From: Oscillospiraceae bacterium
Lineage (GTDB): Bacteria > Bacillota > Clostridia > Oscillospirales > Oscillospiraceae
Direction of reading: 5' to 3'
Assembly (NCBI GenBank): GCA_017415775.1
Contig: JAFQFC010000005.1
Location: 1-40,005, forward strand
Length of the DNA stretch: 40,005 nt
The notes under the pieces are model-generated. The model was not told where the DNA came from. It ran no database searches and saw only the letters and a list, made by a program, of their open reading frames with translations. The position numbers and the translations under genes are program-made. Numbering within the stretch: the stretch's first letter is position 1; every line of letters starts with the position of its first letter. This document shows, one piece after another, positions 1 to 40,005 of the stretch.

Positions 1-240
1 GTTGCAGGGACTTGTATCTTAAACATTTTTGTTTAGAAGATATTGCGCCTGCTATTCTGATTATTTTGATTGCCCATATTGTCTTAGCTGTACGATGGAT
101 GCTTATCAAAATCTTATCAGCGGTGATAAATCACCATGGGAGGGTCAAGACAGTTGTTTCGGGTGGTTATCACCTTAACAATAATGTTATACGCAAAAAC
201 GACCGAAAAATCAAGATGCTGCGGTGATCTTGTATAACAA
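1..240. other. AT-rich stretch without a supported gene
   Basis: I see no reading frame here with a convincing ribosome site. A plus-strand frame of about 70 codons (12-227) has a hydrophobic start but no Shine-Dalgarno sequence, and it lies opposite the direction of the neighbouring small genes. It may be chance, or the tail of something beginning outside the window. Base composition is clearly more AT-rich than the DNA right of 1487. Confidence 0.5.
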
Positions 241-273
241 AACACGGCGATACCTTTTCGGTACCACCGTGTT
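241..273 (-). terminator. Terminator of the small-protein unit
   Basis: Inverted repeat with arms 241-254 and 260-273 (one mismatch) and a 5-nt loop. Read on the minus strand it is followed by a short T-rich run. It lies about 100 nt downstream of the small acidic gene ending at 374 and fits as the end of that minus-strand unit. Confidence 0.65.
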
Positions 274-373
274 CGCTTGTAGTCGTCGATTGATCGGCGG
301 CTTTATTCTTTGTTTGCGTTAAGGGTTAGCTTAATACTTTTTCATCAGCTTATTAAAAATGACAATTCAGTTG

Positions 374-553
374 TTAATCGTCATCGTCGTCATCGGGCCA
401 CGATGAAACTAAATGGATATCACCAGTATCCATGTCCATGGCCATATTGTCACCCATGCGCATCATCAAATCTCCATCAGTGTCAATTGCCATATTGTCT
501 GAGATGCTCATTGCAAAATCGCCATCTTCATAATCAAAGAATCGCTTTGACAT
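374..553 (-). CDS. Small acidic repeat protein of unknown function
   Basis: A 59-residue protein, starting MSKRFFDYEDGDFAM. The start at 553 is chosen because GGAGGAAAG sits just upstream; a longer in-frame start 15 nt earlier would lie over that site. It holds two imperfect copies of a motif around DNMAxDxDxGD (SDNMAIDTDGD and GDNMAMDMDTGD), then VSSWP and six aspartates at the extreme C-terminus. There is no signal peptide or membrane segment. The gene directly upstream (573-794) ends in the same VSSWP-plus-acid pattern, so the two probably work together. I recall similar short hypothetical proteins in accessory regions of gut Firmicutes, but I know no function. The alternating Asp/Gly could suggest metal or protein binding; that is only a guess. 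Confidence 0.7.
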   Translation of the reverse strand: MSKRFFDYEDGDFAMSISDNMAIDTDGDLMMRMGDNMAMDMDTGDIHLVSSWPDDDDDD

Positions 554-572
554 ACAACTTTCCTCCAATCAT

Positions 573-794
573 TTAATCATCGTATTCTGGATAATCAGGT
601 GCCCACTCAGGCCAACTCGACACTTTATTTCTGCGATTAGAGTTGTGAATTGCCTGATGGGATTTGTGCTTAGGGTTTCTTTGGTTTGAGTGATTATCAG
701 CATTGGCTCGATATGCCTTATTATTTGGATTGTGCTGATTCGCCCAATTGTCAAGCTGTTCTTTGGTGTGTGTTTTCCCCGATACTTTGCCCAT
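573..794 (-). CDS. Small Asn/His-rich protein of unknown function
   Basis: A 73-residue protein starting MGKVSGKTHTKEQLDNW. The start at 794 is fixed by AAAGGAGATTAAC immediately upstream; an alternative start 30 nt further up has no such site. The body is rich in Asn, Gln, His and Lys and contains two related blocks (NQHNPNNKAYRAN and NQRNPKHKSHQAI). The tail is VSSWPEWAPDYPEYDD, switching sharply from basic to acidic. The stop is only 19 nt from the start of the next small gene, so they are co-transcribed. The VSSWP tail is shared with that neighbour. Function is unknown; similar short proteins are, from memory, common on mobile elements of Clostridia. A strong hairpin lies directly before its ribosome site. 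Confidence 0.7.
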   Translation of the reverse strand: MGKVSGKTHTKEQLDNWANQHNPNNKAYRANADNHSNQRNPKHKSHQAIHNSNRRNKVSSWPEWAPDYPEYDD

Positions 795-817
795 GTTAAT
801 CTCCTTTCTGAACCAAA

Positions 818-847
818 AGTCCACGCACTTTGTTTTGTGCGTGGACT
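818..847 (-). promoter_or_regulatory. Hairpin just upstream of the small-gene ribosome site
   Basis: Perfect 11-bp inverted repeat (818-828 and 837-847) with an 8-nt loop. On the minus strand it is followed by only four T residues and then, within about 20 nt, by the ribosome site of the gene at 794. It could be a weak terminator or attenuator in the long leader, or an RNA-stabilising hairpin. Confidence 0.5.
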
Positions 848-1128
848 ACGACTATCCAGAAAGCTCGCTTTACACGCATCAAAACAAAACCGACAAAAGG
901 ACTATCTTTTTCGGTTCGATTTTGTGGTGTAAAACAGCGAAACAACAGGGGGACAACAACAGTCAACACACAACTGCTTTCTTAATCCCATAACGAGAAT
1001 TTACTTGGAACTAATAGTTTCGAGGATTTACTCATTTGTCTGCTAATCATTTAAGCCTCTTAGGTTCAATGAGATTCGTACTCTCGTTCTACGAATGCTT
1101 GAAGCTGGAAGCGCTCCAACAGATTAGC
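848..1128 (-). promoter_or_regulatory. Long structured leader of the small-gene unit
   Basis: About 330 nt separate the predicted transcription start (near 1128) from the first small gene. The stretch holds several inverted repeats: 1074-1080 with 1090-1096 (ATTCGTA/TACGAAT), a near-palindrome around 1105-1118, and 1042-1056 with 1122-1134. It also holds the possible leader peptide. No known riboswitch class was recognised. Confidence 0.45.
982..1050 (-). CDS. Possible 22-codon leader peptide
   Basis: Minus-strand frame ATG at 1050 to TAA at 982, starting MISRQMSKSSK and rich in Ser and Lys. AAGAGG lies five bases before the ATG. It sits in the leader downstream of a near-consensus promoter and upstream of an attenuator-like hairpin. 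The start region can pair with the predicted 5' end of the transcript: GCTAATC and TTTAAGC near 1122-1134 match the complementary arms around 1042-1056. That arrangement recalls translated leaders that control downstream genes. The frame is short enough to be chance, so confidence is low. Confidence 0.3.
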   Translation of the reverse strand: MISRQMSKSSKLLVPSKFSLWD

Positions 1129-1134
1129 TTAAAT

Positions 1135-1163
1135 ATTATAGCATAAAGACAGCAACTTTTCAA
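1135..1163 (-). promoter_or_regulatory. SigmaA-type promoter for the small-gene unit
   Basis: On the minus strand TTGAAA (1158-1163), a 17-nt spacer and TATAAT (1135-1140). This is a near-consensus housekeeping promoter reading toward the leader and the small genes at 573-794 and 374-553. Confidence 0.75.
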
Positions 1164-1236
1164 TACAATATGGGAAATTGTTGATTAATATCGCAAAACT
1201 TCGGAGATTTTTTTATGAATAATTGCAAAGCACTCG

Positions 1237-1386
1237 TGGTATCACTTGGTATCAGAGACACCGAGAAAACTGTGGGACTACAGTAAAAAAACAATAAAAA
1301 AAGCCCTTGTTCTTCCACTTCATACATGGAAAAACAAGGGCTATTTGGGACGAATATATTACTCTATTAGTCCGGTGTTGGTATCA
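1237..1386. repeat. TGGTATCA repeats near the guaA junction
   Basis: The 8-mer TGGTATCA occurs at 1237-1244, 1247-1254 and 1379-1386; the last two extend to TTGGTATCA. They flank the guaA-side terminator in otherwise non-coding AT-rich DNA. Short direct repeats next to an integration end can be arm-type recombinase sites; that reading is inference. Confidence 0.4.
1302..1342 (-). terminator. Terminator downstream of guaA
   Basis: Arms 1302-1311 (AGCCCTTGTT) and 1333-1342 form a hairpin. On the minus strand it is followed by TTTTTTT and further T-rich sequence. It lies about 145 nt past the guaA stop codon, so it could be a resident guaA terminator or belong to an inserted element. Confidence 0.75.
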
Positions 1387-1486
1387 ATTTGGTGTAAAAC
1401 GCCGTTTTCAGCTTTTTTGAAGGCTTTTTGCGTTCAAAAACCCTTGATACATCGGACTTTTTGCTTGAGGGTCAAACCACTGTTAG

Positions 1487-2488
1487 TTATTCCCACTCGA
1501 TGGTGCCGATGGGCTTGGGAGTCAGATCCAGCAGCACACGGTTGATGCCTTCCACCTCGTGGGTGATGCGGTAGGTGATCTTGTGCAGCACCTCGTAGGG
1601 CACTTCCTCGATGGTGGCGGTCATGGCGTCCTTGGTGTTGATGGCACGGATGATGGCGGGCCAGCCTTCGTAGCGGCTCTCGTCCTTCACGCCCACGCTC
1701 TTGATATCGGGCACGGCGATGAAGTACTGCCACACCTTCTCGCTCAGGCCGCAGAGTGCGAACTCCTCGCGCAGAATGGCGTCGGCCTCACGCAGTGCGT
1801 GCAGGCGGTCACGGGTGATGGCGCCCAGGCAGCGCACGCCCAGACCGGGGCCGGGGAACGGCTGACGGTAGACCATAGCGTGGGGCAGACCCAGAGCCTC
1901 GCCCACCACACGGACTTCGTCCTTGAACAGGAACTTCAGAGGCTCCACCAGATCGAACTGCAGGTCCTCAGGCAGACCGCCCACATTGTGGTGGGACTTG
2001 ACGGCCTTCTTGCCCTCGGCAGCCTTGATGGACTCCAGAATATCGGGGTAGATGGTGCCCTGTGCCAGGAAGGAGATACCCTCCAGCTTGCGGGCCTCAT
2101 CGGCGAACACGGTGATGAATTCCTTGCCGATGATCTTGCGCTTGCGCTCGGGATCGGCGACGCCGGCCAGCAGGTCCAGGAAGTGGTCGGTGGCATCCAC
2201 ATAGATGAGGTTGGCATCCAGACCGTCCTTGAACATCTTGATTACGCTTTCAGATTCGTCCTTGCGCATCAGACCGTGGTTGACGTGGACGCAGACCAGC
2301 TGCTTGCCGATGGCCTTGATCAGCAGAGCGGCCACAACGGAAGAATCCACACCGCCGGACAGAGCCAGCAGCACCTTCTTGTCACCCACCTGCGCACGAA
2401 CTTCGGCCACCTGCTCTTCGATAAAAGCCTGGGCCAGCTCCGGCGTGGTGATGCGTACCATGGATTCGGGACGAACATTGTTTGCCAT
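1487..2488 (-). CDS. guaA: GMP synthase, ATP-pyrophosphatase half only
   Basis: This enzyme converts XMP to GMP by adenylylation and amination, the last step of guanine nucleotide synthesis. The 333-residue product has the PP-loop motif SGGVDSS at residues 44-50, the later motifs KSHHNVGGLP and PFPGPGLGVR, and the canonical C-terminus GTIEWE. The ATG at 2488 is chosen because GGAGGATTTTCT precedes it. The usual bacterial enzyme is about 510-525 residues with an N-terminal class I glutamine amidotransferase domain. That domain is entirely missing here, and the upstream DNA is a promoter, not coding. The layout is that of the archaeal-type synthetase subunit, which needs a separate glutaminase or free ammonia. 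It is transcribed divergently from glnA. Its 3' end abuts the AT-rich accessory segment. Confidence 0.92.
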   Translation of the reverse strand: MANNVRPESMVRITTPELAQAFIEEQVAEVRAQVGDKKVLLALSGGVDSSVVAALLIKAIGKQLVCVHVNHGLMRKDESESVIKMFKDGLDANLIYVDATDHFLDLLAGVADPERKRKIIGKEFITVFADEARKLEGISFLAQGTIYPDILESIKAAEGKKAVKSHHNVGGLPEDLQFDLVEPLKFLFKDEVRVVGEALGLPHAMVYRQPFPGPGLGVRCLGAITRDRLHALREADAILREEFALCGLSEKVWQYFIAVPDIKSVGVKDESRYEGWPAIIRAINTKDAMTATIEEVPYEVLHKITYRITHEVEGINRVLLDLTPKPIGTIEWE

Positions 2489-2558
2489 AGAAAATCCTCC
2501 ATTCAACTGTTTCAACAGCAGCATTCGTATCAGACGGGTCAAAAAATTGCCCTACGAT

Positions 2559-2588
2559 ATTATACTGCCATCGGTACGCTCTGCGCAA
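2559..2588 (-). promoter_or_regulatory. guaA promoter
   Basis: On the minus strand TTGCGC (2583-2588), an 18-nt spacer and TATAAT (2559-2564), about 70 nt before the guaA start. No purine-riboswitch signature was recognised between it and the gene. Confidence 0.6.
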
Positions 2589-2700
2589 GATTTTTTTTGC
2601 CCGGAATGGGGGGTTCTGGTGCAGGTTCTTCCTAAGGCAGGAATAAGCTGTTCTTATTTCTACCTGTGAAAAAAACCAAAATAAGGGGGAAAACTAAACA

Positions 2701-2729
2701 TTGAAAAATGGAAAAAACAGGCGTATTCT
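2701..2729 (+). promoter_or_regulatory. glnA promoter
   Basis: TTGAAA (2701-2706), a 17-nt spacer and TATTCT (2724-2729), about 50 nt before the chosen glnA start. Its position over an earlier in-frame ATG (2708) supports the later start at 2783. Confidence 0.65.
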
Positions 2730-2782
2730 ATATAGTGGATAAACTTGTAGGAAACCTGAATTCTTTTTTGGAGGAATCAAAT

Positions 2783-4204
2783 ATGCGTACTGCAGCAGAC
2801 ATCATCAAGCTCATTGAAGAGAAGGGCATCCAGATGGTGGACTTCAAGATCGTGGATATCAACGGTCAGTTCCGCCATGTGACCATTCCTGCCTCCCAGT
2901 TTACTGAGGATACCATGAAGAACGGTATCGGCTTCGACGCTTCCAACTACGGTTACGCTGTGGTGGAGAAGAGCGACATGGTCTTCATCCCCGACCTGGA
3001 TACCGCCAACGTGGACCCCTACTGCGCCATCCCCACTCTGTCCATCACCGGTAATGCCATGATCATCGACTATCCCGAGAACCGTCCTCTGGATCAGTAC
3101 CCCCGCAACATCGTTCTGGCCGCCGAGCAGTATATGAAGGATCTGGGCATTGCCGACACCATGCTGATCCTGCCCGAGTTCGAGTTCCATCTGTTTGACC
3201 AGGTGGGCTGGTCCGTGCAGCCCGATGCCATTGGCGTCAATCTGGACACCGAGCAGGCCTACTGGAACAGCGCCAGCCAGGGCCAGGGCGTGGTGGTACC
3301 TCACCAGAAGCACTACCATATGGCCAAGCCCTTCGACCGCACCTACGAGTGCCGCAGCGAGATGTGCCTGGAGCTGGAGAAGATGGGCGTGCAGATCAAG
3401 TACCATCATCCCGAAGTGGGTGCTGCCGGCCAGTTTGAGATCGAGCCCATGCTGGGCCAGATGAGCAAGATGGCCGACGCCTCCATGCTGATCAAGTACG
3501 TTATCCACAACACCGCCCTGAAGTATGGCAAGGTGGCCACCTTTATGCCCAAGCCCGTGTACGGCGAGGCCGGCAACGGTATGCACGTGCATATGCTGCT
3601 GCTGAAGGACGGCGAGCCCGTGTTCTCCGATGATAACGGTTACTCCCACCTGAGCAAGGAAGCCCACTGGTTCATGGGCGGTCTGCTGAAGCACATCAGC
3701 GCCCTGTGCGCCATCACCAACCCCAGCACCAACTCCTTCAAGCGTCTGGTGCCCGGCTTTGAGGCTCCCGTCACCGTCGGCTACGCCACCTCCAACCGCA
3801 GCGCCGTCATCCGCATCCCCGCCTATGCCAAGAGCCCCAAGCTGCGTCGTTTCGAGATCCGTAACCCCGACGCTACCTGCAACCCCTACCTGTGCTATGC
3901 TGCTTTGCTGATGGCCGGTCTGGACGGTATCAAGAACCAGATCGATCCTCACGCCAACGGCTGGGGCCCCTACGATATGAACCTGTACAACCTGCCCGAG
4001 GAAGAGAAGGCCAAGCTGAGCGCCCTGCCCACCCGTCTGGAGGATGCGCTGTCCGCTCTGGAGGCCGACCATGACTTCCTGACCGCCGGCGGTGTGTTCC
4101 CCGAGCATCTCATCAAGAACTTCATCGCCCTCAAGCGTAAGGAGTGCCTGGAGATGTCCAAGATCCCCCATCCCGCCGAGTTCGATCGTTACTTCAACCT
4201 GTAA
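2783..4204 (+). CDS. glnA: Glutamine synthetase, type I
   Basis: ATP-dependent synthesis of glutamine from glutamate and ammonium, the main ammonium-assimilating step. The 473-residue product carries the GSI hallmarks: the N-terminal beta-grasp with DFKIVDINGQFRH, the catalytic glutamates in PEFEFH, the ATP/glutamate region GNGMHVHM, NPSTNSFKRLVPG, and NRSAVIRIP. The start at 2783 is set by GGAGGA at 2770-2775. The region around AYWNS and the tail (NLYNLPEEE, then AGGVF, PHPAEFDRYF) resemble the GSI-beta enzymes of Proteobacteria, where the Tyr of NLY is the adenylylation site. No adenylyltransferase gene is in the window, so use of this Tyr is unproven. A strong terminator follows directly. 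Confidence 0.96.
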   Translation: MRTAADIIKLIEEKGIQMVDFKIVDINGQFRHVTIPASQFTEDTMKNGIGFDASNYGYAVVEKSDMVFIPDLDTANVDPYCAIPTLSITGNAMIIDYPENRPLDQYPRNIVLAAEQYMKDLGIADTMLILPEFEFHLFDQVGWSVQPDAIGVNLDTEQAYWNSASQGQGVVVPHQKHYHMAKPFDRTYECRSEMCLELEKMGVQIKYHHPEVGAAGQFEIEPMLGQMSKMADASMLIKYVIHNTALKYGKVATFMPKPVYGEAGNGMHVHMLLLKDGEPVFSDDNGYSHLSKEAHWFMGGLLKHISALCAITNPSTNSFKRLVPGFEAPVTVGYATSNRSAVIRIPAYAKSPKLRRFEIRNPDATCNPYLCYAALLMAGLDGIKNQIDPHANGWGPYDMNLYNLPEEEKAKLSALPTRLEDALSALEADHDFLTAGGVFPEHLIKNFIALKRKECLEMSKIPHPAEFDRYFNL

Positions 4205-4210
4205 AACATC

Positions 4211-4247
4211 TGCCCCAAAAGGCTATTGCCTTTTGGGGCATTTTTTT
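4211..4247 (+). terminator. glnA terminator
   Basis: Perfect 13-bp stem (4211-4223 and 4228-4240) with a TATT loop followed by seven T residues, seven bases after the glnA stop. Confidence 0.93.
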
Positions 4248-4389
4248 GCAGCGCTCTGCGCGCACTCGCTGCGCTCGCACACTTGTGCGCTGAGAAGTGT
4301 TTTTCCTCCCGCACATGTCGGTAGGAAAAACAAATTTGGCTCTCTTTCGCCGCCTGCGGCGAAAATCTGTGAGACAACCACAGCGAAAA
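4248..4389. repeat. Structured GC-rich intergenic segment
   Basis: Between two good terminators lies about 140 nt with nested inverted repeats: GTTTTTCCT at 4299-4307 with AGGAAAAAC at 4323-4331, and TTTCGCCGC at 4345-4353 with GCGGCGAAA at 4356-4364. A run of alternating GCGC words spans 4250-4290. It has no coding signal. It looks like a palindromic intergenic repeat or a remnant, but only one copy is visible here. Confidence 0.45.
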
Positions 4390-4417
4390 AAGAAGCTCTC
4401 CTTCGGGAGAGCTTCTT
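4390..4417. terminator. Bidirectional terminator at the lysR end
   Basis: AAGAAGCTCTCC, a TTCG tetraloop, then the complementary arm and a T run; an A run precedes the stem, so it can act in both directions. It ends 13 nt from the LysR stop codon. Confidence 0.88.
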
Positions 4418-4429
4418 TTTTTGTTGCTG

Positions 4430-5326
4430 TTATTCTTTTTCCAGACTGTGCTTGACAAAGTCGCAGAACCGCTGGGCGGCGGCCGTCATGGGAACGTCCC
4501 GCAGCGTACACATGTCCACGCTGCGTGCAGGGATATCGAAGTCGGTCTGCAGCTGCCGCAGCTCGCCGCTTTCCAGCTCACGGCGGACGAATTCAGCCGT
4601 CACGCCGGCCACGCCAAAGCCGATGCCGGCCAGATCCACCAGCAGGCTCCGGGCGCCCAGCTCGATCTCGGGATCCAGATGCAGCCCGTTGTGCAGGAAG
4701 TATTTCTCCAGATACAGGCGGGAAGAAGCCTTGCGATCCAGCAGGATCAGGGGGAATTGGGCGATCTCCCGGAGGGAGTAGACGTGGTCGAAATCGCAGT
4801 TGTAGTCTGCCGAAGCCACGAAGATCTGATGGGTGGCAAAGCAGGGGTGCGTCTCCAGCGAGGCGGTTTCCTGCGGCGTACTGGCAAAGGCTACATCCAC
4901 CTTGCCCGACTGCAGCAGACTGAGGATCTTGTGGCTGCGTCCGCTGACGATCTGAATGTGGATGGCGGGATACTGCTTATGAAAGCTGTCCAGATAGGGC
5001 AGCAGGAACTGGCTGGCCACCGTGTCGCTGGCGGCGATGGTCAAATGCCCCATCTGCAGCTCGTGAGTCTGAGACAGCTTGGCCTCGCCGGTCTCCAGCA
5101 GGCCGATGGCGCTGCGGACATATTCATAGAGCATCTTGCCCTCCACCGTCAAAGATACGCCGCGGGAGTTGCGGGCAAACAGACGGGTCTGCAGCTCCGA
5201 CTCCAGCTGTTTGATGGACTGGCTGACAGCAGACTGGGAGATAAAGAGGGTCTGGGCGGCAGCAGTGATATTGCCGGCCTCAGCCACTTCCTTGAATACC
5301 TTGTAGAGTTCCAGTTTCACAGACAT
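4430..5326 (-). CDS. LysR-family transcriptional regulator
   Basis: A 298-residue regulator of normal LysR length. The N-terminal winged helix-turn-helix covers roughly residues 1-60, with the recognition region AAAQTLFISQSAVSQSIKQLE. A periplasmic-binding-protein-like effector domain follows from about residue 90 (start GHLTIAASDTVASQFLLPYL). AATGAGGTAA gives a ribosome site before the ATG at 5326. The gene is alone between terminators and points away from nrdG, so the target cannot be read from context. Similarity to CysB/CysL-type regulators is plausible, but the effector is unknown. Confidence 0.92.
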   Translation of the reverse strand: MSVKLELYKVFKEVAEAGNITAAAQTLFISQSAVSQSIKQLESELQTRLFARNSRGVSLTVEGKMLYEYVRSAIGLLETGEAKLSQTHELQMGHLTIAASDTVASQFLLPYLDSFHKQYPAIHIQIVSGRSHKILSLLQSGKVDVAFASTPQETASLETHPCFATHQIFVASADYNCDFDHVYSLREIAQFPLILLDRKASSRLYLEKYFLHNGLHLDPEIELGARSLLVDLAGIGFGVAGVTAEFVRRELESGELRQLQTDFDIPARSVDMCTLRDVPMTAAAQRFCDFVKHSLEKE

Positions 5327-5379
5327 AGGGATTACCTCATTAGAACGGATTATTATTAAGAAAACTTCTATCTGCGATA

Positions 5380-5407
5380 ATTATAGCAGATTGTTCAGAA
5401 AATGCAA
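5380..5407 (-). promoter_or_regulatory. lysR promoter
   Basis: On the minus strand TTGCAT (5402-5407), a 16-nt spacer and TATAAT (5380-5385), about 55 nt before the LysR start. Confidence 0.65.
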
Positions 5408-5447
5408 GAGAGAGTTTTATCAGCTGGGCTAATGGCAGAAGAAGCAA

Positions 5448-5484
5448 AAAAGAGGACTTTTGGCAAGGCCAAAAGTCCTCTTTT
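5448..5484 (-). terminator. nrdG terminator
   Basis: Perfect 17-bp stem (arms 5448-5464 and 5468-5484, loop AAG). On the minus strand it begins at the last base of the nrdG stop codon and is followed by a T run. Confidence 0.9.
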
Positions 5485-6017
5485 CATCTTCTCAGCTTTT
5501 CCCAGATCACAATTTCGCCTGCTGAGCGTGTGGCGTTCATGTCGATGATCCGCTGGTTGCGGCTGCCCCGGAACTGCAGAGAGATGTCTTTTTCCTCTTG
5601 CCGGAACCGTCCGTCCACCAGAATGTCGATGTGGGAGAGCATCTCATCGGTATGCTCCGTCCGGGGATAGCTGCCCTCGGTGCACAGCTCCTCGCCCAGG
5701 CGGAAGCCGGTGAAGCACCATACCGTCTTGGTCGGATACCGGGCCTTCACCTTCCGCAGCAGCGCCGTCAGTACGCTCTGGTTGGCGGGCTCGAAAGGCT
5801 CGCCGCCCAGCAGCGTCAGCCCATCCACGTAGGACTTGTCCAGCTCGGCGAAGATCTCCGCCTCGGTGTCGGCAGTGTAGGGCCGTCCGTAGCAGAAATC
5901 CCAGGTCTGAGGCTGAAAGCAGCCGGGGCAGCGGTTGGTGCAGCCGGAGACGAACAGTGTCACCCGCACGCCGGTGCCGTTGGCAATATCACATTTTTTC
6001 AGTTCGCCGTAGTGCAT
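5484..6017 (-). CDS. nrdG: Anaerobic ribonucleotide reductase activase
   Basis: A 177-residue radical-SAM activase that uses a 4Fe-4S cluster and S-adenosylmethionine to install the glycyl radical on NrdD. The cluster ligands are visible as C26, C30 and C33 in SGCTNRCPGC, followed by a GGEP-type motif (LLGGEPFEP). The start at 6017 is chosen because AAGGAGGC lies just upstream. A 17-residue upstream extension is possible in frame but has no ribosome site. It follows nrdD on the same strand with a 66-nt gap, as in most anaerobes, so the two form an operon ending at the terminator that overlaps its stop. Confidence 0.95.
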   Translation of the reverse strand: MHYGELKKCDIANGTGVRVTLFVSGCTNRCPGCFQPQTWDFCYGRPYTADTEAEIFAELDKSYVDGLTLLGGEPFEPANQSVLTALLRKVKARYPTKTVWCFTGFRLGEELCTEGSYPRTEHTDEMLSHIDILVDGRFRQEEKDISLQFRGSRNQRIIDMNATRSAGEIVIWEKLRR

Positions 6018-6083
6018 GGCGTGCCTCCTTGCTGACGGGGAAGGGGCGGGCAGCGGCCCGCCCCACAAGTTTTTTGAGATTTT

Positions 6084-8261
6084 TTACAGGTGCAGCACTC
6101 TGTCCTGGATCTCCTGGGTACGACCCTGGTTCCAGAACTGGGTACCGATGTAGCCGCAGGTACGGCGGGCCACATTCATCTTGTCCTGATCGGTGTTGCC
6201 GCACTGAGGGCACTTCCAGATCAGCTTGCCGTCCTCTTCCACGATCTGGATCTCGCCGTCCCAGCCGCAGCACTGGCAGTAGTCGCTCTTGGTGTTCAGC
6301 TCGGCGTAGATGATGTTGTCGTAGATGAACTGCATCACGCTGAGCACGGCGTCCAGATTGTTCTGCATGTCCGGCACCTCCACATAGCTGATGGCGCCGC
6401 CGGGGGACAGGTGCTGGAACTGGGCCTCAAAGGCCAGCTTGGCGAAGGCATCGATGGGCTCGGTGACGTGGACGTGGTAGCTGTTGGTGATGTAGCCCTT
6501 GTCGGTGATGCCCTCCACGATGCCAAAGCGTTTCTGCAGGCTCTTGGCAAACGTGTAGGGGGTGGACTCCAGCGGCGTGCCGTACAGGCTGAAGTCGATG
6601 TTGTGCTGTGCCTTCCAGCCACGGCAGGCGGCGTTGAGCTTATCCATGATCTCCAGGGCGAAGGGCGTGGCGGAAGGATCGGTGTGAGACTTGCCGGTCA
6701 TGTACTTCACGCACTCATAGAGGCCGGCGTAGCCCAGAGAAATGGTGGAGTAGCCGCCGTAGAGCAGCTTGTCGATGGGCTCGCCCTTCTTCAGTCGGGC
6801 GCAGGCGCCGTACTGCCACAGAATGGGCGCAGCGTCGGACAGGGTACCCTTCAGGCGCTCATGGCGGCACATCAGGGCACGGTGGCACAGCTCCAGACGC
6901 TCGTCAAGAATGCGCCAGAACTTCTCAATATTGCCGCCGGAAGAGAGCGCCACGTCCGGCAGGTTGATGGTGACAACGCCCTGATTGAACCGGCCGTAGT
7001 ACTTGGGCTGGTTGGTCTCGGGATCCACATAGGGGGTCAGGAAGCTGCGGCAGCCCATGCAGGTGTAGCAGTGGCCTTCGCCGTTCTTGTCCACCTTCAG
7101 CTCCAGCATCTTCTTCTCGCTGATGTAGTCGGGCACCATGCGCTTGGCGGTGCACTTGGCGGCCAGCTTGGTCAGCTCCCAGTACTTGGTGCCTTCCCGG
7201 ACGTTGTCCTCTTCCAGCACGTAGATCAGCTTGGGGAAGGCGGGGGTGACCCACACGCCCTTTTCGTTCTTCACGCCCTCGTAGCGCTGCAGCAGCACTT
7301 CTTCAATGATGAGAGCCAGATCGTCCCGCTCCCGCTCGCTGCGGGCTTCGCCCAGATACATGAACACGGTGACGAAGGGGGCCTGACCGTTGGTGGTCAG
7401 CAGGGTAACCACCTGATACTGGATGGTCTGCACGCCGCGGCGGATCTCCTCCCGCAGCCGCTTCTCGGCAATGGCGTTGATCTGCTCGTCGGTGACGGGG
7501 GCGCCGATGCCGCTCAGCTCCTCACGGACGTTCTGACGCAGCTTCTGGCGGCTCACTTCCACAAAGGGGGCCAGATGGGTCAGGGAGATGGACTGACCGC
7601 CGTACTGGTTGGAGGCCACCTGTGCCACGATCTGGGTGGCGATGTTGCAGGCGGTGGCGAAGCTGTGGGGCTTTTCGATCAGGGTGCCGGTGATGACGGT
7701 GCCGTTTTGCAGCATGTCCTCCAGATTCACCAGATCGCAGTTATGCATGTGCTGGGCGTAGTAGTCGGTGTCGTGGAAATGGATGATGCCCTCGTTGTGG
7801 GCCTCCACGATATCCTGGGGCAGCAGGATGCGGTTGGTGATGTCACGGCTGACCTCGCCGGCCATGTAGTCACGCTGGGTGGAGTTCACCACAGGGTTCT
7901 TGTTGCTGTTCTCCTGCTTGGCCTCTTCGTTGTTGCACTCGATGAGACTGAGGATCTTGTCGTCAGTGGTGTTGGACTTACGCACCAGAGACCGGGTGTA
8001 GCGGTAGGTGATGTAATTCTTGGCCACCTCGAAAGCGCCGTGGGCCATGATGTGATGCTCCACCATATCCTGGATTTCTTCCACGGTGGGGGCGCGGTTC
8101 ATCTTCTGGCACTGCAGTTCCACGCTCTGTGCGATGCGCTGGATCTGTACAGGGGTCATGCGGTCGGCTTCCGTCACGGTGTCGTTGGCCTTGGAAATGG
8201 CCATGATGATCTTGGTGATGTCAAACACGACTTCCGAGCCGTTTCTCTTGATGATCTTCAT
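6084..8261 (-). CDS. nrdD: Anaerobic ribonucleoside-triphosphate reductase
   Basis: Class III reductase converting NTPs to dNTPs without oxygen. The 725-residue chain begins with an ATP-cone allosteric domain (about residues 1-95, MKIIKRNGSEVVFDITKI). The catalytic barrel includes HMHNCDLVNL and CYTCMGCRS. Near the C-terminus is a zinc ribbon with C662/C665 and C684/C687, then RRTCGYIG, whose last glycine (G706) is the expected radical site. TAAGGAGGAGC precedes the ATG. nrdG follows. The promoter contains an NrdR-type box, so repression at high dNTP/ATP state by NrdR is likely. The length and motif set are normal for the family. Confidence 0.97.
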   Translation of the reverse strand: MKIIKRNGSEVVFDITKIIMAISKANDTVTEADRMTPVQIQRIAQSVELQCQKMNRAPTVEEIQDMVEHHIMAHGAFEVAKNYITYRYTRSLVRKSNTTDDKILSLIECNNEEAKQENSNKNPVVNSTQRDYMAGEVSRDITNRILLPQDIVEAHNEGIIHFHDTDYYAQHMHNCDLVNLEDMLQNGTVITGTLIEKPHSFATACNIATQIVAQVASNQYGGQSISLTHLAPFVEVSRQKLRQNVREELSGIGAPVTDEQINAIAEKRLREEIRRGVQTIQYQVVTLLTTNGQAPFVTVFMYLGEARSERERDDLALIIEEVLLQRYEGVKNEKGVWVTPAFPKLIYVLEEDNVREGTKYWELTKLAAKCTAKRMVPDYISEKKMLELKVDKNGEGHCYTCMGCRSFLTPYVDPETNQPKYYGRFNQGVVTINLPDVALSSGGNIEKFWRILDERLELCHRALMCRHERLKGTLSDAAPILWQYGACARLKKGEPIDKLLYGGYSTISLGYAGLYECVKYMTGKSHTDPSATPFALEIMDKLNAACRGWKAQHNIDFSLYGTPLESTPYTFAKSLQKRFGIVEGITDKGYITNSYHVHVTEPIDAFAKLAFEAQFQHLSPGGAISYVEVPDMQNNLDAVLSVMQFIYDNIIYAELNTKSDYCQCCGWDGEIQIVEEDGKLIWKCPQCGNTDQDKMNVARRTCGYIGTQFWNQGRTQEIQDRVLHL

Positions 8262-8343
8262 GTTCTGCTCCTCCTTAGTGTGAACGTTTCGTATGAAAAA
8301 CTTCCGCTTTGGCCGGAAGGTCGCTTGTGGGCGAGTACTGATA

Positions 8344-8372
8344 ATGATACACTATATCTTGTGGTGATGCAA
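8344..8372 (-). promoter_or_regulatory. nrdDG promoter
   Basis: On the minus strand TTGCAT (8367-8372), a 17-nt spacer and TATCAT (8344-8349), about 80 nt before nrdD. The leader also contains a small hairpin (CTTCCG/CGGAAG). Confidence 0.65.
8349..8364. promoter_or_regulatory. NrdR box in the nrdD promoter
   Basis: ACACTATATCTTGTGG matches the NrdR consensus ACACWATATATWGTGT at 14 of 16 positions. It lies within the spacer between -35 and -10, where a bound repressor would block RNA polymerase. A second, much weaker match (8375-8390, core ATAT) lies 26 bp away. NrdR boxes usually come in pairs; the nrdR gene itself is not in this window. Confidence 0.75.
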
Positions 8373-8456
8373 GTGCAACATATCAAGATGGGGTGAAAAG
8401 CTTGTAAAAATATGAGGAGTATTTTTGTGTGATTTGACGAAGGCGTTTCTGCACTC

Positions 8457-8485
8457 TTGCCATTTTCCCGTCGAAAGCGTATCAT
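8457..8485 (+). promoter_or_regulatory. Promoter of the FliB-like gene
   Basis: TTGCCA (8457-8462), a 17-nt spacer and TATCAT (8480-8485), 26 nt before the start codon. Confidence 0.65.
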
Positions 8486-8511
8486 AGAGAAAAAGAACGG
8501 AGGTGTGCGCC

Positions 8512-9504
8512 ATGCTGGTGACAAAACCGAATCGTGATGCGGACTTTTCCTGTCTTGCCTCTGCTTGCCCCGATACCTGCTGCGCCGGGTGGGAGATCGT
8601 GGTGGACGATGTCAGCGCCGACCGCTTCCGTGCCATGGAGGACGCCATGGGCAAGCGCTTGCAGCAATCACTCATCACCGTGGACGGCGAGACCCAGCTC
8701 AAACGCCACCCGGACGGCCGCTGCGTGCTGCTCAATGACCGCAACCTCTGCGACCTCTACGCCCTGTACGGCGAGGGCGCTCTGTGCCGCACCTGTCGCC
8801 TCCACCCCCGCTTTGTAGCGGACTACGGCGCACGGCGGGAAGTGATGCCCAGGCTATCCTGCCCTGCGTGGATCGAAACGTATCTTCTTGATACGGAGAA
8901 GGTCACCTTCGTCACCGAGGAAACGGACGACCCCATTGCCTATACCGACATTGACGCCGCCCTCTTTTTTAAGTTGTCCCGTGCCCGTACGCAGGCAATG
9001 GACATGCTGCAGGATCGCAGCCTAAGTATCGACGAACGGATGCGTCGTCTGCTGACTTTGGCGCAGGAACTGGACGGGGAGAGGGAAGAGGATTGCTCCC
9101 AAGGGGACATCCTGCCCGCCTACCGTAAAAAGCTTGCCTCGCTGGAGATCCTGACGCCCCAATGGCGGGAGCATCTGCAGCAAAAGGGCGGTACGCCTTT
9201 CCCGGAAAAGGAACTCTCGCCCCTTCTGGAGAAAGTGCTGGTGTACGATGTGTTCCGCTTCTTCCTCCGGGGCGTGTATGACGGCCGGGCTTTGCCTTGG
9301 GTAAAGTACGCCGTGTTCCATGCCTTGGTTTTGCGTGATCTCAGCCGCCATTGTGCCTGTAAAACCGAGCTATGTGAGGTCATTCGCCTTTACAGTAAGG
9401 AGATCGAGCACAACGCCGAAAATCAAGAAGCCCTCCACCGTGCCCTCTGCCGCCGCAGCGGAAGATGGAGCGTGGCGGGGCTTCTCAAAGCCATCAACGA
9501 ATAA
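8512..9504 (+). CDS. FliB-like cysteine-cluster protein
   Basis: A 330-residue protein of the family annotated as flagellin lysine N-methylase (FliB). FliB methylates flagellin lysines in some enterics. The N-terminal half has the cysteine cluster typical of the CxxCxxCC metal-chelating domain: SACPDTCCAGWE near residue 20, then LCDLYALYGEGALCRTCRLHPR, plus RLSCPAW. The ATG at 8512 is preferred to an in-frame GTG at 8503 because the GTG lies inside the GGAGGT ribosome site. No flagellar gene is visible anywhere in the window, and the gene stands alone between nrdD and a terminator. The real substrate is therefore doubtful; a generic metal-cluster protein or another methylase is possible. Confidence 0.8.
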   Translation: MLVTKPNRDADFSCLASACPDTCCAGWEIVVDDVSADRFRAMEDAMGKRLQQSLITVDGETQLKRHPDGRCVLLNDRNLCDLYALYGEGALCRTCRLHPRFVADYGARREVMPRLSCPAWIETYLLDTEKVTFVTEETDDPIAYTDIDAALFFKLSRARTQAMDMLQDRSLSIDERMRRLLTLAQELDGEREEDCSQGDILPAYRKKLASLEILTPQWREHLQQKGGTPFPEKELSPLLEKVLVYDVFRFFLRGVYDGRALPWVKYAVFHALVLRDLSRHCACKTELCEVIRLYSKEIEHNAENQEALHRALCRRSGRWSVAGLLKAINE

Positions 9505-9507
9505 GAA

Positions 9508-9536
9508 AACCGGAGTGGTCATCCACTCCGGTTTTT
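9508..9536. terminator. Bidirectional terminator, FliB-like gene / rsmA
   Basis: Perfect 11-bp stem (9508-9518 and 9523-9533) with a TCAT loop. It is followed by T residues on the plus strand and by TTTT on the minus strand, and it serves two convergent genes. Confidence 0.88.
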
Positions 9537-9541
9537 GCATC

Positions 9542-10405
9542 TTATTGTTCCGCCAGTTTTGCGTCCAGCGCATCGGCGAGACGTGCGTAGTCCTCTAGGC
9601 TCAGCTTCTCACCACGCACATCGGCGGGAAGACCGCACTCGGCGATGGCCGTCGCCAGTACGTCCTTGGGCAGGGGATAGCCGGACTGCAGGGAGTTCAC
9701 CAGCGTCTTGCGCCGCTGGGCAAAGCCTGCCTTCACGGCCCGCCACAGCGAGGCTTCCGACTTCACCTGCACCGGCGGCTCTTTCCGGGTGGGGCAGTGG
9801 ATCACCGCCGAGGTGACCTTGGGAGGGGGCAGGAAGCAGGTGTTGGGCACGGTGAAGAGCAGCTCCGGTTCAGTGTAATACTGCATTAAAAGGGAGAAGG
9901 CGCCGTAGTCCGCCGTGCCGGGTTTGGCGCAGATGCGCTGCGCCACTTCCTTCTGGATGAGGACGGTGACGGATTCGAAGAGCCCGCTTTCCACCACCTT
10001 CGTCAGCAGGGGGGTGGTGATGTTGTAGGGCAGATTGGCGCACAGGATGGGCCGCAGACCGCCGAAATGTTCCTCCACCAGTGCAGTGAGGTCGCACTTC
10101 ATAATGTCGCCCTCCACCAGCGTGAAGTTGTCAAATTCTCCCATGGTCTCGGCCAGCACGGGGTAGAGGCGGCGGTCCAGCTCCACGGACACGACTTTTG
10201 CCGCACGCCTGGCCAGCTGCTGGGTGAGCGGGCCGATGCCGGGGCCGATCTCCAGCACGCCGCAGCCCTCATCTGCGCCGCAGCCCTCGGCGATCCGCAG
10301 CGGCACCGAGCCGTCGATGAGGAAGTTTTGGCCCAGCGCCTTGGAAAAGTGGAAGCCGTGGCGGCTCAGCAGCGCCTGAATGTGGTTTCTGTTGCAAAGA
10401 TCCAT
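9542..10405 (-). CDS. rsmA: 16S rRNA (A1518/A1519) dimethyltransferase
   Basis: RsmA/KsgA dimethylates two adjacent adenines in the 3' hairpin of 16S rRNA during late small-subunit assembly. The 287-residue protein shows the family's GQNFL, the SAM-binding loop EIGPGIGPLT, the acidic residue of VSVELD, and the catalytic NLPYNITTP. The C-terminal helical domain includes AGFAQRRKTLVNSL. AAGGAGGTCC lies just before the ATG. It is the last gene of a minus-strand operon (pseudouridine synthase, acetyltransferase, P-loop kinase, rsmA) and begins 12 nt after the preceding stop. Loss or truncation of this gene gives kasugamycin resistance; this copy looks intact. Confidence 0.97.
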   Translation of the reverse strand: MDLCNRNHIQALLSRHGFHFSKALGQNFLIDGSVPLRIAEGCGADEGCGVLEIGPGIGPLTQQLARRAAKVVSVELDRRLYPVLAETMGEFDNFTLVEGDIMKCDLTALVEEHFGGLRPILCANLPYNITTPLLTKVVESGLFESVTVLIQKEVAQRICAKPGTADYGAFSLLMQYYTEPELLFTVPNTCFLPPPKVTSAVIHCPTRKEPPVQVKSEASLWRAVKAGFAQRRKTLVNSLQSGYPLPKDVLATAIAECGLPADVRGEKLSLEDYARLADALDAKLAEQ

Positions 10406-10417
10406 GTGTGGACCTCC

Positions 10418-10945
10418 TTACAAACGGTTTTCTACAGTATAGCACGCTTTGTGGCTTTCGTAAAGCCGCAGCCATGCATCTGCCTCTTCCCGGCTGTGGA
10501 AGATGACGATCTCCCGGTTCTTGCCGTACTGCGTCAGCAGCTCATAGACTTGTGGCAGCTGCTCTGCGGCGAAATCCCGGATGTATTGGGCGAACTCCGG
10601 GTCCAGAGTCTCCTCCGTCCACGGCATTTCCTCCCGCACCTGTCCCACCCGGGCCGCCGCCCCGGCGAGACACACGTCCGTGGGATAGTCCATGAGGAAC
10701 ACGGTGTCACAGGCGGCCACCCGCCGTTCCAGCGTGCGGCTGTAGTTGCCGTCGATGATCCACGTATCCTGCGCCAGAATTTCGCCCAGCGCTGCGTCAA
10801 ATTCCGGCCGGCTGACGGTGGTGCGATCCGGGTTATGCCAGATTTGATCGAGGTAGTACAGCGGCAGGCCGGTCAGATCCCGCAGCCGCCGTGCAAAAGT
10901 GCTCTTGCCGCTGCCGGGACAGCCGATGACAAGGATCTTTTTCAT
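10418..10945 (-). CDS. P-loop nucleoside/adenylate kinase-like protein
   Basis: A 175-residue P-loop NTPase with Walker A GCPGSGKST at the N-terminus. It resembles the small adenylate-kinase-like proteins often labelled topology modulation protein (FlaR), with features such as LPLYYLDQIWHNPD and WIIDGNYSRTLERR. The start at 10945 overlaps the preceding acetyltransferase stop by four bases (ATGA), and GGAGGC lies upstream. That overlap implies translational coupling. The substrate is unknown; the fold suggests phosphate transfer to a small molecule. Confidence 0.85.
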   Translation of the reverse strand: MKKILVIGCPGSGKSTFARRLRDLTGLPLYYLDQIWHNPDRTTVSRPEFDAALGEILAQDTWIIDGNYSRTLERRVAACDTVFLMDYPTDVCLAGAAARVGQVREEMPWTEETLDPEFAQYIRDFAAEQLPQVYELLTQYGKNREIVIFHSREEADAWLRLYESHKACYTVENRL

Positions 10946-11526
10946 GTGCGCTTCGCCTCCATCCAATACGGCATCGCAGGCCGCTCGCCCTCACCCAGCG
11001 GTACCACCACATCGGTGCGGGCGGGGCCGTAGAGGGCCTTGTGCTGCGCCATGACTTCCACCAGAGCCATCTCCGGGGCATGGACCATGGCCTGCCACGC
11101 CATGCCGCAGGTGGCCATGGGGTAGGCGGCGGTGAAGCCGTGGCGTGCATAAAAGGCGATGCGCCGGGTGCGGATGGCGTTTTCTTCGGCGCTGTCACCC
11201 TCAACGGGCAGTTCCGACTCCGTCACCAGCGGCCGACCTTGTGCCTGCAGGCGGCGCAGGATCTCGCCGCCGAGGCCCGCATTGCGCCGCAGCGCCGTTA
11301 CGCCCAGATAATCCAGCAGCACCAGCGCCAGATGGGGGCTTTTCCACAGGCAGGCGTAGCCCAACAGGGCAGCACCGTCAAAAAGCCCCCAGATCTCATA
11401 GCGATTTTCGGCGATGAGGCGGAAGATGTCATCCAGCGGCTTGCATTCCTGCGGGATGAAGGTGCATGTCAGTTCCGTTTCATACCAGATCCGTATCTCG
11501 TTTTCAGTCAACAGGCGGAATTCCAT
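10942..11526 (-). CDS. GNAT-family acetyltransferase
   Basis: A 194-residue protein starting MEFRLLTENEIRIWY. It has the GNAT pattern: a beta-strand pair with YACLWKS and LVLLDYLGV, then the acetyl-CoA loop region RRNAGLGGEILRRLQ, and a late YARHGF motif. It starts at 11526, sharing one base with the upstream pseudouridine synthase stop (TGATG), with GGAGGA as ribosome site. It ends by overlapping the next kinase start by four bases. Its acceptor cannot be told from sequence. Its tight position in an RNA-modification operon is suggestive but proves nothing. Confidence 0.85.
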   Translation of the reverse strand: MEFRLLTENEIRIWYETELTCTFIPQECKPLDDIFRLIAENRYEIWGLFDGAALLGYACLWKSPHLALVLLDYLGVTALRRNAGLGGEILRRLQAQGRPLVTESELPVEGDSAEENAIRTRRIAFYARHGFTAAYPMATCGMAWQAMVHAPEMALVEVMAQHKALYGPARTDVVVPLGEGERPAMPYWMEAKRT

Positions 11527-12407
11527 CACATTTCCTCCAGTAAGCGCAGCATATCCTCCGGCAGCGGGGCGGTGAGCTCCACCACTTCGCCTGTCAGCGG
11601 ATGGGTGAAGCGCAGCTGGTGCGAGTGCAGTGCCGGGCGGGTGATAAGGGTGTTGTTTTCCGTGCCGTACAGCCAGTCGCCGATGAGCGGGTGGCCGATG
11701 TGGGCCATGTGCACACGCAGCTGATGAGTGCGGCCCGTCCGGGGCAGCAGCCGCAGCAGCGAGCGGCCGTGGTGCGTATCCAAGACATCGTATTCCGTCA
11801 CCGCCGGCTGTCCGTCCGACCTCACGCAGCGGCGCAGCAGGGAGGTTTCGTCCCGCCCGATGGGTGCGTCGATGACGCCGCAGGCGGGGGAGGGGACACC
11901 CTCGCAGACGGCCCGGTACTCCCGGGAGAGATCTGCTGTATGGAGAAGCTCCATGCACCGTGCGTGCATGTAGCCGCTCTTGGCCAGCAGCATCACGCCG
12001 CTGGTGCCACGGTCCAGGCGGTTCACCACATGGATGGCGGTATTTCCCAGGTAATGGGCCGCAGCGCCCACAACGGTGACGGCTTCCTCCGTCAGCGCCG
12101 CACCGTGAACGGTGATGCCTGCCGGTTTGTCCACTGCCAGCAGATGCGCATCCTCCCACAAAACGGAGAGGGGAAAGTCCACCGGCACGATGGAGGAGGG
12201 GGCGTCCGGATCGGTCACATCCACCGCCAGCACGTCTCCGGGGGCGGGAACGGCGGAAAGAAAAACGCATTCGCCGTTCAGCAGTACGCCTTTGCGCCGC
12301 ACCAGCGCCTTGCGCAGGGAGAAGGAGACGCCCAGCCGGGCTGTCAGCAGATCCCGGACGGTGCAGCCGTCATCCGACGGTGCAACGGTATAGCGAAGCC
12401 ACGGCAT
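11526..12407 (-). CDS. RluA/RluD-family pseudouridine synthase
   Basis: A 293-residue enzyme that isomerises uridine to pseudouridine in rRNA or tRNA. An N-terminal S4-like region (GCTVRDLLTARLGVSFSLRK) precedes the catalytic domain. The catalytic aspartate is in VVNRLDRGTSG, followed by RTGRTHQLRVH and HPLIGDWLYG, all typical of the RluA group. GGGAGGG is the ribosome site for the ATG at 12407. It is the first gene of the four-gene minus-strand operon ending in rsmA. The exact target position is not predictable from what I can see. Confidence 0.93.
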   Translation of the reverse strand: MPWLRYTVAPSDDGCTVRDLLTARLGVSFSLRKALVRRKGVLLNGECVFLSAVPAPGDVLAVDVTDPDAPSSIVPVDFPLSVLWEDAHLLAVDKPAGITVHGAALTEEAVTVVGAAAHYLGNTAIHVVNRLDRGTSGVMLLAKSGYMHARCMELLHTADLSREYRAVCEGVPSPACGVIDAPIGRDETSLLRRCVRSDGQPAVTEYDVLDTHHGRSLLRLLPRTGRTHQLRVHMAHIGHPLIGDWLYGTENNTLITRPALHSHQLRFTHPLTGEVVELTAPLPEDMLRLLEEM

Positions 12408-12510
12408 AAAAATCCCTCCCAGCGTGCAGTTTTATCGTAAAAATATTGTAGCATAAACGGCGCAAATATGATACACTCATTTCGATAACATTTTGAAGGA
12501 GCTGATCCCT

Positions 12511-13614
12511 ATGGCATCCAAGGTGTATTTCGGTGACCTGCGCACCGATTTCCATGAAAATCTGCAGCAGAAGCTGTACCGTCTGATGAAGACCGCCGGC
12601 GCCGGCGACATTGATTTTGAGAAGAAGTTTGTAGCCATCAAGCTGCATTTCGGCGAGCCGGGCAATCTGGCCTTCCTGCGTCCCAACTGGGCCAAGACCG
12701 TGGCCGATTTCGTGAAGGACCGGGGCGGCAAGCCCTTCCTCACCGACTGCAACACCCTGTATGTGGGTGGCCGCAAGAATGGTCTGGACCATCTGGATAC
12801 CGCTTTCCTCAACGGCTTTTCGCCCCTGTCCACCGGCTGCCAGGTGGTCATCGCCGACGGCATCAAGGGCAGCGACGAGGCCTATGTGCCCGTGGTGGGC
12901 GGCGAATATGTGAAGGAGGCCAAGATCGGCCGTGCCATCATGGACGCCGATGTGTTCATCTCTCTGAGCCACTTCAAGGGCCATGAGCAGGCCGGTTTCG
13001 GCGGCGCTCTGAAGAATATCGGTATGGGCTGCGGCAGCCGTGCCGGTAAGATGGAGCAGCACAAGTCCGGCAAGCCCCATGTGCGGGAGAAGAAGTGCGT
13101 GGGCTGCGGCATGTGCACCAAGATCTGCGCCCATGACGCCATTTCCATCACCGATAAGAAGGCTTTCATCGATCACAACAAGTGCGTGGGCTGCGGCCGC
13201 TGCATTGCTATCTGCCTGCGTGACGCCATCGTCAACACCAGCGACGACAGTGCCGTGATGCTCAACCGCAAGATGGCCGAGTACACCAAAGCGGTGGTGG
13301 ACGGCCGTCCCTGCTTCCATATCGCCCTGGTCATCGATGTATCCCCCAACTGTGACTGCCACAGCGAGAATGACGCCGCCATCGTGCCCAATGTAGGTAT
13401 GTTCGCCTCCTTCGACCCGGTGGCTCTGGACATGGCCTGCGCCGACGCCGTCAATGCCCAGCCCCCCATCCGTGGCACCGCTGCCGATGAAGGCGACCGG
13501 GATGACCACGATCACTTCCACCGTATGCACCCCGAGACCTGCTGGATGAGCTGCCTGGAGCATGCCGAAAAGCTGGGCATCGGTACCAGAGACTATGAAC
13601 TCATTAAGATCTGA
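12511..13614 (+). CDS. DUF362 protein with two 4Fe-4S clusters
   Basis: A 367-residue cytoplasmic protein of the DUF362 group. The N-terminal and C-terminal parts form the DUF362 domain (for instance HFGEPGNLAFLRPNW and ISLSHFKGHEQAGFGGALKNIGMG). A bacterial ferredoxin insert carries two full cluster motifs: C196/C199/C202/C206 and C225/C228/C231/C235. AAGGAG precedes the ATG at 12511; the in-frame ATG at 12493 lacks a site. It is followed 13 nt later by a 3-hydroxyacyl-CoA dehydrogenase-like gene, so the two form an operon. A role in electron transfer is reasonable, but the partner and substrate are unknown. Confidence 0.9.
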   Translation: MASKVYFGDLRTDFHENLQQKLYRLMKTAGAGDIDFEKKFVAIKLHFGEPGNLAFLRPNWAKTVADFVKDRGGKPFLTDCNTLYVGGRKNGLDHLDTAFLNGFSPLSTGCQVVIADGIKGSDEAYVPVVGGEYVKEAKIGRAIMDADVFISLSHFKGHEQAGFGGALKNIGMGCGSRAGKMEQHKSGKPHVREKKCVGCGMCTKICAHDAISITDKKAFIDHNKCVGCGRCIAICLRDAIVNTSDDSAVMLNRKMAEYTKAVVDGRPCFHIALVIDVSPNCDCHSENDAAIVPNVGMFASFDPVALDMACADAVNAQPPIRGTAADEGDRDDHDHFHRMHPETCWMSCLEHAEKLGIGTRDYELIKI

Positions 13615-13627
13615 GGAGGAAACTGTC

Positions 13628-14566
13628 ATGCGTGAGATCAAGAATATTGCCATCGCCGGTGCCGGCACCATGGGCTACTCCATGGCCCAGGCTTTCGCCA
13701 AGTTCGGCTATCCCGTCAAGCTGTACGATCTGTTCCCCGCCGCCCTGGAGAAGGCCAAGCACCTCATCGCCATCAACCAGAGCGCCGAGGTGGAGGCCGG
13801 TAACCTGACGGCTGAGGAGTCCGAGGCTCTGTGCGGCCGCATTACCTTCACCGCCGACCTGAACGATCTGGCCGACACCGATTTTCTGGTGGAAGCCATT
13901 CTGGAAAAGCTGGACGTGAAGCACAGCTTCTATCGCCAGCTGAGCGAAGTGGTGGCCGAGGACGCCATCCTCTGCTCCAACACCTCCGGCCTGAGCATCA
14001 CCAAGATCGCCGAGGCTGTGAAGAATCCCGAGCGCTTCGCCGGTATGCACTGGATGAATCCTCCCCACATCATCCCCCTCATTGAGATCATCCGTGGTGA
14101 AAAGACCACCGAGGAGACGGCGGAGATCGTCCGTCAGGTGGCCCTGGGCCTGAAGAAGAAGCCCGTGGTCATCAAGGACGCCCCCAGCTTCGTCCTCAAC
14201 CGCCTGCAGCAGGCCATCCTGCGTGAGAGCCTGCACATCGTGGAGCAGGGCATCGCCTCTCCCGAGGCCATCGACGACGTGATGAAGTACGCCCTTGGCT
14301 TCCGCTATGCCTGTTTCGGCCCCTTCGAGACCTGCGATCTGGGCGGTCTGGATATCCATTATAATATCTCCAAGTACACCTGGCCCGACCTGTGCGACGC
14401 CAAGGCTCCCTTCGGCCTCATTCAGGACTGCATCGATCAGGGCAAGCTGGGCGTGAAGAACGGCGCCGGCTTCTATGACTACTCCGACGGCAAGGATGAC
14501 GCCGTTATCAAGCACCGTGACGAGATGTTCCTGAAGCTCAGCAAGTGCCTGTTCGGCGAGGAATAA
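13628..14566 (+). CDS. 3-hydroxyacyl-CoA dehydrogenase-family enzyme
   Basis: A 312-residue NAD-dependent dehydrogenase. The Rossmann motif GAGTMG is at the N-terminus. The active-site region has SNTSGLSITKIAE and GMHWMNPPHIIPL with the catalytic histidine. The C-terminal helical domain has FVLNRLQQAILREALxI-type sequence and ends KNGAGFYDYS. GAGGAGG precedes the ATG at 13628. The C-terminal half (GGLDIHYNISKY) looks closer to lambda-crystallin, gulonate or carnitine dehydrogenase-like members than to the classical butyrate-pathway Hbd, so the substrate may not be 3-hydroxybutyryl-CoA. It is paired with a ferredoxin-type DUF362 protein and ended by a strong terminator. Confidence 0.88.
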   Translation: MREIKNIAIAGAGTMGYSMAQAFAKFGYPVKLYDLFPAALEKAKHLIAINQSAEVEAGNLTAEESEALCGRITFTADLNDLADTDFLVEAILEKLDVKHSFYRQLSEVVAEDAILCSNTSGLSITKIAEAVKNPERFAGMHWMNPPHIIPLIEIIRGEKTTEETAEIVRQVALGLKKKPVVIKDAPSFVLNRLQQAILRESLHIVEQGIASPEAIDDVMKYALGFRYACFGPFETCDLGGLDIHYNISKYTWPDLCDAKAPFGLIQDCIDQGKLGVKNGAGFYDYSDGKDDAVIKHRDEMFLKLSKCLFGEE

Positions 14567-14578
14567 TCCCATTCAACC

Positions 14579-14609
14579 AAAAAGGAAGCCCGTCAGGGCT
14601 TCCTTTTTT
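14579..14609. terminator. Terminator after the dehydrogenase
   Basis: Perfect 13-bp stem (14579-14591 and 14596-14608) with a GTCA loop and a T run on the plus strand. The A run on the left arm lets it serve the convergent small membrane gene as well. Confidence 0.9.
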
Positions 14610-14835
14610 ACGTATTCCGTTTTTTCTCCAGCAGCTGAGGTGCGAAAAGAGCCATCAGCAACTGGGCTATGCTCAGCAGCAGAACGATGAGGAAGGCAAT
14701 GTCTATTTCCTGCAGGATGCGGATCAATTGCGGGGATGTGACAAAGGGGGCTTTAGGCAGAAGCAGACACAGCCCATACAGGCAAAGCGACAGCAAAAAG
14801 CGGAGGAAATACTTGCCGACAAGAGTGGTATTCAT
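14608..14835 (-). CDS. Small two-helix membrane protein
   Basis: A 75-residue protein with two hydrophobic segments, roughly residues 10-27 and 43-65, joined by a short polar loop and ending in a basic tail (EKKRNT). A strong ribosome site (GAGGTGATC) and a good upstream promoter support it as a real gene. I do not recognise the family. The stop codon lies inside the shared terminator. It is divergent from the helix-turn-helix membrane regulator at 15055, which may or may not be meaningful. Confidence 0.7.
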   Translation of the reverse strand: MNTTLVGKYFLRFLLSLCLYGLCLLLPKAPFVTSPQLIRILQEIDIAFLIVLLLSIAQLLMALFAPQLLEKKRNT

Positions 14836-14898
14836 ACAGGATCACCTCACGAATCATCATTGCTGCAAAAAGGATAAGGAGATGTACAGGTTGATCAT

Positions 14899-14926
14899 AT
14901 GATACCACAATGCATGAAAAGTGCAA
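14899..14926 (-). promoter_or_regulatory. Promoter of the small membrane gene
   Basis: On the minus strand TTGCAC (14921-14926), a 16-nt spacer and TATCAT (14899-14904), about 65 nt before the start. Confidence 0.6.
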
Positions 14927-14968
14927 CATATTACGGATGAAAAAGAAAGCAGAGGAGCGTTTTTTTCA

Positions 14969-15000
14969 ATTCAACCGCTGCGTTTTGCCGATTCAACCGC
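14969..15000. repeat. Direct repeat upstream of the XRE gene
   Basis: ATTCAACCGC occurs at 14969-14978 and again at 14991-15000, a 22-bp period (about two helical turns), just upstream of the regulator's -35 region. This is a reasonable place for an operator bound by the adjacent regulator. Confidence 0.4.
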
Positions 15001-15007
15001 CGGTCGT

Positions 15008-15036
15008 TTTACAAAACCGGGAAAAACTGCTATGGT
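15008..15036 (+). promoter_or_regulatory. Promoter of the XRE regulator gene
   Basis: TTTACA (15008-15013), a 17-nt spacer and TATGGT (15031-15036). It would give a very short leader that begins close to the GAGGTG ribosome site. Confidence 0.5.
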
Positions 15037-15054
15037 GAGGGCGAGGTGAAGACC

Positions 15055-15735
15055 ATGAACACAGAAAAATTTGCAGCCTTTTGCAGGGAGCGGCGCAAGG
15101 AGCTGGGCCTGACCCAGGAACAGCTGGCCGAAAAACTGTTCGTTTCCACGGCGGCCGTCAGCAAGTGGGAGCGGGGCAAGAGCCTGCCGGACATCGCCAA
15201 GATCGAAGATCTGGCGGCGGCGCTGGAGGTCAGCGTGCTGGAAGTGCTGCGGGGCGAGCTGTCGGAGCAGCAGCTGCCCGACGAACCGCTGAAAGAGGTC
15301 TACGTGCAGACGCTGCATACGGCCAACCGCCAGTGGCAGCGCAAGTGCGTCATGGTGCTGCTGGAAGTGCTGATGCTGCTGCCCTATGGTTTTGACTGGC
15401 TGATCTACATTTCTCCCGGAATCATTGACATCCACGGCGCAGATGCCATCATGATCGCCCTTCCTGTTGTGGCGGCGGCAACGCTGCTGATGCTGCTGCA
15501 ATGGAGCGTAGGGGCGGTGCTGCTGTGCCACGGTGTGCTTTCGGTGATTCCTATGTATGTGCTGATCCAATGGGGAAGCTTCAGCTTCGCTTACGGGAAC
15601 ACTTTGTGGGAGCATCTGGTGGAGAAAGCGCCCATGGCGACCTTGGCCTTCTGGGCGGCGGTACTTCTGCCGGTGCTGCTGGCCATTGTGCAGGCATTGT
15701 ACTGGGAGGGAGAAGCGAAGAGAAGCCGCAGCTGA
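15055..15735 (+). CDS. XRE-type regulator with membrane domain
   Basis: A 226-residue protein. Residues 1 to about 65 form a Cro/C1-type helix-turn-helix (LGLTQEQLAEKLFVSTAAVSKW). The rest has about four hydrophobic segments (around MVLLEVLMLLPYGF, IMIALPVVAAATLLMLL, VGAVLLCHGVLSVIPMYVLI and LAFWAAVLLPVLLAIVQAL). The ATG at 15055 is chosen because GAGGTG sits six bases upstream; a GTG at 15046 overlaps that site. Such membrane-tethered XRE proteins are common in Clostridia, with unknown signals. A 22-bp-spaced direct repeat upstream may be its own operator. Confidence 0.85.
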   Translation: MNTEKFAAFCRERRKELGLTQEQLAEKLFVSTAAVSKWERGKSLPDIAKIEDLAAALEVSVLEVLRGELSEQQLPDEPLKEVYVQTLHTANRQWQRKCVMVLLEVLMLLPYGFDWLIYISPGIIDIHGADAIMIALPVVAAATLLMLLQWSVGAVLLCHGVLSVIPMYVLIQWGSFSFAYGNTLWEHLVEKAPMATLAFWAAVLLPVLLAIVQALYWEGEAKRSRS

Positions 15736-15747
15736 CGGACGAACATG

Positions 15748-15781
15748 AAAAGGACCGCTGACGACTGTCGGCGGTCCTTTT
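15748..15781. terminator. Bidirectional terminator, XRE gene / membrane gene
   Basis: A 15-bp stem with one mismatch or G-T pair (15748-15762 and 15767-15781, loop GACT), AAAA on one side and TTTT on the other, between two convergent genes. Confidence 0.8.
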
Positions 15782-15792
15782 GCGTATATTCC

Positions 15793-16302
15793 TTACTTCG
15801 CTTCTTCGGCGGCAGGCGCAGCTTCGGCAGCGGGAGCAGCTTCCACGGCGGAAGCCTCGGCCACTTCGGCCACGGTGTCCACCACCTTCTCGGCGGCCAG
15901 AGCGTCGGCTTTGCCGGATTCATAGGCGGCAGTCTTGGCGTTTTCCAGCTCCTTCACACGCTCGGCCTCAGCCTTGGCGGCGTACTTCTCGGCACGGCGC
16001 TTGGTGATAGCCTTGGCGGTGGAGCGGTAGATGGACAGGCCCGTCAGCACGGCCACGATGCCCAGACCCACCCAGCCGGCAAGATGGATCTGCCAGAAGT
16101 CATGGATGGTAAAATGCTCCCGGAGCATGCCGAAATAATACAGGGCGATGCCGCCGACCAGACACACGACTGCCACGATCAGGTTCAGTACGGCACGGAC
16201 ACGGTGATTCTTCTTTTTGATAAAGTAGCTGATCAGCAGCACAATGGCTGCCAGAAACAGGGCGGGGGACTGGCTGAGCAGGATTTTCTCCACATTCATC
16301 AT
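15793..16302 (-). CDS. Membrane protein with Ala/Glu-rich tail
   Basis: A 169-residue protein of unknown function. Three hydrophobic segments are visible: about LFLAAIVLLISYFI, LIVAVVCLVGGIALYYFGM and LAGWVGLGIVAVLTGLSIY. From the middle onward a charged, alanine-rich region (KRRAEKYAAKAEAERVKELE) probably forms a long helix or coiled coil. It ends in an Ala/Glu repeat tail (EAAPAAEAAPAAEEAK). GAGAGG lies eight bases before the ATG at 16302; a second ATG follows at 16299. The tail is low complexity and gives no function. It stands alone between a terminator and the large surface-protein gene. Confidence 0.75.
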   Translation of the reverse strand: MMNVEKILLSQSPALFLAAIVLLISYFIKKKNHRVRAVLNLIVAVVCLVGGIALYYFGMLREHFTIHDFWQIHLAGWVGLGIVAVLTGLSIYRSTAKAITKRRAEKYAAKAEAERVKELENAKTAAYESGKADALAAEKVVDTVAEVAEASAVEAAPAAEAAPAAEEAK

Positions 16303-16359
16303 GGCGATTGCCTCTCTTTCTCTCATATGCTGCGCCGCAGCGCAGGGGTATTCACCATG

Positions 16360-16365
16360 ATTATA
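16360..16365 (-). promoter_or_regulatory. Extended -10 promoter of the membrane gene
   Basis: TATAAT on the minus strand, preceded by TGG (an extended -10), about 60 nt before the gene starting at 16302. The -35 is weak. The leader contains a GC palindrome (near 16330-16343). Confidence 0.5.
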
Positions 16366-16514
16366 CCATAGTTTTGCGAAAAATCCACAGTAATTTCGCC
16401 TGTGTTAAAAATTCGAAAGAGAAATGTAGAAATTTTCGTGGAAATTTTTGCGGTTTTGACGATAAAGAAAATATTTCCTTTTCTGCCGGAAGCGTGTAAA
16501 ATAAGCTTATCATG

Positions 16515-16532
16515 GAATGCCTGCGGGCATTC
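16515..16532 (+). promoter_or_regulatory. Leader hairpin before the surface phosphatase
   Basis: GAATGCC (16515-16521) pairs with GGCATTC (16526-16532), about 15 nt before the AAGGAGGA ribosome site of the gene at 16560. A possible -10 (TAAAAT at 16497-16502) lies just upstream without a clear -35. The hairpin may stabilise the message; I cannot assign a regulator. The surrounding 200 nt is AT-rich and otherwise empty. Confidence 0.4.
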
Positions 16533-16559
16533 GCAAAAAACTAAGGAGGAAGAGCAACT

Positions 16560-19500
16560 ATGCGGAAGATTCTTGCATTTCTTCTGGCCATGACCATGGT
16601 ACTGAGTCTGATGGTACCTACGGCCTGGGCAGCAGAAAAAGAGGATGTGACCATTCTGTACACGAATGACATTCACACCTACATTGACAAAGAACTGAAC
16701 TACGCAAAGCTGGCCGCCTACAAGCAGACATTTGAGAATGTGCTGCTGGTGGATGCCGGTGACCATATCCAGGGTACCGCCTACGGTTCCATGGATAAGG
16801 GCAAGACCATCATCGAGCTGATGAATGCAGCAGGCTATGACCTGGCAACTCTGGGTAACCACGAGTTTGACTACGGCATGGACGGCCGCATCAAGGTGAC
16901 CGATGAGTGGGCCAAGTTCCCCTATGTCTCCTGCAACTTCTACAACGAGAAGGACGGCGTGCAGGGTACCAGCGTGCTGGACGCTTATAAGGTATTTGAG
17001 AAGGGCGGCCAGAAGATCGCCCTCATCGGTATCACGACCCCCGAGTCCTTCACCAAGTCTACCCCCGCTTACTTCCAGGATGCCAACGGTAACTACATCT
17101 ACGGCATCGCCGGCGGTACCGACGGCAAGGCTCTGTACGACACTGTGCAGAAGGCCATCGATGCTGCTTCTGCTGAGGCAGACGTCGTCATCGCCCTGGG
17201 TCACCTGGGTGACGACAAGGCTTCCCAGCCCTGGACTTCCGAGGAAGTCATCGCCAACACCACCGGCCTGGATGCTTTCATTGACGGCCATTCCCACAGC
17301 TCTGCGGCCGGCAAGAAGGTCGTCGATAAGGGCGGCAACGAAGTTCTGCTGACCCAGACCGGCGAGTACTTCGGCGCTGTTGGTCAGATGACCATCAAGG
17401 CTGACGGTACCATCGAGACCAAGCTGGTCACCGAGATCACCGCTGAGCCCGATGCTGCTGTCAAGGCCATTCAGGATGCATGGATGACCGAGATCGACAC
17501 CCAGCTGGGTCAGAAGATCGGTACCGCAGAGGTCACTCTGGACAACTACGATCCCAACTTCGGCGATCGTCTGGTGCGTAAGTACGGCACCAACTCCGGC
17601 GCTTTCGCCGCTGACGCTCTGTACTATCTGTTTGACAACATGGGTCTGGATGTGGATATGGCCATCATGAACGGCGGCGGCGTGCGCAACACGGCTGTCA
17701 CCGGCGACCTGACCTACAAGACCGCCAAGACGATCCACACCTTCGGCAATGTGGCCTGCCTGCAGACCATCACCGGCCAGCAGCTGCTGGATGCCCTGGA
17801 GTGGGGTGCCCGCCAGTCTCCCGATGTGGAAGTGGGCGGCTTCCTGCATGTGTCCGGCGTCACCTATGAGGTGGACGGCAAGGTCGTCTCCACTGTCCAG
17901 GCTGACGAAAAGGGCGTTTGGACCGGCGCTCCCACCGGTGAATACCGTGTGAAGAACGTCCAGGTCTACAATAAGGAGACCAAGGCTTACGAGCCTCTGA
18001 AGCTGGATGCCAAGTACAATCTGGCCGGCTACAACTACACCCTGCGTGATCTGGGCGACGGCTTCGCCATGTTCGACGGCGCTGTCAACGTGCTGGACTA
18101 CGTGATGGAAGACTACATGGTTCTGGCCAACTACATCAAGGGCTTCCCCGAAGCCACTGTGAAGGCCACCAACAGCCCCCTGAACACCAAGTTTGAAAAC
18201 TTCGGTGTGGACTATTCCAAGGTCGTTGTTGACCGCATCAAGGTCAGCGAAGGCAATCCCTGGGACGGCAAGATCGTCATCGGCGGTCTGGACAACGACC
18301 TGTGGATGACCAAGTACGGCAACGTCTACACCAACTGCCAGGTCAAGAACTTTGTCAATGATCTGGGCCTGACCTGGGGCGATCTGGTCACCGTCAAGTT
18401 CCTGGATCAGGAACTGGTGCTGCCCGTGGTGCCTACTTACTCCTATGTGGACAGCGGCAAGCCCGCCATCATCATGGGTAAGACCGATAAGGGCTATCCC
18501 ACCGGCTACATCTCCATGGCTATCAACATGGGTAACTTCGCCGAAACCTACGGCATCGCCACCAAGAAGACCGACGAGGCCAAGAACTGGTGGTGGGAGG
18601 CCGGTGAAGGCGTGACGTTCCCCGTTGAAGTCACCTTCACTCTGGCTGAGAAGGAAGGCTACATGGCTGAGTACATTCTGCATGACCTGCAGCGTACCAA
18701 CAACCGTGAGGACTATGCCGACCTGACCGACGAGCAGTTTGCCAACTTCCGTGAGGTGGATACCACCGGCATGGGCGAGGGCGTGCTGTATCGTTCCTCT
18801 TCTCCCATCAATCCCGAGCTCGGCCGTAATACCTACGCCGATGCTGCCGCCAAGAAGGCCGGCGTCACCTACATCATGAACCTGGCTGACAGCGAGGAAA
18901 GTGCCAAGGCCTATGCCGGCTTTGCCGACACCTACTATGCCGGTCAGGAAGTCATCTACCTGAATCTGGGCGTGGACTTTGCTGCCGATGAATTCAAGGC
19001 CGGTCTGGCTCAGGGTCTGAAGTTCTTTGCCGCCAACCGCGGCACCTATCTGGTCCACTGCACCGAGGGTAAGGACCGTGCCGGCTTCGTCAGCGCTCTG
19101 CTGGAGTGCCTGATGGGCGCTTCCTACGAGGAAGTGGTGGAAGACTACATGACCACCTATGAGAACTACTACGGCGTGGAAGAGGGCACCGACAAGTACG
19201 ATGCCATCGCCAAGAGCAACATCGTCAAGAGCCTGCAGACCGCTTTCGGTGTGGAGGATCTGACCAAGGCCGATCTGGCTGCCGGTGCTGAAGGCTACAT
19301 CAAGGCCATCGGCCTGAGCGACGCCGAGATCGCTGCTCTGAAGCTGAACCTGAGCGGCAAGCTGAATGACGTGACCGTTCTGTACACCAACGACATCCAT
19401 ACCTACATCGATGAGGCTCTGGGCTATTCCGAACTGGCCGCTCTGAAGGACAGCCTGAAGAACGTGCTGCTGGTGGATGCCGGTGACCATATCCAGGGTA

Positions 19501-21098
19501 CCGCTTACGGCTCCATGGATAAGGGCAAGACCATCATCGAGCTGATGAACGCTGCCGGTTACGATGTGGCCACTCTGGGTAACCACGAGTTTGACTACGG
19601 TCAGGATGGCCGCATCAATGTGACCGATAACTGGGCCGAGTTCCCCTATGTCTCCTGCAACTTCCTGGATGTCGCCGGCCTCACCGGCGAGCCCGTGCTG
19701 GATCCCTATGTGGTCTTTGAGAAGGCCGGCCTGAAGATCGCCTTCGTGGGCATCACCACCCCCGAGTCCTTCACCAAGTCCACGCCCGCCTACTTCCAGG
19801 ATGAGAACGGCAACTACATCTATGACATCCTGGGCGGCACCGACGGTCGTCATCTGTACGAGTGCGTGCAGGCTGCCATCGACGCAGCTTCCAAGGAAGC
19901 CGACATCGTCATCGCTCTGGGCCACCTGGGCGACGATACCGCTTCTCAGCCCTGGACTTCTGAGGAAGTCATCGCCAACACCACCGGCCTGGATGCCTTC
20001 ATCGACGGTCACTCCCACAGCACTGTGGAAGAGAAGGTCGTGAAGGATAAGAACGGCAACGACGTGGTGCTGACCCAGACCGGTGAGTACTTCGGTGCCA
20101 TCGGCAAGATGACCATCACCGCCGACGGCAAGATCAGCTGCGAGCTGATCACCGCTGTGGACGAGGATCTGGTTCCCGATGCCGAGACCAAGGCCATCGA
20201 GGATGCCTGGATCGCCGAAGTGGATGCTCTGCTGGGCGAGGTCATCGGTTCCACCGACCTGACCTTCGACAACTACGATGAGTCCGGCCGTCTCGTCCGC
20301 AAGCAGGAGACCAACACCGGCGACTTCGCTGCCGATGCTCTGTACTACCTGTTCGACAACATGGATATGGATGTGGATGTGGCCATCATGAACGGCGGCG
20401 GTGTCCGCAACAAGGCCATCACCGGCGATATCTCCTACAAGACCTGCAAGGATATCCATACCTTCGGCAACGTGGCCTGCCTGCAGACCGTTACCGGTCA
20501 GCAGCTGCTGGATGCCCTGGAGTGGGGTGCCCGTGGTACGTCCGATGAGGAGATCGGCGGCTTCCTGCAGGTGGCCGGCATTACCTATGAGATCCACACC
20601 TACATCGAGTCCACCGTCCAGCAGGACGACAAGGGCGTCTGGACCGGCGCTCCCACCGGTGAATACCGTGTGAAGAACGTGATGGTCTTCAATAAGGAGA
20701 CCGGTAAGTACGAGGCTCTGGATCTGAACGCCAAGTATAACATGGCTGGTTACAACTATACCCTGCGTGATCTGGGCGACGGCTTCGCCATGTTCGACGG
20801 CGCTGTCAACGTCCTGGACTACGTGATGGAGGACTACATGGTTCTGGCCAACTATGTCAAGGGCTTCGAGAACGGCGAGGTCGGTGCTGCCAACAGCCCC
20901 CTGAAGGCTGAGTTTGACGGTATGAAGCTGGATTACGGCACTGTCTACGGCAGCGGCCGTATCGAGCTGGTGGCTGAAAAGCCCGTCCTGCCTCCCCAGA
21001 CCGGCGACGAGGGTGTGACTGTCTATGCAGTCATGGCCATGCTGGCCCTGTGCGGCGGCGCTGCCCTGGTGCTGGGCAAGAAGAAGGAACTGTTCTGA
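16560..21098 (+). CDS. Wall-anchored double 5'-nucleotidase with phosphatase domain
   Basis: A 1512-residue surface protein. It has a signal peptide (1 to about 25, ending AWA). The first 5'-nucleotidase unit spans about 29-545: metallophosphatase motifs NDIH (36-39), DAGDH (65-69), GNHEFDYG (99-106) and GHSHS (243-247), then the C-terminal domain with NGGGVR (371-376) and GFAMFDG. Residues about 550-705 resemble the C-terminal barrel of SAM hydroxide adenosyltransferases (GNVYTN, GDLVTVKF, TGYISMAINMGNFAETYG). Residues about 725-925 resemble a tyrosine-phosphatase domain of the lipid/inositol type, with signature HCTEGKDR (H833, C834, R840). A second complete nucleotidase unit follows (about 937-1460). 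The end is PPQTGD (1479-1483), a hydrophobic helix and KKKELF, a sortase-type signal with Pro instead of Leu. Phosphatase activity on extracellular nucleotides is likely; the middle domains are inferred from motifs. Confidence 0.9.
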   Translation: MRKILAFLLAMTMVLSLMVPTAWAAEKEDVTILYTNDIHTYIDKELNYAKLAAYKQTFENVLLVDAGDHIQGTAYGSMDKGKTIIELMNAAGYDLATLGNHEFDYGMDGRIKVTDEWAKFPYVSCNFYNEKDGVQGTSVLDAYKVFEKGGQKIALIGITTPESFTKSTPAYFQDANGNYIYGIAGGTDGKALYDTVQKAIDAASAEADVVIALGHLGDDKASQPWTSEEVIANTTGLDAFIDGHSHSSAAGKKVVDKGGNEVLLTQTGEYFGAVGQMTIKADGTIETKLVTEITAEPDAAVKAIQDAWMTEIDTQLGQKIGTAEVTLDNYDPNFGDRLVRKYGTNSGAFAADALYYLFDNMGLDVDMAIMNGGGVRNTAVTGDLTYKTAKTIHTFGNVACLQTITGQQLLDALEWGARQSPDVEVGGFLHVSGVTYEVDGKVVSTVQADEKGVWTGAPTGEYRVKNVQVYNKETKAYEPLKLDAKYNLAGYNYTLRDLGDGFAMFDGAVNVLDYVMEDYMVLANYIKGFPEATVKATNSPLNTKFENFGVDYSKVVVDRIKVSEGNPWDGKIVIGGLDNDLWMTKYGNVYTNCQVKNFVNDLGLTWGDLVTVKFLDQELVLPVVPTYSYVDSGKPAIIMGKTDKGYPTGYISMAINMGNFAETYGIATKKTDEAKNWWWEAGEGVTFPVEVTFTLAEKEGYMAEYILHDLQRTNNREDYADLTDEQFANFREVDTTGMGEGVLYRSSSPINPELGRNTYADAAAKKAGVTYIMNLADSEESAKAYAGFADTYYAGQEVIYLNLGVDFAADEFKAGLAQGLKFFAANRGTYLVHCTEGKDRAGFVSALLECLMGASYEEVVEDYMTTYENYYGVEEGTDKYDAIAKSNIVKSLQTAFGVEDLTKADLAAGAEGYIKAIGLSDAEIAALKLNLSGKLNDVTVLYTNDIHTYIDEALGYSELAALKDSLKNVLLVDAGDHIQGTAYGSMDKGKTIIELMNAAGYDVATLGNHEFDYGQDGRINVTDNWAEFPYVSCNFLDVAGLTGEPVLDPYVVFEKAGLKIAFVGITTPESFTKSTPAYFQDENGNYIYDILGGTDGRHLYECVQAAIDAASKEADIVIALGHLGDDTASQPWTSEEVIANTTGLDAFIDGHSHSTVEEKVVKDKNGNDVVLTQTGEYFGAIGKMTITADGKISCELITAVDEDLVPDAETKAIEDAWIAEVDALLGEVIGSTDLTFDNYDESGRLVRKQETNTGDFAADALYYLFDNMDMDVDVAIMNGGGVRNKAITGDISYKTCKDIHTFGNVACLQTVTGQQLLDALEWGARGTSDEEIGGFLQVAGITYEIHTYIESTVQQDDKGVWTGAPTGEYRVKNVMVFNKETGKYEALDLNAKYNMAGYNYTLRDLGDGFAMFDGAVNVLDYVMEDYMVLANYVKGFENGEVGAANSPLKAEFDGMKLDYGTVYGSGRIELVAEKPVLPPQTGDEGVTVYAVMAMLALCGGAALVLGKKKELF
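16644..18195 (+). repeat. Internal duplication, copy 1 (5'-nucleotidase unit)
   Basis: First of two long direct repeats inside the surface-protein gene, coding for about residues 29-545. It aligns with the copy at 19368-20938. The stretch from the DAGD codons to the ELMN codons (about 16740-16830) and the one coding for LRDLGDGFAMFDGAV (about 18040-18090) are almost or fully identical in DNA. Confidence 0.85.
19368..20938 (+). repeat. Internal duplication, copy 2 (5'-nucleotidase unit)
   Basis: Second nucleotidase unit (about residues 937-1460). All metal-binding motifs are kept (NDIH, DAGDH, GNHEFDYG, GHSHS, NGGGVR), so both copies may be active. The DNA similarity at silent positions points to a fairly recent duplication or ongoing gene conversion. 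Confidence 0.85.
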
Positions 21099-21138
21099 GC
21101 GTAAGCTTAAAGCGGATCTTTCTCCATCATTAAGAAAG

Positions 21139-21168
21139 AGAGACGGCTCGCAAGAGCCGTCTCTTTTT
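21139..21168 (+). terminator. Surface-phosphatase terminator
   Basis: Perfect 11-bp stem (21139-21149 and 21154-21164) with a GCAA loop and a following T run, 40 nt after the stop codon. Confidence 0.9.
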
Positions 21169-21174
21169 GCGTAA

Positions 21175-21208
21175 AAAACAGGCGGCACCAGAAAGATGCC
21201 GCCTGTTT
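21175..21208 (-). terminator. upp terminator
   Basis: Arms about 21175-21187 and 21197-21208. Read on the minus strand, the hairpin is followed by TTTTTT; it lies 16 nt after the upp stop. Confidence 0.85.
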
Positions 21209-21223
21209 GGCTGTGTTTCATGT

Positions 21224-21859
21224 TTACTTGGTGCCGAAAATACGGTCGCCGGCATCGCCCAGACCGGGTACGATGTAGCCCCGCTCGTTGAGGCCTTCAT
21301 CCACGGCGCCGCAGTAGATGTGCACATCATCGTGGGCGTCCTGCACGGCCTTGATGCCTTCGGGAGCAGCCACCAGCACCATCAGCTTGATGTTCTTGCA
21401 GCCACGCTTCTTCATCTCGGTGATGGCTTCCACAGCGCTGCCGCCGGTGGCCAGCATGGGGTCAACGATGATGATGTCACGCTCGGCGATGTCGGTGGGC
21501 ATCTTGGCGAAGTAGACATGAGGCTGCAGCGTCTCCTCGTCACGGTACATACCGATGTGGCCCACACGGGCGGAAGGTACCATACGCAGCACACCGTCCA
21601 CCAGACCCAGACCGGCACGCAGGATGGGGACCACGGCAAACTTCTTGCCGGCCAGAGTAGGCATGGTGGTCTTGCAGATGGGCGTCTCGATCTCCTTGTC
21701 GGTCAGAGGCAGGTCGCGGGTGGCCTCATAGGTGATCAGCATGCCGATCTCGCTGACCAACTCGCGGAAATCCTTGACGCTGGTGCTCTTGTCGCGCATA
21801 ATGGTCAGCTTGTGGGAGACCAGAGGGTGATCCATGACATGTACTTTCTCGTTAAACAT
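21224..21859 (-). CDS. upp: Uracil phosphoribosyltransferase
   Basis: Converts uracil and PRPP to UMP, the uracil salvage step. The 211-residue protein has normal length and motifs: [17 protein letters not shown] at the N-terminus, [12 protein letters not shown], the PRPP-binding loop [10 protein letters not shown], and the uracil-binding tail [23 protein letters not shown] precedes the ATG. It is convergent with the surface 5'-nucleotidase gene, whose products could feed pyrimidine salvage, though the link is only functional inference. It lies 60 nt downstream of tsaB on the same strand, and may be co-transcribed or have its own promoter. Confidence 0.97.
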
Positions 21860-21919
21860 CTTCGTTCTCCTTTTCCCCAGAAAATATAAATGTATCGTAG
21901 TTTGAACAGGTATGAGTTT

Positions 21920-22636
21920 TTAATCCACCGTGATCTTCAGGCCCTTGGCCAGTCGTTCCCGCTCGGCCTGACTGAGCCGCAGATACACAGGCACCAGCTG
22001 GTGGGCCGAAACGGTTTTGCCTTCGGCTGCCAGCTCTTCGGCGGCCAGCGCCACGCCGGCGGCATTCTGCATCACCAGCTGGGCCGGAGCCATGCGGCAC
22101 TCGATGCCCTGCTGGGTGAGGTAGGTGTGGCACAGCTTGGCGCCGTCCCCCACAACGACCTTGGGATCGTCGTTGTCTTTCAACTCTTCGGCCAGCTCGG
22201 CAAGACCGATGGCCCGATCCTCACACCGGCGAAGCAGCTGCCCGTTTTCCACACGGAACACGGCGTTGTATACCTGGTTGCGCCGGGCGTCCATGGCGCA
22301 CACCACGGTGCAGCCTTCCATGTGCCGCAGGTTCTGGGCCATGGCCAGCAGGGTGGACACGCCGCAGCAGGGGACCTCCAGCGTCCATGCCAGACCCTTG
22401 GCGGCGCTGACGCCGATACGCAGGCCGGTAAAGGAACCGGGACCCTGTGCCACAGCGATCAGGCCCATCTGTCCGATCTCCATTCCGGCGGCGGACAGCA
22501 TGCCGTCCACCAGGGGCATCAGGGTGCGGCTGTGGGTCAAACCGGTGTTCTGATAGGTGCTGCAAAGGATGGCGCCGTTTTCCACCACGGCGGCCGAGAC
22601 GCTCTTGGCCGATGTTTCCAAAGCCAGAATTTTCAT
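21920..22636 (-). CDS. tsaB: t6A synthesis scaffold protein TsaB
   Basis: TsaB is the non-catalytic partner of TsaD in transfer of threonylcarbamoyl to A37 of ANN-decoding tRNAs. The 238-residue product starts MKILALETSAKSVSAAVV and has the conserved QGPGSFTGLRIG and MDARRNQVY motifs of the family. AAGGAGGTGG precedes the ATG at 22636, which overlaps the tsaE stop by four bases (ATGA), so the two are translationally coupled. tsaD is not in the window. The Sua5 part of the pathway is encoded 8 kb away (31064-32689). Confidence 0.95.
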   Translation of the reverse strand: MKILALETSAKSVSAAVVENGAILCSTYQNTGLTHSRTLMPLVDGMLSAAGMEIGQMGLIAVAQGPGSFTGLRIGVSAAKGLAWTLEVPCCGVSTLLAMAQNLRHMEGCTVVCAMDARRNQVYNAVFRVENGQLLRRCEDRAIGLAELAEELKDNDDPKVVVGDGAKLCHTYLTQQGIECRMAPAQLVMQNAAGVALAAEELAAEGKTVSAHQLVPVYLRLSQAERERLAKGLKITVD

Positions 22637-23058
22637 TGGCCACCTCCTTCGATGATGATGTGCCGCCAGTCGTTTTCCGTTTCATGGCGGGTAATGGTGA
22701 CCGTTACGCTGTCCTCCGGCAGGGCAGAGGCGATGTTTTCGCTCCATTCCACGGCGCAGACACCGCCACGCTCCAGATAGTCCTCCCAGCCGATGTCAAA
22801 GAGCGCTTCCTCATCCTCCAGACGGTACATGTCGAAATGGAACAGGGGCGTTGTGCCGCTGTATTCGTTGACGATGGTGAAGGTGGGACTGGTGACCCGG
22901 CCCCGGCAGCCCAAGCCCCGGGCAAGGCCCCGGGTGAAGGCCGTCTTGCCCATACCCAGTCCGCCACGATAGGCAACCACGCTGCCGCCGCTCAGTCTGC
23001 GGCCCAGCGCTTCGCCAATGGCTTCCGTTTCTTCGGCACTGTGGGACAAATACTCCAA
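22633..23058 (-). CDS. tsaE: t6A synthesis ATPase TsaE
   Basis: Small ATPase required for cycling of the TsaB-TsaD complex. The product has Walker A GGLGMGKT, the SPTFTIVNEY motif, and DMYRLEDEEAL with a WSE motif near the end. I place the start at TTG 23058 (giving MEYLSHSAEETEA, 141 residues). GAGGTG lies six bases upstream of it, and family members begin with this sequence. A GTG nine bases earlier overlaps the ribosome site. It is the first gene of tsaE-tsaB(-upp), with an extended -10 promoter at 23092, and is divergent from the rodA-type gene. Confidence 0.93.
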   Translation of the reverse strand: MEYLSHSAEETEAIGEALGRRLSGGSVVAYRGGLGMGKTAFTRGLARGLGCRGRVTSPTFTIVNEYSGTTPLFHFDMYRLEDEEALFDIGWEDYLERGGVCAVEWSENIASALPEDSVTVTITRHETENDWRHIIIEGGGQ

Positions 23059-23091
23059 GCCGCACACCTCGCTTTCTGCTGAAATCGCTCT

Positions 23092-23097
23092 ATTATA
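23092..23097 (-). promoter_or_regulatory. tsaE promoter, extended -10
   Basis: TATAAT on the minus strand preceded by TGG, about 35 nt before tsaE. The -35 region is a pyrimidine-rich tract without a clear hexamer. Confidence 0.55.
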
Positions 23098-23134
23098 CCA
23101 CGAGAAAAAGGAAAAGAAAAGGCCTCTTGGTGTG

Positions 23135-23163
23135 TTTACAGGGAAAACTTCCTGTGGTAAACT
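23135..23163 (+). promoter_or_regulatory. rodA promoter
   Basis: TTTACA (23135-23140), a 17-nt spacer and TAAACT (23158-23163), about 37 nt before the SEDS gene and back-to-back with the tsaE promoter. Confidence 0.6.
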
Positions 23164-23199
23164 AAAGGATATCCAAAAAGGGGAGGCAGGTGACGGACC

Positions 23200-24354
23200 A
23201 TGCTTCGGCGTACAAGAGAATTATTGGGCGATGTGCTGCGTCAGGCTGATCCGGTGCTGCTGCTGTTTTGCGTACTGGCCACAAGCTACGGCCTGGTCAT
23301 GATCACCAGCGCCACCCGCTATCTGGAGACGTATAAGCACGTGATCGTGCAGGGCGCCGCCACCGTCATTGGTATCGGCCTGTACTTCCTGATCTCCATG
23401 ATCGATGTGACCGAGCTGCTGAAGAAGTGGAAGTGGATCTTCCTTTTCAACATCGTCTTTATCCTGCTGCTGAAAACGCCGCTGGGCTGGGAGATAAACG
23501 GCAATCTGGCGTGGCTTCATATCCCCGGCTTCCCGGTGAACATCCAGCCGGCAGAAATCGTAAAGCTGACGTTCATCATTCTGCTGGCCTATCAGCTGGT
23601 GTGGCTGAAGGAGAATAAGGATCTCAAATCCTTCTCGTCCATTCTGTTCCTGGGCGGCCATTTGCTGCTGCTGGTAGGCCTTTACTACCTGATCTCCAAC
23701 GATATGGGCAGCGCCCTTGTGTATATCTTCGTCTTTGCCTGCATGGCCTTTGCTGCCGGTGTGGCCATCCGCTGGTTCGTCATCGCCATTTTGGGCGGCG
23801 GCTTCGCTTTCTATATCCTCTGGCAGGAGGAACTGATCCCGGAGCATATGGTCAAACGCTTCATCGTGCTCTTTGACCACAGCTTTGAGCCGCTGGAAAC
23901 CGGCTGGCACCAGACCCGAGGCCTGCTGGCGCTGGGCGGCGGCAAGCTGATGGGTCAGGGTCTCTTTAACGGCACCCAGACCCAGAGCGAGTACAGCTGG
24001 AGCCTGCCCTTCCGCCATACGGACTTTATCTTCTCCGCTATCGGCGAGGAGCTGGGCCTGCTGGGCTGTCTGGCGGTGCTGGTGCTGCTGAGTGCCATCG
24101 TCATCCGCTGCCTGACCACGGCGGCCAAGGCCAGAAATCTGATGGAGTCGCTCCTCTGTGTGGGCGTGGCGGGAACGCTGATCTTCCAGACCATTTCCAA
24201 TGTCGGCATGTGCCTGTTTGTCATGCCGGTCATCGGTCTGACGCTGCCCTTTTTCAGCTACGGCGGCTCCTCCATCCTGACGTTGTACATGGCCATGGGC
24301 CTGGTCAGCGGCGTGCGCAACCGCTCGCTGCCGGAATGGCTGCGCAAAACGTAA
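23200..24354 (+). CDS. rodA: RodA/FtsW-family peptidoglycan polymerase
   Basis: A 384-residue SEDS-family glycosyltransferase that polymerises lipid II with a partner class B penicillin-binding protein. About ten membrane helices are visible. Conserved family features include WLHIPGFPVNIQPAEIVKL, a D-S-like segment DMGSALVY, the loop WHQTRGLLALGGGKLMGQGL, FRHTDFIFSAIGEELGLLG, and the final GLTLPFFSYGGSS. GGAGG is 13 bases before the ATG, a little far. Length and the lack of a long N-terminal tail favour RodA (elongation) over FtsW (division), but this is not certain. It ends with its own terminator just before ddl-murF, which supply the wall precursor. Confidence 0.93.
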   Translation: MLRRTRELLGDVLRQADPVLLLFCVLATSYGLVMITSATRYLETYKHVIVQGAATVIGIGLYFLISMIDVTELLKKWKWIFLFNIVFILLLKTPLGWEINGNLAWLHIPGFPVNIQPAEIVKLTFIILLAYQLVWLKENKDLKSFSSILFLGGHLLLLVGLYYLISNDMGSALVYIFVFACMAFAAGVAIRWFVIAILGGGFAFYILWQEELIPEHMVKRFIVLFDHSFEPLETGWHQTRGLLALGGGKLMGQGLFNGTQTQSEYSWSLPFRHTDFIFSAIGEELGLLGCLAVLVLLSAIVIRCLTTAAKARNLMESLLCVGVAGTLIFQTISNVGMCLFVMPVIGLTLPFFSYGGSSILTLYMAMGLVSGVRNRSLPEWLRKT

Positions 24355-24360
24355 GACATC

Positions 24361-24391
24361 ACGCCTGCACTGAGGAAGTGCAGGCGTTTTT
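24361..24391 (+). terminator. rodA terminator
   Basis: Arms 24361-24371 and 24377-24387 with a GAGGA loop, followed by TTTT. It starts a few bases after the rodA stop. Confidence 0.87.
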
Positions 24392-24403
24392 CTGTCTTTT
24401 TGG

Positions 24404-24432
24404 TTGTAATCTTCCCGACTTTGTGATATACT
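24404..24432 (+). promoter_or_regulatory. Promoter of the ddl-apeB operon
   Basis: TTGTAA (24404-24409), a 17-nt spacer and TATACT (24427-24432), about 70 nt before ddl. No terminator is seen after it until 34079, so it may drive the whole 9.6-kb operon. Confidence 0.6.
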
Positions 24433-24500
24433 GCTATGTTGATAAAATAGGATAAATATTGACTCCCCGGCCTATGGACGGGAGAAGTGTGAGGTGTCAT

Positions 24501-25562
24501 ATGAAAATTGTGGTTTTGGCAGGCGGACTGAGTACGGAGCGCAATGTGGCGCTGGTCACCGGTACCGGCGTGTGCCGTGCCCTGCGGCAGAAGGGCTATC
24601 AGGCCATTCTGGTGGATATGTTTATGGGTCTGGAGAACTATACCGGTTCTCTGGAAACGATCTTTGACGCACCCGACGGTCTGTGCAGCGATATCCGGGT
24701 GGAGAGCACTGCCCCCGATCTGGAGGCCGTGCGCAAGAGCCGCAAGGATCAGAGCGACTCTATGTTCGGTCAGGATGTGCTGACCGTCTGCGGCATGGCC
24801 GATGTGGTGTTCCTGGCCCTCCACGGTTCCTGCGGTGAGGACGGCCGTGTGCAGGCTGCCTTCGATCTGCTGGGCATTCCCTATACCGGTTCGGGCTACC
24901 TCAGCAGCGGCATGGCCATGGATAAGGCCATCACCAAGCGCTATCTGGACGCCGAGAACATCCGCAGCGCCCCTTGGCGTGACGTGACCTACTGCGAGGC
25001 CGATATCCCCCGCCTGGTGGAGGAGCTGGAAGTTCCCTGTGCCGTGAAGATCGTCAACGGCGGCAGCTCCATCGGTGTGGAACTGCCCGATACCAAGGAA
25101 GAGCTGGAAGCTGCCCTGCGCAGCATCCTGGCCTACGGCAACCACGTCATCGTGGAGAAGAAGATCGTGGGTCGTGAGCTGACGGTGGGCGTACTGGGCG
25201 ATACCTATCTGCCCGCCGTGGAGATCATTCCCAAGAACGCTTACTTCGATTACGAGGCCAAGTACCAGTCCGACTTCGTTACCGAGGTCTGTCCCGCCCA
25301 GATCGAGGAGAGCGTGTGGCACGAGATGGGCAAGGCCGCCGTGCAGCTGCACAAGGCACTGGGCCTGAGCGTCTATTCCCGCACCGACTTCCTGCTGGAC
25401 AGCGAGGGCAAGCCCTGGTGTCTGGAAGTCAACACCCTGCCCGGCATGACCCCCACCAGCCTCTTCCCCCAGGAAGCAGCGGCTGTGGGTATGTCCTATC
25501 CCGACCTGTGCGAGACCATCGTGCTGGAATCCATCAAGGCCAGAAAGGCGGAGCGGAAATGA
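24501..25562 (+). CDS. ddl: D-alanine-D-alanine ligase
   Basis: Makes the D-Ala-D-Ala dipeptide of peptidoglycan. The 353-residue ATP-grasp enzyme starts MKIVVLAGGLSTERNVAL, and continues with LALHGSCGEDGRVQ, the variant YTGSGYLSSGMAMDK region, KIVNGGSSIGV, GRELTVGVLG, and ends its active site with EVNTLPGMTPTSL. GAGGTG precedes the ATG at 24501. Its stop overlaps the murF start by four bases (ATGA), coupling the two enzymes that make and use the dipeptide. Whether the product could instead be D-Ala-D-Lac cannot be settled by eye. Nothing looks truncated. Confidence 0.95.
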   Translation: MKIVVLAGGLSTERNVALVTGTGVCRALRQKGYQAILVDMFMGLENYTGSLETIFDAPDGLCSDIRVESTAPDLEAVRKSRKDQSDSMFGQDVLTVCGMADVVFLALHGSCGEDGRVQAAFDLLGIPYTGSGYLSSGMAMDKAITKRYLDAENIRSAPWRDVTYCEADIPRLVEELEVPCAVKIVNGGSSIGVELPDTKEELEAALRSILAYGNHVIVEKKIVGRELTVGVLGDTYLPAVEIIPKNAYFDYEAKYQSDFVTEVCPAQIEESVWHEMGKAAVQLHKALGLSVYSRTDFLLDSEGKPWCLEVNTLPGMTPTSLFPQEAAAVGMSYPDLCETIVLESIKARKAERK

Positions 25563-26914
25563 TCGCATACAAACCTGAAGAACTGGCATTGGCCACCGGC
25601 GGCACCGTGGTGCAGTCCGGTGCGGCCGTGACCTCCGTGTCCACCGACAGCCGTACGGTAGGGGAGGGCCAGCTTTTTATCCCGCTGGTGGGCGAGAATT
25701 TTGACGGCCACGCCTACATTGACATGGCGCTGGAAAAGGGCGCCGCCGGCTGTCTGTGTTCCCGTGTCCCGGAAACGCTGCAAAGCGGCAAGTTCTACGT
25801 GCAGGTGGCGGATACCGCCGTTGCCCTGCGTGATTTGTCGGGCCATTACCGTGCCCGGTTCGATATTCCCGTGGTGCAGGTCAGCGGCAGCGCCGGCAAG
25901 ACCACCACCAAGGAAATGATCGCCTCCGTGCTGGGTCAGCATTTCCGTACCCTGAAAACCCAGGGCAACCTGAATAACCAGTTCGGCACGCCCCGCACGC
26001 TGCTGCAGCTGGAGCCCGGCCATGAGGCCGCCGTCATCGAGACCGGCATCGGCACCTTCGGCGACCTGCGCTATCTCAAAAGTGCGGTGCAGCCCACCGT
26101 GGCGGTGCTGACCAACGTGGGCGACGCCCATATCGAAAACATGAACGGCAGCCGTCTGGGTGTGCTGCAGGCCAAGAGCGAGATCTTCGAGGGCCTGCGG
26201 GAGGGCGGTCTCGCCGTCCTCAACGGCGACGATGAGCTGCTGGGCACCCTGGACCTGCCCTTTACCACCCTGCGCTGCGGCCGCAGCGAAAACTGCAACG
26301 TCCGGGTGACGGACATCGTGGACCGGGGCATCGAAGGCATTGACTGCGCCGTGACCACGGCCAAGGATACCTACCGTCTGGAGATCCCCTCTCCCGGCGA
26401 CTATATGATCTATCCCGCCTCTATGGCCACCGCCATCGGCGAATATCTGGGCATGAGCAAGAGCGAGATCATCGCCGGCGTGGCCGCCTATGTGTCCACC
26501 GGCAGCCGCATGCGCCGCATCCGCCTGCCAGGCGAGCGGCTGATCATCGACGACTGCTATAACGCCAACCCCCAGGCCATGCAGGAGGCGCTGCGGATCC
26601 TGGCCAAGAGCGACAAGCGGAAGCTGGCTATCTTAGGCGATATGGGCGAACTGGGCGACCTGGCCCCGGCAGCCCACCGTGCCGCCGGTGAGCTGGCTGC
26701 CTCTCTGGGACTGGATGCCGTGGTGGCCATCGGCCCCAAGTCGGCGGATATTGCCGTGGGCGGCGGCAGCGTGGTGCGGCATTTCCTCACCATCGAGGAG
26801 GCGCTGAGCACCATTCGTGAACTGTTTACGCCCGGCACCACGGTGCTGGTGAAGGCATCCCATGCCATGGGATTCGGAAAAATCGTGAAAGAACTGGAAG
26901 AAACCTACCAATGA
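25559..26914 (+). CDS. murF: UDP-MurNAc-tripeptide D-Ala-D-Ala ligase MurF
   Basis: Adds D-Ala-D-Ala to the UDP-MurNAc-tripeptide in the last cytoplasmic step of the stem peptide. The 451-residue protein has the Mur N-terminal domain (TDSRTVGEGQLFIPL and ENFDGHAY), the P-loop VSGSAGKTTTKEM, the GTFGDLRYL and NVGDAHIENM region, and the C-terminal DDCYNANPQAM with the late ILGDMGELG. It starts at the ATG at 25559 inside the ddl stop, and its own stop overlaps the ABC-F start by four bases. This places it in a tightly coupled operon. Confidence 0.96.
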   Translation: MIAYKPEELALATGGTVVQSGAAVTSVSTDSRTVGEGQLFIPLVGENFDGHAYIDMALEKGAAGCLCSRVPETLQSGKFYVQVADTAVALRDLSGHYRARFDIPVVQVSGSAGKTTTKEMIASVLGQHFRTLKTQGNLNNQFGTPRTLLQLEPGHEAAVIETGIGTFGDLRYLKSAVQPTVAVLTNVGDAHIENMNGSRLGVLQAKSEIFEGLREGGLAVLNGDDELLGTLDLPFTTLRCGRSENCNVRVTDIVDRGIEGIDCAVTTAKDTYRLEIPSPGDYMIYPASMATAIGEYLGMSKSEIIAGVAAYVSTGSRMRRIRLPGERLIIDDCYNANPQAMQEALRILAKSDKRKLAILGDMGELGDLAPAAHRAAGELAASLGLDAVVAIGPKSADIAVGGGSVVRHFLTIEEALSTIRELFTPGTTVLVKASHAMGFGKIVKELEETYQ

Positions 26915-28806
26915 TCGACATCAGCGTATCGGGACTGGTCAAGTCCTTCGACCTGGAAAAGAAAATACTGGACGGACTGACCTTCCAGATCGACACCGGT
27001 GAGCGGGTGGGTCTGCTGGGCAAAAACGGCGCAGGCAAGACCACCCTGTTTCGTATCATCACCGGCGAGCTGGACTACGACGAGGGCGATGTGATCATCG
27101 CCTCCGGCCGCCGGGTGGGCCTCATCTCCCAGATCCCGGTGTACCCTGCCGGGTACACGGTGGAGGACGTACTGCAGACCGCCTTTCGTCGGATGCATGT
27201 CCTCAAAGACGAGATGGATCTGCTGGCCCAGCGCATGGCCGAGGGCGAGACGGACGAAACGATCCTCAAGCGCTACGGTGAGCTGGCAGCCCGGTTTGAA
27301 GGCTTGGGCGGCTACGATACCGATACCGCCGTCAACAAGGTGGCCAACGGCCTGTCCATCGACGCCGACATGCGCCAAAGACTTTTTGACGACCTCTCCG
27401 GCGGCGAAAAGACCCGTGTCAATCTGGGTCGCCTGATTCTGGAGGATACGGATATCCTGCTGCTGGACGAGCCCACCAACCATCTGGACCTGCAGGCTAC
27501 GGAATGGCTGGAGGAATACCTGCGCCAGTTCCGGGGCACCGTGGTCACCATTTCCCACGACCGCTATTTCCTGGACCGGACCGTTACCCGCATCATCGAG
27601 GTGCTGGACGGCAAGGCCGAGTTCTACAGCGGCAACTACAGCTTCTACGCCATCGAAAAAGAGCGGCGTTATCAGGAGCAGATGAAACAGTATATGAAGG
27701 AGCAGGCCAAGATCCAGCAGCTGGAGGCCGCTGCCGAGCAGCTGCGCATGTTTGCCTTTAAGGGTCTGGACAAGACCTATCGCCGTGCCATCTCCATGGA
27801 GCGGCGCATCGAGCGCATGCGCACCACCGCCAAGCCCACCAAGGCCAAGAAGATGGATGCCCGCTTCGCCAGCCGTGAGTTCAAGGGCGATGAGGCGCTG
27901 CAGATCAAGGGCGTGGGCAAGTCTTTCGGCGAGCGCACACTGTTCTCCGACATTTACCTGCGGGTCACCGGCGGCGAGCGTATCGCCTTCATCGGCGACA
28001 ACGGCACCGGCAAGACCACCCTTTTGAACATGATCATGCAGCTGGAGCCCATCGATACCGGCATGATCCGTACCGGCCCTGCCATCCGCACGGCGTATCT
28101 TCCCCAGATCATCTCCTTTGACCACCCGGAGCGCAATCTGGTGGACACCATGCTCTACGCCAAGAAGAATCTTTCGGCCCAGAGCGCCCGTAACCGTCTG
28201 GCCGCCTATCAGTTTCAGGGCGAGGATGTGTTCAAGAGCGTGTCCGTCCTCTCCGGCGGTGAGCTGAGCCGCCTGCGGCTTTGCATGCTGATGGACGAGG
28301 AGATCAACTTTCTGGTGCTGGACGAACCCACCAACCATCTGGATATCGCCAGCCGAGAGTGGATCGAGGAAGCGGTGGAGGCCTACGACGGGACGCTTCT
28401 GTTCGTGTCCCACGACCGCTATTTTATCAACCGCTTCGCCACCCGCATCTGGGAACTGGCCGACGGCACCATCACCGACTATCCCATGGGCTTTGCCGAG
28501 TATAAGCGGCTCAAAGCTGAGGAAAAGCGGAATGCTCCGCCCCCGGCAAAGCAGGAGAAGAAGGGCGACACCCGTCAGCCCCGCATGAACCGGGAAAAGC
28601 AGGCGATCCGACGCCAGCTGACCATCTGCGAGACCGGCATTTCCAAGCTGGAAGCTGAATGCGCCCGACTGGACGCTTTGATGGAGGAAGTGGCCTGCGA
28701 TCCGGCCAGGCTCAACGAAGTATATACGCAGAAGCAGGAGACGGAAGAGCGCCTCATGGCGGAAATGGCCCGCTGGGAGGAGCTGAGCCTGCAGCTGGAA
28801 GAATAG
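26911..28806 (+). CDS. ABC-F family ATPase
   Basis: A 631-residue protein with two ABC ATPase domains and no membrane segments, so a ribosome-associated ABC-F factor rather than a transporter. Domain 1 has Walker A GKNGAGKTT (about 37-45), signature LSGGEKTRV and LDEPTNHLD. A charged linker follows (about residues 240-310, KERRYQEQMKQYMKE). Domain 2 has GDNGTGKTT, signature LSGGELSRL and a second LDEPTNHLD. The C-terminal 70 residues look coiled-coil (KQAIRRQLTICETGISKLEAE). It resembles the YdiF/YfmR-Uup group. Antibiotic-resistance members have longer linkers, so a housekeeping translation role is more likely. It is coupled to murF by a four-base overlap. Confidence 0.92.
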   Translation: MIDISVSGLVKSFDLEKKILDGLTFQIDTGERVGLLGKNGAGKTTLFRIITGELDYDEGDVIIASGRRVGLISQIPVYPAGYTVEDVLQTAFRRMHVLKDEMDLLAQRMAEGETDETILKRYGELAARFEGLGGYDTDTAVNKVANGLSIDADMRQRLFDDLSGGEKTRVNLGRLILEDTDILLLDEPTNHLDLQATEWLEEYLRQFRGTVVTISHDRYFLDRTVTRIIEVLDGKAEFYSGNYSFYAIEKERRYQEQMKQYMKEQAKIQQLEAAAEQLRMFAFKGLDKTYRRAISMERRIERMRTTAKPTKAKKMDARFASREFKGDEALQIKGVGKSFGERTLFSDIYLRVTGGERIAFIGDNGTGKTTLLNMIMQLEPIDTGMIRTGPAIRTAYLPQIISFDHPERNLVDTMLYAKKNLSAQSARNRLAAYQFQGEDVFKSVSVLSGGELSRLRLCMLMDEEINFLVLDEPTNHLDIASREWIEEAVEAYDGTLLFVSHDRYFINRFATRIWELADGTITDYPMGFAEYKRLKAEEKRNAPPPAKQEKKGDTRQPRMNREKQAIRRQLTICETGISKLEAECARLDALMEEVACDPARLNEVYTQKQETEERLMAEMARWEELSLQLEE

Positions 28807-28817
28807 GAGAAGGAACC

Positions 28818-29300
28818 ATGAAAGACGTTTTGTGTATTTATTATTCCCGTACCGGCAAGACCAGGCAGGCTATGGAGGAAGTGGCGCTGGCGCTGGACGC
28901 CGAGCTGGTGGAGATCACCGACGGCCAGGACCGTACCGGCTTCAAGGGCTTTATGCTCTCCGGCATGGAGGCCATGCGCCGTTCCACCCGTCCGCTGCAG
29001 CCCTTCGCCACGGAGCGTAATCTGGAGGACTATCGTCTGGTGGTGCTGGGTACGCCCGTGTGGGCCGGCCGCTGTTCCAGCGTGATCCGCGCCCTGCTGA
29101 AGCGCCGTGGCCTGGAAATGAAGCGTGTGGCTTACCTCCTGACCCGTGACAGCGACAAGCGCTACGAGGAGATCTATGACCAGATGGACCAGTATGTGGC
29201 CAAACCCCGGATCGCCGCTGTCAGTCTGCGTGTGGGCGATGTGGGCTACAACTACTGGCGTGACGGTTTTATCCGGGAAGTGCAGAGCTTCCTGAACTGA
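28818..29300 (+). CDS. Flavodoxin-family protein
   Basis: A 160-residue flavodoxin-like protein. The FMN phosphate loop is YYSRTGKTRQAM and a later loop is LGTPVWAGRCSSVIRALL. Segment spacing fits the short flavodoxin fold. The ATG at 28818 follows GGAGAAGG, 11 nt after the ABC-F stop. It lies in the operon between the ABC-F gene and prfA, which gives no clue to its redox partner. Confidence 0.9.
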   Translation: MKDVLCIYYSRTGKTRQAMEEVALALDAELVEITDGQDRTGFKGFMLSGMEAMRRSTRPLQPFATERNLEDYRLVVLGTPVWAGRCSSVIRALLKRRGLEMKRVAYLLTRDSDKRYEEIYDQMDQYVAKPRIAAVSLRVGDVGYNYWRDGFIREVQSFLN

Positions 29301-29315
29301 CGAAAGGGCGAGTCT

Positions 29316-30380
29316 ATGCTGGATAAGCTGAATGAGATCGAACGACGCCTCGGTGAGGTGGAGCAGCAGCTCTCCGACCCTGCCGTTTACGGCGATATGG
29401 CCCGCCTGCGGGACCTGAGCCGTCAGCAGAAGGAGCTGACCCCCGTGGTGGAGACCTACCGTGCCTACCGTGACGCTTTGCAGCGCATCGAAGATGCCGC
29501 CGAGCTGCTGAGCGACCCGGAGCTGAAAGCGCTGGCCCAGGAGGAACTGCAGCAGGCCAAGGAGGACAGTGAGCGTCTGGCCGAGGAACTGAAGCTTCTG
29601 CTGCTGCCCCGTGACCCCAACGACGACAAGAACGTGGTTCTGGAGATCCGCAGCGGCGTGGGCGGGGAAGAGGGTGCCCTCTTTGCCGCAGACCTGCTGC
29701 GTATGTATACCATGTACGCCGAACGCCGGGGCTGGCAGCTGGAGATCGCCAGCTGTAACGAAACGGAGTTGGGCGGTGTAAAGGAAGTAAGCTTGACAAT
29801 CGAAGGTGAGGGTGCTTACTCCCGGCTGAAGTTTGAAGCCGGTACCCACCGTGTCCAGCGTGTGCCGGAAACGGAATCCTCCGGCCGTATCCAGACCTCG
29901 GCAGCTACCGTGGCCGTGATGCCGGAGGCCGAAGAGGTGGAGTTTTCCATCGATCCCAAGGACCTGCAGATCGACACCTTCCGCTCTTCCGGTGCCGGTG
30001 GCCAGCACGTCAACAAGACCGAGTCCGCCATCCGCATCACCCATCTGCCCACCGGCACGGTGGTGGAGTGTCAGGACGAGCGCAGCCAGCACAAGAATCG
30101 TGACCGTGCCATGAAGATCCTGCGCACCAAGCTCTACGAGGCCGAGCAGGAGAAGCAGAATGCCGCCATCGCCCAGACCCGCCGCTCGCAGGTGGGTACC
30201 GGCGACCGCAGCGGCAAGATCAGAACGTATAATTTCCCCCAGAACCGGGTCACCGACCACCACCTGACGGGAGATAATAAAAATTTCAACATTGCTGCCG
30301 TGATCAACGGCGACCTGGATGCGTTGGTGGACGCCCTGACCGTAGCCGATCAGGCCCGCCGCCTTCAGGAGGGAGAATGA
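29316..30380 (+). CDS. prfA: Peptide chain release factor 1
   Basis: Recognises UAA and UAG and triggers peptide release. The 354-residue protein has the codon-recognition PxT tripeptide as PET in RVPETESSGRIQTSAATV, the catalytic GGQ in SSGAGGQHVNKTESA, and the C-terminal TGDRSGKIRTYNFPQNRVTDH. Length is normal. The ribosome site (AAGGGCG) is weak, so expression may rely on coupling to the upstream flavodoxin gene. In many Firmicutes prfA is followed by the methylase gene prmC. Here it is followed directly by a LUD-domain gene; Sua5, its usual near neighbour, comes one gene later. Confidence 0.97.
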   Translation: MLDKLNEIERRLGEVEQQLSDPAVYGDMARLRDLSRQQKELTPVVETYRAYRDALQRIEDAAELLSDPELKALAQEELQQAKEDSERLAEELKLLLLPRDPNDDKNVVLEIRSGVGGEEGALFAADLLRMYTMYAERRGWQLEIASCNETELGGVKEVSLTIEGEGAYSRLKFEAGTHRVQRVPETESSGRIQTSAATVAVMPEAEEVEFSIDPKDLQIDTFRSSGAGGQHVNKTESAIRITHLPTGTVVECQDERSQHKNRDRAMKILRTKLYEAEQEKQNAAIAQTRRSQVGTGDRSGKIRTYNFPQNRVTDHHLTGDNKNFNIAAVINGDLDALVDALTVADQARRLQEGE

Positions 30381-30394
30381 AAGGAGAAACGACC

Positions 30395-31036
30395 ATGCTG
30401 CAGCCCAGAAAAATGAGATACGACAAGGCCGGCCCCGTTGTTGCCGAAAACCTGAAGAAGCGCTATTTTGACGCTTACTACTGCTCTACCCGTGAAGAGG
30501 GTATTGCCAAAGTACTGGAACTGATCCCCGCCGAGGACGTTGTCTCCTGGGGCGGTACCCTGACGGTGGATGAGCTGGGCATCAAGCAGCTGCTGGCTGA
30601 GCGTGGCCAGAAGGTGCTGGACCGTGATACCGCCAAGGACATGGCTGAGCGTATGGCCATCATGCGTGCCGGCCTGACCTGCGACACCTTCCTCACCGGC
30701 ACCAACGCCATCACTCAGGACGGTGAGCTGTTCAACATCGACGGCAACGGCAACCGTGTGGCTGCCATGACCTTCGGCCCCAAGAGCGTGGTCATCGTGG
30801 CCGGCATGAACAAGGTGGTCAAGGATATGGATGCCGCTGTCAGCCAGGTGCGCAACTATACCGCTCCTGCCGTGCTGCAGCGCTTCCCCAACTTCAAGAC
30901 GCCCTGCAACGCCAACGGCCTGTGCGCCGACTGCAAGAGCCCTGACAGCTGCTGCTGCTATATGGTGGAGACCCGTATCTGCCGTCCCGCCGGCAAGATC
31001 AAGGTGGTTCTCATCGGTGAGGATCTGGGCCTGTAA
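30395..31036 (+). CDS. LUD-domain protein (LutC-like)
   Basis: A 213-residue protein of the LUD (lactate utilisation, DUF162) family. It has the conserved stretch VSWGGTLTVDELGI and LTGTNAITQDGELFNIDGNGN, then a cysteine-rich block near the end (CNANGLCADCKSPDSCCC) that could hold a metal or cluster. The ATG at 30395 follows AAAGGAGA; an earlier ATG at 30377 overlaps the prfA stop and lacks spacing. LutC proteins normally work with LutA and LutB in lactate oxidation. Neither is here, so this isolated copy probably has another role. Confidence 0.85.
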   Translation: MLQPRKMRYDKAGPVVAENLKKRYFDAYYCSTREEGIAKVLELIPAEDVVSWGGTLTVDELGIKQLLAERGQKVLDRDTAKDMAERMAIMRAGLTCDTFLTGTNAITQDGELFNIDGNGNRVAAMTFGPKSVVIVAGMNKVVKDMDAAVSQVRNYTAPAVLQRFPNFKTPCNANGLCADCKSPDSCCCYMVETRICRPAGKIKVVLIGEDLGL

Positions 31037-31063
31037 ATTACTAACGAAAGAAGACCAGAAACC

Positions 31064-32689
31064 GTGGAAACGAAAATCTTCAACCCCCAACAAGAGAATA
31101 ACGCCATTGCCGAGGCGGCGGAGATCCTGCGCCGGGGCGGTTTGGTGGGCATCCCCACGGAGACGGTCTACGGCCTGGGTGCCGACGGCCTGAACGAGGA
31201 TGCGGTGCGCCGCATCTTCGAGGCCAAGGGCCGCCCTCAGGATAACCCGCTGATCCTCCATGTCCCTTCCGCCGACTGGCTGGAACGGTATTGTCAGCGT
31301 GTGCCGCCTGCTGCCTATGCGCTGGCGGAGAAATTCTGGCCCGGCCCGCTGACCATGATCCTGCCCCGCAGGGAGTGTGTGCCTCTGCGTACCACCGGCG
31401 GACTGGACACGGTGGGCGTCCGCTGCCCGGACCATGCTGTGACACTCCGGATCATCGAGGCGGCCGGTGTTCCCGTCGCCGCCCCCAGCGGCAATACCTC
31501 CGGCCGGCCCAGTCCCACCACGGCGGCGCATATGATCGAGGACATGTCCGGCAAGATCGACGCCATCGTGGACGGCGGAAGCTGTCAGGTGGGCGTGGAA
31601 TCCACCATCATCGACCTGACCACCACGCCGCCCCGTCTGCTGCGTCCCGGCGGACTGCCCCTGGAAGCGCTGGAAGAGGTGCTGGGCGAGGTGGCCGTGG
31701 ATAAGGCAGTCCGCACCAGGCTGGCAGAAGGGGAGAAGCCCCGGGCCCCCGGCATGAAGTATCGCCACTACGCCCCCAAGGCTCCCGTTACCGTGGTTAC
31801 CGGCTCGCCCCAGCGCAGCGCTGCGTATATCCTGGGCCGTGTGCAAAGCGGTGACGGCGTCATTTGCTTTGACGAGTTTGCAGCCCTCTTCGGCGGCTGT
31901 ACCGTTCAGCGTCTGGGCGGTGCGTCCGACAAGGCAGCACAGGCCCAACGGGTCTTTGACGCCCTGCGTGCCTTCGATGAAACCAATGTGGGTCGTATCT
32001 ATGCCCAATGCCCCGATGAAGCGGGGCTGGGTCTTGCCGTCAGTAACCGGCTGAAAAAGGCGGCGGGCTTCTGTGTGGAGGACGCCGGCTGCGGTCCCAT
32101 CTTCGGACTCACCGGCGGTACCGGCGCCGGAAAGACCAGTGCCCTTCGTGCGCTGGAGCGGCTGGGCGGCTGCATCATCGACGCCGACGCCCTGTACCAT
32201 GAGATGCTCCGTGGCGAGAACGCCATGAAGCGGGCCATCCTCGCCGCCTTTGGCGATGTGTTTCTGCCGGACGGCACCCTGGACCGGCAGAAGCTGGGCA
32301 ACGTGGTGTTCCGGAACCCGGAGGCCATGGCGCAGCTGAACGCCATCGTCTATGCCCATCTGGTGCCGGAAGCGGCACGGCGGGCGGAAGGCCACGAGCT
32401 GGTGGGCTTCGACGCCATCAACCTCATCGAAAGCGGCATGGCCAGCCTGTGCTGCCGCACCGTGGGCGTCATCGCCCCGGCAGAGGTGCGGGTCAAGCGC
32501 ATCATGGCCCGGGACGGCATCGACGAGGGCTACGCCCGGATGCGCATCGCCGCACAGCGGGCCGACGACTACTATTACCAAAACTGCACCGATGTGCTGG
32601 AGAATAACGAAGCCACGCCGCAGGACTTTGAGGAAAAGGCGCTGGCATTCTTCGCACGTCTCATCAAGGAGGAAACCAACCATGAGTGA
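31064..32689 (+). CDS. Sua5 (t6A) fused to dephospho-CoA kinase
   Basis: A 541-residue bifunctional protein. Residues 1 to about 205 are a YrdC/Sua5 threonylcarbamoyl-AMP synthase (IPTETVYGLGADG at 30-42, KGRPQDNPLILH, PSGNTSGRPSPT, VGVESTIIDL). A Sua5 linker follows (APGMKYRHYAPKAPV, 228-242) and the small Sua5 C-terminal domain to about 335. From about residue 346 a CoaE kinase begins: P-loop GGTGAGKT (351-358), CIIDADALYHEML, and a lid region with RVKRIMARDG. It performs the first step of t6A formation and, separately, the last step of CoA synthesis. The start is a GTG with a weak site. The stop overlaps the next gene by eight bases. I see no break or internal restart between the halves. 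Confidence 0.92.
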   Translation: METKIFNPQQENNAIAEAAEILRRGGLVGIPTETVYGLGADGLNEDAVRRIFEAKGRPQDNPLILHVPSADWLERYCQRVPPAAYALAEKFWPGPLTMILPRRECVPLRTTGGLDTVGVRCPDHAVTLRIIEAAGVPVAAPSGNTSGRPSPTTAAHMIEDMSGKIDAIVDGGSCQVGVESTIIDLTTTPPRLLRPGGLPLEALEEVLGEVAVDKAVRTRLAEGEKPRAPGMKYRHYAPKAPVTVVTGSPQRSAAYILGRVQSGDGVICFDEFAALFGGCTVQRLGGASDKAAQAQRVFDALRAFDETNVGRIYAQCPDEAGLGLAVSNRLKKAAGFCVEDAGCGPIFGLTGGTGAGKTSALRALERLGGCIIDADALYHEMLRGENAMKRAILAAFGDVFLPDGTLDRQKLGNVVFRNPEAMAQLNAIVYAHLVPEAARRAEGHELVGFDAINLIESGMASLCCRTVGVIAPAEVRVKRIMARDGIDEGYARMRIAAQRADDYYYQNCTDVLENNEATPQDFEEKALAFFARLIKEETNHE

Positions 32690-34070
32690 ACTGAAAGAGC
32701 GCAAGGAAAAGCTGTTTTCCACCATGAAAAACGGCTATGACCGCATCGGCGAGGTAGATCTGGCCGCCATGGAGGGCTATTGCCGTCTGTACCGTGACTA
32801 TCTGGATCACGGCAAGACGGAGCGTGAGTGTGCGCTGTACTCCGTGCAGCTGGCCGAGGCACAGGGCTTTGTGCCTTACCGCCGTGGTATGAAGCTGTGC
32901 CCCGGCGACAAGGTGTATGTCTCCAACCGAGGAAAGAGCGTGATGCTGGCTGTCATCGGCAGCAAGAGCCTGGCCGAAGGCGCTTACATCACCGCCGCCC
33001 ACATCGATGCGCCCCGTCTGGACCTGAAGCCTACCCCCCTCTACGAAGAGAGTGAGATGGCCTATTTCAAGACCCATTACTACGGCGGCATCCGCAAGTA
33101 CCAGTGGGTCACCATCCCCCTGGAGCTGCGTGGCGCCATCGCCCTGAAGGACGGCCGTGTGATCCCCGTTGCGCTGGGCGAAGGGGATGAGCCCAAGTTC
33201 ATCATCAACGACCTGCTGCCCCATCTGGGCGGTGAGCAGGGCAAGCGCCCCCTCAACGAGGCGATTCCTGCCGAGACGCTGAATATTCTGGTGGGCAGCT
33301 GCCCCGTGGGCGAAAGCGGTGAGAGCGACCGTGTGAAGCTCCATGTGATGGAGAAGCTCCATGAAAAGTACGGCATCGTGGAGGATGATTTCATCTCCGC
33401 CGAGCTGGAGGCTGTCCCCGCCGCCATGAGCTGCGATATCGGCTTTGACGCCAGCCTCATTGCCGCCTACGGCCATGATGACCGTGTCTGCGGCTATGCC
33501 GGTCTGAAGGCCCTTCTGGACATTGAAGCGCCTGCGCATACCGCTGTGTGCGTGCTGGCCGACAAGGAAGAGATCGGCTCTATGGGCGTCACCGGCATGC
33601 AGTCCGCTGCCTTTGACACCTTCATGCACGACCTGTGCGACAGTCAGGGCGTGCTGCTGCGGGAGTGCTTCGAGAACTCCTTCTGCCTCAGCGCCGACGT
33701 GACGGCCGCCTACGACCCCAACTTTGCCGAGGTCTACGAAAAGCGCAACAGCGCCCGCATCAACTACGGTCTGGGCCTGAGCAAGTATACCGGCGCCCGG
33801 GGCAAGAGCGGTTCTTCCGACGCTACCGCTGAGACGGTGGCCTTCGTTCGCCGTGTGCTGGACGATGCCGACGTCATCTGGCAGATGGCAGAGCTGGGCA
33901 AGACCGATGCCGGCGGCGGCGGTACCGTGGCTCAGTTCATGGCCAACCGCAACATCACCACGCTGGACGGCGGTGTGCCTGTGCTGAGCATGCACGCTCC
34001 CGTGGAGACGGTCAGCAAGCTGGACTGCTATATGACCTACAAGGCCTGCAAGGCCATTTATGAGGCATAA
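32682..34070 (+). CDS. apeB: M18 aspartyl aminopeptidase
   Basis: A 462-residue metallo-aminopeptidase of family M18 that removes N-terminal acidic residues in the cytoplasm. The zinc ligands are visible in AAHIDAPRLDLKP, ADKEEIGSMGV, SADVTAAYDPN and the terminal LSMHAPVE, and TDAGGGGT precedes the last. AAGGAGG sits eight bases before the ATG at 32682, and the first eight bases overlap the Sua5-CoaE reading frame. It is the last gene of the ddl operon, ended by a strong terminator. Confidence 0.94.
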   Translation: MSELKERKEKLFSTMKNGYDRIGEVDLAAMEGYCRLYRDYLDHGKTERECALYSVQLAEAQGFVPYRRGMKLCPGDKVYVSNRGKSVMLAVIGSKSLAEGAYITAAHIDAPRLDLKPTPLYEESEMAYFKTHYYGGIRKYQWVTIPLELRGAIALKDGRVIPVALGEGDEPKFIINDLLPHLGGEQGKRPLNEAIPAETLNILVGSCPVGESGESDRVKLHVMEKLHEKYGIVEDDFISAELEAVPAAMSCDIGFDASLIAAYGHDDRVCGYAGLKALLDIEAPAHTAVCVLADKEEIGSMGVTGMQSAAFDTFMHDLCDSQGVLLRECFENSFCLSADVTAAYDPNFAEVYEKRNSARINYGLGLSKYTGARGKSGSSDATAETVAFVRRVLDDADVIWQMAELGKTDAGGGGTVAQFMANRNITTLDGGVPVLSMHAPVETVSKLDCYMTYKACKAIYEA

Positions 34071-34078
34071 AACCACAT

Positions 34079-34114
34079 AAAAATACCCGGTTGGCATTCC
34101 AACCGGGTATTTTT
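34079..34114. terminator. Terminator after the M18 gene
   Basis: Perfect 16-bp stem (34079-34094 and 34099-34114) with a CATT loop, A-rich on the left and T-rich on the right, between convergent genes. Confidence 0.9.
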
Positions 34115-34125
34115 ATGTTCTTTGA

Positions 34126-34428
34126 TCAGAATTTCGCCGCACAGTGTTCCGGCTGCTGCGGATCATACCACAGCGGGATCTGCAGCCCCTCGGGGGGATA
34201 GAAGCGGCGGGCGCTGCACCAGAGCTGGGCGGTGTAGTCCTTGCCATCCACCCGGTAGCGTACCGTGACGATGGCAGGATAGGTGGCAGCGCTGTTGTTG
34301 ATATTCACCGGACTGTCCTTCACCTTCAGCCAGTATTGCACCTTTACTTTTTCGATGGTGCCGGTGGTTTCCGTCCCGGAGGACAGCAGCTTCTCCCGGC
34401 CCAGTCCCAGCAGATTTTTCATGCGCAT
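34126..34428 (-). CDS. DUF3592-like small protein
   Basis: A 100-residue protein. The pattern (TIEKVKVQY, TYPAIVTVRYRVDGKDYTAQ, PPEGLQIPLWYDPQQPEHC) resembles DUF3592 beta-domain proteins, though no clear membrane helix is seen and its function is unknown. AAAGGAG precedes the ATG at 34428. It starts 12 nt after the LURP-one gene, so both form a two-gene unit. Confidence 0.7.
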   Translation of the reverse strand: MRMKNLLGLGREKLLSSGTETTGTIEKVKVQYWLKVKDSPVNINNSAATYPAIVTVRYRVDGKDYTAQLWCSARRFYPPEGLQIPLWYDPQQPEHCAAKF

Positions 34429-34440
34429 AGGATACTCCTT

Positions 34441-34911
34441 TCAGTTTCTGGAACACTTCTCTGCGTCGATAGCCAGCACCACCATCAGTGCTGCCAGCGC
34501 ATCTTCCGACCGTGCAACGTCGATGGTATAGGTGTCGGTCCAGTGGAACAGCTCCTTGCTGATGCGGGCCACTTCTGCGCTGCCGCTGTTGTAGATGCTG
34601 TACTCCCACTCGAAGAAATCGCCGTCCACATGCCAGCCGTTCCAGTCCAGATCGTAGGCGGGGCGGAACAGGGTGAACTCCTTGCGCAGCGTTCCTACCA
34701 GCACGTCGGCGATGTAAAACTCAAACTGAGGCAGGAAGGTCAGCACCCGCTGCTGCACCGTGGCAATGTGCTGCCCCTGGGGATTGAGGATGTGGAGCCG
34801 GTGGCCCCAGGAGAGCTTGCCCTCCACGGTGAAGGCGATGCTGCCGTCCTCGTGGTAGATGTCGTAGCTGTCAAACCAACTGAAAAACCGCTGCTTGAAC
34901 CAAAGTTTCAT
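34441..34911 (-). CDS. LURP-one-related (YxjI-type) protein
   Basis: A 156-residue protein beginning MKLWFKQRFFSWFDSYDIY. The repeated strand pattern (DGSIAFTVEGKLSWGHRLHIL, LTFLPQFEFYI, GTLRKEFTLFRPAYDLD, WHVDGDFFEWEYSIYN) matches the tubby-like LURP-one fold of unknown role. The family in bacteria includes YxjI. AAGGAGGTG precedes the ATG at 34911, and a good promoter lies upstream. It is the first of two genes. Confidence 0.8.
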   Translation of the reverse strand: MKLWFKQRFFSWFDSYDIYHEDGSIAFTVEGKLSWGHRLHILNPQGQHIATVQQRVLTFLPQFEFYIADVLVGTLRKEFTLFRPAYDLDWNGWHVDGDFFEWEYSIYNSGSAEVARISKELFHWTDTYTIDVARSEDALAALMVVLAIDAEKCSRN

Positions 34912-34935
34912 ATCGGACACCTCCTTGACAGTTTC

Positions 34936-34964
34936 AGTATATCGAAAAAACGGCTGTATCACAA
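34936..34964 (-). promoter_or_regulatory. Promoter of the LURP-one gene
   Basis: On the minus strand TTGTGA (34959-34964), a 17-nt spacer and TATACT (34936-34941), about 25 nt before the start. Confidence 0.65.
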
Positions 34965-35016
34965 GTATATTTTTCGCCCTTCCGCTGCAACCTATGGCTG
35001 ATAAGGAGGGGAGCAT

Positions 35017-35724
35017 ATGTCCGATACAAAACCTGAAGTCATTCCCGAGGAGCGGGACACGCCGCAGCAGCAGTTGGTGGAGATGGGCTCCTCCGTGGTA
35101 AAAAACCGCCACGGCACCATCCATTGCCTTACCATCATCGGCCAGATCGAGGGCCACACCATGGCCCCGCAGAACACGAAAAGTACGAAATACGAGCATG
35201 TGCTGCCGCTGCTGGCAGCCATTGAGGAGTCGGAGGAGGTAGACGGCCTGCTGCTGCTCCTGAACACCATGGGCGGCGACATCGAGGCGGGCCTGGGTAT
35301 TGCGGAGATGATCGCCGGCATGACCAAGCCTACGGTGACGCTGGTGCTGGGCGGCGGCCACTCCATCGGCATTCCGCTGGCGGTATCCGGTCAGCGGACC
35401 TTCATGGCGCCCTCGGCCTCCATGACCATCCATCCGGTGCGTATGAGCGGCACCATGATCGCCGCACCCCAGACCTACCACTATTTTGACCGCATTCAGG
35501 AGCGGATCATTCGCTTTGTGGCCAACAACTCCCACATCAAGCCGGAAAAGTTCCGGGAGCTGATGCTCAAAAGCGGGGATATGTCCAACGATGTGGGCAG
35601 CGTGATCTATGGCGAGGAAGCCGTGGCCCTGGGCCTGATGGATCAGGTGGGAACGCTGCACGATGCGCTGGAAGCCCTGTACGGTATGATCGGGAAAAAC
35701 AAAACGCAGAAAGAGGACGCCTGA
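35017..35724 (+). CDS. TepA/ClpP-like serine protease
   Basis: A 235-residue ClpP-fold protein of the translocation-enhancing protein (TepA/YmfB) group. The catalytic serine is in LGGGHSIGIPLAVSG and the histidine in MTIHPVRMSGT. The region SNDVGSVIYGEEAVALGLMD resembles the ClpP end motif. The 20-residue acidic N-terminus lacks a signal peptide. AAGGAGGGG lies before the ATG. In other Firmicutes this gene is often near spoIIIE/ftsK; here it sits before smc, with a separate promoter between them. Confidence 0.87.
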   Translation: MSDTKPEVIPEERDTPQQQLVEMGSSVVKNRHGTIHCLTIIGQIEGHTMAPQNTKSTKYEHVLPLLAAIEESEEVDGLLLLLNTMGGDIEAGLGIAEMIAGMTKPTVTLVLGGGHSIGIPLAVSGQRTFMAPSASMTIHPVRMSGTMIAAPQTYHYFDRIQERIIRFVANNSHIKPEKFRELMLKSGDMSNDVGSVIYGEEAVALGLMDQVGTLHDALEALYGMIGKNKTQKEDA

Positions 35725-35740
35725 GGCGTCCTCTTTCTGC
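35706..35740 (+). terminator. Hairpin with the tepA stop in its loop
   Basis: Perfect 16-bp stem (35706-35721 and 35725-35740) whose three-base loop is exactly the TGA stop codon. There is no T run, so it may be a weak terminator, a 3'-end stabiliser or a termination-coupled structure. Confidence 0.6.
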
Positions 35741-35789
35741 CTTGCAGCAGAGATGTTGCAAACAAAGGCGGCGGATTCACCTTTTTTGC

Positions 35790-35818
35790 TTGAAAAAATC
35801 CCGCTTGGCTGATATACT
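35790..35818 (+). promoter_or_regulatory. smc promoter
   Basis: TTGAAA (35790-35795), a 17-nt spacer and TATACT (35813-35818), about 40 nt before the smc start. Confidence 0.7.
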
Positions 35819-35858
35819 AAATTAGTTATAGTATGCTGTGATAAACGAGGTGAAATGC

Positions 35859-38800
35859 GTGTACTTAAAAGCACTGGAAATTCAGGGTTTCAAGTCCTTC
35901 CCTGATAAAACGGTTTTGCAGTTCGGTGAGGATATTACCGCCATTGTCGGCCCTAACGGCAGCGGCAAGTCCAATATTTCCGATGCGATCCTCTGGGTCA
36001 TGGGCGAGCAGAACAGCCGCCACCTGCGCGGCGCCAAGATGGAAGACGTGATCTTTGGCGGTACGGAAAAGCGGGGACCCATGGGTTTTGCCCAGGTGAC
36101 GCTGGTGATCGACAATACCGAACATATCTTCAACCGTGACGAATCGGAGGTTGCGGTGACCCGCCGCTATTACCGCAGCGGTGAATCGGAATACTACATC
36201 AATAAGCAGTCTGTGCGCCTGAAGGATGTCAACGAGCTGTTTATGGATACGGGCATGGGCCGTGAGGGTTATTCCATCATCGGCCAGGGCAAGATCGACG
36301 AGATCCTGTCGGTCAAGAGCGGCGAGCGCCGGGAGATCTTTGAGGAAGCCGCCGGCATTTCCAAGTTCCGCCACCGCAAGGAGGAGTCGGAGCGCAAGCT
36401 GGCCCGCACCGAGGAAAATCTGGTCCGCATCAACGATAAGATCGCCGAGCTGGAGCTGCAGGTGGAACCTCTGCGCAAGCAGGCGGAGACGGCCAAAAAG
36501 TATCTCATCCTCCGTGATGAACTGCGTGTGCTGGAGATCAGCGTTTGGCTGGAGCAGCTACAGGCCCTGAAGTCTGCCGCCTTCAAGCTGCAGAGCGATT
36601 TCCAGACGGCCCAGGCCGACCAGCAGCAGGCCAAGGCTGCGCTGGAGGCGGTCTACGCCCAGGCGGAAGCCTGCGCCGAGCAGGTGCGGCAGAATGATGT
36701 GGAGGCGGAGTCCCTGCGTGGCGAAAGTGCCGAACTGGACGCCCGCTCCGCCGAGCTGGAGTCTGCCATCGCCGTGCTGCAGACCGGCATCGACCACAAT
36801 ACCGAGTCTCTGGTCCGTCTGGATCGTGAGATGGAAGAGAGCCAGAGCCGTACCGAGCATCTGCAGAGCCAGATGGATGCGCTGGACGAGCGTACTGCCT
36901 GCATTGACGAGGAAGCCTGTGCGCTGGATCGAGAAATGGAACAGCTGCTGGAGCAGCTGAGAACGCTGGCCGGCGACGCCGGTGACAGTCAGCGCAGAAC
37001 CGAGTCCCTCCGGGCCGGTGAAGCACTGGAACTGTCCGCTGCCGCTGAGGGCCGCAGCCGTCTGGCTGCGCTGCAAACTTCCGTTCGTGAAGTGGGCGAG
37101 CGCCGCACCGCATTGGAAGGGGAACTGTCCGCTGCCCGGGAAAAACTGGAGCAGGGGCGCAAGGAATCCCGTGAGAACCGCCGGGCCCTGACCGCCGCCC
37201 GGGAGGAAGCGCAGGCTGTCAGCAATATCATCGAGGGCCACAGCCTGAAGATGGAGGGCCGTAGCCGCCGTGCCGAAGAGGCAGCTGAGCGTAAGCTGCA
37301 GCTGACCATGGAGGCCAACAATCTGACAGACCGCATCCGGCTGCTGACGGCGCTGGAGCGGGAATACGAGGGTTTTGCCAAATCCGTCAAAACGGTGATG
37401 CAGGCGGCCCAGAAGAATACCCTGCGGGGCATCCACGGCCCTGTGGCCAACCTGATGACCACCGACCGGCGCTACGCTGTGGCGCTGGAGATCGCCTTGG
37501 GCGCCGGTATGCAGAACATCGTGGTGGACAGGGAAGAGGACGCCAAGTCCGCCATCGCCTACCTCAAGCAGCGTGACGGCGGCCGTGCCACCTTCCTGCC
37601 TCTGACGGCCATCCGCGGCGAGCTGCTGCGGGAGAAGGACGTGGCCGGTGAGTACGGCTTCGTGGGCATCGCCGCAGAGCTGGTGGAGTATGACAAGCGC
37701 TATGAGCAGATCTTCCAAAGCCTGCTGGGCCGCACCGTGGTGGTGGAGGACCTGGACTGCGGCATCGCCATGGCCCGCAAATATCAAAATCGCTTCCGTA
37801 TTGTGACGCTGGACGGCCAGGTCATCAACCGGGGCGGTTCCATGACCGGCGGCAGCATCAATAAGAGCGCCGGTATCCTCTCCCGTGCCAACCAGCTCAA
37901 GGAGATGCAGGAGCAGGAGGCCAAGCTGCGCCGTGATCTGGCCGAAGCCACCGAGCAGGCTGCAGCGCTGGATCGTGAGCTGCAGAAGGCCCGTTATGAG
38001 CTGGATGTGGCCCGTGAGCAGCAGCGTGCCGCCGAGGATGCCGTGCTGACGCTGGAAAGCAAGCAGGAGCATTACGACATCCTGACGGATAATCTGGACC
38101 TCAGCTGTGAGGCCATGGAGGAAGAACTGGAAGTGCTGGAGCGCCGCACCGCCGCCGATGAAAAAGCCATCGGCGAGACGGAGCAGGACATCGCCGCCCA
38201 CGAGGCTGCCGCCGCCGATTTACACCGTCAGGCGGAGGAAAGCGTGGAAGGACAGAGCGAGCTGCAGGAGCGTACCGGCCGCCTCACTGAGGAGCTGTCC
38301 GCCAAGCGTGAGACCAAGGCGGCACTGCTGGCTGAGCGTGATGCGTCGGCCAAGAGCCGTGATGACCTGCAGGCCGTGAAGGATTCTCTGGTGGATGACG
38401 GCCGCAGCCGTGAGGAACTGGCCGATGGTTTCCGTCGTGCCAACGAAGCGGCACAGCAGGAGATGTCTGCCCACCGTGAAGCCCTGGAGGAGCTGCACCG
38501 TCAGGCTGCAGCGCTGCGTGAGCAGCTGCGCATGCTCAGCGAGGCCAAGCTGGCGCTGGAAGCCCAGCGCACCACCCAGAACCAGCAGATTCAGGAGTGC
38601 AACGATCGGCTGCTCAACGCCGAGCGGGAAGTGGGCCGTCTGGACCAGCGCCTGAGCAACAGCGCCATTGAGGAGAAGTCCATTCTGGATAAGCTGTGGG
38701 AGCGCTACGAGCTGAGCCACAGCGATGCCATGGAGCAGCGCATCGAGCTGGAGAGCGTGGCCAAGGCCACCCGCCGCATCGCTGAGCTGAACCGTGAGAT

Positions 38801-39431
38801 CAAGGGTCTGGGTACGCCCAATATCGGCGCCATTGAAGAATTTGACCGGGTCAACACCCGCTATACCTATCTGTCCGAGCAGCGCAGCGACGTGGAGAAG
38901 GCCAAGGAAGAGCTTCACGGTATCATCGACGAGATCACCCGCCAGATGACGGAGATCTTTGCCGTACAGTTTAAGCTCCTTAACGAGAGCTTCCAGGAGA
39001 CCTTCCTGGAGCTGTTCGGCGGCGGTCAGGCCCGTCTGGAGCTGGAGGACGAGAACAATATTCTGGACTGCGGCATTGAGATCAAGGTCCAGCCCCCCGG
39101 AAAGCAGCTGAAAACCATCACGCTTCTCTCCGGCGGTGAGAAGGCCTTCGTGGCCATCGCCCTATACTTTGCCATTCTCAAGGTCCATCCCACGCCTTTC
39201 TGCGTCATGGATGAGATCGAGGCCGCACTGGATGAGTCCAACGTGGTGCGTTACGCCCGCTACATGCGCCGTATCGCCGGTAAGACCCAGTTTATCGTCA
39301 TTACCCACCGCCGCGGCACCATGGAAGAGGCTGATGTGCTCTACGGCGTTACGATGCAGGAGCGTGGCATCAGCCGTGTCCTGACCATCAATCTGAATGA
39401 TATGGCCAAAGAATTGAAGATCAAAGGTTAA
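35859..39431 (+). CDS. smc: Chromosome segregation ATPase SMC
   Basis: Core of the bacterial condensin complex with ScpA and ScpB. The 1190-residue chain, of normal length, starts at GTG 35859, with GAGGTGA just upstream. An earlier in-frame GTG at 35838 has no site. Walker A is GPNGSGKS (31-38). Long coiled coils run from about 170 to 500 and 680 to 1020. The hinge is about 520-675 (start LRGIHGPVANL, end GGSMTGGS). The C-terminal head has the signature LSGGEKAF (1090-1097), then FCVMDEIEAALDE and TQFIVITHRRGTME. ftsY follows 11 nt later, a common arrangement. Confidence 0.97.
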   Translation: MYLKALEIQGFKSFPDKTVLQFGEDITAIVGPNGSGKSNISDAILWVMGEQNSRHLRGAKMEDVIFGGTEKRGPMGFAQVTLVIDNTEHIFNRDESEVAVTRRYYRSGESEYYINKQSVRLKDVNELFMDTGMGREGYSIIGQGKIDEILSVKSGERREIFEEAAGISKFRHRKEESERKLARTEENLVRINDKIAELELQVEPLRKQAETAKKYLILRDELRVLEISVWLEQLQALKSAAFKLQSDFQTAQADQQQAKAALEAVYAQAEACAEQVRQNDVEAESLRGESAELDARSAELESAIAVLQTGIDHNTESLVRLDREMEESQSRTEHLQSQMDALDERTACIDEEACALDREMEQLLEQLRTLAGDAGDSQRRTESLRAGEALELSAAAEGRSRLAALQTSVREVGERRTALEGELSAAREKLEQGRKESRENRRALTAAREEAQAVSNIIEGHSLKMEGRSRRAEEAAERKLQLTMEANNLTDRIRLLTALEREYEGFAKSVKTVMQAAQKNTLRGIHGPVANLMTTDRRYAVALEIALGAGMQNIVVDREEDAKSAIAYLKQRDGGRATFLPLTAIRGELLREKDVAGEYGFVGIAAELVEYDKRYEQIFQSLLGRTVVVEDLDCGIAMARKYQNRFRIVTLDGQVINRGGSMTGGSINKSAGILSRANQLKEMQEQEAKLRRDLAEATEQAAALDRELQKARYELDVAREQQRAAEDAVLTLESKQEHYDILTDNLDLSCEAMEEELEVLERRTAADEKAIGETEQDIAAHEAAAADLHRQAEESVEGQSELQERTGRLTEELSAKRETKAALLAERDASAKSRDDLQAVKDSLVDDGRSREELADGFRRANEAAQQEMSAHREALEELHRQAAALREQLRMLSEAKLALEAQRTTQNQQIQECNDRLLNAEREVGRLDQRLSNSAIEEKSILDKLWERYELSHSDAMEQRIELESVAKATRRIAELNREIKGLGTPNIGAIEEFDRVNTRYTYLSEQRSDVEKAKEELHGIIDEITRQMTEIFAVQFKLLNESFQETFLELFGGGQARLELEDENNILDCGIEIKVQPPGKQLKTITLLSGGEKAFVAIALYFAILKVHPTPFCVMDEIEAALDESNVVRYARYMRRIAGKTQFIVITHRRGTMEEADVLYGVTMQERGISRVLTINLNDMAKELKIKG

Positions 39432-39442
39432 GGAGGCACAAA

Positions 39443-40005
39443 ATGGGACTCTTTAGTAAATTCAAAAAAGCATGGTTTGCCCCTATGTCCTTCGAGGAGC
39501 TGGGCGAGGAGTTTTACGAGGAATTGGAAGAAAACCTCATTCTGGCCGACGTGGGCATGACCATCGCCGCCGATGCGGTGGAAGAACTGCGCAAACGTGC
39601 CTATAAGGAAAACCTGATGGGCGCCGAGAACGTGAAGAAGGCGCTGCGTGAGATCCTGGCCGAAAAGCTGAACGTGGGCAATACCGCTTTGGATCTGTCC
39701 ACCAAGCCCAGCATCGTCCTGATCATCGGCGTCAACGGCGTGGGCAAGACCACCTCTATCGGCAAGCTGGGCAGCCGCCTGAAAAGCGAGGGCAAGAAGG
39801 TCCTTTTCTGCGCCGGCGATACCTTCCGTGCCGCCGCTGCCGACCAGCTGGAGATCTGGGCAAACCGTGCCGGTGTGGACATCGTCCGCCAGCACGAGGG
39901 TGCCGACCCCGGCGCCGTGCTGTTTGACGGCCTGCAGGCTGCTAAGGCGAGAGGCACCGACGTGGTGCTGTGCGATACCGCCGGCCGCCTGCACAATAAG
40001 CAGAA
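39443..40005 (+). CDS. ftsY: Signal recognition particle receptor FtsY (partial)
   Basis: The first 187 codons are present; the gene runs off the right edge. The product starts MGLFSKFKKAWFAPMSFEELGEEF without the long acidic A domain found in enterics. It then enters the NG domain, with P-loop GVNGVGKTTSIGKLG, the DTFRAAAADQLE motif, and the DTAGR switch at the cut. FtsY docks SRP-ribosome complexes at the membrane. AAGGAGGC precedes the ATG at 39443. Together with smc it forms the familiar smc-ftsY pair. Confidence 0.95.
   Translation, partial: MGLFSKFKKAWFAPMSFEELGEEFYEELEENLILADVGMTIAADAVEELRKRAYKENLMGAENVKKALREILAEKLNVGNTALDLSTKPSIVLIIGVNGVGKTTSIGKLGSRLKSEGKKVLFCAGDTFRAAAADQLEIWANRAGVDIVRQHEGADPGAVLFDGLQAAKARGTDVVLCDTAGRLHNKQ

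Follow-up and report, generated by a model that had tools for sequence, protein, structure and literature searches.

Results and Discussion

Architecture of the Protein Encoded at 16560–21098

The window, i.e., the whole stretch of 40,005 nucleotides analysed, contains a gene for a predicted surface protein in which two 5′-nucleotidases (NUC) flank a barrel (HATC) and a cysteine phosphatase (PTP), and the question raised by this locus is what these parts would do together outside the cell. The features of the locus are as follows.

16543–16549, + strand: ribosome-binding site AAGGAGG, ten bases 5′ of the ATG (read from the sequence)
16560–21098, + strand: CDS, NUC-HATC-PTP-NUC surface protein of 1512 amino acid residues, start ATG (ORF and domain search)
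16560–16631, + strand: signal peptide, residues 1–24, ending in PTAWA (sequence reading, in agreement with a crude hydrophobicity rule)
16647–18137, + strand: 5′-nucleotidase copy 1, residues 30–526, metallophosphatase plus 5_nucleotid_C (Pfam, NCBIfam, motifs)
18309–18671, + strand: HATC, SAM hydroxide adenosyltransferase C-terminal barrel, residues 584–704 (Pfam, profile and structure search)
18732–19352, + strand: PTP, domain of the Y_phosphatase3/atypical lipid phosphatase type, residues 725–931 (Pfam, sequence and structure search)
19056–19079, + strand: P-loop HCTEGKDR, residues 833–840, with the nucleophile C834 and R840 (motif, alignment, model)
19371–20858, + strand: 5′-nucleotidase copy 2, residues 938–1433 (Pfam, motifs)
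20988–21095, + strand: LPPQTG cell-wall anchor, membrane stretch and KKK tail, residues 1477–1512 (Pfam, NCBIfam, sequence)
21139–21164, no strand assigned: hairpin between the CDS and the convergent upp gene, terminator-like on the − strand (hairpin search; one site against a shuffle mean of 2.9, not significant)

The first-pass annotation had described a four-part secreted, wall-anchored protein, and this architecture was confirmed by the Pfam matches, the motifs, the signal peptide and the LPPQTG tail. Metallophos and 5_nucleotid_C each matched two stretches of the protein above their cut-offs, and the metal-site motifs NDIH, GDH, GNHE, GHLG and GHSH, as well as NGGGVR and DLGDGF, were present in both nucleotidase copies; the two full metal-dependent nucleotidases of that annotation are thus intact and of the UshA/CD73 type. 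The combination of Metallophos and 5_nucleotid_C with these metal-site motifs is common to UshA, CD73 and the streptococcal Nt5e surface enzymes, from which the window protein differs in having two copies per chain with HATC-PTP between them. The best NCBIfam model for the nucleotidase was Nt5e_LPXTG, which at 308 bits remained under its cut-off of 1050. The models PRK09419.1-1 to PRK09419.1-4 matched both nucleotidase units, all four far under cut-off, a likeness to the trifunctional nucleotidases (YfkN/PRK09419 type), in which, to our knowledge, no HATC-PTP is known.

Copies 1 and 2 were 75% identical at the protein and 80% at the DNA level. When 43 nucleotidase domains were placed in a tree, both window copies clustered with L048 (SH-aLRT 91) and not each with the corresponding copy of L034, which is a contig from a goat-caecum MAG, so that the second copy may have had a separate origin or have been homogenised. 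Contig L034 encodes the order NUC-HATC-PTP-NUC too, ending within the second nucleotidase, and its protein is 71% identical to that of the window over NUC-HATC-PTP; because of this matching domain order, an assembly accident is unlikely.

The tail of the protein (LPPQTG, a hydrophobic stretch and KKK), a TIGR01167 match above cut-off (19.7 versus 15.9) and three sortase matches in the source genome bear out the sortase-type anchor noted earlier, Pfam Gram_pos_anchor falling slightly under its cut-off (18.0 versus 20). Downstream lies a convergent gene for uracil phosphoribosyltransferase, which is weak evidence at most for a link to nucleotides. On the − strand, an open frame of 1632 residues (16323–21221) spans the whole sense gene. 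It looks like a composition effect, since the sense gene (GC3 0.78) has no TTA, CTA or TCA codon and three neighbouring genes have 0, 0 and 1.

The Barrel

SAM_HAT_C matched residues 584–669 (Pfam, 39.7 bits, cut-off 25.5, E 6.1e-10), and SAM_HAT_N was found neither in the 1512-residue protein (Pfam) nor in the source genome, which is 76% complete. The barrel can therefore be read, as previously suggested, as SAM-hydroxide-adenosyltransferase-like without its N-terminal half. Queried by itself against the PDB as a single sequence, the barrel gave weak matches (best E 0.13), and its link to the PDB came from the profile search and the structure search only; in the latter, the barrel of an AlphaFold model that spans both barrel and phosphatase (pLDDT 92) matched the C-domain of fluorinase and SalL.

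In PMC3999930, D16, D21, S23, W50, Y77, F156, N215, S269, R270 and A279 are given as critical for the binding of SAM and fluoride. Fluorinase numbering was mapped onto the barrels through the 5lmz alignment (D210, F213, G214, N215, S269, R270, N278, A279), and residues were counted in the first barrel of each of the 53 distinct ORFs described below, with 9 of 11 canonical C-domains from the phylum for comparison. N215 and A279 are presumably adenine contacts, and D210, S269 and R270 methionine contacts.

The aromatic residue was kept in 52/53 barrels, N215 in 44/53, N278 in 51/53 and G280 in 53/53. The D210 place held Asp in 4/53 HATC barrels as compared with 9/9 canonical domains, and the S269 place held Ser in 3/53 as compared with 8/9, the latter column being near insertions and alignment-dependent; R270 carries no weight, since Arg was found in 0/9 even of the canonical members. 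A Lys preceded the aromatic residue in 48/53 HATC barrels versus 0/9 canonical domains. The window barrel has Asn at the N215 place, Thr at the D210 place and Lys at the S269 place. These counts are as expected for a barrel that kept its adenine side and dropped its methionine side. They are compatible with binding rather than proof of it, and aromatic-G-N and N-x-G may be conserved for the sake of the fold instead.

Homology to SAM_HAT_C would also accord with a barrel that still performs SAM-type adenosyl chemistry. With the SAM_HAT_N half absent from protein and genome, Thr and Lys at the D210 and S269 places and a protein predicted to be extracellular, such an activity is hardly conceivable and the idea is largely refuted. 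HATC shares the SAM_HAT_C barrel with SAM hydroxide adenosyltransferases, fluorinase and SalL (DUF62; PF01887 plus PF20257) and differs from them in lacking the N-terminal domain, in having mostly lost the methionine-side Asp and Ser, in the Lys before the aromatic residue, in a signal-like N-terminus and in the cysteine phosphatase that follows in every case examined. Tandem pairs of canonical SAM hydroxide adenosyltransferase-like genes were seen at G431:C1:585249-586968 and G486:C5:30890-33340.

The Cysteine Phosphatase

Y_phosphatase3 matched residues 809–931 (Pfam, 58.5 bits, cut-off 22.2, E 1.3e-15), and HCTEGKDRAG at 833–842 matches the signature of the atypical lipid phosphatase P-loop, HCXXGKDR[TA]G. 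The domain search of the barrel and phosphatase region thus returned both SAM_HAT_C and Y_phosphatase3, and the HCx5R phosphatase (HCTEGKDR) of the first-pass annotation stood, with its catalytic residues intact and C834 and R840 correctly positioned. In the structure model the loop from C834 to R840 (model residues 274–280) lies between a strand (270–273) and a helix (280–291), so the predicted strand, P-loop and helix have the usual arrangement of the PTP fold. By family knowledge, C834 presumably attacks the phosphate and R840 holds it.

The closest solved relatives of the phosphatase by sequence were PtpB and the C. difficile PTP (8dhi). In the structure search the model of barrel plus phosphatase matched M. 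tuberculosis PtpB, and Siw14 and PFA-DSP1 also matched the phosphatase in fold. PFA-DSP1 is an inositol pyrophosphate phosphatase, as is Siw14 by its entry title. Fold and P-loop signature are common to the present domain, Pho16B, PtpB and 8dhi; here the HATC barrel precedes the phosphatase, a 5′-nucleotidase is often fused or adjacent, and HATC-PTP is predicted to be anchored to the wall or S-layer.

According to PMC6409689, Pho16B is a secreted Y_phosphatase3 protein of signature HCXXGKDR[TA]G that uses InsP6; it was active on 10/10 substrates tested, including ADP, ATP and NADP, best on naphthyl phosphate and least on NADP, the InsP6 rate being about 30% of the best. Its authors do not consider InsP6 its primary substrate, and as far as this source tells Pho16B has no barrel. 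In the same text, the Lys and Asp of the ALP-type loop (here K838 and D839) are an extra basic residue and an acid/base, and the class has otherwise been connected with phosphoinositides (PMC6409689).

These relatives could point to an extracellular inositol-phosphate or lipid phosphatase, acting in the gut on phytate or phosphoinositides, with the barrel structural or oligomerising and the nucleotidase a second phosphate source. The HCXXGKDR[TA]G signature, the secreted Pho16B with its use of InsP6, PtpB and the C. difficile PTP as nearest by sequence, Siw14 and PFA-DSP1 in fold, and a Na/Pi cotransporter match in one HATC-PTP neighbour are consistent with such an enzyme. It would, however, leave the kept adenine-side residues of the barrel without a reason, the recurrent partner in fusion and adjacency is a 5′-nucleotidase, InsP6 is not the primary substrate even of Pho16B, and no inositol-catabolism family was among the 25 families listed, of 131 matched, in 120 neighbours, a set biased by shadow ORFs. 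This is the chief alternative to the scavenging role proposed below; it is possible, and we consider it the less likely of the two.

HATC-PTP as a Conserved Unit

Barrel and cysteine phosphatase form a conserved two-domain unit, HATC-PTP. With window-seeded profiles, HATC was located 59 times; these domains lie in 54 ORFs, of which 53 are distinct (L054 duplicates L036 and was dropped), and 59/59 were directly followed by PTP. The relatives were pooled from a related-locus search (19 loci, 12 covering the unit), 300 genomes of the same family and the regions from 40; 9/53 ORFs are cut by contig ends.

Among the same-family genomes, 130/300 matched at E 1e-3, many by the phosphatase alone, and 55/300 at 100 bits or more. 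HATC-PTP was confirmed in 41/300, namely the 40 regions inspected (40/40 positive) and the window; the remaining 14 of the 55 genomes stand outside this count, several matching on the phosphatase side only and perhaps being without the barrel. SAM_HAT_C was found in 16/150 family genomes, 16/16 places coinciding with HATC-PTP, and gave 14 matches in a phylum sample of 199 genomes, 11 beside SAM_HAT_N (canonical) and the other three all HATC-PTP; both counts are lower bounds for HATC-PTP, as Pfam SAM_HAT_C misses divergent units (e.g., in genome G018). Across the phylum HATC-PTP is rare (10/398 genomes at E 1e-20, the window's genome included), and 2/6 sampled genomes of the window's genus matched. 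Relatives of the window bacterium occur in animal guts.

With N and C for the nucleotidase halves, H for the barrel and P for the phosphatase, the architectures of the 53 ORFs were HP (31), NCHP (13), NCHPNC, HPNC and HPHP (two each), and NCNCHP, NCNCHPHP and a triple NCHP (one each). Pfam matched Y_phosphatase3 in 53 of these ORFs, SAM_HAT_C in 39 (E 1e-5), SLH in 28, 5_nucleotid_C in 20, alpha/beta hydrolase in six and LysM in three. A signal-like N-terminus was present in 47/53 by a crude rule, four of the other six being cut by contig ends; an LPXTG-like tail was found in 3/53 and a lipobox-like start in 5/53, two of them on spirochaete contigs. Judged from these sequence signals, HATC-PTP seems to be displayed via four kinds of anchor.

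Several variants were observed. An ORF of 3502 residues (L059:5080-15588, − strand) combines SLH domains with three successive nucleotidase-HATC-PTP units, and in L073, L075, L084 and L089 SLH and an alpha/beta hydrolase (S9/esterase-like) are fused ahead of HATC-PTP. On the spirochaete contigs L044 and L045, HATC-PTP occurs as short lipoprotein-like proteins without a nucleotidase. One HATC-PTP gene is interrupted close to the 3′ end by an in-frame stop (L072:7060-8106 and 8119-8478, + strand; also in L020) and may be a pseudogene or a sequence error.

The SLH (28/53) and alpha/beta hydrolase (6/53) domains, and the many architectures that share only anchor or other modules, suggest modular surface display, and protein phosphatases are among the fold and motif relatives. 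The unit might be a protein phosphatase for phosphotyrosine or phosphoserine in proteins of the host, the diet or bacterial surfaces, the nucleotidases being passengers on a shared platform. This is improbable in view of the repeated, specific pairing with nucleotidases and of the ALP-type P-loop with its extra Lys and Asp (PMC6409689).

Two further candidates were rejected. For an anti-phage role there was no PADLOC match; for a mobile-element origin, viral contigs gave 67 pattern matches with 0 confirmed relatives, and 72,556 plasmid records gave one partial match of 26.5%, to the phosphatase part only.

Association with 5′-Nucleotidases

HATC-PTP was fused to a nucleotidase in 20/53 distinct ORFs; the other 33/53 are an upper bound for the unfused state, five of them being cut by contig ends. 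Mapped on a 58-module tree, the fused and unfused states require at least 11 changes, some unfused rows being cut by contig ends, and the fusion was thus probably gained or lost many times.

An all-ORF scan found separate nucleotidase genes in ten loci, 10/10 on the same strand as the HATC-PTP gene and 63–236 bp from it. Eight belong to the set of 32 unfused loci (L058, L070, L073, L077, L081, L082, L084 and L086; not independent, some being close kin), and two fused loci have an extra adjacent nucleotidase (L078 and L087). No nucleotidase lies next door in 24/32 unfused loci, the flanks being short in some. By chance about 0.1 adjacencies would be expected over 32 loci, a rough estimate from about three nucleotidases per genome and about 2000 genes; ten genomes examined gave 29 nucleotidase matches, fused ones included. 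The 120-protein neighbour set, composed of the longest ORFs, includes antisense shadow ORFs and held five nucleotidase neighbours versus ten by the all-ORF scan. Of 128 neighbour ORFs, 120 were in the main scan, seven were scanned separately and L053:11014-14067 was in neither.

A Bmp/PnrA-like domain lies adjacent to HATC-PTP in two unfused loci, L072:4991-6913 (+ strand) and L077:11089-13686 (− strand), the latter gene also having SLH and alpha/beta hydrolase domains. The namesake of this family is a purine nucleoside receptor.

Proposed Function

In our estimate there is about an even chance that the protein scavenges nucleotides at the cell surface, its barrel offering nucleoside phosphates to the cysteine phosphatase. 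Through this barrel the exported, wall-anchored protein would bind a phosphorylated compound by its nucleoside (adenine) portion; C834, with K838, D839 and R840, would remove a phosphate beyond the reach of the two 5′-nucleotidases, candidates being a 2′- or 3′-phosphate or a beta/gamma one, and the 5′-nucleotidases, complemented in this way, would take the 5′-phosphate to give nucleoside and phosphate for uptake. We infer dephosphorylation at the cell surface as the combined role, and with it nucleoside binding by the barrel, the phosphatase substrate and the order of the steps; the outcome would probably be the harvest of phosphate and nucleosides outside the cell. We know of no activity for any HATC-PTP protein.

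This scavenging role is suggested by the domain identities, the intact motifs, the signals for export and anchoring, the HATC-PTP pairing in all cases examined and the recurring fusion or adjacency of nucleotidases. Since Pho16B is active on ADP, ATP and NADP among ten substrates (PMC6409689), the class appears to cleave nucleotides without special preference, and the barrel could confer such a preference on it. The same promiscuity also speaks against scavenging, with NADP as the weakest substrate arguing against a 2′-phosphate for the class (PMC6409689), as do the connection of the class with phosphoinositides, the 33/53 ORFs without a fused nucleotidase, the 24/32 unfused loci without an adjacent one and the 9/53 ORFs in which the N215 equivalent is missing. 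A model of the 912-residue NUC-HATC-PTP part was too poor for inter-domain geometry (pLDDT 62.8, pTM 0.41).

Conclusions

All parts of the protein belong to known families, and the combination of HATC-PTP with nucleotidases appears to be new; no description of the unit or of its nucleotidase coupling was found among the papers listed by a literature search with few subscription papers. More tentatively, HATC-PTP may represent a new class of cysteine phosphatase that recognises nucleosides, in which the adenine pocket once completed by SAM_HAT_N would now be completed by PTP, C834 attacking the phosphate of the bound nucleotide. The unit would have been recruited many times into systems of surface nucleotidases in anaerobes of the gut. 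If this is true, a fold familiar from biological fluorination and the cleavage of SAM has been halved and reused as the substrate-binding part of an unrelated phosphatase. HATC-PTP would then be a concrete candidate enzyme for the harvest of extracellular nucleotides and phosphate by gut anaerobes, and for the formation of adenosine and other nucleosides from nucleotides at the cell surface.
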